From Hyperoplus lanceolatus (Eukaryota > Chordata > Actinopteri > Uranoscopiformes > Ammodytidae), in assembly GCA_026929865.2 (NCBI GenBank), contig CM049404.1, positions 6,378,501-6,442,500 on the forward strand: a stretch of 64,000 bases of DNA, in the 5' to 3' direction. The position numbers and the translations under genes were made by a program. Position 1 is the stretch's first letter. Each line of letters opens with the position of its first letter. The notes beneath the pieces were generated by a model. The model had not been told where the DNA came from. It saw nothing but the letters and a program-made list of their open reading frames with translations, and ran no database searches. Positions 1 through 64,000 of this stretch are shown here, piece after piece.

Positions 1-485
1 CATTATACATATACATTATAATCTGATTTTCTGATCTACATACAATAGGTACACTTCTGTGACTTCACAGTATTCTCTGAGGATTACTTTTGCTGTATTT
101 TGTTCATTTACCTATCAATTGCAGTCCATCAGTCACTAATATGAACAAGGCAGGAGCCACAAAAGAATTTCACAAGTTAAACTCTGTGTAACACAGCTGA
201 TACAATAAACGTGGATACATTTAATACATGGTTACAATGCGCATTGAGTACACAATGAGTTTCAGCTATCTAAGAATGTGTAATATTCAGATTTCAGTGT
301 CAAATTATTTGTATGGTAAATATGAGGCTTCAGTTAGCTGCTGGTTAGCTTAGCCTAGCATAATGATGGGAAAGCTCCCCTGACTCTGTCTAACATAACC
401 TAAAAGGCACTCAGAAAAGAGCCCAAAGCAGTGTTGTTTCTTTAATTAGCTAAATAAAAATTGGGGCTGTAGCCTACAAAGGGTA
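1..485. other. Unassigned AT-rich sequence
   Basis: No open frame, splice-bounded exon, repeat end or RNA gene could be recognised here. The sequence is ordinary AT-rich intergenic DNA up to the target-site duplication of the hAT element that follows. Confidence 0.5.
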
Positions 486-493
486 ATGTTATG

Positions 494-1391
494 CAGAGCC
501 GGCCCGAGGCATAAGCGAACTAAGCGGCCGCTTAGGGCCCCCGACTGCCTGGGGGGCCCCCTAAAAAAAAAAAAAAAATTTTTTTTTTTTTTTTTTTTTA
601 GTTTGTGTGTTTGATATTAACATCATACTATGCAAATGTGAGTTATCATACAAAAAAAATGAATACAATGTTTTGGTCTAGATAATTAATAGCCTAAAAA
701 TGTAATTAGTTCATCTCGGAGGAAATCCGAAATTATCTGATCTTGTCACGTTCACATCCATGCACAGTGTGTATTGAGTTTATTTAAAAACAATTGGAAA
801 TGGGGCTGCCCTCAGTTGCCCATGCACTGTGTATAGTCTATAGCCTATGTCAGCCTTGTCTGTGGAAAAAAAGATACCGTAGCTGGATAACAGAGTTCTT
901 CTGCTTCGTTCCTCACACTGCATTTAAATGCATTCACTATATTACAGAGAAATATGTCCCGTAAAAGAAAAAGAGCTCCAAGCCCAACCCATATTATTTT
1001 ATTTTATATTAATATTTTTATGGAAAATCCATGTGTCCTTCTTCAATAGCTTCTAATTCATCTGACCCAGTGTCTCCAAATTATTTGTTCACACAAGATT
1101 TCTCAGATTTAGCCTCTTAATGTTCCTCTCAAAGTGCACCAGATTCATGCATTTCACTTTAAAAAGGTTAAAAAAATCTCCCGGGGGGGCATACCCCCGG
1201 ACCCCCCTAAGAGGGTCTGAATCTCGGCTGTCTAATATTTTCACACAGCCGCACAGTGGAGGCACTAGCAGAAAACATTGGGTGTGTGAATGATATTTAA
1301 CAAAGATCTATAGTTTCAGCAGCGCTAACATTGGAGAGGGGCCCCCAATCATATTTCGCTTAGGGCCCCCTGAAGGCTTGGGCCGGCTCTG
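494..1391. mobile_element. Non-autonomous hAT-superfamily DNA transposon
   Basis: The element begins CAGAGCCGGCCC and ends GGGCCGGCTCTG, so the outermost 12 bases are perfect terminal inverted repeats. The 8-base target duplication ATGTTATG lies directly outside both ends (486-493 and 1392-1399). An 8-bp TSD with CAG-type ends is the hAT signature. The 898-bp body holds A/T and G/C runs and no long frame. A short frame at 954 (MSRKRKRAPSPTH, then non-conserved residues and a stop) could be a remnant of a transposase N-terminus, but that is a guess. It is best read as a deletion derivative moved by a hAT transposase from elsewhere. Confidence 0.88.
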
Positions 1392-1399
1392 ATGTTATG

Positions 1400-2157
1400 T
1401 GCCAGACTTTCTCTCCAAAATGTGTTATCTTAAGTGTTTTAGTTAACTATTAAAATTTAGAGGCACTCGCTTCGGACATAAACTATAGGCGTTTCCCCAG
1501 CTTCCAGTATTTGCGCTAGGCTAAACTAAGCGAAGCTAACTGTCTTGTGGCTCTGGTTCCATATGTAGCTTTTCTGCTTCTCGTCTATCTAAATGCAAAC
1601 TGTTTTTGATTAAAACATTCTCTACAAAGCCTACTTGATATTGTGTTGACCACATATTTTCACATTTTATTGTCCATGTGTTTTATTGACAGTAATATTG
1701 GTCTAGTAAAAACTGTGTGTATTACTCAAACTTAAAAAACTGTGAAAAATATTGTTTTTTTTTATTTGCATTGTCTGCTTATTACTTTCAGATATTCTTG
1801 ATTTTGCATGCATAAATCTAGCGTTATGTAATATAATTTTTTTGTGTCAAAACAACATTCTGCAATACTTTGTGTATGTTACCACTTGGACATTGTAGCC
1901 TATGCTTTACTCTATGCCTTAATTTTGGAAACGGCTCAGATGTTGAGTATCAAACTGTATGTTACATATGTCGTCTATAGTTTGATACACAGCACAATAA
2001 GCCGTTCTCTTAACAAAACATCAGTTGTTGAGTCACTCAAGATTGCCCGGAATTCCCTTTACCCTATAACAATATAGTAATGTCTTGTAAAGCTTACATT
2101 TTTTTTTGTAGGCCTATGTATCATTCATTTATTTATTGTTGTGATTTTGCACTGCAT
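1400..2157. other. Unassigned intergenic sequence
   Basis: A 77-residue open frame in this stretch shows no recognisable family features and has no splice or codon support. I see nothing else here. Confidence 0.4.
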
Positions 2158-2397
2158 TTAAAGGGATAGTTCAGTATTTTTTTATGTGGGGTTGTATGGG
2201 GTACTTCGGCAGCATGTATATGTATGGAGGAAAAAAAACAATCTTCTGGCCCTGTCTGCAACAGTACAATGCTGACTTCTGCTACAGCGACATCTCCTCT
2301 AAACTCCTTATAGTGACAGACATCTACATAAGGTAACTGAACTTTTCCTAAGTACCCCATACAACCCAGTTTCAAAAATACTGAACTATCCCTTTAA
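2158..2397. mobile_element. TTAA-flanked MITE
   Basis: The ends are a perfect inverted repeat of 24 bases including the TTAA (2158-2161 and 2394-2397), starting TTAAAGGGATAGTTC. The inverted similarity continues inward through a GTATGGGGTACTT motif on each side (near 2195-2210 and 2350-2365). TTAA duplications are used by piggyBac and Kolobok transposons. The element is about 240 bp with no coding capacity. The open frame across it is a by-product. Confidence 0.8.
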
Positions 2398-5300
2398 CAC
2401 ACAAGTTGTGGACCAGACAACAACAAAAAACAGAACGCTGACATTTCCAGTCCAGTTTCGTCTCCATGCACTTTAACATTTACTATGATCCCTTCATGAA
2501 CATCAGTCCCCAATGGCCAGGACAAAAAGAGACAGACAACAGCTGCTTGCCGAAAACGCATAGATGAGTAAGGCCATGCGACGGGGGACTGACAGACATG
2601 CTGGTCCTGCTATTAAGAGTATTGACAGACCTACTAAACCCTCACATGTTTAGACATGAGTTAGCCAAGGGCTACTGAGATTACAGAGCGAGCAATACAC
2701 CCAAAGGGACCAATTTGTAAGTAGCAAACATCACACCCAGCTACGGCTGAGAAATTGTGATGCAGAATTAAGTTTGCTGCAATGTGGCTTGAAGCTGAAA
2801 TAGAGACAAGGTGATTTGTAAGTGGAAAAAAGGGAATGTTTCCTTCAGTCTTGGTGCCATTTGGCCTGGCATGGACCGAAAGGAACGCAAAGGGGCCTAA
2901 GCCTTATGTGGTTTTGTTAACTTAGTAAGGATTCTAATAAGAAATCCTTCTTGTTGACAACGGAAATAATAAGTGACCCTCTTTCATCCTGGGTTTAAAG
3001 GATCTCACTGGTGTGTGGGCATTGCTTGACGTATTGATCATGTTTCATATCATCCAAAAGATTCAAACGTTTTCAGCCACGGTAGCTTGCTGGTCGGTTG
3101 GTGCACTACTTTGGCCCATTCTGAAATATCAAGTAATGGATTGTTTGACAATCTAGCACAGACATTCATGGTCCCCAAAGGATGAAACATATTCCATCTG
3201 TGTGAACATGGTGCACAGTTTTTGTTTCAATGTTTCAATTATGGTTGAGTGATAATGCGGTTTGAAAGTGTCTTTCGGATGCAAACAAATATTATTTGAG
3301 GGGCAAATCACCCAAATCCCTTCATGCAAAATGTGTCTTAAATGTAACTGTGCTGGCATTCCCTTTAGCGACTAAGGTGGCTCACTTTATGGGTTAGAGT
3401 GTAATATATCCTATCAAAATAATATGTTGAGACTTGAGAAGATAAGCAACAGATAAGGTAAGGATTCCTGCATTTATCAACATGTTGTTTACGTATTCAA
3501 GTGTGAGAAACATGTGGATAAGACAAAGACTAACGCCTGACCACTTCAACTTTCACACCAGCACCCGACAATCTTGATTTGACTGATGAAGGAAATCCTG
3601 TGATGATAAGTCACGATTCATGTGAAGATGCAGTTTCCTGGAAATTGCCTATCTGTGTATTTTACCATTACGAGTTTGTACTGATAAATTAAACACGAAA
3701 GCACAATCTCTCACTCCAATGCAAAAAAGTTCAGAATAAATATATACAAAAATATACCTTTAACAAATGTTTCTATAAGATAGATACACTGGTTACGCCG
3801 CTATGTTAAACTTAATTGGCATCCAAAGCATTGCTGCAATCCTTCCAAACACTGGGTCGGTTATGAGTGTGAACACCAGCTCACAGGGTTGTTGAGTCGA
3901 ATTCTAACACATGCTTTTGTGGTGGCATTTAAGCATGGCTGTATTAGTGTTTGTATGACAGGCCTTGATACGCATTCCGGGCCCAGGGGTCAGCTGAAAG
4001 ATGATCCTGGTTAGTGTAATGTCCTAAATCTGCTGTAAAGCACGGTGGGGCCAGGCAGGGTCAGGCCGCGGGCCAGGTTTTGGCTCTGCCCTCCTCTGGG
4101 GCCCACACACGGCGCTGTAAAAGCCCCCATGCATGAGTCCCATAGGCCCTCCGGACAACAGCAGGACATCCATCAGTGGAGAGATTATTCCATGTGAAGG
4201 GGCTGAAGAAGGTCAGGCAAGTGGGTGAGAGGAGGGGGATACAAACTGAGAGTGAGGCAGAGATCTGGCATAGTTCAGGGATCTAATCCTCAAAGAGGGT
4301 AACATGATAAATGCCCAAGAGAGTGGATAAAAAGAGAAAGACTAAGTGGACGTGGTTATGAACAAGAGTACAACAATCATGTGAACTCTAAGAACTGTCT
4401 GTCGACACCTTTACACACTATGCCACTCTGGTTATATATATACTGTATATACACACAAACAAAATAACAGAAGTTCACCTGTGCTCTTGCGCATTAAATG
4501 CAAGTATCTAATCAGCCAATCAGGACCATGTAGACACAATTTGAAGACATATTTCTGAAGTTCAACGTTAGCATCATGATAGGGAAGAAAGATGCTTCAC
4601 GTGACTTTGAACATGGCAAGGTTCATGGTGACAGACAGGAGTTATTCAGGAAGTGCTGATCTACTGGGATTTTCCCTCACACACATTTCTCAAAGATTTT
4701 GGTCAATATAGACATGATGGCATCACACAGTTGCTGTTTATTTAGCGCATGCATTTCCATCATGCTGTTCTCCCGTGCCACCACATCCCAAAGGTTCTGG
4801 AAACCATTTTAAAAGATATGTAGTGGTCTGTGGTCATACAGGGAAGGACATGGTCAGCAACAATACTTAAACAATGCTTAGATGGTACTAAAGGCCCCAT
4901 CGGTATCGGTTTTATATCTGAAATACAGTAGGTGGTTATACCAATGGGTTTGACATGCAAATAAGTAAAACAAAATCAATACAAATATGACAATAAAACA
5001 AAAGCTAAGTTGAAACAAGGTTCCCCAAACATCTTCAAGCAGCACACAGCTGCATCAGATGCTTCTAGCTTTGAGGGCAAAGTTCCAAGGGAAAAAAGGG
5101 ACTGGAGAACATTGATTGATGTGTAGCCCTTTAATTGTGCAACGCAACAAAAACAATTAATTAATGGTAAAGATCTGACTAAATAACTCTTACAAGAAGT
5201 TGATACAGTATACATTCTTCATGCATTGATATCAAATGTCAGACTGTCATTTCGATGGACGCAAGTAATCTGGAGGACATGCTTATTCCACAAAAAAGGG

Positions 5301-6105
5301 CCCCTTTGGATCTGACAGCAAACAATATATCCTACGTATCAAAGTTAATACTGTATATGAAAATGATGCAATTAAACAATGAACCTTTTAAATATTTTGT
5401 CCAAAAAAAAAACTGCGTTACTACCTCTGCACCACTACAAATTTCAGGCTGTTCATTCATCTCACCATTCATGTAAATCAAGTAAGGCAATTCTGTAGGG
5501 ATCAAGGTTGAGCCAAATGCTTTGTTACATGGTGTTGGAGTCATCTTCAATTACAAATCCAGGGTTACTGTTTAAAATGTTGGTATATCAAAGGCTACAG
5601 AAAACTTAATTTATACTTATATACTTTACTTTACTTAATAATACGTTTGACTGACTAAGTAGCACTTGACATGAGGAATGAACTGAACTTCAAATGTAAA
5701 ATATGTGGATTGCTCATTTATGTACTGTACTGTGGATGATTATTATTTAATTCTACTATATACTTCGACTCCACTAGATTTCAGAGGGCAATATTGTATA
5801 TGTTACTCTCGTAGATGTATCTGACAGTTGTTATACAGCACAAGTTGTTCATTCAAAGCATATAATATATAATATATACAATATGATGAATATTTATCAT
5901 AAACTGAACAGCATTGCTGACCTGTTTTTGGGCGCCTATTGCTCCTCTCTCCTTCATTATATGACCAAGACCCCAAAACTAACTAAAATCGCTGGAGTAT
6001 GACCTTGTACCATTTGAATACCATTTAATCTTCATACAACATTTCTACAAAACAGGGTCACATAGATAAGTTTATAATGCAGGACCACCTTACCTGATCT
6101 TGTGT
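2398..6105. other. Intergenic stretch, no gene recognised
   Basis: Only short unconvincing frames (60-80 codons) occur. A GC-richer island at about 3970-4150 stands out from the AT-rich surroundings but has no long frame, and it could be a regulatory element. An alternating TA run lies near 4433-4450. Most of this stretch lies downstream of the minus-strand kinase gene. Confidence 0.4.
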
Positions 6106-6111
6106 TTTATT
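6106..6111 (-). terminator. Candidate polyadenylation signal AATAAA
   Basis: On the minus strand AATAAA reads at this position, about 260 bases past the kinase stop codon. An ATTAAA variant lies closer, near 6285-6290. Either could define the 3' end, and without transcript data the choice is open. Confidence 0.3.
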
Positions 6112-6372
6112 GATGCACATATAAAGTTAGCTCTATCTCTAAACATTACGTTCCTACTTACATTGAACGCATCAGTAATAACAATCAAAATGTATGACAC
6201 ATGGTCAACTTTAAGTTAAGTAAGCATAAGATTATATTGTCACTTCAGTAAATAAAGATTTTGAATGAAGGACTTACATATATGTTTTAATGTCTATACA
6301 TTAAATCATGGCAGCAGTGTCCATGCTGCCAAGGCATACAGAAAATGTAGATTCTATAAAAATGGCTGTTAC

Positions 6373-11844
<5,472 letters not shown>

Positions 11845-12167
11845 CTATACCCACACATGGACAGAGCAAAAAACAGATGTCTTTTCACTAAGTATGAGAG
11901 TGCCATAAGATGCTTATGCATATTGGAATATATTGTACCACAAAAGCCTTGTAGCAATTGCGTTATGTATTAATAATGCATTTTGTAAAAAAAAAAATCA
12001 AGATATAATACATGTTCACTTCATTATGTAATAACACCTGCATGATTTAATACTATGACGCATAAGTTGATCTGCATTTTTCAGTAAATTATGACATAAT
12101 GTGGTAGTTATAACAAAATGCGGCGGTTCAGCTTGCACTTTCTGTTAATGAAAATGTAATAATGTGG

Positions 12168-12509
12168 TAGCCTGGCTCCGCCCGCCCGCCTACTTCCAGC
12201 CAAATTTTATTTTCCCTTCAGTAGTCATCACTATTCGACAGCCGGTCCAATCAGCGAACAGAGCGAGTGGCTGAGAACGATGATGTCGAAGTCGCGCTCC
12301 AGTTTCAGTTGCCAGAAGCCGGCTCATGACACACGTGACGACCAAACTTTATGTGATTGGTTGGCTAATCCAGAGTGGCACTGGGCAGATCCAATAGTTT
12401 TAAACTTTAACAGACACCCGCCTCCATGAGTGAACGTTTGCCAATTACAGCACTGCCAGACCTTCTGTACAAATGAAATGAAGTATGATGGTCTGGTAGC
12501 ACCAGGCTA
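12168..12509. mobile_element. TIR element with 9-bp target duplication, short copy
   Basis: The element starts TAGCCTGG and ends CCAGGCTA, flanked by the 9-base direct repeat ATAATGTGG (12159-12167 and 12510-12518). It is 342 bp with no coding capacity. A longer copy of the same family in opposite orientation lies at 36667-37265 and also has a 9-bp TSD. A 9-bp duplication would suit Mutator-like or related elements, but the terminal sequence is not one I can assign. Confidence 0.85.
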
Positions 12510-12518
12510 ATAATGTGG

Positions 12519-14997
12519 TGCAATATCTAATCATTTATTACAGAAGGCAGAGGAATGTATTACATATTGCATTCAGGCTGTTTATTACAAGAGGCGGCAG
12601 AAATGACATGATGTGGGTGTTATTACATGATGTGAAATGTATTACATTTTGACATTACATTACATAATGTCTTGTTACAAACATACATTCCTAAATAAAC
12701 TATCTTGTATAGCTAATGTGACTCTCACTTCCCTCCATTCATTTTGGAAGTGTTTTTAATATTAAATGTTCGAAAAACCAAGTTATCAACCCAACACAAC
12801 ATAAAGCAGGCAGTATGCTTGTGGAATGAGGGAATAGTTATGGCGTGTACCTGCATCTGACAACCCCTTGCTGTCAGATTGGTAGTGCTGTGGCTAATTT
12901 TTTTTTAACTTTACGAAAGTGATCATCACTATTTGATACCACTTCATGCAACTGAGCTGTGTGGAGGTGAGAAGGAAAGCAGGGTCTATTTCTCTTTGGA
13001 ATCGGACCCATCTTAATGCCAAGACTGTTAATGAATTCCCAAATGGCTTGTTGTGTGAACTTCACTGCACCTGGCACTGCTGACTGAATAAAAAAAGGGT
13101 TTTTGTTTCAATAGGGAACCATCTGTTACCCATGGGATGTCTCCTCCCACAGTATTTTAGCAATGACGTAAGTGAGGATGTATAAGGTATGATTCAATAA
13201 TAGTACATCCACACAGTCTGCAATTATGAAATTTGGGCACAACGAAGGAGAAAACAGATGTTTCCAGAGTTCTGTGTGTTTTGTCAATTTCATTCCGTCG
13301 TGTAGCTAGCAGTTCAATGTGCATTTCACCTGCTATTTCTACATGTGGCAGTAAAATAAGATAAAAATATGTACTGTCTGAACGTGTGCTGTAACCCCTG
13401 TATTTAAACAATATCATGTACTCCTCTCTTTCGGTCGGCATGTCACTTCACCCTCCAGTGCGGCAGTTCAGAACCACTAAAAACTTTTCATTTCCAAAAT
13501 GGTTTGTTGGATCAATACCCAGATGGCCACAATAATAGCCACACTTTTATGTGTGTTCACAAATGACAGTTTATATACTGTATATGCGTAAACAACGCAA
13601 CGATTTACGATTATCGATGTATCCGATTAATTTTTTTATTTTTTATTTTCATATCTGCCAGCAACACCTTTCCGTATGTATACAATGTGAGTCTTCTTTA
13701 ATTTGGTTCTCCTCAACACATTGTATTTGGAATTAACATGGCATAACTCCTATTTGCCTAAATTATTCTTTTGAAAAACAACTACAGATTTTTGTCCGGT
13801 CAACAACCTGACCAACCTGGTCTTGTGACCTAATATTCATTTTCTCAGTTATATAGTCTGTATGCACCAACCTGACAGTGTATGTAAAATATTTAAAAAA
13901 CACTTTTAATTGATTCAATATATTATTTAATGTAAGAAGGTTTCACATTGTATGTGAACTTTACATTTATGTTATCTCATTTAGAATATTTCATTGCGTG
14001 TCTCAATGACCTGCTGGCTATGACGTGAACCCTCTAACCACAGTGTCTCTGATTTGATTCTGACGGAAGATCAAGGAGGAAAGAAAGCATCAAAATAATA
14101 ATCTATCTTCCAATTTTACCCTCGTTATTGCATACAATAGTGTAAAAAAGTAGGCTTCCATTCTATTTGGCTCTCTCTATTTTTGTCTCACCATTGTATG
14201 TTGTCACTCACGGACAATGTCTTTGTTTCTACGGACACAAATCCAGTGCAGGGATTATGCCTAATGCCAGGCCAGGATGCTAATCTCTGTACACCCTCAG
14301 CCTTGTCTAACACATTGCCCTCTGTTAATTAAATGCATTTTGTATTTTGCCTATAGAATAACATGCACATTTAATTTTAAATATCTATAGCTACTGTGTA
14401 TACTGTGTATATATATATATAACTTTTATAATTTGTATTTTTTCCCTTTCAAATTGTACCTTTCCAAACTTGTCCTCTAATACAATCTACATATGATGAG
14501 TACACACAACTGCACTTGGTCAGAAAATCATCAGAAATCGCACTGAAGTGGGCTTTTTTGTGTCGAAAAAAATTGAGTTTATAATTAAAGTAGCAGCAAT
14601 AGCTTTAAATAGTAGCAATAACGGCTATCACTCCATTTTAACAAGGATTAGTTATTGATCACTTTTTAATGTCTTACCTTTGTTTCAGTTGGTTGCCAAT
14701 ATCAATGATGTCACTGGAGTCTGAAAACAGTCAAAACCCAAACACACAAAAAAGACACACACTCACACCACCATGCTCACAACTGACAGAATCCAGCTAA
14801 TCTCAGCATACTGTTAGAAGTGCCGGTCCACTGTCAGTCTGTCCCGTCTGCCCTCGAACCTTTGCCGCCTGTATAGATCAGTGTGTGCTGAGTGGACCTG
14901 AGAGCTTGTCAGCGCGCTACAACTCTACTCTACACTGCTGCAATGGGGACAGAGCCCACTTTGACAGCTGATTACAAACTGCCTCTGCAAAGGGCAG

Positions 14998-14998
<1 letters not shown>
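12519..14998. other. Unassigned AT-rich sequence
   Basis: No gene, repeat end or RNA gene was recognised. The few open frames are under 100 codons with no family features. This stretch lies between the two copies of the kinase exon and may be intronic. Confidence 0.4.

Positions 14999-15066
<68 letters not shown>
14999..15066. repeat. (CA)n microsatellite
   Basis: About 33 CA units. Open frames made of His-Thr or Cys-Val repeats across it are artefacts. Confidence 0.95.
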
Positions 15067-15073
<7 letters not shown>

Positions 15074-17179
15074 TGGCCGGAATCAGCATAATCAGTTGCA
15101 CACACACATAATATGGACTGTAAGTATATGGTTGACATAACCTAGCATAGACACAGATAACAGCGTTCATCCATTCACATAACCATTTATATGGCAATTA
15201 AGTTTTTTATTTGACCTATTCACTTGCGCACACACACACACACATAGTATGCCTGTCACCAGTGCTATAATCTAGTTCATACACTCGGTTAAATGAAGTT
15301 CCTGTGATGACAGTCACAAAGCTATGCGTTGAAACTGAGATCATAAATTATATAGAGGTGTGCAAACATGTTCCTACGATATTGATTTACATAAAACAAA
15401 TAATTGTACAGTAAACTGTTTATTAATGCTTTAATATAATATGAACATATGATATAGTCATAACTTATTGTATTGCAGTTATACTAGTAGTTTGGAAATG
15501 TATCGATGGACTCCCTTTCTGCTTGTCTGCAACTTGTTTGCCGCCCCATGTATCCTTTTAAGGAGTCCCTCATGTTGTTCCTTACATGTATTAGTATGTA
15601 GCCGACCCCACACTTTCTCTGTAACAGTGGCAGTGGTGTAGGCTTTCAGTTGGGGGCAACAAGATGTTTAATGAGTTGGCTGTCAAAATAAAATTGCTGA
15701 AATGGAAATGCAAAACTATATTGTCATCATGCATCCTTCCATATTTTAATGGGGGTATATATCAGATACATGTTTTCCATGTGGAAAACAGGTATCTGAT
15801 TTATACCTGTTTCAGTCACACATGGTCGATCTGTTTATTCAAATATGTAGTCTCTGAACACATAAATTAACACATCTTAAATACATTCCGTCAAGTTCTA
15901 GCACTAGGTGTTACTTCTCAAATGACAATTTTACAAGCAAAGCATGTGACTGTATACATAAACTACACAGGAGTATATAACAGATTTAAAATAAACTTTT
16001 TGACTAAATAGAACAGTATACTCACTAAGTTTACACTGTGTGGTATTGCTCCTTCTTAATTTTTTAAAAAATATATGAATTCCTATTTTTGCAGGGATTT
16101 GTTACCACTTCACAAACTCAGATGTCTACGTAAATACATGGTACGACACCTTGATGCTTTGACTCAGTAAGACACACACAGATTAACACATACATCTTTC
16201 AAGCCACGTGCCACACTGTTGTTTTAAAACATCTTCCTTGTTTAGCCAAAAGACTCAGTTGGCTTAGGGTGATGAGATGGAGGAAGTTACACTGATACTA
16301 TACATACTTAGCGTTAACACCGGTACCATCCCATTTGCTCTGAACATCAAAGAGAGAAATGAGACAGGATGGGGGAAGTGGTTGTCATGAGGGAAAGGAA
16401 AACAAGTGCAATTAGCCTTTGAATTCAAACGGTTATCTTGAAGTATGTCATCTACTGCGTTGCATCCTCACCACAACCAAACCACATTCATGTCCTCTTA
16501 AACGGGTTGAGACACGTGTATGGCTCTAAATATGGAAACATCAATTTGTCTTTGAATTGGCCAATCTTTCCACCACTTTGTTCACAACATATCCGATACA
16601 TGGGTGGCCGTGGAATTTTGTGCTGGTGTTTATGATTCCCAGAACACCATCATCAACTCAAAATGTCAATTCATCCAATTACTTGCTCCTATTACCATGG
16701 TACTGCCATCAGCAACAGCTAAACTCTGTTTAGTGCCAATTAACAAACTAAGATACATGACCATATAACATCTTATCTGCTAAAATGTAGGCTTTGTTAT
16801 TGCGAGCATGTTAGCCTACTGACGTTTGCCTAAGTTCTTAGCACTGTTGTATCTTATTACATCTTTTAAGAGCTGTTAGCTTGGCTGTAAACTTTTGTCT
16901 TTGTGTTTCTCGTTGTGAGAACATCCAGATGTAATACAGATATGCAGTTTTCATGACAAAGCAAGATATGTTTAAAGATAATTCGATATTATGCCAATCT
17001 TGCTACACTGTCTCCACAATTGCATAAAAGGCTTCGTTGCTAAAGCCACCCGATTATCTAGCACATAAGGTGGACATTAAAGTAACATCACAGGCATATG
17101 AATTAGCACCTTCTCCCCATAGGGTGTGCTGAAACAAAGCCAGCACCAGTCCAGTGGGGGGTCTTACCTTCCCTCAAGC
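15067..17179. other. Unassigned sequence upstream of the kinase exons
   Basis: A short palindrome near 15764-15800 (CAGATAC...GTATCTG around TTTTCCATGTGGAAAA) was noticed. No gene or mobile-element ends were identified. Confidence 0.4.
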
Positions 17180-17545
17180 TGCGGTCATTACCCCTGAAGC
17201 GGTGTGTGACCAGCAGCACTTTGCCGTATTTGCCTCGGCTGATCTCCTTGACGATGTTGAAGTGTTCCTGGATCTCGCGGTTACTGAGGCTCTGTGCCAT
17301 CAGCTCCATTAGCTCATCTATCAGGCTGCCGTCAGCCAGGCCCAGCTCAATCATCTATACCCACACATGGACAGAGCAAAAAACAGATGTCTTTTCACTA
17401 AGTATGAGTGCCATAAGATGCTTATGCGTATTGGAATATATTGTACCACAAGAGCCTTGTAGCAATTGTGTTATGTATTAATATTACATTATGTAAAAAA
17501 AAAATTCAACATATAATACATGTTCACTTCATTATGTAATAACAC
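17180..17545 (-). repeat. Duplicated block, copy B (kinase exon plus upstream intron)
   Basis: This is the direct-orientation copy of 11670-12037, 5.5 kb further upstream in the gene's sense. By eye the exon part differs at 2 of 163 positions, while the flanking intron part differs at about 8 of 190 plus two small indels. Confidence 0.95.
17192..17354 (-). pseudogene. Second copy of the SBK2-like first coding exon (alternative exon or duplicate remnant)
   Basis: This copy keeps the tatag|ATG acceptor, the 163-bp length and the AGGG|gtaatg donor, so it could splice to exon 2 exactly as the proximal copy does. It encodes the same 54 residues except Thr19Met and Gly39Ser; the latter turns GRGKYG into SRGKYG at the glycine-rich loop. 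Both are CpG transitions and both change the protein. A second, stronger donor (AAG|gtaaga, GT at 17167-17166) lies 24 bases downstream, in frame, and would add eight residues (GNDRSLRE). Including both exon copies in one transcript would break the frame (163 is not a multiple of 3), so use would have to be exclusive. It may be a mutually exclusive first coding exon or a non-functional duplicate. Confidence 0.6.
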
Positions 17546-17910
17546 ATAGATATATATCTGGGGTGTCGCCTACAACTCTTGCAGGCCTAATGGGGTGTTG
17601 TTTCCTGCACCTGTGTGCGGGTAAGTTTGTCTGTGTGTGTATGTTGGCCTGTGTTGCAATTACTACGAAGTCAGTCAACACTGTGACCCCAAGTAGTTAT
17701 TCAGGGGATACCAAGCATCTACACAAGCTAGGACTAATGGTACAATGAAACGGATATGCTGGTTGGTCGGTCTCTCTAGGGCTGTGGTGGGTTAATGAGC
17801 TGCTAGTCACTGCAGTACAGGGCTGCTGGCTTTCCAAAACACTGCATAGGTCATTTTGCTGGAAGTAACTGGTGTAAAGCTATAGAAGGCTTTTGATTGA
17901 CCCTTCCAAG

Positions 17911-18360
17911 TGTCACAACTTCAGCCAGTATTTAGTTTGTTTTCATATGTCTGTTTTCCTGGTTTCCTTTCTAACTCTCATGTCATTTCAGACCCGGCCA
18001 CTCCCTCCTGCTCTGCACTCCCTGTTAATTACATTCACCTGGTCTGCCCCACACTCACCTGCTCCTCATCAGTTAATCAGCCCCAGTATATATCTCAGTT
18101 CAGTTCCCTCAGTCAGTTGCCAGATTGTCGGATGTCCTAGTGTGTTCACCCAGCTTTCCAGCATTCAGATTTCATCCTGTGTTCCGATCCTGCTTGCCTG
18201 TCTTTGGACTTTCCCTTTTGCCTGGCCCAACTGGACTTGTTTGCCACGCTGTCTCACTACCTGGTTTGTCATCCACTTCATTAAAATCTATTTTTGAATC
18301 TGAACTGTTTTCTGTGTCCTGCAATTGGGTTCTTGTCTGTCTTTCCCTGAAACCCTGACA
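17911..18360 (+). mobile_element. Solo LTR, intact copy
   Basis: This 450-bp unit starts TGTCAC and ends CCTGACA (TGTCA/TGACA inverted ends) and is flanked by the 5-base duplication CCAAG (17906-17910 and 18361-18365). It contains a TATATAT box near 18088 and a CATTAAA polyadenylation-like signal near 18279, in the order expected of an LTR read on the plus strand. The 5-bp TSD suits Ty3/gypsy-type elements, but the family is not assigned. A related copy lies at 45145-46609. Confidence 0.85.
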
Positions 18361-18589
18361 CCAAGTGAAGGTGCTGGATATTAGGATGGTATTCATCATC
18401 ACTCAAATCCTTCTCTATCTCTATCAAACACTGGTTAATGACAAATCAAATATGCTGCTGTGTTTGTCTTTGTGGCAACTATTTTTGTCTGTGTTTATGC
18501 TCCTTGTCTGTGCTTGTTACTGTTATCTGTGTCCATATGCTTCTTGTTTTATGTTTATGACACTACCAACCTGTTGTCTGGAATAATGG

Positions 18590-18751
18590 TTGTGTAATTT
18601 TACTTGTCTGTGCTTATGTGTTGTATTAGTGTAGCCTATTTTAAGTTTTTAACCTGCCAGGGACTACAGATGAAAATTGCCCTGTATGGCTAAATCTGTC
18701 ACATGTATATGTTGGACTCTGGTGCTAAAGTTTATTAATGTGCGCTGTCCC

Positions 18752-18784
<33 letters not shown>

Positions 18785-18785
18785 A
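18590..18785 (+). mobile_element. Retroposon 3' tail ending in poly(A)
   Basis: The segment contains CAGGGACTACAGATGAAAATT, followed by CTGTCACATGTATATG and TGCGCTGTCCC, and ends in a T-run followed by a poly(A) run. From memory this matches the 3' ends of fish LINEs and the SINEs that borrow their tails. No coding part is present. The clade is not resolved. Confidence 0.45.
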
Positions 18786-20867
18786 GTCTAAAGAATACAA
18801 ATAAAAAGTACAACATTTTCAAATTGGCTACTTAATTGTCTGCTTAAGACAGCATGTAAATTCAGCTACAACTACTGTGCACATTTAGACTATTGCATGG
18901 ATTGTAAAAAGCATAATGTTGTGATCATTAGCCGTCCACTCACAACACAGTACAACCCTCCCCCCCCGGTTCCTGGTAAGTCAGTATGAGGCTGCCATCG
19001 GTGAATGGAGTTATGTTGTGGAGCGTGTTTTGAAGTTTGCCATCATCGTGTTACGCTGTCACCAAAGACATGGGGTCACGTCATGTTTGAAATCTTTTAC
19101 ATCCCAGGATGGTGCAGAGTGGTATTCAAGGCGCCAGACAGGGGACCAGATCCAAACCTCCTGTCCCATCACCATACCACTGCTGTCCGCATTGATAACA
19201 GGAATGAAATTACAGAGCAAACCACTTGAGTGCAGGCAAAGAGTTCTTACTATTCTTTTGCCAAATATTTTGAGATCAATTTTTTTCAGAAGATACAGTT
19301 TAGTGTCGAGTTCAGGGATGTCAAGTGAGAGGAGAACGTTATCTTCCAAACATTAATACCAGAGAGGCATTCAAAATGTTAATGTGTTTTGACATGCGGT
19401 GAAAATCAAGCCATTGCTATCGATGGCAAAAACAAACCGGAGGGAATATTAACTCCAAATGATGATCGTTCCTGCCGTGACATCATGGAAAGATCGTCGG
19501 GAGCAATGAGTCCAATGTTTCCAAAAGATTTTTGTATTTTCTGCTGAATAGGTAGACCATGTGCCTAAGGCATGATATCTCTTGAGACAATCAGTGATAA
19601 GATATTGAGCTCTCCTAAAAGAACACTTTTGACAGTTCAGTTGGTTGCTATCTTACATAGAATCGCACCAAAAGATTCATATCAGTTTTAGCTCTGTGCA
19701 TGCAGCATGGAGAGAGGGTCTGGGACATTGCAAACTCAAAGGGTTGTAAGCAAGAGCTAACAACTCAGCTCTATCAACGGCTGAAAAGTACACCGTGCAT
19801 CAACACCAAATATGGTTTTATTTCTGTGGTGTAGCAATAGATAAGACATGGTGGTTTATGTTCTGCTTCAAATGTCAACAAGACTATGTCCAGAATTCAT
19901 TGATGATTTTAGCATCTAGCCTATAACACAAGTGTATTTGTGATTCTGAATTTAAAAAAAAAAAAAACATGATTGAGGACAACCCTAGATGGAAGATGGT
20001 GCCTCGATAGACATTATACTATTTATTTTGATCTGGAGGAGAGACTACTAACCAGAGACCCTTATAATACCAGGGTTTCAATGTGTTGTCTCTTCCTTTG
20101 TCCTATAGTCACCTTAGGGAGATGATATTGTGAAAATATCAGCAAACACGTCTTTCTGCCTGCTGATGCAGTGGTGATGACATCAATAAGATGTAATCGG
20201 TACAGCCATTAAGTTGTAGAACATACAACTAGAACAATAAGCTTGGAATAAGCTAAGACAGTCCAAGTGGCACAACTTTGGAGTTGAGTGGGAATTATCA
20301 GTCACCCCTCGCACATTACATAAATTGAACTAAGCGTTAGTGCATGTTAATACGGTGAATGATACAAAAAAGACCTACGCTTAAAATATCAAAATATATC
20401 TTAAAGTATTTTACTTAAATCTATTTCACCTGAACTTGAGGATGACATTTGTTTTACTCCGACTGCAAGTAGAATAGTGAGTATTTTGAACCATGAATTC
20501 CTAGCAAAAGGCATATCTCAAACAACTGTTATGAACCATAGTGGAATAGGACATGCGGCTGAATGACAGATCACATTTAGAATCAAAGTGTATTATTGAA
20601 CATTTTAGCCCTGTGGGAAACTACATTAACATTCCATACTTTCCAAAAGTGACACTTTTAGCGTTGAGGATATCTGACAGCTGTTGTGAACACTGGCCAT
20701 GCCATTAATGTGAGGTAGTGACTTCACTCTTTCTACACTTACACAAATTGCCAGTACATGACGTTTTAGTCATTTGGCTAGTTTACACAAAGACACTTTG
20801 TTTTTATGTAGGCTTTTATGTGACGTGTGTTTGTACTTGGTGTGCGATAGTGGTTTCACTCATTATT
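18786..20867. other. Unassigned intergenic sequence
   Basis: Overlapping frames of 74-112 codons at about 19005-19356 occur on both strands. None has a recognisable motif, and overlap on both strands argues against coding. Nothing else was seen. Confidence 0.4.
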
Positions 20868-21386
20868 ATTTTTTTTTTTTTAGATATTTTTTTGGCATTT
20901 TTATGCTTTATTGACAGTGCAGTGTCAATAAAGTATTGGGGCGGCAGTGGCGACGTGGGTAGGGAGTTCGCCTCTGGTGTGCAGGGTCAGAGGGTTCGAT
21001 CCCCCGTCTCCCCGCATGTCGAAGTGTCCCTGGACAAGACACTGAACCCCGAATTGCTCCCGATAGTTAGCTTAGTTAGCTTAGCACCCTAGTGCTAAGC
21101 CTACCCTGCGTGGTAGCTGCTGCTATCGGTGTATGAATGTGTGTGTGTGACTGGGTGAATGTGTACAAAAACAATGTAAAGCACTTTGGGTCTGTGATAA
21201 ACGGAGATATAGCGCTATACAAGTCCATTTACCATTTTTGTGCAGAGAGACAGAGGTGAAATGGGGCAGAGAGAGGAGTGACATGCAGAGAACGACCGAG
21301 GGTGGGAATCAAACCCGGGGCTGCTGCTGGGCCCGGCCCGGGAGGGGGACGCCTTACCAACTGAGCGAAAGGCGCCCCCGGTTTCA
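20868..21386 (-). mobile_element. tRNA-derived SINE, minus orientation, split by another SINE
   Basis: Read on the minus strand, the head at 21386 carries an A-box-like TTGGTAAGGCG and a B box GGGTTTGATTCCC (21304-21316). The body includes GTTCTCTGCATGTCACTCC. The tail (GCATAAAAATGCC...) is found on the far side of an inserted SINE, at about 20868-20920. GTGCAG flanks the insert on both sides, as a target duplication would. A relative in the other orientation is at 52285-52499. Confidence 0.7.
20938..21239 (+). mobile_element. tRNA-derived SINE, plus orientation, inserted in another SINE
   Basis: The head has an A box TGGGTAGGGAG (20956-20966) and a B box GGTTCGATCCC (20993-21003), the internal Pol III promoter of tRNA-derived SINEs. 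The body contains GTCCCTGGACAAGACACTG. The tail ends with GCACTTTGGG and GCGCTATACAAGTCCATTTACC, typical of a fish SINE family. A 48-residue GC-rich frame inside it is not coding. Confidence 0.8.
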
Positions 21387-21597
21387 CTGATTCTGCAAAA
21401 GCGAAAAGCTTCACCCCACCTCTCATTGAAATCAAGCCATGTAAAGGCACTCGGTGTGAGCACCTGCTGTGGAAAAACAGATTTATTAATCACCAGTAAT
21501 CATTCTGGGTATAGGGTTCTTGGGCGTGAGAAACTGCATCTTTACAGTCCAACTTTCAGTGACAGATGGTTCATCTTGTACCAGGGTAGTCTCACTC

Positions 21598-21619
21598 GCT
21601 CTCTCTCGCTCCCTCTCTA

Positions 21620-21656
<37 letters not shown>

Positions 21657-21668
21657 AACACACACGCA
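21598..21668. repeat. (CT)n followed by (CA)n
   Basis: A compound low-complexity tract of about 70 bp. Confidence 0.85.
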
Positions 21669-22009
21669 CACATACCCACGCATAAATGTACACAAGACAT
21701 AATCAACATCCACACATTTGTATCATTCAATACACAGCTTTCACATACCAAAATAAGTCTTATTTTTTGAAGTTCTGAAGGTTCAAAATTATCACCCCAG
21801 CCAGAATGATAATCCACATAAGTATCGGTTACTTATTGTCATTTTGTACTGGTAATCCCTAAAGTAGGATTTAGCATCAATAATTACAAAATTAGGCTTT
21901 AAACATGGTTTATAAGCCACTTTAATATAGTTGTAAATTGTGTATAACTGTGTAATTCTCTCCACTGTTTGAGAGTATTTAGGTCACTGTCTTTCTATGG
22001 TTTGTTTTG

Positions 22010-22587
22010 TGGGACACAAATCCGTTTGGTGTGTTCGGTGACGTCGGCCATCGTAGATGTCGTTGGGCTTCTTTTAAGCCGATTGAACATGTCGGCTAGT
22101 CTTTCAGTCAGAGCAATTTGATTGGTGGAGGGCCAGCGAATCAGTGAAGCCCAGAAGTGAGGCGGGTAGCACAAACGGCTAACAACAGTATTGCATCGCT
22201 AGCCATTGTTTTAATGTGTTTGTTTGGTTCGTTCAGCGAGTACTCACATGCATCAACCCTTGTTGACTGCTCGACACCATGCTCGACACTCTCTGCTATA
22301 AATGGTGCTCTTTATGGTCCATAAATATAAATACAAATTTATATCTATGTTTATGGACTAGACAGCTGTCCCATAATTTCCGTCTTCTGTATTTTTTTGG
22401 GCCACAATACAGATTAGCGCCACCTGCTATTATGGAGACATTACGTCCCGCTCAAGCGCAGAGTGTATGGAAAGTCAGTAGTCGGCTCGGTGTGTTCTTG
22501 GCACTTTTTTGGCCGCAACGGGCAGACTGGAGCTGCCTGAAACCGCAGACTCCATTTTCGGGTAGTCGGACCGGTGTGTCCTGGCCT
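22010..22587. mobile_element. Probable DNA transposon remnant, right end Harbinger-like
   Basis: The right end reads GGACCGGTGTGTCCTGGCC followed by TTA. The left side carries related GGGACACA and TCCG motifs near 22010-22025. A GG start plus a TWA trinucleotide fits PIF/Harbinger, but no matching left target copy is visible. Embedded motifs include GTCGGCC and TAGCGCCACCTGCTAT. Confidence 0.35.
22415..22430 (-). promoter_or_regulatory. CTCF-like motif
   Basis: On the minus strand this reads ATAGCAGGTGGCGCTA, matching 14 of the 16 positions of the CTCF core consensus. It lies in a probable transposon remnant. Confidence 0.4.
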
Positions 22588-22999
22588 TAAGAATATTCAG
22601 TGGGTTGTGGATGCTGGAAAGGGATGTGTTTATATTCTGTTGTGTGTTGAATAACCCGGAAATGCCACTGGGGGTGGTACCAAGACTGAGCTTGACTCAC
22701 TTGTTAGACAGGACGTTTTCAATGTCTTATTAAACCTATTTACAGCCTGGTCCACAAAACCATTTTAGTCTGTATGTTTAGGTCATATCTCCATGACAAC
22801 GCTGAGGGGGGTGAATTTGTTTGGACCGCTAGTTTTTATTCTTTTGGAGGTTAAAACGTTAAACGTCAGCTATCTTCCTCCCCCCGACGTGAGGCGGAGT
22901 AAAAATCTCACAAGATGGCGATGCGCACAAACCAGGATTATTGGATGCTGTGTGAAAAAATAGCCCTATGCTACATCCATATTATTTACTATCTATGGT

Positions 23000-23800
23000 G
23001 TTGAGTCATACCTCCTTCAGCTCCACAAAACACTTGATGAGCCTACTACCAATCCCCCTCTAGGATCCATGCAAGATTTAAAAGCTGGTCCGTTGTTCCA
23101 CAGCCAAGACGGAATCTTCATTGTTCCTCTTCAATCTAAGGTTTGACTATCGGCCAAACCCTCCTTTCCAGCACCTAGGAGTAGACTTTACCAGGGAGGC
23201 TGAATAGTGTGATACCTCTGTTCTACTTTTTTGAACAGTGGAATCACCACCCCGGTCTGCCACTACTTCGGCACTGTGCCTGACTTCCACACAATGTTGA
23301 AGAAATGTGTCATCCAAGACAGCCCCTCCACGCCCATTGCTTTCACCATTTCTGGACGGATCTCATCAACCCCTGGTGCCACTGTGGAGTTGTTTGACTA
23401 CTTCAGTGACTTCCACCAGGGAAATTGACAATGATCCCCCATCAGCCTCAAGCTCTAGCTCGAACATAGAAGGTTTGTTACGGATACAGAAGTTCCTCAA
23501 AGTGCTCCTTCCACCTGCAGATTACCTCCGTTGAGGTCAACATCCTTACTGTACAAAGCTTGGATGGTTCATCATTTCCCTCTAATGAGGTGCTGGACAG
23601 AAACACTTTGGTGCCGACCGAAAGTCCTTCTCCATGGCTTTCCCAAACTTCACCCACTGCTTTGCCTCTGACACAGCAGAGGCTGCAGCACTTCGGGCCT
23701 TTGGGTACCTTGCTACTGCCTCTGGAGTCCCTCGGGATAACACATACCGGAAGCACGCCTTCTTCACTCCATGGATTTCCACCACCACCAATCTCATCTG
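23000..23800 (-). pseudogene. Degenerate non-LTR retrotransposon reverse-transcriptase fragment
   Basis: Minus-strand pieces in several frames follow the expected LINE order: KAMEKDFRSAPKCF and SSTEVICRWKEHFEELLYP-like linker pieces, then DEIRPEMVKAMGVEGLSW, then WQTGVVIPLFKK, then RGITLFSLPGKVYS with LERRVWPIV, then CFVELKEV. This is the fingers/palm start of a LINE reverse transcriptase. It is broken by frameshifts and in-frame stops (TAG just before WQTGVV). The clade (RTE- or Rex-like) is not certain, and no endonuclease or 3' tail is seen. Confidence 0.8.
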
Positions 23801-26800
23801 TATGTGACGTTAGACTTCCTGCAAATAAATCCTTGCATCTTCTCAGCTTGTCTGTGTTTGGATCCTTCCTCTGCTGACTTCACCATAGCAAATGTTATAT
23901 AAATAAGGTTTATCATTATTATTATAACAGCATCTAAGCATCAAAGGCCTGTTTCAGGAAATGGGTTCAGCTAAACCAGAGTCGGTAAACCTTACCTGCT
24001 CGCTGGCCGTTTTTCTTCAACCAACTCTGAGTTTACTGTCATTTTCGGATGAAGCTGTGACTGAAGAAAGTGTCAAAACAGTGTGTCCTTTTATTAAAGA
24101 AAAGATTGAAGCGAAAACACTCAACAGAAATCTCCATCAGGATTTTTTTAATTCAGAATTAATCATTTGTGTTGCATTTCATTATTTTTTTTGTCAACAA
24201 TCTTTTCTTACATTGGTGACACTGAGCCGATTTCTGTCAGGCTTAAATGTTCACTTTAGTTTGGTCCAAAGTCACAGACAAAACTCATCAAGTTATATAT
24301 AGGCATGTTGGCTATATTAAGAAATTAGGTAATGTAAGAATCTAAAATTTGATCACTAGTATTTTCCCCAGGCAGTCAGCAGGGCTGCAGGGGACGAAAA
24401 CACAAAGTACCAAACAGTCAAAGCATCTCTAAAATACAGTTTTGTCATATGTAAATAAAAAGAAAGTCATTAAAATGGGTAATCAGAGGCCCCTGAGCAG
24501 TGACATGTGTAATGTACTACAGAATACCTGTGATGAAATGTTTATGCACTCTGATGGTCAAACAAGGGGAGGGGGTCAGTGGGCCTTAATATAGAAAGGT
24601 TTGTAGATGGGCGAGAGAAGGAATGGGGCTTCCAGCAGTCCTAGTGTTGATAGAGTGGGTGAAGACAGGCTGCCGAGATATGGTTTCAGATTGACATGCC
24701 CCCCTCATGGTTAGAGCTTTCGGCCTCAGAGTTTTACCTCTGAACTTGATTTTAACACTATACAGTTCAATATTTTCCAGTTGAATCAGCTTATAGAGTA
24801 TCATATGGGTATCCTTCATACCCTATTCTTGTTTTTATTCTTCATTGACTAACTAGGTACCAAACCAATATGACAATCTCTCACTTCTCTCTGCGCAATG
24901 GAAAGGTTTTAACCTTAGGTTTATAGGAGTGTTTCTAGCTGCTTCAAGACTTTGTCTCTTGTACCTGGCATGGGCTTATTTCATTATTTTGAGACCTTTA
25001 TTTAAAACTACTCTTTCAAACCTATAAATTAATAAAAATAAATAGTAAGAAATTAGAGATTTAAAAAACCCTGCCCTTGTTGGAACCCTTTAGATAAAGT
25101 GCTCTGCCTGATGGATGTGTGCCCATTGCCCTGTGAGACCTTTAAGAGACCTGTCCTCTCTCTGATGATGTATAGAGAGACAGTAATAGGATGATGAGAT
25201 TCTGGGACAACTGCTAAAATTATAGACGCAACTCAGTTTGAATGTAATCAGATGACATTTGCGACCCCCGTACTTATCCTTTAGCGCCAGCCTCGGGCTG
25301 ATATTTGTACTTCTAAATAAAAGGTCGGACACTATTGGAAGGACTGTCTGTCTGTCTGTCTGTCTATCAATCTATATATATATATATTTATTCATATGTT
25401 TATAAAACGACTGTTTTCCTGAAAGCAGATATCACGGTGAGTGATAGGTTTGCCATGGAAATTACTTTATTAATTGAGTGTTCCTGTGAGAGTTTTATCC
25501 AATTGATCCATCAATGCCAATATCAAAAACCTCTAGGAAGACACACAAGACAAGCACCAATCACAGTTCAAGCATAGCCTTAGATACAGTATAAGGCTAC
25601 ATATTTTGAGGAAGTCGTAACCCAAGAGCCTATGCATGGAACTAAACCAAGAAGTATCAACTAAGCTTTCTAACTTTTCTTCTGATGCTTGGAAATTAAA
25701 TGGCTCTTTGATGCTGTATATAACTTCTCAACTTCTGGGTCAAAACATCTCAGAACCCTGACTGGGATCAAAGACAAATTGAGCAGTGATAGCCTCACAG
25801 GTGGCTGGAAGGAGAGAAACAGATATGATGATTTGTAGGTTATGGCCATGGTGGGTTTACAGGAGTTATGTTTAGGATGCACGTTTTATGACACCATCGC
25901 GTTCCTTGCCAAGGCACATTTCAAACAATGGTATGAAGAGCGACGACCCAGGGAGTCACACGCTGCGGTCAGGTTACAGTGTTTGGACTCTCTCTTTCTC
26001 TTTTCCCTGTCCTCACCTTCCGACTTCATTCCATCCGATGAATCCAAAACTGCACCCACACCATGCTGTTCTCCCAGGGCCTATACAGCAGGGCCCCGTG
26101 CCTGGTGTTAATTGAGATAATTGTGTGGTATGAGCCTGAGCCACCACTATGTCTGTCTAGTTATTCCTATCCTGGGGTAACAGGGTGGCACACAGATTCC
26201 ACAGAGATTTTTGAAAAGGGGGGAGCAGAGCATTGGAAATCCAGGCACAGCACAGTGGCTAATAATCCTCTACGAGGACTTCCAAGTTGCTGGATACGGC
26301 ATGTTGTGTTTTGTCAACAACTACTGTTATAGTAGGAGTAGTGTCTTGTGGGTGGATCTCTAAGAATAGCTTGATTGCTACTTGATACGCTGTCAAGTTG
26401 GCCCGCTGGTGTGGCAATACTCAGAGGAAATGTGCCAATATAAGCAAAGGTCTCTAGTGGGGATTGAATCTTGGATCACAAATGTCCAATGAATAAAATT
26501 AAATTATGAAACCATTTGAAACTGCATTGAAAAGAATCTCACAATTTTATTTTTTTATGAAACCCTGTGAAAACATGAGCTTGAAGGTTGTTGACATTTG
26601 AAACATCAGTCATATAAATCACTCTCGACTTACTTGCTGGAAACCATATACACAGACGGCCTATGTCAGTGGAAGGCGTTTGCTCAGTTGTCAGGAACTG
26701 TAATGTTCACACATGCCATTATTATAATAACTTTTAGCAGCCCTCATAGCCTATTCATAAAACTGTATATGACCTTGCACAGCTAAATAAAGCAAAGCGT

Positions 26801-26948
26801 GTTAATCAACAGGTTGTGTCTTTATTTAAATGTTTTTATTTTTAGTTGGACACATTTCTCTCAATAATTAAAAAATTCATCCACTATATATTTGGAATAT
26901 TCATGGAAGAATAATTCATGCAAACAATATTCAAGGGTCCCGTCAGAA
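23801..26948. other. Intergenic stretch, no gene recognised
   Basis: An AATAAGG/TTATTATTAT tail-like run lies near 23900-23930. A 113-codon frame at 23961-24302 starts near AAAGGCCTGTTTCAGGAAA, which recalls the start of Harbinger-type MITEs. A second end was not found, so neither is called. Short CTGT and TA runs occur near 25345-25390. Confidence 0.35.
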
Positions 26949-27894
26949 GGGGAGACCGGGGATAGTAGGCACACTTTTTACTCTAGTGAGAATTGGTCAT
27001 CACCTAAACATCTTTCAATAGTCATTCTTACATTAAATTGAAGGTGTTGGCTTGAAATGTGTCACTTTCTCTAACTTATTGTAATAAAGAGGAAATTAAT
27101 CATCAAAGACACCCTTACACATTGTGACAACCAACCCCATCAAGGAGTCGGTTGTCACACACTATGGTGATGTTTGTCACGATGTTATCTTAATGGGAAT
27201 AATCTTAAAAAGAAGGCAAGAAAGCAGAACTAAATTTGAAAGTTTAATTGCATTGTCAAGTTGACAAATAGGCCTACATAACTTACTGTAGCCTTGGCAG
27301 CTGGTCTAGTTTGGGATGCACTGGGTTGTTTTGATTTTGTTGCCCTTTTTTCTTTTGCATGCTAGCTGCCTTTTCCTGCTCTATTCTTTCCTTCTCTGGG
27401 GTGTCAGTGAGGATACAGCTTGACAATGTATTTTGTTATTGGGTTCCTTTTCTGGCTGCAGCCTTTGGATAGCATGACAACCAACCCCACAAAAAATGTG
27501 ACGACCAACCCCAACATGAATTTCTTGCTAGCATCAAGGCCAACAACCATCTGACAACTAATTAGCTTGCTAACCACAATCTAAACTATAGTTTACCCTT
27601 CACACTTTGTATGGGTAACAAGTGTTTTGTTATAAACCCATTGTGTAAAAGCCTAGAAGAAAAATACTGAGGAGCTAAATATTTTCAATTTGACATGAAA
27701 AACACAAACAGTCCTCTCACCTCAAATTCAGCAGTCTAACTCCAAGGAAGACTATGTAGGTGACCTCTGATCCCAATTCTGGATATTTACATACCAAATT
27801 TCACAGACAGCGCCTTCTGGTTCCGAGATATAACAATTGTGACAACCAACCCGTGTGACAACCAACCCGTGTGACATATAACCCTGTTCTCCCC
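26949..27894. mobile_element. TA-flanked DNA element with repeated internal motif, copy 1
   Basis: The ends are GGGGAGACCGGGG at left and the reverse complement of GGGGAGAACAGGG at right, with TA after the right end. The body has no coding frame but carries the motif GTGACAACCAACCCC (or close variants) at 27124, 27475, 27498, 27839 and 27855, plus one inverted copy near 27150. The opposite-orientation copy at 58938-59830 shares end to end similarity. A TA target suggests Tc1/mariner-type mobilisation, but this is inference. Confidence 0.8.
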
Positions 27895-28119
27895 TATCAA
27901 TTACTTATTTTTGTATTATTCTATCAGTACAGGGTTTTCCCTCTGTTTCTTGAGTTTCTCACTCATTTAAAGCCTTGCAAAATTTAAAATAATCAGTAAT
28001 GCATAAGCCAATTGCACTGTATCTAGAAGTGCCGGTAATATTAGCAGGGCTATCACCATTGTTGCAGTTCGTAGCTGTCTGTTAATGTGAACTTTCTTTG
28101 TTGCTTTACCATCCATTAA

Positions 28120-29174
28120 GGCCCTGTTCTCACGGCAACACGAAACGGTGCAAACGCGGAAAGATTCCCGCGGTTGCACTATATCATGTACATGAAAACA
28201 GAAAACGCAGGCATGAAACCGCAAGTTTTTGAGATCTACTCCTAGGGAGGATTTTTTGGAAAACATAACGGTTTTGGTTTCTTGTAAACACCGAAACCAT
28301 TTTCCCTGATAACGCTGACGTCACGGCTCCACTTCACGTATGCATAGTCTATGACATTTGCTGTCAAAATACCCACACACGAGTTATAAAGTTAGAAGAC
28401 AACATAACATGCACGGTGTCTCCGCGGCACCATCACTGTGATCAGCGGTGTCGTGCAGGGCTCAAATATAACACTCGCCAATTTAGTCTATAGTCTATTA
28501 GTAAGTTATTGATACCATGCACCCGCCACGGCGCCACTTTGTCTGGGGAAAGAGTTGTGCTCTGCCGGTTTTTCTAGCAAAATAAACGTGTGTAGCTTCT
28601 ATATGCCAGGGACACGGCTCTCTCTACATTAAAAAACACTATCCATAGTTCGCAGCGGTTAAGTTACTGTTCAACAAAAGGAGCATTAAGGCTACGGCTT
28701 CACAATAAAAGCATGTCACTGGCTAAACATTAATAGCAATTTCACTGGACAAACGTGAGTTGACTTTTATTTTGAAGTACGCCTAACAGGAAAGTAGCCG
28801 CTCACAAAGCCCCTTCACTACCAGCATCTCTTCTATTTTCACGAGTTCAATGCGGTGAAATAAGAGGACAGAAAGCTTGTCATTTACAATACTTGTAACC
28901 CCAAGCTTACACCAACCACTTTATGAACGTTAGTGGCATTAATTTTCGGTTACAGTAAGGTTTTATGCATCAACTTGTACCGGAAATGCTATCTACTACT
29001 ACCTTGTACCGCCAACTGCTGGCATGGCATGCTTAGGCCTACTACAGCGATTTCGTCCCGTTTCCTCTGAAAACATGTGTCCAAGTGAAGATGTCAGATA
29101 AATTGTGTCTAAACGGGTTTTTTTTTAAACCAAAAACGGGAAAACTGTCACGTTTTCACCGTGAGAACAGGGCC
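28120..29174. mobile_element. PIF/Harbinger-type non-autonomous element
   Basis: The ends are inverted repeats GGCCCTGTTCTCACGG and CCGTGAGAACAGGGCC, perfect over 16 bases, flanked by TAA on both sides (28117-28119 and 29175-29177). A 3-bp TWA target and GG ends are the Harbinger hallmark. The element is 1055 bp and has no transposase frame. Confidence 0.88.
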
Positions 29175-29177
29175 TAA

Positions 29178-30539
29178 GTGTAATTGCAGACACACCTGTA
29201 GAAAACTGTGTGGATAACAGAGCTGTAAAGGTTAGTTAAGAGCTCCGTAACAGACGTTGACTGGACAGAAACCTTAATTGTCTTGATCGATCTTTCCGCA
29301 CAGGGAAATGCTGACATCTAGACTATTTCAGGCTGAATGAATGAAGGGAAATTAACTATGACTAATTTGACCTAATCACCTGTCCTGAACCAAATGAATT
29401 TATAGACCTTACATTTAGATTTAGATATTGTTCTGCTTCTAAAGTTCTCAGTGGTCAACTAAAAAGCTCCAGATCAATCATGTAAGAGGACCTTCAATTT
29501 AGATGTTTTGCAATTTTTTATAATCAACACGCGCCAATACACAGTCTTTCTTGTGCCTTTAAATATCAGCTCCGGATGAGAAAAACAATCTTTACTAAAG
29601 GATGATGGAAACCTTTTGGAAAAACTTTTGTATTCCTATGTGGATAACAACTATGACAACTTAAGAAGATAATTCTGCTGATGCAAACTGTGATAAGGTC
29701 AGACTCTCCAGAGTAAGAGCTTGTACCTTGAGTTGTGATTGTGTATGAGTCGCTGAAGATAATTTAGGATTCATCAATGCATGCACCTATTAAAAATAAA
29801 TAAATAGTCTGATTAAATAGTGTGGACGTTTTGTCCCAATGATCCCCCACCCCAATGAAACAAAAAGAAGACCTCTATTCATTGTCTGCTGCATACTAGC
29901 TTGTTCTGGAGGCGTGATCCATTTTAAGGTTGTAACTGCAATGGTTTGAACTTCTATGACTACAACACAATTGGCTATAGTAAATGAGTTGTTTTTATTA
30001 TGAATAAAGTATTAGTCCAATCTGTAAAATGCTGTCTAAATAAAATACTGAAGCTCACTGCTATCATATGACTGAAATGTTAGCTTGCAAATCTTCTCCA
30101 TCATCACCCAGTTTGATGGGGGAGATTCTGTTGTGTTAAATTTTATAAGCTCTGTCTAAGTTCTGCTTAAAGCATTGTAACTACATTAATCCACATCATT
30201 AAAGTTGTGGGAGTGAATTCATTGAATATTTACATTGAGGGGCCCTCTGGTTAATGAGGTCTGCTAATGGAATTTAAAGAGCACTAACCTATGTCATGAT
30301 GACACATGGGGTCGGCTTTGGAATTTACGGTCTTGGATAAGGCAATAATGCACTGTGTCCAAGCCAGACTTGCCCCACGGGGGTCAATCAAGCTTAACCT
30401 TATCTTAGGTAGATTCCTCCATTGTCTACACTCACTCATGGTTCTCACTCAACACAGGAAAAGCCAAAACACCCCCTCAGTCAAGTATGTTATTTATGTA
30501 ATTGTGTCATTTACATCTGTACATATCGCGTATACATAT
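29178..30539. other. Unassigned low-repeat stretch
   Basis: No coding frame or repeat ends. Parts (about 29880-30300) are AT-rich with homeodomain-like ATTA cores and lack repeats. They could be conserved non-coding DNA, but only alignment could tell. Confidence 0.35.
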
Positions 30540-30826
30540 TTCTATTATATTTAAAATGATTCTATTAGGCCTACATGTACAGTTTCCTATTTCACTATAG
30601 TGATTATTTTTTCTGTAATGCACTATATTCTATTTCATCTACATTTTATTTTATTTTGCGTCCTAAACTTGCTTTTTATCTACACTGTGTTCTTGCACTA
30701 CTGTTGTGTTTATTTGTGTTGGGTGTTATTCTCTCCACTTGTGTTTTTCCTCTTCTATATTGCATTGTTGAGAGGAGCCTCTGTTATTGTTGTGTATATG
30801 ACAAATAAATCTTGAATCTTGGCTCT
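30540..30826 (+). mobile_element. Probable LINE 3' tail
   Basis: T-rich sequence ending GACAAATAAATCTTGAATCTTGG, which resembles L2/CR1-like 3' ends with a short repeated tail (TTGAATCTTG). Open frames within it are just T-rich low complexity. Confidence 0.45.
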
Positions 30827-31345
30827 TAAATCAAGTATGTTGTTGATTTATATTAGATCCTTAGATAGTATATAAAAGATCCCTAGAAACATGTAAAATG
30901 CTGCCACCAAGTGACACCTAGTTGCAAACACATTGCCATCTCACCCCTCATTCAAAGGACTGCTGTCCTGTTTGAATACTTGTATGAAAGGAATAGCCTG
31001 TTTGGAGAAATGCAGTGGCCCATGTAGATGAACATCTCAGCACATTTTACAGAAGCCTTGTCAAGTTAAGCAGTGGTATTCTGGCTCTGGTCTAATGTGC
31101 TGAACTCAGAGAGAAGAAACTGGATAGTAGACTGTGCATGTGAGCCAGGATTCTTAACGTTCTGCACACACTAACATCTCACCTTGTGAAACAGAGTATG
31201 GCCCAAATGGAACCCGAGCGCTTACATCACCGCGAGGGACTTCTGCTTTTCTTTTAGTTCCCAGTGCTATGACCATGTTTCTGTAATCACAAAACATGGT
31301 TACAATTCAAAGTCATAATCTAAGGTTGACTTGGATACATGTATA

Positions 31346-31690
31346 AGTGCATCTAAAAAAAAAATTAATATCATGGTAAAGTCCATTAAAAAGTAAACTT
31401 TCTATTCTAGATCCATTAGACAAAGTGACATATGTCAGTTCTTTCTTTTATTTTAACTTTGATTATATAATAAAGGAAAAACCCATGCACCATCTCAAAA
31501 TATTAGAATATCACATAAAACCAATCGAAATAAGGCTTTACAATACAAAAATGTCAACCTTCTGAAAAGTATGTTTATTTTAGATTTATTTCATTTTATT
31601 TGTAATGAATCTAGAACATGTGAAAGTTCTTATTTTTCAATTATTTTGCAGATTTTGTTTGACTTTTCATTGATATTCAAATTGTTTAAT
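31346..31690. mobile_element. Deleted Tc1-like element remnant
   Basis: The left edge reads TA then AGTGCATCT. Inside are CTCAAAATATTAGAATATCA and the inverted pair CTAGATCCATTAGAC / AATGAATCTAGAAC with GTGAAAGTTC, all typical of one fish Tc1 terminal repeat. Only terminal-repeat material remains, with no transposase, and the right end is eroded. Confidence 0.55.
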
Positions 31691-31923
31691 ATATATCTGT
31701 ATATGTGAGGGATCAAGAGATTATATTTATTTATAGACACAAAAAAATACACATGTATAACAATTGTGTCCCAATATTTTTAGCGCTGGTGCTGCTGCTG
31801 ACAGGGACATGGGGTCTGTGTGCATTTGTCCCTCTTTCACAATCTAGAGGAGAGAGCCAGCAAAGCAGAGACAATTGAAGTGACAGGTCCTGCTGCCCTG
31901 CCTCCATATAAAGTCTCCACTGT

Positions 31924-32042
31924 CACACACACATACACAAAAACACACACACACACACACATATATGCATACACACGCACTAACACAGACACACTCACAC
32001 GCACTAACACAAGAAACACAGACGCACACACAAACAGACACA
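31924..32042. repeat. Imperfect (CA)n-rich tract
   Basis: An interrupted CA-rich region of about 120 bp with ACGCACTAACACA-type variants repeated. Thr-His frames across it are artefacts. Confidence 0.85.
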
Positions 32043-32741
32043 TACGTCTACATCTTCGACAGCCCCACTGAACATTTGGCTCTTGCCATATCATTCCTTT
32101 CTCTTTGAGTGTCGGCTTATATAGTCCCTCTATATAGTTCACACCTACTTTGCATATCGCATGCCATACTCTAGAGCTATGTTTGTACTCAGCACCTGAC
32201 CAATGAAATTGTCATTACATGTCAGGTGACAATGACAGGTTAGAGATGCAATGTGAGAGTAAGGGTTAAGGTCAAATTGCAGCAAAAGCAGGCAGCTGCA
32301 AACGAGTTACATTAACATTTGAAAGAGTTGAATCAGCATCGGCCTATTAAAATAATACCACCAATTTCTTATATTTTTTCAAATGTAAAATCAATCATAA
32401 AAACAGATGAAACAAATGCAAAAGAAAATGACAATACTGCATTTGCCTGGCATATTGTTGCACAGTGAAGGACCAGTTACAGCAAACAAGAGCTGTGCAT
32501 GCAATACACACACTAATTTAAATACAGTAATATGCAAAGCACACTGCAATTTCTTCTATGTGTGTTGATGGTATATAGGGATGAATCAGGTCTGTATAGG
32601 TCCTGAGGGTGACTTCAGACTGGCAGCTCTGTTAACACACACAAACACACACAGAGAAGATCTGAGTGACAGATTCACAGAGACGAACACAGCCAGCACT
32701 GTCTCCACCTCTAACCTCGGCTTAATGTCACAGCGTATATA

Positions 32742-32757
32742 GTGTGTGTGTGCGTGC

Positions 32758-32797
<40 letters not shown>

Positions 32798-32834
32798 AGA
32801 GGGGTCAGCGGGTTGCTGATAGTGTGTGTGTGTG
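32742..32834. repeat. (TG)n with TGCG units
   Basis: TG array beginning with GTGCGTGCGTGCGTG and continuing as plain TG, then a shorter TG run ending in GGGGGG. Confidence 0.85.
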
Positions 32835-34839
32835 TGGGGGGAATTACTGTGTATTTATTTGCTAGCCTATAGAGATCCATTTTTTTTAAAAGGAAGAAGA
32901 ACATGACGCAAGTGGAATAGAAAGAGGGTTTGACTTATAGATAAAGGGGAAGTGTGTGTGTGGTCTTACTGGAAGGAGGACCCACCTATTTCCCACAAAT
33001 GAGTTCTGTTTTTTTTAAACTTTTTTTCATTATACTTCATGTTCACATAAGGGCAAGCAGTTCACTTTCTATGTAACAACATAAGGGCAGGTCTTTGCGG
33101 TAAGGTCACTGCCTCTGCGCTTGTATCACTGTTTGTGTCAATCATAGTCAATTTAAGCTGTACAGGACCTACACAAACACCACTGGTGTAAAAAGACCCA
33201 TACAACATGGCACTGGGCCTCTATACTGTATATTATACATCCACTATGTTTTATTCAATACTTTCTTGCCATATCCTAAATAATATCTGAACAGTGTATT
33301 TTGATCATTGTATTGTTGCAAATGTGCCTGTATGCACATTACATTTACTTATTGTTTGGATTGTTTGGTTCATAATATATGTAATACTAAAAGTGTGGCT
33401 ATTTTTCACATGAGATGATTCATAACACACTGGATCACAGTAGTGCCCTATTCCGTCATCTAAGGGTCTCCAGTATAATAAAAGTAGGCCTATTATACAT
33501 GGAATTTATAATTAACATTGTAGAATGTAAAAGTAAAGTCCCAGAATTTATGTATTATACTTGAAAAAAGACTTTAAAAGTTTATTGGACAATTTTGTAA
33601 AATACATTGAAACCAGCAGGGGGCGCTCTGATATCAGTGAAGAGAACACTGCTATCCCTTCTGGCCTTCATTGACTCTAAATAGTGTTCATCATAATCTC
33701 ATTTTCACATTAAACATACTAGTATGAATATTTTGTATACCTTTGTCATTGCACTAGTCGTGTATCTCTAGTTTGCAGTTCATTTTTTTAGGATTCTTAA
33801 ATATTCTTGCAAACCAAAAATGAGAAAATGCAGTGCTGGCGTGGCCCTAAAGGTGATCAATAATTATCATGATATGCTACTGTTATGAATGTGCATCCAC
33901 TTAGTATGTCAATGAATGATATTATATGGAGACCAATCATTTAAATAAACTGTGAGAAGCTTTTTTTCAGAGTGACAGCAGTGTGAAAGTAGAATAGAAA
34001 GCAGACGTCCTTATCATGGTGACTGCTGTTTGTCAAAGCCTGCTCTTGTGGCTCCTGCCTTCCTTCCTCTTTTTGACCAAAGTCTTTGGTTTTCGAAGAA
34101 TTCATTCTGATCTGTTTCTCTGCCGCCACTGAAGCTTCTCACACACATCTCTGTCAAATTTCAAATAATAGTTTTTGTCTGTTTTTATTCACCATATGCT
34201 GTCCATACAATCTTTGTTTTCGTGTCAAGTTGCATTGTACATGTGGATGTGTTGTCTTCGGGCCATGTTGAATGACCAAGCCCAAACTAAGTGCATCTGT
34301 ACTAGGTGCTAAAAGTCTACAAGATCGCATGTATTTGACTTTGCATTTTAATGTGTGTTCTTCCATTCAAATTGGGCGAAAAAAGTATGTATTTCTCAAA
34401 GCCAATCCTATGTAGTATTGTAATGATGCCCATGTTAACAAGTCAGCTCCAGGAAATATGTAAGATATAATGCTGTTATTAACAATATTAATAAATGCTG
34501 AAGGTTCAATTATTCATGATACTTCCTCATTGATAGAGTATGTAAAGGCTTCAAAGTGTAGGAGTGTGTGTCTTATTTGCCTATTTATAGAGTATTTTAA
34601 GTTATTTGATGTGAGACACATAGATCTTGCCCTTAGCAACAGGGGAAAAAATGCCAAAAATGGTTGAATTGGGCTGTTCCCCTTGGATGGCAGGCTGCAG
34701 CATGTTTCCTTGGTAACAGATGAGTTTTGGCTAGCAGCCAGACCCTGCAGTACCACCGCATAGCAGCCAACCTAAAAATATACATACACCCATTTCCCCT
34801 CACTTATTCACTCAGTCAGTACTCACTCAGTCACTCTCA
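32835..34839. other. Intergenic stretch with one CTCF motif
   Basis: No gene or mobile-element ends recognised. Apart from the CTCF-type site listed separately, only AT-rich sequence was seen. Confidence 0.4.
33613..33627 (+). promoter_or_regulatory. Consensus CTCF binding motif
   Basis: CCAGCAGGGGGCGCT matches the vertebrate CTCF core at every position and stands in otherwise AT-rich DNA. CTCF binds such sites to anchor chromatin loops. The nearest other candidate (22415-22430) points the opposite way. Confidence 0.65.
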
Positions 34840-34845
34840 CACACA

Positions 34846-34888
<43 letters not shown>

Positions 34889-34966
34889 TCACTCACTCAC
34901 TCACTCATTGCATTTCGTGCATACAGACTCACCTGACTGCAGAGACAGACACTTGATCTTGCATAA

Positions 34967-35002
<36 letters not shown>

Positions 35003-35115
35003 TCACTCACTCACTCACTCATTGCATTTCGTGCATACAGACTCACCTGACTGCAGAGACAGACACTTGATCTTGCATAAATTCACACACACACAACACA
35101 CACACACACACTCAC
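34840..35115. repeat. Duplicated 114-bp unit within CA-rich DNA
   Basis: The block starting CAGACACTCACTCACTC at 34882 is repeated at 34996 (period 114). Each unit holds CATTGCATTTCGTGCATACAG and CTTGATCTTGCATAAATTC, followed by a CA run. The two units are almost identical, so the duplication is recent. Confidence 0.9.
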
Positions 35116-36423
<1,308 letters not shown>

Positions 36424-36666
36424 CTGCACTTGTCTGAGGCCACATGTGCATCTGAGGCCTTTCACAGAAGCACCAAGAAAATGATTCACTAAGTCCTTCT
36501 GTCATTTTTAGAAAAGATGAAAAAGTCTGAAAAAAACATCTTCAACTCATTCGTCTTAGCTGGAGAAACTAATGTTTATCTTAGCGTGTGAACTAATTAT
36601 GAGAATATACAGTATTGTTACATTTCTGCCTTGTGGCCCCGATCACATGGGCATATAACTGTGATA

Positions 36667-37265
36667 TAGCCTGGTCCAACCAGACCACCGTACTTCATTT
36701 CATTTGTACAGATGGTCTGGAAGTGCTGTAATTGGCAAACGTTAACTCACTTGGAGGCGGGTGTCTGTCGAAGTTTAAAACTATTGGATCTGCCCAGTGC
36801 CACTCTGGATTAGCCAACCAATCGCATCACGTTTGGTCATCACGTGTGTCATGAGCCGGCTTTTGATGGTGCCTTCCAGTTGGACAGGGAACTCGGAAAT
36901 TTCCGACTTCACTACATATTGTAGTCTATGAATCTACCGGTACCTGGCAACAGTAACTTGTTAGAGCCTAACGTTTAGTTATTTGGAAGAGAAAGGTTTT
37001 AGGCGTCCATACTTTTGCGAGCAGATGCACTGGAACACAGACAGGTCGGAACTCGGAACTACTAAGTCGGAAATCTCCTTCTTCCGAGTATAAAGCAACG
37101 CAGCATTCAACTGAAACTGGAGCGTTCTCAGCCACTCGCTCTGTTCGCTGATTGGCCGATCGTAGATTCTCCGGAGAATCTGGGAAATGCGCTGTACACC
37201 CAGACTGACTACTGAAGGGAAAATGAAATTTGGCCGGAAGTAGGCGGGCGGCCGGAGCCAGGCTA
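36667..37265. mobile_element. TIR element with 9-bp target duplication, long copy with insertion
   Basis: Ends TAGCCTGG and CCAGGCTA, flanked by ACTGTGATA on both sides (36658-36666 and 37266-37274). Compared with the reverse complement of 12168-12509 it has about 260 extra bases after GAGCCGGCTT (roughly 36863-37110). These contain GGAACTCGGAAATTTCCGAC and TTCCGAGTATAAAGC, probably another inserted element. The flanks of the insertion align well with the short copy. Confidence 0.85.
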
Positions 37266-37274
37266 ACTGTGATA

Positions 37275-37994
37275 TGGTGTGGCCAAGCAAATTACTACCA
37301 GTGGAATTGCTGCTGCTGAATGGCCATTAAAGTCTTACCATCGACAAAGCTATCGTAGCTAATTAGCTATGTTGCACCATTAACATTTATCTAACCTCCT
37401 TTGTGAAATTATTAATTTCTCTGCAACAGTGGAATACTTTACAGACGCTTATAAGACAGGATTTGACCAGTGCAAGGTCTATTACAGTATCTGATACGCA
37501 TATCTATCTATCTTAACTTCACATTTCGTCATGCATTATCTAACTATGGCAGCTTCCCATCCTCGTCCAAAAGATTAAAGCTGAACAAAAATCATTCGAT
37601 TCGGCTTTTGATCTGTGTGGCCCTTACATTTGGGATGCCCCCTCCCACAGAGAGAGACAACGGTCTGTGCTCTATACAAGACACCCTTCAACCCACATGG
37701 CCCTCATCATCACGTGCCTTCACACTCACTTTGACCCTCGTTTCACCATGCCCTTGCACTTCTCTTTGGGAGACCCCACGTCCACAGTAATGGGATGTGA
37801 CGGGTGTTTGAGGGCAGGACTGTGAGAACAGGTTCAGTGTCATTCATAGACATAATGCATTCCCTATCAAACAGCCCTTTCAAGGCCTGTCCCGAAGTGA
37901 GAACCGTCCAAAAACGTGGTTACTTTCCAAAAATGTCCTCACTCTTAAGGTGCAAAAACTCATATTGGTTCTCAAAAAAATAGATGTACAAGTA
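37275..37994. other. Unassigned sequence
   Basis: A 106-codon plus-strand frame (37470-37790) has no recognisable motif. No gene, RNA or mobile-element end was found. Confidence 0.35.
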
Positions 37995-38224
<230 letters not shown>

Positions 38225-39031
38225 GTGTGTGCCAACCTTGTCCTGTCTAACCCATAATCTCTCCTCTTCTCTCCCTCCTCCGCTCATTCATTCATCTCTC
38301 TCCTTGTCTTTTGTGAAGCCTTTGTGTCATGGCTGTGCCGTGGAATGCTGCTGGCAACTCCAACCCCCCCCCCACTACCCTCCTCTCCCCCTCATTCCCA
38401 TGCTGTCTCATTGTGGGTGGGATGAAAGGAGTGGGGGTCACAGGCCAGGAAATGAACTAGGATGCTTTCACAAGAGTTCACTTGCAAAAAAGACTCTGTA
38501 CACACGTCTTGCTCTTCCTCTATGGACACATTTAACATTAGGCAACACATCATGCTCATTCAAAGTAGCTACAAGGAACATAAGGATATTTACTACCTGC
38601 AGCCTTTTGTGAATGGAGATACAGCTAAATGAACAAATGCACCCCTGAAGAAAAAAACAGATATAACTATATTCTTAGATAGCAGCTTGTGAGTGTTGTA
38701 AATCTGAATGGGAGGGGGGGGGGGGATTATGAGTGAAAGGTGAATGAATGACTGGGCAGGCTAAACCCACATAACAAATAAACAATACAATAGCAAAGGC
38801 ATGTTGCTAAATCAATTACACTATTCTCAACATAGTAATTAACTAATACTATAGCATGTTGGCTTAATCAATGTCACATTAAAAAAATAACCAAGAGCCT
38901 ACATAAGCGTTACATACTAGTGCTAATGGCTTGTGCAAAATCAAAACATAAAAAAACAACATTGCTGTAACATCATTGCATAACACATTACTTTGAACTA
39001 GCATCTGTAACTGCAAACAGACACAAACCTA
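38225..39031. other. Unassigned sequence
   Basis: Short C-run (near 38366) and G-run (near 38715). Nothing else recognised. Confidence 0.4.
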
Positions 39032-39060
39032 AAGTGTGTGTGTGTGTTTCTGTGTGTGTG

Positions 39061-39098
<38 letters not shown>

Positions 39099-39187
39099 TG
39101 TTTCTTCCAGATCAATGGCTTTCAGCTTCATTTGGTGGTCACATTCCTTTTTGGTTTCATGTGGGAAGAAGAAGGGGCGGGGTTACT

Positions 39188-39262
<75 letters not shown>
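39032..39262. repeat. (TG)n and (CA)n pair in opposite phase
   Basis: A TG array (39032-39098) and a CA array (39189-39262) flank about 90 bases of unique sequence, so the two arrays are inverted relative to each other and could pair as a hairpin with a 90-base loop. Confidence 0.9.
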
Positions 39263-39264
<2 letters not shown>

Positions 39265-39995
39265 TAGGAGAGAGTGGACATTGGGTTTGTGGCTCCAACG
39301 GCCCGGGCTCCAGTGAATAGATCTGTTTGTGGCGGGGGCTGCCATCCTGGGGACTTTTCTCCTCGGGAGTCTTTTGTGTCTGGTCCAAAGGAGAGCAAGT
39401 TAACAGACGCACAAAGACACTGGGGAAAAAGGAGGGAAAGTGAGAGTGGACAATTTTCTTTTTCTCCCCCACCCCTATATCTCAATGCTTATTTCTTTAA
39501 ATTTTTCTCACTTCAAAGGCTCACCTCCTGTACTTGAATGCCCCTCATAATTCATCTTCAGGCAAAAAAGATTTTTCAGGACAACAGCGTGTTCTTTTTT
39601 AACACGGTGTAGGTGACCATTAGGAGCTAAAGAGATGCAGAATGTTATTTAATGCAATGTTCATCACCTTGTTTTTAAATGGGGACTGAGGCGGCTGCCC
39701 AGAGGAGTGGATTTATACTGTAATCTAGTTGTTCTTAGGGATAGGGATCATTTGTATACAGTATAAATCATCCAATCAGCTCCTCTCTTCCTCCCTTCCT
39801 GCTATCGAGTTACATAGATAATAAATAACTGGTTTACCTTATAGGAAGAACAAAAACAACAGAGACAATGCTCCATTTAGCTTTCCAAGAAAGCAGGCCA
39901 TCTTGGAATAGAAACAACAAGAGGTTTTGTGTTTGCAGCATCCTCTAGCTGAGTGCTGAAAGTGTCTCTCGATTGAATTTGCTTCCATTAGTACT
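39263..39995. other. Unassigned sequence
   Basis: No frame with recognisable features or mobile-element end was found before the TTAA element. Confidence 0.4.
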
Positions 39996-40677
39996 TTAAA
40001 GGCTGAGTCAGTGATTCGCTAGAAAGCTTGTTTTCAAAAACACTCGATGCAAAAAAATAAGTGAATATGTCCTCTCCGGTCTCTACTGTGGTTGCGTTCC
40101 GAATCGCATACTCTTTCTTTTTTTGTATTCTACATACTACATCTGACGATAGAAATAATCTAGTTAGGATGCAGTAGGCATACTATTGGGACATACTTTT
40201 CTCTCTTATTTCATCATAACATTGCGCCTTGATCTTGCCTCTTGCTTTTATATCTGTCACATCCCCGTTTGTTTTCATATGGAGGCTTTGTCGATGTTAC
40301 GTCACTTCACGTGCGCACTGGATTGTGGGTCAGAATCGCCTAAATAGGATGAACTTTTCAACACTAACAATCTTGGCCGCATGAAGTAGGACATACGGGT
40401 ACTTCTAACCATCCTAAATCTGGCCACAAGAATCGGGACATCCTAAATCTTTTTTCTACATACTATATTGTAGAAAGTATGCGATTCGGAACGCAACCTG
40501 TGTGTCTGGGGGAAAACAATCTGTTGGTCATACACAGCCTAGGCTCTGTAAACGGGTATGCAAACAAAAAGGAAAAAAAACTGTAGAAAAAAACCTGGGC
40601 CCTTTCGAAAGGCAGCACCGATGTTCACTGATTTTGAGCAAAAGGTATTGTTCCAGAATCACCGACTCCACCTTTAA
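39996..40677. mobile_element. TTAA-flanked MITE interrupted by another MITE
   Basis: Ends TTAAAGGCTGAGTCAGTGATTC and the reverse complement of TTAAAGGTGGAGTCGGTGATTC. TTAA is at 39996-39999 and 40674-40677. Its interior has CAGCCTAGGCTCTGTAAACGG, also seen in relatives at 41268-41385 and 54911-55230. The 409-bp element at 40090-40498 splits it; the uninterrupted relative at 54911 helps confirm the join. Confidence 0.8.
40090..40498. mobile_element. Nested MITE with perfect 23-bp terminal repeats
   Basis: Starts GGTTGCGTTCCGAATCGCAT and ends with its reverse complement; the match extends about 23 bases. TGT flanks both ends (CTGTG if the outer G/C pair is excluded), so the target duplication is 3 or 5 bases. 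A diverged partial copy in opposite orientation lies at about 62230-62440. The superfamily is not assigned. Confidence 0.85.
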
Positions 40678-40777
40678 TGCGAGCCAGTTTCTAATCCTCA
40701 CCTACACATTCATATAAACATGCACAATTTTGCCCCAATAGTGAACCTGTGTGTGCACTCACTGGTGAATGAAAGTG

Positions 40778-40804
40778 CACACACACACACACACACACAC
40801 ACTA

Positions 40805-40856
<52 letters not shown>
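40778..40856. repeat. (CA)n microsatellite
   Basis: CA array with one CTAGA interruption. Confidence 0.9.
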
Positions 40857-40857
<1 letters not shown>

Positions 40858-41267
40858 ACTCACACCAGGACGTTGGCCCTTTGGGTGTTTTAACAACCAT
40901 TAAGTGTTGCACTTGTTGCTAATGAGTGGTTGTGAGATGGGAGGCATTTCCTCTCTGGTTCCACCTTGGCCCATTAGAGCTCCTCATCAATCATTGGATC
41001 CCAGGCTCAAACCCTCTTCTGTGAGCTGAGGGCTGGCATTAGATCTAAAGCACCTCTCTCTTCCTGGAGCTGTAAGGATTAAAGGCCCATTTTGTTCACA
41101 GCCCTTTATAATGTAGAATGCCAATAGTCTAGTGTTATTCTGTATATATTTTATGGACTTTTGAAGTGCTGATTCAGTTATATTATATTTGTATTCATAT
41201 TCAAGCACTAAATACTGTTTTTATAACTCTTGGTCCCATATCTGTTATCTCTAAAACAAGCCAAATG
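40857..41267. other. Unassigned, low-repeat stretch
   Basis: No repeats or convincing frames at about 40870-41110. It could be conserved non-coding sequence; alignment would decide. Confidence 0.3.
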
Positions 41268-41386
41268 CAAAGTGTACACAGCCTAGGCTCTGTAAACTGC
41301 TATGTATACAAAGGGAATGTATACAAAGGGGACACATCGTAGTATATAAATATGCCCATTTACAGAGCTTATAGTCTGTGTTATTA
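41268..41386. mobile_element. Fragment related to the 40-kb TTAA MITE
   Basis: Shares ACACAGCCTAGGCTCTGTAAA with the elements at 39996 and 54911, and ends with the inverted counterpart TTTACAGAGCTTATAGTCTG. These form the arms of an imperfect palindrome. Confidence 0.5.
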
Positions 41387-42640
41387 CAGTTTTTTTTTCG
41401 ATTGCTAACCCACAGTGGGCACAACTGTAGCTCTAACTATAGTCTGCACTACCAAAAGTCACTGGAGCTGAACAGTTCACTTTACCTGCAAAACAGGTTC
41501 AGTGCAGCAAACACTATGAACCAGCCTCATTGAGATAACACACACTGTCAGTCAGAACCTGCTCAGAGTACAAACACTATGAACCAGCCTCATTGAGATA
41601 ACACACACTGTCAGTCAGAACCTGCTCAGAGTACAAACACTATGAACCAGCCTCATTGAGATAACACACACTGTCACTCAGAACACACTCGGAGTAGAAA
41701 CACTAGCATCAAACCCCAATACTCAAATTACACACTTTACATTTTTACAGTTTTGAATCATTTGAGTGACTTCACACAAATAAAGTAATATTTTCTTTGA
41801 GGAAAGAGTGAAATGAGTTCACATGAAATTGTTTATTTTATAATATACCAGTTATGTTTAGGTAAACAAAAATAAATGAAGATCATGAAGTTTGCTTCAA
41901 TAGATACATATTTTTATTTTATATTTTATTGATTACATTTCCAAATGTGTTTTATCTGTGTAAATATTATATAATTGTAATACAGAAATCAATTCCTGTA
42001 ATGTTGTCATATACTGTAAGGGTGCAACTCTTACATTTTTGTTTGTTGAAAATTCGTATTACAGATGCAACTTTAGATCTTTGCAGATTGCGTTGCACCC
42101 TCAACCCTGCCTCTCTCAATGAGAGACCATGATTCACAACAGGGTCTATCAGTGTAGCCTTTACTGTACTTCATCAGAAAGTACAGCTCAATGTCTTCTA
42201 GGTCTTCCTCCACACATCCAGTCTCACTGCTTCTCTTCTCCCTCCAACAACCTGGCTTCCTATTTTTGAGCTTTCCTTATACTGTATATACAGTATGTTC
42301 ACTAACAAGTCTAAAACAAGATACCTTCTTAGTGTTTCAGTTGAAATTGCAATCTGCAGTGTTTAAAATGCACTAGGCTGATATCCATTCTGTTTTGAAT
42401 GTGTGGTCTACAGTTGTGACAGCAGTGGGTTAGCATTTGAAAAAAAAGTGCTAGAAATCCACAGTGTTGTGCAGGCTGTGGTTAAGCCATGAGTGTGTAA
42501 AGTTTTGAAAATTGTGTTTAAGCAATGAAAAACGAGCTAGAGTTTGGTCCACATGAACCGCTGCTGTGCATAGTGTAGTTAGAGTTTTGCACTTGTCGTT
42601 CCAGTTGTGTCCACTGTGGTTTAGCAATCAAAAAAAACTG
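41387..42640. mobile_element. Pogo/Tigger-like non-autonomous element, expanded copy
   Basis: Long terminal inverted repeats start CAGTTTTTTTTTCGATTGCT and continue through ACCCACAGTGGGCACAACTG, matched at the right end. TA lies on both sides (41385-41386 and 42641-42642). CAG ends and a TA target fit the pogo branch of Tc1/mariner. The 1254-bp body has no transposase. Unlike the copy at 46731-47874 it holds three tandem 63-bp units. Confidence 0.8.
41508..41696. repeat. Three tandem 63-bp units inside the pogo-like element
   Basis: Units begin CAAACACTATGAACCAGCC at 41508, 41571 and 41634. The first two are identical, and the third diverges at its end. The sister element has only one unit. 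Confidence 0.92.
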
Positions 42641-45144
<2,504 letters not shown>

Positions 45145-46609
45145 TGTCACTACTTCAGCCACAGTTTAGTTTTTTCACTTGTCTGTTCCCATTCTAAGGG
45201 TCTATTCACACATGCCGTGTTTAGTTCGGTTGAAACGAACTCAGATGCACTTCTGCCTTCGGTGCGCATCTTTCAGGCAGGTGTGAATTCAGCAATCACA
45301 CTCGGGGGCGGACCAAACAAACGCTCCGAGACCCAGCTGAAGAGGTAGTCTCGGTGCGTTTCCAAACGCACTCTGCTGCAGTTCGTTTGTGGGGTGAATT
45401 TGTCCGGACTCGATCCAACCCAAATGCAGGAGGCACTGTGCCTTTTCTTTCTTAATAAATAGCCGTCAGCTTCACATTATGGGAAAGTGTTGTTGTCGCC
45501 ATTATTAGGACGATACGTTGTGGTTTGACCGGGAGCCCAGAACAATATATTACATTTGATCGAGAGGACACGTAAAAATGCTGAATGTGTTCAGCGATCA
45601 GATGAAGGAGAGGGGAGCGTCTCCCGCACAGTGCCAACAGGTTCACGCTGCGCGTGAAGTGTGTTTTTATTTTGCTTTCCATGTACGGGACCGTCAATAC
45701 TATCCCTGTGTCAGTTTGGAGCTGAACTGCGCCGACCCAGCTGATACACAGCTTAATCAGCTGAGTGTCAGCTTGAGCCTATTCTTCTCGCGTGACGTGC
45801 GTCCAGCACCAAAAATACAGTAAAAATTATGTTTCACATTGTAGGCTACAAGCCACATAACGTGGCATTGACATAGGGCTACATATTATAACCATATGAA
45901 ACAACAATAATTTGATGTTTTTCCTCTTTATTTATAGGCTAGATGTAGGCCATTTTATTATTTTTAACCCCATATTATATCAATGATATATATTTCGCAG
46001 TTTTAACTTCGTGCTTCCTGTTTCTCTCCACCCCAGAATGTCTGTCCAATGAATGAATAACCTCAGATCACGTATGGTTTTGCTTCGTAATGCTGGTTCA
46101 CTTGCAAAAGGGGCAATATGAAAGTGGACCACACCAAACAAAAAAAAACAAAACTCTATTTGGTCTGGACCAAAGCAAGTGAACTAGCAGACTTTCCCAG
46201 TGTGAATACACCCTAACTCTCTTGTCATTTCAGACCCGGCCACTCCCCCCTGCTCTGCACTCCCTGTTGATTACTTTCACCTGGCCTAACCATACTCACC
46301 TGCTCCCCATCAGCTATTAGCCCCACAGTATATATACCAGTTCATTCCCTCAGTTCTCTGCCAGATTGTCTATCGTGTTACGTAGCTCTCCAGCCTATTC
46401 TGTATTCTTGCCTGTTTTCCTGCCTACTTGCGTTTTGACCCACCCTTCTGACCTTGGACTACCCTTTTGCCTGCCCCTACTGGATTTGTTTGCCTTGATA
46501 CCAACTACCTGGTTTGAACTGCTCTTCATTAAACCTTTGTTGCTGAACCTGAACTGTGTGTCTGTCGTGCTATTGGGTCCTTGCCTGCCATTTTGTGTCA
46601 ACCCTGACA
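45145..46609 (+). mobile_element. Solo LTR split by a Harbinger-like element
   Basis: The unit starts TGTCAC, ends CCCTGACA and has the 5-base duplication GCATC on both sides (45140-45144 and 46610-46614). Removing 45198-46213 and one TAA leaves about 446 bp, which aligns with the solo LTR at 17911-18360 over its whole length, including the sequence on both sides of the insertion. Confidence 0.87.
45198..46213. mobile_element. PIF/Harbinger-type element nested in the LTR
   Basis: Left end GGGTCTATTCACAC, right end GTGTGAATACACCC, with TAA duplicated on both sides (45195-45197 and 46214-46216). The 1016-bp body has no transposase domain. Its interior includes GGTCTGGACCAAAGC near the right end. 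Confidence 0.85.
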
Positions 46610-46730
46610 GCATCAATTCATCTTTTTAAATTGACCCTGATCTAAAAGTGACCCAAGGATAGCCACGATGTTAGGTATGTTAGGTTAGCTGAGCAGACCC
46701 AAAAAGAGAACCCTCAACAACAAGCACTTA

Positions 46731-47874
46731 CAGTTTTTTTCGATCGTTAAACCACAGTGGGCACAACTGTAGCTCAATGTGCAAAACTCTAACTACAGTC
46801 TGCACTACCAACAGTCACTGGAGCTGAACAGTTCACTTCACCTGCAAAATAGGCTCAGTGCAGCAAACACTATGAATTGTCCTCACTGAGATAACACACA
46901 CTGTCACTCAGAATATGCTCTGAGTACAAACACTAGCATCAAACCCCAATACACAAATTACAAACTTTTAATCTTTACAGTTTGAATAATTTGAGTTATT
47001 TCTCACAAATTACATAATATTTTCTTTGATGAAAGGGTGAAATTCTTTCACATGAAATTGTTTATTTTATAGCATACCAGTTTTTTTTAGGAAAACAAAA
47101 ATAAATGAAAATCAGAAGTTTTCTTCAATAGATACACATTTTGTATATTTTATTGAAAACATTTCCAAATGTAGTATTTATCTGTGTAAAAATTCTATAA
47201 TTGTAATACAGAAATCAATTCCTGTAATGTTGTCATTTACTGTAAGGATGCAACTCTAAGCTGTTTGTTTGCTGGAAACTCCGTATTACAGATGCAACTT
47301 AAGATTTTTGCAGATTGGGTTGCACTCTCAACCCTGCCTCTCTCAATGAGAGACCATGATTCACAAAAGGGTCTATCAGTGTAGCCCTTACTGTATTTCA
47401 TCAGACATTACAACTATGTCTTCCTCCACACATCCACACTCTCACTGCCACTCTTCTCCCTCCAACAACCTGTCTTCATTGGTCCATTTCCAAAAAAATA
47501 TTTTTTTTTAGCTTTCCCTTTATACTGTATATGTTCACTAACAAGTCTAAAACAAGACATCTTAGTGTTTCAGTTGAAATTGCAATCTGCAGTGTTTGAA
47601 ATGCACTAGGCACTCATTCTGTTTTGAATGTGTGGTTTACAGTTGTGGCAGTAGTGCGTTAGTGTTTGAAACAAAGGGCTGGAAATCCACAGTGTTGTGC
47701 AGGCTGTGGTTAAGCCATGAGATAGGTGTGTAGAGTTTTGAAAATTGTGTTTAATCAATGAAAAACGAGCTAGAGTTTGGTCCGAATGAACCGCTGCTGT
47801 GCATAGTGTAGTTAGAGTTGTGCACTTGTCGTTCCAGTTGTGCCCACTGTGGTTTAGCAATCGGAAAAAAACTG
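46731..47874. mobile_element. Pogo/Tigger-like non-autonomous element, second copy
   Basis: Same ends and TA target (46729-46730 and 47875-47876) as the element at 41387, in the same orientation and similar throughout. It has a single 63-bp unit at about 46866-46935. A 114-codon minus-strand frame at its right side is not conserved in the other copy. Confidence 0.8.
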
Positions 47875-47876
47875 TA

Positions 47877-48682
47877 ATGTATAAAAAAAAAAATATATTA
47901 CTAAATAAATATAAAAAACACCAATACATGTCAATTTTCAAGCACTTCACAGTTCATATCTCAATGAAACACATGTTCTCCTGATGATTATCACACATAT
48001 AATTATTGAACAAATGATGTCAGTTTAAACTAAACAGTAGTGCCCACAGTTGAGAGGACTGTGCCTAATCTGGAGTTCCTTTCTTTTCTTTTTCTTGTAT
48101 TTGTTCACAAAAGTAAGTATTTTCATGTTTTCTTCATCAGTTACACGTTGCTGTACGATACGGTACTTTGCAGTGACAAAATTGTACTAATTGAAGGTCT
48201 GTAGCAGCTTAATCTGTACAATAAAGGGAATATTTCAAACCACCATCTCAAGGGTTACTGTTCCTCCTTATATGCATGTGATGATCTATTAATTATCTAC
48301 TTCAATCATTAATTTTTCCGAATGAGTACGATTATTCACACACTCCGTTTTGAAAATGATACATTTCTTAAAGATAGCCACACGAGAAAGCTATGCCACT
48401 CTCACAATAAATCCAATTACAATGTACCTCAACTGATCAAGGATAACATTTCTCAAAAAGATTCATTTCTTGCTGCCTCATTGATTTCCCCCCCATGCAT
48501 TTATGCATTAATGTCATACAGTTGGTTTTCAGTAATTGGGTTGGAATAAGCATCGCTAAGTATTAATGTGTGTGTACATGTGAAATGGTCCAAACACGCA
48601 CATGCAAGAAGCATACTAATGAGAGCTCGACCCAACCTCCATCATGTTTTCCTCTGATAGCTAATCCCCATGTGCTAATGAG
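47877..48682. other. Unassigned AT-rich sequence
   Basis: No gene or repeat ends recognised. Confidence 0.4.
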
Positions 48683-48721
48683 CTGTGTGTGTGCGTGTGT
48701 GTGCGTGCGCGCGTTTGTGTG

Positions 48722-48753
<32 letters not shown>

Positions 48754-48812
48754 CGTGCGTGTGCGTGCGTGTGTGTGTGTGCGCGTGTGTGTGTGTGTGC
48801 GTGTGTGTGTTT
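48683..48812. repeat. TG/CG alternating purine-pyrimidine tract
   Basis: A TG array mixed with TGCG and GCGCGC steps, a classic Z-DNA-prone sequence of about 130 bp. Confidence 0.9.
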
Positions 48813-49179
48813 TTTTATGGTGGGGTGGGGGTGTCCCAGTGTGTCTATGCATGTTCACATATAGACACTTGCATGGTTGCATAGAATATGGGGAATTAGT
48901 GGAGAGGGGTTATGGGCGTAAAACTGCGTGGTTGAGAAGTGATCGAGTGATTGAGAAATAGACGAGAAGAACATGTCTGCAGTAGAAGTGGTGTGTAGGC
49001 TATATGAAAGCAGCCTACACAGCAAAACAAAGGGTGACTGACACGTTAACTCACACCCAGTAAGCGCGGCACCTTTGCACTGCGCCTCTTAGGGTTATAG
49101 TTGATGGTTTGACACCTTGTTATCCCTGGTGGCGGTAAGTCAGCACACTCTCAAATGATGCTGCTGCTGACCAGGCAAG

Positions 49180-49196
49180 GCACACACACACACACA

Positions 49197-49287
<91 letters not shown>
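49180..49287. repeat. (CA)n microsatellite
   Basis: About 50 CA units with one TCA interruption. Followed at 49370-49383 by a short C-run. Confidence 0.95.
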
Positions 49288-49293
<6 letters not shown>

Positions 49294-49383
49294 CACTCGC
49301 ATTCGAGGAACACCCCCAGATATATCCCACCCTCCCCCACATGCCTGGCCCCTAAAACGTTGACATCACCCCCCCCCCCCCCC

Positions 49384-50167
49384 TCTTCTTCTGCCCCCCT
49401 CCTTTGAACGCACTCTCTGAACCCACTAGTGGTGTGCTGCCTTCTCAAAGGCCCCTCACAATGTCTATGGATCAACCCTGGGGCCTTCTGGGGGGGCTTT
49501 GTGTTTGGTGTGTGAGTATTAGACAAAGGGAAACACAGAGGCCAACATGATGTAACATAAATAAAAAGAAAGATTTGTTACACAAGTGCTCTATGAATAC
49601 GATTTTTTTTCAATTAACATTGTTTTATGAATTTTATAAATGACATAAAATAATCAAAACAGAAACGTACAATCCAAAATTGCATCCCCATACCACACAA
49701 AAGCAGAAATGATTCAAAGACTGCCAATGGTCCGACTAAACATTACATTTTTTAAATAAAAATCCCTAAATTAAAAAGCAGAACCAAGTTTTTTTTTTTT
49801 TACTGATGATAATACACAACCCTTTCTGTGTTAAATAAATGCCTGTCAAACCTCCTCCCGCTCTGCAACTGTACAATGGTGTACACCTGTTAATTCCAGC
49901 TTGTCATAGGCATGATTAGTGTGTGCACTGACTCTGAGACAGGAGCCTGTTAAAAGTTTAAGTGGCAGGCCCTTCCTCATCATTCACCTAATATTAAACA
50001 TAATCTAATAATTCCTTCATTTATATTTCAAAAAAAAAACGGTAGTATTTGTACAACGCCAGCTGTCGTAAATCTGTTTTCTAGCGCGTGCTGGGCGTGC
50101 AAGTGGTTAGGGCGCAATATAGTGCATGTCCGTGTGTTGAAAGTGTGAGGGCACCGGGCTCTTTTTG
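49384..50167. other. Unassigned sequence
   Basis: No gene, RNA or mobile-element end recognised. Confidence 0.4.
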
Positions 50168-50274
50168 GCTCTGTGAGAGTGGTTAGTGACTCTGCATCAA
50201 CTAATGCCAGTCAGTGCCAAACACACCTGATTGCAATGAGTTGATGCTGTGTCACCTAACTACTCTCACGGAGC
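50168..50274. repeat. Imperfect inverted repeat (hairpin)
   Basis: Arms 50168-50202 and 50239-50274 are complementary over about 35 bases with a few mismatches. The left arm contains GTGAGAGTGGTTAGTGAC and ATCAACT. The 36-base loop contains CAGTCAGTGCC. The size and shape fit a pre-miRNA-like hairpin or a very small palindromic MITE. Confidence 0.75.
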
Positions 50275-51348
50275 TGAAAGATTCCGTGTCCTCACAGAAA
50301 GCGAATGAAACGAAGACGGCAGTTATTATGCATCACAATGAGGTGATGTGTTTATGTTGTTGAAAATAATGACTATTTCAGATGAATAATGGTAATCTGG
50401 TGATGGTGAAGCAAAGTAAACTTTCTGTTAGTACCAACCGCTCATTCATTTAGGAGTAAACACTGCAGTCTAGTTTCGCTCCCGTGAAATTGAGTACACC
50501 TCCTCCTCCCGCCCGTATATCGCTCTCCCTTTTAGCTTTTCTTCATTGCATTCTCTTTTTTCTTTAATTGTTCATCCCCGTCATCAGTCATTATGACGAC
50601 AAATAAGTCTCAAAGTAGGCTCCCGCTCCATTTCCTCACCTGGAGGGATAGGCTTCTCAAATCGCGTTGCTGCGCCACACTGAAATCTGCGACCAATATG
50701 AATATGTGACCATAGAGCCTGCCTGCGCAAACCGAAAATCGGACTGGGTGTGCGACCAGACCAAAAGCAGTGATAAAAACTATATAAAAACATCTTTCTT
50801 TGCACTGATGGTCTCGTTTGCTGTTAAAGGTAATTTATGATTATCAGAGGAAACATGAGGCTGTTTAAAAGATATTTAAATGTTACTCATAGCTGCTTTA
50901 ACTTAGAGCTGTTTTGACTTGGAACTTGGAGTGGTCTTGAACACAGCCTTGTGTAACAGTCACTGATTTTCCTTCCCTGATAGTGGAAAGACTAAAAGAG
51001 AGTTAACAAAAAAAGGAGGATGAATACGAACACAGACACAAATAAGAGTGTGTGTGTGTGGGGGGCAGGTTGGAGAAGTAAGCCAGTAACGACAGTGGTG
51101 AAGACGATATTTGATTTAAAAGCTACGTATACATCAAACACAATTAACAATATGTGAAGTTGATTTAGTCCTTTACATGATCTCCTATTGAGCAAATAGA
51201 TTCAATTCATGTCTATTAGCATATCCTTGATATTGTGTTTGTTCTAGCGTGTGGGGGGTTTGATAACATGTAATTGCTTGTCTACATGAGTATGAAACTG
51301 AGATAATCTTTCAAGTGAAGAGTTAATAGCCATGGAAACAGATGAGGT

Positions 51349-51388
<40 letters not shown>

Positions 51389-52284
51389 TTTTTAATGCAT
51401 ATGCATTAAACAATGGGCTCATGCAGCACTTACTGTATGTTAAGCCGCTGGAGGTTGTTGTTTTCTTTCAGTGCGTAAAATAAAAAATGATGTCTGAGTG
51501 TGAGGTGCGGGAATCTATTATTAACTTCCCGCATCCGGCTTTCTTGCCTCTGGCTAAGGAGGCTAAATTGTATGTATTTGTTGTTTGAACAGATGTTGTG
51601 TTTGAAATATCTCACAATGTACAAGAATCTGCCCAATATATACAGCAAATATGCATAATTATACAATTTTATATTAACAGTTCATTCCAACTCAACTCGA
51701 TTGGACAATAGGAATTCCATGAATGCTGATATACAGAACAATGTGTGTGTGTACAATGTTAGCATACCTACATGGTAATGTCCGTCAAACAAGATGGTGA
51801 CCATGGTTAACATTTCAACATAAGCATGTTTGCATTGTTGAATTTTTTACTGGATTAAATAGTTAGAAATTGCCAGGATTATACTTGAATAAATTTTAAC
51901 TGACTTTTGTAACCTCTTTTTGGGAGGGGTCAAATTAAAATAGATTGTTTGTGTTGTTGGGGCAAATGGCTGTCTGTCTGACTGCTGAAGGTAATTGTGG
52001 CCAACTTAAGAGTGGAACACATCCGGTTTCTAAAAATAGGAACTTAGAAATCAGCTGATCCATTATACTTATCTAATTAATGGTGTGGTCATGGTCATCT
52101 GATTTAAAAATACCATGTGGCCACACAAACACACACACACACACACACGTTGTGTTTTCATCACTTCCGAGGACATTCCATAGACTTTCATTGATTTCCT
52201 TGAGACTTGCCCCAACCATAACCACTATTTGCCTAACCCTTACCCTAAAGCTAAAGCTAAGTCTACCTTCCTGTTAATGATAAT
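50275..52284. other. Unassigned intergenic sequence
   Basis: A TG tract at about 51352-51385. A 73-codon minus-strand frame (50584-50805) lacks recognisable features. Nothing else seen. Confidence 0.4.
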
Positions 52285-52499
52285 AATGGATTGGATTTAT
52301 ATAGCGCTTTTCAAGGCACTCAAAGACGCTTTACAGGGTTCCAGGTTCCATTCATTCACACACAGTCATACCCAGCAGCAAACCCGGGTTCGATTCCCAT
52401 CCGCGGTCGTTCTCTGCATGTCACTCCCCTCTTTGCCCCATTTCACCTATGTCTCTCTGCACTATCAATAAAAATGCCCAAAAAATATCTTAAAAAAAG
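52285..52499 (+). mobile_element. Chimeric SINE: inverted tail joined to a tRNA-derived SINE body
   Basis: The right part has the B box GGGTTCGATTCCC (52386-52398), then GTTCTCTGCATGTCACTCC and an A-rich end, matching the SINE at 20868-21386. Where the A box should be, it has TATATAGCGCTTTTCAAGGC, which is the reverse complement of a SINE 3' tail. The Pol III promoter is therefore incomplete. Confidence 0.7.
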
Positions 52500-53590
52500 C
52501 AAGTCTTCACAATGTAATTATTTATGTTTTGGGACTTCCATTTTATTTCCCTAAAAGGAAGGTACAGTACATGCCCACAATATCACTGTGTGAAGAGAAA
52601 AATGTCCCCACAACATGAGTTATACCAGCCCACACACACACACACACACAGATACACACTATCTAACACATCTGTAATCATCTGACATAAATGAAGCCGG
52701 AATGTCTCACATGATCTTATCAAAGCTGACAGGATTCACGAGTCTCCTACATTGGTCTTCTTCATTCTTAACATTCCTCTGTTTAACAGTGTCCTTGTGG
52801 CCCGGGCTGTGGGCTCTACACCGCTAGTGGCATCACACAGGGCTCTGGTTACTCTCTCCCTCCCAGAAGTACTGACAGATCTTTGAGCATGACCTATAGA
52901 GGGTGAGCGAGAGACCGTGCACTGAAACAGAGAGAGAGAGTGAGAGTGTCCAGCAGGCCTTTTTTTAGTTGAGGGGGTCAGCTTGACACCGATGTCATCC
53001 GTGACCATTTGGCATGAGATAAATCCTGACAGGTCCCTGGGCCTCTGTTGGCTACTTCGCCATATATGGACGTCCACCATTCATATTACAGCTGGGTTAT
53101 TATTAGTGTAAGGCTGCATTATACAGTTGGGCTTTTTTCTAGTGCGGGAAAGGCATATTGGACGTATTCACATCACTGCTGCTGTGTATTTTGAAGACAC
53201 AGGGCCAAAATAAACATAAAATTTAAAAAATGCATAATGATTTTGCTATTGCTTGATGTGTGGTGTCCTGGGTCACATTATTTTACTCTTTTAAGTGATT
53301 TTACCGGCTAGATCAAGACAATGGAAAACTTTTTTTTCAAACAGTTTACATAAAATCCAACAGTTAAATCAAAAAAAATTAAAGGGGACCAACCATGTAT
53401 TTTTCTAATCCATCACCCCACCTGCCCCCTGCTTCAATGCCTTGCACTATTGTGATCAATGACCTTCAGCAATGTTATTTCATCAGAAGGCCTGGCACCA
53501 TCATCCTTCAAATTTATTTTTTCTAAATGGCAATTATGAAATATAAGGTCATGATGCCCCTCTCATCCCATTTCAGTCGGGATATTCCCA
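52500..53590. other. Unassigned sequence
   Basis: A short CA run near 52631-52650 and a GA run near 52929-52940. No gene found; the 114-codon minus-strand frame (52736-53080) has no recognisable features. Confidence 0.35.
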
Positions 53591-53826
53591 CACACTCATG
53601 CACACATACACACCCACGTACGCACATGCACAAACACACACACGCACACACACCCACGCACACACACACACATATGCACACACACACGCAAACCCTCATG
53701 CACACAAAACATTTGGATTAGAAATACTTTGCTCTGAGCCTCTCGATCCACTGGGGGCTCCCTAAGGCCAGCTTTGGTGCTGTCACACACAAACATAAAC
53801 ACACACACACACACACACATACATAG

Positions 53827-53889
<63 letters not shown>
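53591..53889. repeat. CA-rich tracts
   Basis: An imperfect CA/CGCA tract (53591-53690), then after unique sequence a purer CA array (53797-53889). Confidence 0.9.
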
Positions 53890-53893
<4 letters not shown>

Positions 53894-54233
53894 GTAGTGA
53901 AACCTAAACCTAATTGTCTGCAATCGACAGCTGCACCACCCAAGTGTGGTTCCTCTTACCCTGTCAAAGCATCATCCTCAACAGACACTTCCCTATTATT
54001 AACACACTGGTGGGAATCTCACGATATGGCACATGAACACACCTCATACATCCTCCTCTCTGCAAAAGTAAATAGTTAGTTTTCAATCTAAAACAACAAA
54101 GAGAAGCTCGGTGATGCCCCAAACCCACCGCAACATATCTGGTGTACAGCACATTCAAACCTGTTGTGAATAATTCAATAGTGGTGTGTAACTGACAACC
54201 GGACGTGAAGTGAACAGCAAAAATGAGGGATTC

Positions 54234-54235
<2 letters not shown>

Positions 54236-54322
<87 letters not shown>
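54236..54322. repeat. (TG)n microsatellite
   Basis: About 43 perfect TG units. A shorter TG tract follows at about 54478-54506. Confidence 0.95.
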
Positions 54323-54325
<3 letters not shown>

Positions 54326-54637
54326 TGTGTGTTCCCCCTCACATGGTTTGCTGCCTCTCTGCAGTGAGCCTCACCCATCCAACAGCCAATCAGATGAGAG
54401 GCGCATGAGGAGAGGAGGAGAACCATGGGGGAAGCCATGTTATAGGGACCATGCATGCCCGCAGTGATGGGCGTAGGTGTGTGTATGTGTGTGTGTGTGT
54501 GTGTGTTTGCATACGTGCATGTGTGTGTATGTTCAAGATGCTTCTGTAAATATAACTGTTTTACATGCCGTAAATGTTTGTAATACATGATTTTGTTTAT
54601 TTATGACATATCAGATTCTTCACAACTAATGGTGACC

Positions 54638-54657
54638 TGTGTGTGTGTGTTTATGTG

Positions 54658-54689
<32 letters not shown>

Positions 54690-54708
54690 TGTGTGTGTCT
54701 GTGTGTGC
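54638..54708. repeat. (TG)n with (GCGT)n core
   Basis: Eight consecutive GCGT units (about 54660-54690) between TG runs, an alternating purine-pyrimidine tract. Confidence 0.9.
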
Positions 54709-54910
54709 AAGACTGAGTAAGGGCAGTACAAAATGCACTGATGAGCAGAAAGTGAAGTGTGTACATAAACTGGTCACCTCTACTGCTGCTGCATGATAAT
54801 GTGATTCAGGATCACATTTAAAATCCCTATGGAATATTTGAAGGACACTCTATCAATGACACTACACAGACTGGGAAAGATTATGGATTAAGGGTTGATA
54901 GTTTCTCAAT

Positions 54911-55230
54911 TTAAAGGTGGAGTCTGAAATTCTGGAGAATGCTTATTGTCAAAGTCACGTTTTGTCAAAAATCTGTGAATATCTCCTCACGATCTGTCCG
55001 TAGTGTGTGAAAAAGATCTGGTGTTACTCAGCCTAGGCACTATAAACGGGCATGTGACTAGCTATGGTGGGTCCTTTCGTTTACATGCTGTTTATTAACA
55101 TGCACGTTTTACAGAGCCTACCCTGTGTATTAACACCAGATTTGTACTTTTGACAGGTAGCAGATTGTGTCACTAACTTTGACAAAAAAAATATTTTGAC
55201 AACAAGCATTTTCAAGATTAGCCAATTGCT
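54911..55230. mobile_element. Relative of the 40-kb TTAA MITE, right end eroded
   Basis: Left end TTAAAGGTGGAGTCTG with TTAA at 54911-54914. Interior CAGCCTAGGCACTATAAACGG and the inverted TTTTACAGAGCC. Inverted arms GAATGCTTATTGTCAAAG and the complement of GAAAATGCTTGTTGTC are visible, but the terminal TTAA at right is lost. Confidence 0.6.
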
Positions 55231-56357
55231 GCTAAGTCATTTCACTATAAAGCATATAATATTTGAACATCATGGTGTGTGGCTATAAGAATTGGGTTTT
55301 TTTCATTGTCATGGCTAGAGCCTATCATGCCACTTTGCACTGCTAATGCCAAAGAATCCTGGTCGGGTCGATTTCAATTTCTTCATTTCAGGGACAAGAC
55401 ATATTAAAAAAAAACAGATAAATACATACATGTACATATTCAAAGGATAATTTCCATCCGTATTCCCTTGGCAGGTTGATATAAAGAAACGTATATATTA
55501 TTGGCTAAGCGTAAGAGTAAGTCAAAGATAATAGAAAAAACAATGTCCAGAACACAATACTACAGCCCTGTCCCTTTGTTTATGTTAGCCTCTATCTCTG
55601 TCCCCGTCCTTAACCTTACAGCTTTCCTCCCCAATCTGTTCTGTAGTATTTCAACATGAAGGGCCCATAAACAAAGCAAAGCGGCCTGAATTTGAGGTCA
55701 ACTCTCCCCCTTCTGGCTGGACACCGGTGACTCCTGTTACGTTTCAGGTCAAAGGTCTATCAGATTGAAGTCATTCAAAGAAACGGGGGGTAAATCTTTG
55801 CCCCCCCCCCCCCTTTTCAATTTCTGTGTGGCCATGGGAGTATAACTTTTGCCACCCATGGAATTGGTAATAGTTCAATGCGTTGTTCATTTGGCCAGCA
55901 ACCCCATGCACCGTGCACGCATTAGGATGTCTAACTGACATAGGATAGATCAAAAATCCCCAAACTTAAAAAAAAATCGTGTACTCACTTGTTTCAAAGT
56001 TGTGTACAAAGCTGGTGTTGTTAATGTGATGATCCCTCACTACAACCCTGATTTAATTTCGGCAGCATCTCACATTTCATTCCAGGTCCACACTTTTTTT
56101 AAATCAATCAGAGCACCAATTTACCAGGTGATGGCAAAATTCCCACAGGAAAGCACTACAACGCCATGCCACGCAAAATGATGAATGAAGTCCTTTTAAG
56201 GACTGACATAGAAAACAACAATGACACTTCTATTAAGGTATCAAGTCTTTTAGTTTTAAAATAGAAGCCTTGAAGACATTGTCAGGTTGCCAGCCCTGTG
56301 GGGAAATCTGGAGATAATCAGTGAATTCCAGGACCTGCTCAGCTCTGCCTCCTGAGA

Positions 56358-56359
<2 letters not shown>
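55231..56359. other. Unassigned, partly low-repeat sequence
   Basis: A C-run at about 55801-55813. The stretch at 55600-55740 looks non-repetitive and could be conserved non-coding DNA. No gene found. Confidence 0.3.
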
Positions 56360-56442
<83 letters not shown>

Positions 56443-56448
56443 TGTGTG
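56360..56448. repeat. (GT)n microsatellite
   Basis: About 40 GT units with one GGGT interruption. Confidence 0.95.
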
Positions 56449-56587
56449 CAATTGAATCCCCTATTATTTCCCTCAAAGCCCAATTAAGTAAATTACTTAG
56501 GCTAAGTGAGGAGAGATGGGCATGACCATAGGCAGTTTAAGGAGCAAGGGGTTAAGGTTCAAGGATCAAACTGGTCTGACCTGTACG

Positions 56588-56613
56588 GCTGCTGCTGCTG
56601 CTGCTGCTGCTGT
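56588..56613. repeat. Short (CTG)n trinucleotide run
   Basis: Eight CTG units in otherwise unique sequence. A frame through it reads poly-Cys and is not convincing. Confidence 0.9.
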
Positions 56614-57249
56614 TTCCAGGATGCTTCTCCCTCCCTCTACACTCCACTCATAGCCCGCAGAGTGGAGAACTGTATTGAAAAAATACAAATCTGCATCCTC
56701 CACACATGCATCCTTTACACATGTGTTGATCCTTCACACAACAGTTGAACCTGTTTTTTTTTTTCAAAGGCCAATCTAAAACACTCATTTCCACCTGATC
56801 AAAGGTTTCAATTGAATCACCTGGAGAAGAACCTGACTAGTATATAGTTATGAGAAAAATATGCGATTCTTCTCAAAATGCAAGAAGCACAAAATGGCTC
56901 CAATGTATTAGTTATCATAGAGGAAAGGGCATTTAAATGACATGTGGACAGAAGGAGGTGGTGATCCAACAGCAAACAGTGGTCCATCTCCACAGTATAC
57001 CAGTATGTAACTGTTGACGAGCACTTCTACTATAACAAAAAAATACAGTGCAAACCCCGTGGATCTTAACAAAAAAGAGCATCATCTAAAACTCTCCGCA
57101 GCTCGTTGTGATGTCGTTAGTTACACTGAGATCTTCTCATAATAAAATAAGAGAGGATTATCAATAGAACCCCAGGTGGACTTTTCTTGTTCCGTTATTT
57201 AAGTTATTTTGTCAAGAGAATGAGAATGAAGCCAAAACGAGAAACGTAA

Positions 57250-57790
57250 AAGGACATAAATAATAATGTCAACATTAAATGGAATGGCATTGTTGCACTT
57301 TGGTTTATGGTTAAGATATGGATCGGTTTTGACAACTGACACACTTTTTAATCAAGTTGTGTGGTCACAGGTAATACAAAGTGAAAATTGTGCACAGGTC
57401 TATAATGGGACAACCATGCTGTGTGTCACGTGGCCAATCATTGACCCAGACCTCCTCTCCCCTATCAGTTGTCCTCACTATAAATATAATAGGGCCAGTT
57501 CCATTAAGAATGGATTGCACGCGCTTATAGCTCCATGATTCCATAATTTCCATGCGGGGAAATAGCACCCTCAATCTGCCCCTTTTCAGCACCGTATCCA
57601 CAGAATAATTTGCACTTATTATACACTTTACACACTGTGCCTCATTAAGACCATTGGCCACAATTAATGGTGATGAATGTTCCATAAACTGCTTCACAAT
57701 CCACACAGCTGTTACGCACAGATCACAGCCTGAAACTGTGAAATTATTTGGAATAAACCAGCCCTTACTGATTAATCCTTAGCTAGCTCC
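57250..57790. other. Candidate conserved non-coding element
   Basis: Non-repetitive, AT-rich sequence with homeodomain-type cores (CAATTAATGG, CTGATTAATCC, CATTAAG) and no repeat ends. Overlapping short frames on both strands argue against coding. The call is an impression from composition only. Confidence 0.25.
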
Positions 57791-58937
57791 ATAGGAACGT
57801 TTTCTTTTTATCTTATATATACAGTATATTAAGTACAAGACCCACTTCCTCCTGTAGATTTACCCCATAATAAAAAACATATTCAATATGATTTAAAGCT
57901 CACAAGCTTTGAAAAGAGAGTGAGAGAGAAAGAGAGAGAAGGAAATAGACATTAAGAGAAAGAGAAAGAGAGAGAAGGAAATAGCAATGTTTTAATGCAA
58001 AACTCTCAGCAGCAGTAAGCGATATAGTCTTTGGGAATAAGTTGGTATTTGCAACAAGGCTTATTTACATGCGTGCATATCCCCCCTTTGCGCGTGCTCT
58101 GTGAATGGGACGCTATTTTTTTGCTCTCATGTGCACAGGTTGAGTGGCCACAATAGCAGCGCAATCCTTTAGTGTGTTTGTCTCAAATGGTGATACTTTC
58201 TGCAGTTGCACTGACAATAGCATTGGCTATACCTTTGTTTGTGAGAAATTGTAAAATATGACATATCTACTTTTTGCAACTGGTCTGACAACCTGACATA
58301 TCTTAATTGAAGACAAACTTTTACTGGACCCATAGAGCTGGTTTTTGATCTGTAATTTAAGTGTCAGTAACATCACTTAGGGGGAATGCTTGACTGTTTT
58401 GGGTTGACTGGAAGTAGGTTACGAGTCCTTGCTGCCCCCCTAGGCCTACTCCATCCACACCCTGATTCCTTGCCTCTCTGCCCTCTATGAATGCCTGGGA
58501 ACTGGGTGAAGGGATATAAAGTAGCAGTGAGCATGCCAGGGTAGGGTGGGGTGGAGTGTTGCTAGGCAGGAGCCAGCACATCTCTGGTGACAAACTCAGT
58601 GACCCTGCCGCCTGAACGGATGTACTGTGGCTGGCAGACAGCGATGTCAGCTTGTAATAATGTATTAATGGTGCATTTAAAAAGTGTTGGGGGTAGGAGA
58701 TGGCAGGGGAGATATTACTCAGCAAGTAAGTGTATCCTCATTCAAAACAAGTGTTGATATAAAGTGTACTGTTGATATGAACACATGGTATTAACTCTGT
58801 AATCCATAATCTTTCTCAACACTATTCTGAAGGTTACTAAGAATTGATTTGTTCAAATGTTGTTAGTTGTCTGATTTATAGACATTTTGTTTTTCGAAAC
58901 ATGCTGAGAATGCATTTTTTAAGAACTGAACATAGTA

Positions 58938-59830
58938 GGGGAGAGCGGGGTTATATGTCACACGGGTTGGTTGTCACAATTGTTATATCTTGGAACCAGA
59001 AGGCGCTGTCTGTGAAATTTTGGTATGTAAATATCCAGAATTGGGATCAGAGGTCACCTACACAGTCGTCCTTGGAGTTAGACTACTGAATTTGAGGTGA
59101 GAGGACTGTTCGTGTTTTTCATGTCAAATTGAAAATATTTAGCTCCTCAGTATTTTTCTTCTAGGCTTTTACACAATGGGGTTTATAACAAAACACTTGT
59201 TATCCTAAAAAAGTGTGAAGGGTAAACTATAGTTTAGATTGTGGTTGGCAAGCTAATTAGTTGTAACATGGTTGTTGGCCTTGATGCTAGCAAGAAATTC
59301 AAGTTGGGGTTGGTCGTCACATTTTTTGGGGGCTTGGTTGTCACATGTTATCCAAAAGCTGCAGCCAGAAAAGGAACCCAATAACGAAATAAATTGTCAA
59401 GCTGTATCCTCACTGACACCCCAGAGAAGGAAAGAATAGAGCAGGAAAAGGCAGCTAGCATGCAAAAGAAAAAAGTTCAACAAAATCAAAACAACCCATT
59501 GCATCCCAAACTAGACTAGCTGCCAAGTTATGTAGGCCTATTTGTCAACTTGACAATGCAATAAAACTTTCAAATTTAGTTCTGCTTTCTTGCCTTCTTT
59601 TTAAGATTATTCCCATTAAGATAAAATTGTGACAAACAACCCCATAGTGTGTGTCAACCGACCCCTTGATGGGGTTTCTTTATTACAATAAGGTAGAAAA
59701 AGTGAGGGGTACACATTTCAAGCCAACACCTTAAGCTTCAATTTAATGTAGGAATTACTATTGAAATATGTTTAGGTGATGAGCAATTCTCACTCGAGTA
59801 AAAAGTGTGCCTACTATCCCCGGTCTCCCC
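58938..59830. mobile_element. TA-flanked DNA element with repeated internal motif, copy 2
   Basis: Ends GGGGAGAGCGGGG and the reverse complement of GGGGAGACCGGGG, with TA on both sides (58936-58937 and 59831-59832). It runs opposite to 26949-27894 and is similar along its length, including the GGTTGGTTGTCAC motif, the reverse complement of the GTGACAACCAACC repeat. No coding frame. Confidence 0.85.
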
Positions 59831-59832
59831 TA

Positions 59833-60460
59833 TCTACATCTAGATTCTCTTTTGTTTTAATATGCAAATGTACATATTAGTTAGATGTTGACAAAATGTG
59901 CATATTTATTAAAAATCTTCTGGAAAAAAAACATGTATTACAAGAAACGATTGTCTTAATGTCAGTAATCAACTGTCAAAATATCATGATGACATCTATA
60001 AGTTCAACAATTTACCCTATTCACCTGCAGTGTCTCCCTGAGCTACAACCCCTCATTTCCAGAATTTCTTTCGATTTGTACTTGTCATCCCCTTTTTCCT
60101 TTTTCCGTCCATGTGTCCTCCACCCCTCACTGCGGAGGATTGTCCGACACATGCAGAGCCTTGGATCTGAAGGACAAGCACGTTTCAGCAGGAATCCCAG
60201 AATGCAGGCGGGGAGGGGTCTGCCTGCGTCATCATCACTGGCTCTCAAGGACAGCAGCAGCTCCACGTCCACAGTTGGGTCCCTCATTTCCCCTTTCTAC
60301 ATAATATTCCTTCGGTGGCCTTTACCTACAGTATGATTCACACTGTCTGGTACAAGGGCTGATTCAGAAATCTTTGCTTCCCTTATGACAAAGATGGAAC
60401 ACATGAATGGAGGACGGTGTTGCATCAGCAACACACACTCTGCGTTCTAATACCCCTATG
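59833..60460. other. Unassigned sequence
   Basis: Frames of up to 146 codons overlap on both strands at about 59896-60336. None shows a family motif, so no gene is called. Confidence 0.35.
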
Positions 60461-60729
60461 TACAGTATCTCACAAAAGTGAGTACACCCCTCACATTTCT
60501 TCACATTTTTCTTTATATCTTTCCATGCGACAACACTGAATAAATGACACTTTGATACAATGTAAAGTAGTCAGTGTACAGCTTGTATAACAGTGTAAAT
60601 TTACTGTCCCCTCAAAATAACTCGACACACAGCCATTAATGTCTAAACTGCTGGCAACAAAAGTGAGTACACCCCTTAGAAAAATTTTACAAATTGGGCC
60701 CAAAGTGTCAATATTTTGTTTTGCCATCA

Positions 60730-61524
60730 TTATTTTCTAGCACTGCCTTAACCCTCTTGGGCATGTAGTTCACTAGAGCTTCACAGGTTGCCACTGGAAC
60801 CCTCTTCTACCCATTCATGACGACATCAAGGAGCTGGTGGATATTAGAGTCCTTGCGCTCCTCCATCTCCCGTTTGAGGATGCCCCAAAGATGCTCAATA
60901 GGGTTTAAGACTGGAGACATGCTTGGCCAGTCCATAACCTTTACCCTCAGCTTCTTTAGCAAGCCAGTGGTCGTTCGGAGGTGTGTTTGGGGTCGTTATC
61001 ATGTTGCAGTACTGCCCTGCGGCCCAGTTTATGAAGGGAGGGGATCATGCTCTGCTTCAGTATGTCACAGTACATGTTAGAATTCAATGAACTGTAGATC
61101 CCCAGTGCTGGCAGCACTCATGCAGCCCCAGACCATGACACTCCAACCACCATGCTTGACTATAGGCAAGACACACTTGTCTTTGTACTCCTCACCTGGT
61201 TGCCGCTCCACACTCTTAACACCATCTGAACCAAATAAATGTATCTTGGTCTCATCAGACCACAGGACATGGTTGCAGTAATCCATGTCCGTAGTCTGTT
61301 TGTCTTCAGCAAACTTTTTGTGGGGTTTCTTGTGCATCATCTTTAGAATAGGCTTCCTTCTGGGATGACAGCCATGTAGACCAGTATGATGCAGAGTGCG
61401 CTATGGTCTGAGCACTGACAGGTTGACCCCCCACCCCTTCAAGCCCTTCAGCAATGCTGGCAGCACTCATACGTCTATTTTCCAAAGCCAACCTCTGTGT
61501 ACGACGCTGACCACGTGCACTCAA
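60730..61524 (-). pseudogene. Tc1-like transposase, broken and 5'-truncated
   Basis: Read on the minus strand from 61524: LSARGQRR, then NRRMSAASIAEGLEG and GGQPVSAQTI, then HVLWSDETKIHLFG with the first catalytic Asp. These are followed by MVWGCMSAAS, then QHDNDP with the second Asp, then LNPIEHLWGIL with the catalytic Glu. The N-terminal DNA-binding part is missing because the inverted arm replaces it. Frameshifts, an 18-base deletion near 61085 and in-frame stops prevent a full product. Confidence 0.85.
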
Positions 61525-61853
61525 CCTTCGTAAACTGGGCCGCAGGGTGGTATTGCAACATGATAACGACCCCAAACACACCTCCAAGACGACCAGTGGC
61601 TTGCTAAAAAGCTGAGGGTAAAGGTTATGGCCTGGCCAAACATGTCTCCAGACCTAAACCCTATTGAGCATCTTTGGGGCATCCTCAAACAGAAGGTGGA
61701 GGAGCGCAAGGTCTTTAATATCCACCAGCTCTGTGATGCTGTCATAAATGGGTGGAAGAGGGTTCCAGTTGCAACCTGTGAAGCTCTAGTGAACTACATG
61801 CCCAAGAGGGTTAAGGCAGTGCTAGAAAATAATGATGGCAAAGCAAAATATTG
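61525..61853 (+). pseudogene. Inverted copy of the Tc1 transposase C-terminus
   Basis: On the plus strand: LGRRVVLQHDNDPKH, then MSPDLNPIEHLWGILK, then VPVATCEALVNYMPK, ending NNDGKAKY and a stop. It holds only the last two residues of the DDE triad. It mirrors minus-strand 60730-61036 and is the inner part of the right arm. It cannot make a working enzyme alone. Confidence 0.85.
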
Positions 61854-62229
61854 ACACTTTGGGCCCAATTTGTAAAATTTTTCTAAGGGGTGTACTCACT
61901 TTTGTTGCCAGCAGTTTAGACATTAATGGCTGTGTGTCGAGTTATTTTGAGGGGACAGTAAATTTACACTGTTATACAAGCTGTACACTGACTACTTTAC
62001 ATTGTATCAAAGTGTCATTTCTTCAGTGTTGTCCCATGGAAAGATATAAAGAAAAATGTGAAGAAATGTGAGGGGTGTACTCACTTTTGTGAGATACTGT
62101 ACCTTCAATTTTGTATGGTAGAAAAATCAGATTTTGTCCCAATTATTGTGGTCAGATTCAGCATGCTTGAAAATAACCGGATGCCCTACTACCTCCAGGA
62201 GATTTTTATTGCTGAAATCAGCATGCTAT

Positions 62230-62440
62230 TTGGACGATTCTGACCCACAATCTACACAATCGACGGAGCCTCAGGATGGAAAAAAAGGGGATGTGACTGA
62301 CATATAAGCAAGAGGCAAGATCAAGCCGCATTATGTCATGTATGATGAAATAAATAAGTAAAAGTATATCCCAAGTGTATACCTGTACTGCATGCTAACT
62401 AGATTATTTCTTATGATCGGCTGTAGTATGTAGAATAGAA
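62230..62440. mobile_element. Diverged fragment of the 40-kb nested MITE
   Basis: In inverted orientation it shares GGGGATGTGAC, AAGCAAGAGGCAAGATCAAG, TAACTAGATTATTTCT and TAGTATGTAGAATA with 40090-40498. The terminal GGTTGCGTTCC repeats are lost. Confidence 0.7.
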
Positions 62441-62552
62441 AAGAGAAACGCAGAGACACTCTCTTGCGTCAGCACAGCCTCTCATCTGCATTATCATCCC
62501 AAGTGTATATAGGTGCTCGGTTGAAGACACACACAAACACACATATATTACA

Positions 62553-62602
62553 TGGGTGGATGGATGGATGGATGGATGGATGGATGGATGGATGGATGGA
62601 TG

Positions 62603-62634
<32 letters not shown>
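62553..62634. repeat. (GGAT)n followed by (GATA)n
   Basis: Compound tetranucleotide array of about 80 bp. Confidence 0.95.
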
Positions 62635-62635
<1 letters not shown>

Positions 62636-62851
62636 CCTGGCCCTGTAGTAGTTGGCAAAAAACATCAACAAAAACATTGAAATTAGCTTCTACAGTCATC
62701 CTCTTCCACAGATGGACTGAACACCTTTTGTTCCTCCCCTCTCACCTTGACAGTGTAGCATTGAAAGTATTGATCTCATGACATTAGGCTGCACATCCGT
62801 ACGGCCCTGTGGATGACATGTCCAAGCTGTTCTTGTCACACAGGGCATACT

Positions 62852-63540
<689 letters not shown>

Positions 63541-63575
63541 GGGATGGATGGATGGATGGATGGATGGAAGGATGG
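63541..63575. repeat. (GGAT)n microsatellite
   Basis: Short tetranucleotide array in a purine-rich stretch. Confidence 0.9.
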
Positions 63576-63711
63576 GAGGAAGGAAATATCTGAATAAAGG
63601 ATCAAACAGGATGGAGGCTTGAGAGGGATTAGTGTCACATGAGTGCATGTGTTGGAGGTTCACAGCACTGCAATGTCGGTCGGAAGTAACAGCTGCCGTA
63701 GGATATCCACA

Positions 63712-63712
63712 C

Positions 63713-63777
<65 letters not shown>

Positions 63778-63786
63778 TAGACAGAC
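63712..63786. repeat. (GATA)n followed by (GACA)n
   Basis: Compound GATA/GACA array of about 75 bp, a type common in vertebrates. Confidence 0.95.
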
Positions 63787-64000
63787 AAAGACATAAAGAC
63801 ATCTGAAACAGGTTGGAACCGGCAATTGTGGCTGTGAATTCACTCCATGTGAAAGATAAGTTTAATATCCGTTTAATTTTAAGCCTCCAACTTATTCAGT
63901 TTATGCCAAATCAATTTTCTTTCTACGATATAAAGGTGTGAGGCTGTCACTCTGACTGTCTATAACTTTGAGAGCGGTGGAGTAGACTGAAAGGAATTGA

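Follow-up and report, generated by a model that had tools for sequence, protein, structure and literature searches.

A recently copied first coding exon upstream of a protein kinase gene in Hyperoplus lanceolatus, most likely without productive splicing

The kinase gene and its duplicated first coding exon

We analyzed a window of 64,000 nucleotides from Hyperoplus lanceolatus (assembly GCA_026929865.2, contig CM049404.1, positions 6,378,501 to 6,442,500 of the forward strand); all coordinates given here are those of the window. A protein kinase gene lies on its minus strand. The gene consists of three coding exons that together encode 346 residues, with a single stop at the end (Table 1). Pfam identified the product as a protein kinase (PF00069, E 5.1e-49, 167.5 bits, residues 33-302), and the glycine loop and the HRD, DFG, and APE motifs, read by eye, were all present in the translation. 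Chk1 was the best among 60 listed of 2,549 PDB matches to the kinase, and no SBK-named chain was found among the same 60. We take the gene to be SBK2-like, a name that we use as an assumption. A literature search on SBK2 in teleosts gave nothing that looked related, as judged from the listing. Using tblastn, we compared the 346-aa protein with the window at E values up to 1. Four places were found, which were the three exons and a distal copy of the first coding exon, and nothing else; a second upstream kinase gene was thus rejected.

Table 1. Coordinates of the kinase exons, the duplicated segment, and the associated repeat features
Feature	Position	Strand	Remarks
Third (last) coding exon	6373..7047	-	675 nt including the stop
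Second coding exon	10551..10753	-	203 nt; donor AAG/GTGAGT
First coding exon, proximal	11682..11844	-	163 nt; Gly39 present
Whole duplicated segment, proximal copy (probable source)	11670..12037	-	368 nt
Degenerate inverted-repeat element	11964..12685	.	arms 11964-12046 and 12608-12685
Candidate 5' UTR exon	14678..14720	-	donor AAG/GTAAGA; between the two exon copies
In-frame extension to the stronger donor	17168..17191	-	24 nt; would add NDRSLREG
Whole duplicated segment, distal copy	17180..17545	-	366 nt
Distal copy of the first coding exon	17192..17354	-	163 nt; open; Met19 and Ser39
Arm fragment in the distal copy	17472..17545	.	matches part of the first arm

The first-pass annotation of this DNA had described a 163-bp copy of the first coding exon with intact AG and GT and an unbroken frame. 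Both the alignment and the translation agreed with this description. The distal segment sits 5.5 kb upstream of the proximal one in the same orientation, and the two align over 368 columns with 10 mismatches and one 2-nt gap (96.7% identity, E 7.7e-175), a match far above chance. The copy is therefore real, but the duplication is not exon-sized, as had been supposed, since it carries 191 aligned upstream and 12 downstream bases in addition to the exon. Of the 10 mismatches, two lie within the exon itself and the other eight in its aligned upstream flank; the 12 downstream bases match throughout. At the thresholds used, the two loci showed no detectable homology outside the 366/368-nt segment. 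A tandem duplication of the entire 5.5-kb unit was ruled out, as the loci are alike only in this segment. Both exon copies are open-framed, and each lies between GTATAG on its 5' side and GTAATG on its 3' side. The pair thus consists of homologous copies in the same orientation and the same phase, as is expected of mutually exclusive exons, and the distal copy displays neither the frame break nor the splice-site loss that would mark it as dead.

A candidate 5' UTR exon lies at 14720-14678. It would put ACAAAG before the ATG, and in-frame stops were seen upstream by eye. At the pooled-strand rate, the probability that a donor as strong as the one at 14678 occurs somewhere in 5.1 kb by chance is 0.60, and it exceeds this value at the minus-strand rate. 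For this reason, a gene start at the candidate exon, which would leave the distal copy outside the gene, is a lead only.

Other features were observed in the window. A 450-nt solo-LTR-like element (TGTCAGGG…GTTGTGACA) occupies 18360-17911, with CTTGG on both flanks, and has a relative of about 75% identity at 46213-46612. A 54-nt near-perfect palindrome (89%) is located at 15754-15807, between the two exon copies. A Tc3-type transposase left at most a faint signal at 61306-61653 (PF01498, E 0.0056), its 17.4 bits falling below the curated cut-off of 31.5. Pfam was run on 9 of the 35 listed open reading frames and gave one sub-threshold match, while Rfam at the gathering threshold gave 0 matches in the window. 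A search for relatives in viral contigs returned three pattern matches, none of which was a relative by tblastn.

Substitutions, splice sites, and predicted products of the distal exon

The proximal and distal exons differ by C/T at 11789, which changes Thr19 to Met, and by G/A at 11730, which changes Gly39 to Ser. These are the same two differences that had been listed in the first-pass annotation, and they were found at the same positions in our exon alignment. Gly39 had also been named there as the first glycine of the loop, and the loop indeed begins GRGKYG. Finally, both substitutions had been attributed to CpG transitions; in agreement with this, both sites are CpG in the proximal copy and have lost it in the distal copy. 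According to one account of the MAST kinases, these enzymes have serine in place of the first GxGxxG glycine (PMC10419289). Hence, a loss of activity in the Ser39 form cannot be assumed. A literature search combining G50S with the glycine-rich loop gave no match.

Splice sites were scored against a consensus built on approximate human frequencies and not trained on fish, and this scoring ranked the genuine sites of the kinase gene unevenly (exon-2 acceptor, -2.2 bits, rank 220 of 1,030; exon-3 acceptor, rank 6 of 1,030). With this human consensus, the donor common to both exon copies (GGG/GTAATG) scored 0.4 bits and ranked 80th among the 947 GT sites of the minus strand between 5000 and 20000. 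A distal donor, AAG/GTAAGA, is found at 17168, 24 nt past the exon. Its score of 6.2 bits is reached by 6 of the 947 sites under the same consensus, and positions 17168-17179 are absent from the proximal copy. The range 17168-17354 assigned to the distal copy in the first-pass annotation takes in this second, stronger donor, which was absent from its reasoning. A score of at least 6.22 bits was reached by 6 of the 4,212 plus-strand GT sites and by 17 of the 4,088 on the minus strand. The chance of an in-frame donor this strong within 40 nt, computed post hoc at the pooled-strand rate, is 0.24%, and it rises at the minus-strand rate alone. The acceptor of both exon copies scored -1.1 bits (rank 168 of 1,030). 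This poor score counts for little against the distal copy, because the proximal acceptor is identical and that of exon 2 has an even lower score.

If the 17168 donor were used, the product would read …THRFRG-NDRSLREG-TPMALKV…, and the insert would fall in the beta-2/beta-3 loop, where the proximal form aligns ungapped to Chk1. The likelier product of the distal exon, if there is any, would therefore carry Met19, Ser39, and eight extra residues, and would not be the plain Ser39 form. The Ser39 isoform previously suggested was right as to the substitution and the openness of the exon; however, its plain form is probably not the likeliest one, given donors of 6.2 versus 0.4 bits. The earlier restriction to a single copy per transcript went too far. 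Because the second copy brings an ATG of its own, a joint mRNA would gain an upstream reading frame. With both copies in one transcript, the first frame would stop directly after …RFRDD or …LREDD and overlap the ATG of the proximal exon.

Probable sequence drift and the likely direction of copying

We simulated neutral evolution in a simple model under assumed parameters for CpG changes, transitions, and indels; an intact copy was one that kept its frame, start, and splice dinucleotides. Intactness was 0.68, 0.55, 0.45, 0.29, and 0.20 at base rates of 1, 1.5, 2, 3, and 4% on the distal branch, respectively. As neutral copies stay intact in 20 to 68% of runs, the intact distal copy is a weak sign of function, and nothing past this open frame would speak for a functional isoform. 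The exon changes comprise two nonsynonymous and no synonymous substitutions (over about 120 nonsynonymous and 37 synonymous sites), a pattern that would fit drift.

When all changes were counted, the exon (2/163) did not differ significantly from the upstream bases (8/191; p 0.12), and including the 12 downstream bases raised p to 0.20. When the comparison was limited to non-CpG changes, the exon had 0 in 145 sites and the upstream sequence 6 in 189 (Fisher p 0.038), which could hint at constraint on the exon. One AT-rich stretch holds five of the eight upstream changes; with this stretch set aside, the contrast became 0/145 versus 1/162 (p 1.0). With regard to purifying selection on the distal exon, one of four contrasts reached p 0.038, and it depended on this single AT-rich cluster.

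The degenerate inverted-repeat element at the proximal site bears on the direction of copying. The proximal arm pair has a local score of 48, a value reached by none of 2,000 dinucleotide shuffles (mean, 20; maximum, 34). Restricted to the part of the arm common to both copies, the pair scored 45, and 500 shuffles gave at most 34. The regions were picked after the repeat had been seen, and these shuffle counts are descriptive. No partner for the distal arm fragment was found within the next 855 nt, where the best candidate scored 17. The break of the duplication at 12037 falls within the first arm, and of the 9 arm bases beyond it, 6 match the partner. Since the inverted-repeat partner occurs only beside the proximal exon, the sequence supports this exon as the source from which the distal piece would have been copied out, and the CpG polarity in the exon agrees with copying in this direction. 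The post hoc choice of regions and the matching of only 6/9 arm bases past the break qualify this reading.

A 342-nt insert (12509-12168) interrupts the inverted-repeat element, with the 9-nt direct repeat CCACATTAT on both of its flanks. This insert is a short element with inverted ends TAGCCTGG…CCAGGCTA, for which the 9-nt repeat is the target repeat. A longer relative of the element was seen in the other orientation within 36667-37265, where it is flanked by the 9-nt repeat ACTGTGATA.

Interpretation of the distal copy and its relation to known systems

The distal exon, in our view, probably stems from a recent duplication that was dispersed and partial and took in the first coding exon of the intact kinase gene; the copy would now be drifting and most likely is not spliced productively. 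According to our model, the proximal site was the source of a 366-nt piece, made up of the exon with its upstream sequence and 12 nt of the following intron, which was placed 5.5 kb further upstream without a change of orientation; templated repair may have been the mechanism. We infer that the distal copy has since been drifting neutrally, its exon most likely without productive use by the spliceosome. The CpG losses, the 2/0 pattern of changes, the intactness of neutral runs, and the one-sided inverted repeat all argue for this reading. On the other side are the open frame with AG and GT, the contrast at p 0.038, and the strong in-frame donor at 17168.

The same donor enters into other explanations. 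The distal copy could sometimes be spliced before the proximal exon, as an aberrant or regulatory inclusion in which the upstream frame lowers translation. The joined copies stop next to the proximal ATG and the 17168 donor is strong, but inclusion requires transcription through 17354, and we regard it as unlikely. Transcripts from upstream of 17354 could also join the distal copy to exon 2, replacing the proximal exon; the 17168 donor would be the most likely route, and the kinase would then carry Ser39 and the eight-residue insert. Such a used alternative first coding exon would have an open frame, two donors in the right phase, and a strong donor at 17168, and the serine at the first loop glycine is also described for MAST kinases (PMC10419289). 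Nevertheless, the copy is young and has two amino-acid changes and no silent one, making its use quite unlikely. In its most specific form, that of a newborn alternative first coding exon of 187 nt with NDRSLREG added and with Ser39 altering ATP handling, the proposal appears highly improbable.

Very unlikely, too, is the reverse history, in which the distal exon came first and gave rise to the proximal one. The near-consensus in-frame donor after the distal exon would suit it, but the inverted-repeat partner was found only at the proximal site, the CpG polarity of the exon is opposite, and the GGG/GTAATG donor yields a loop that aligns gap-free to Chk1. The copy is short and similar enough to recall a haplotype piece placed twice in the assembly. 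This artefact has no direct support, and the flanks are unrelated on both sides, the divergence is about 3%, and the window contains no N; it is extremely unlikely. Capture of the exon by a transposon was also considered. By eye, the ends of the distal copy displayed no terminal repeats or target-site duplication.

Returning to the drifting partial copy, some duplicated exon copies are non-functional and form the category of pseudoexons by duplication. The distal copy is like these in that it is partial, has arbitrary ends, shows CpG decay, and bears no sign of selection that survived our checks. Unlike these, it is still open and keeps its splice dinucleotides, and thus is not dead by sequence. 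The pair also resembles the tandem duplicated exon substitutions described in PMC9741552, in that two homologous coding-exon copies with AG and GT lie near the same gene in the same orientation and phase. As described there, the functional events annotated in human are mostly ancient, whereas the kinase pair is about 3% diverged and known from sequence alone; a copy of this divergence is consequently not a typical functional one (PMC9741552). Ser39 would place a serine where the account of the MAST kinases has it in the loop, but the serine there is family-wide (PMC10419289), while here one CpG transition introduced it into a duplicated exon.

An unused distal copy would be a small dispersed duplication of an ordinary kind, and it would still advise caution in annotation, as automatic pipelines may call it exon 1. 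We also reason that the 97% identical direct repeats (11670-17545) may be prone to recombine, deleting 5.5 kb and leaving one hybrid exon. If the distal copy is used, it would represent a very early stage of exon substitution, with a new strong donor and the loss of a loop glycine as the first steps.
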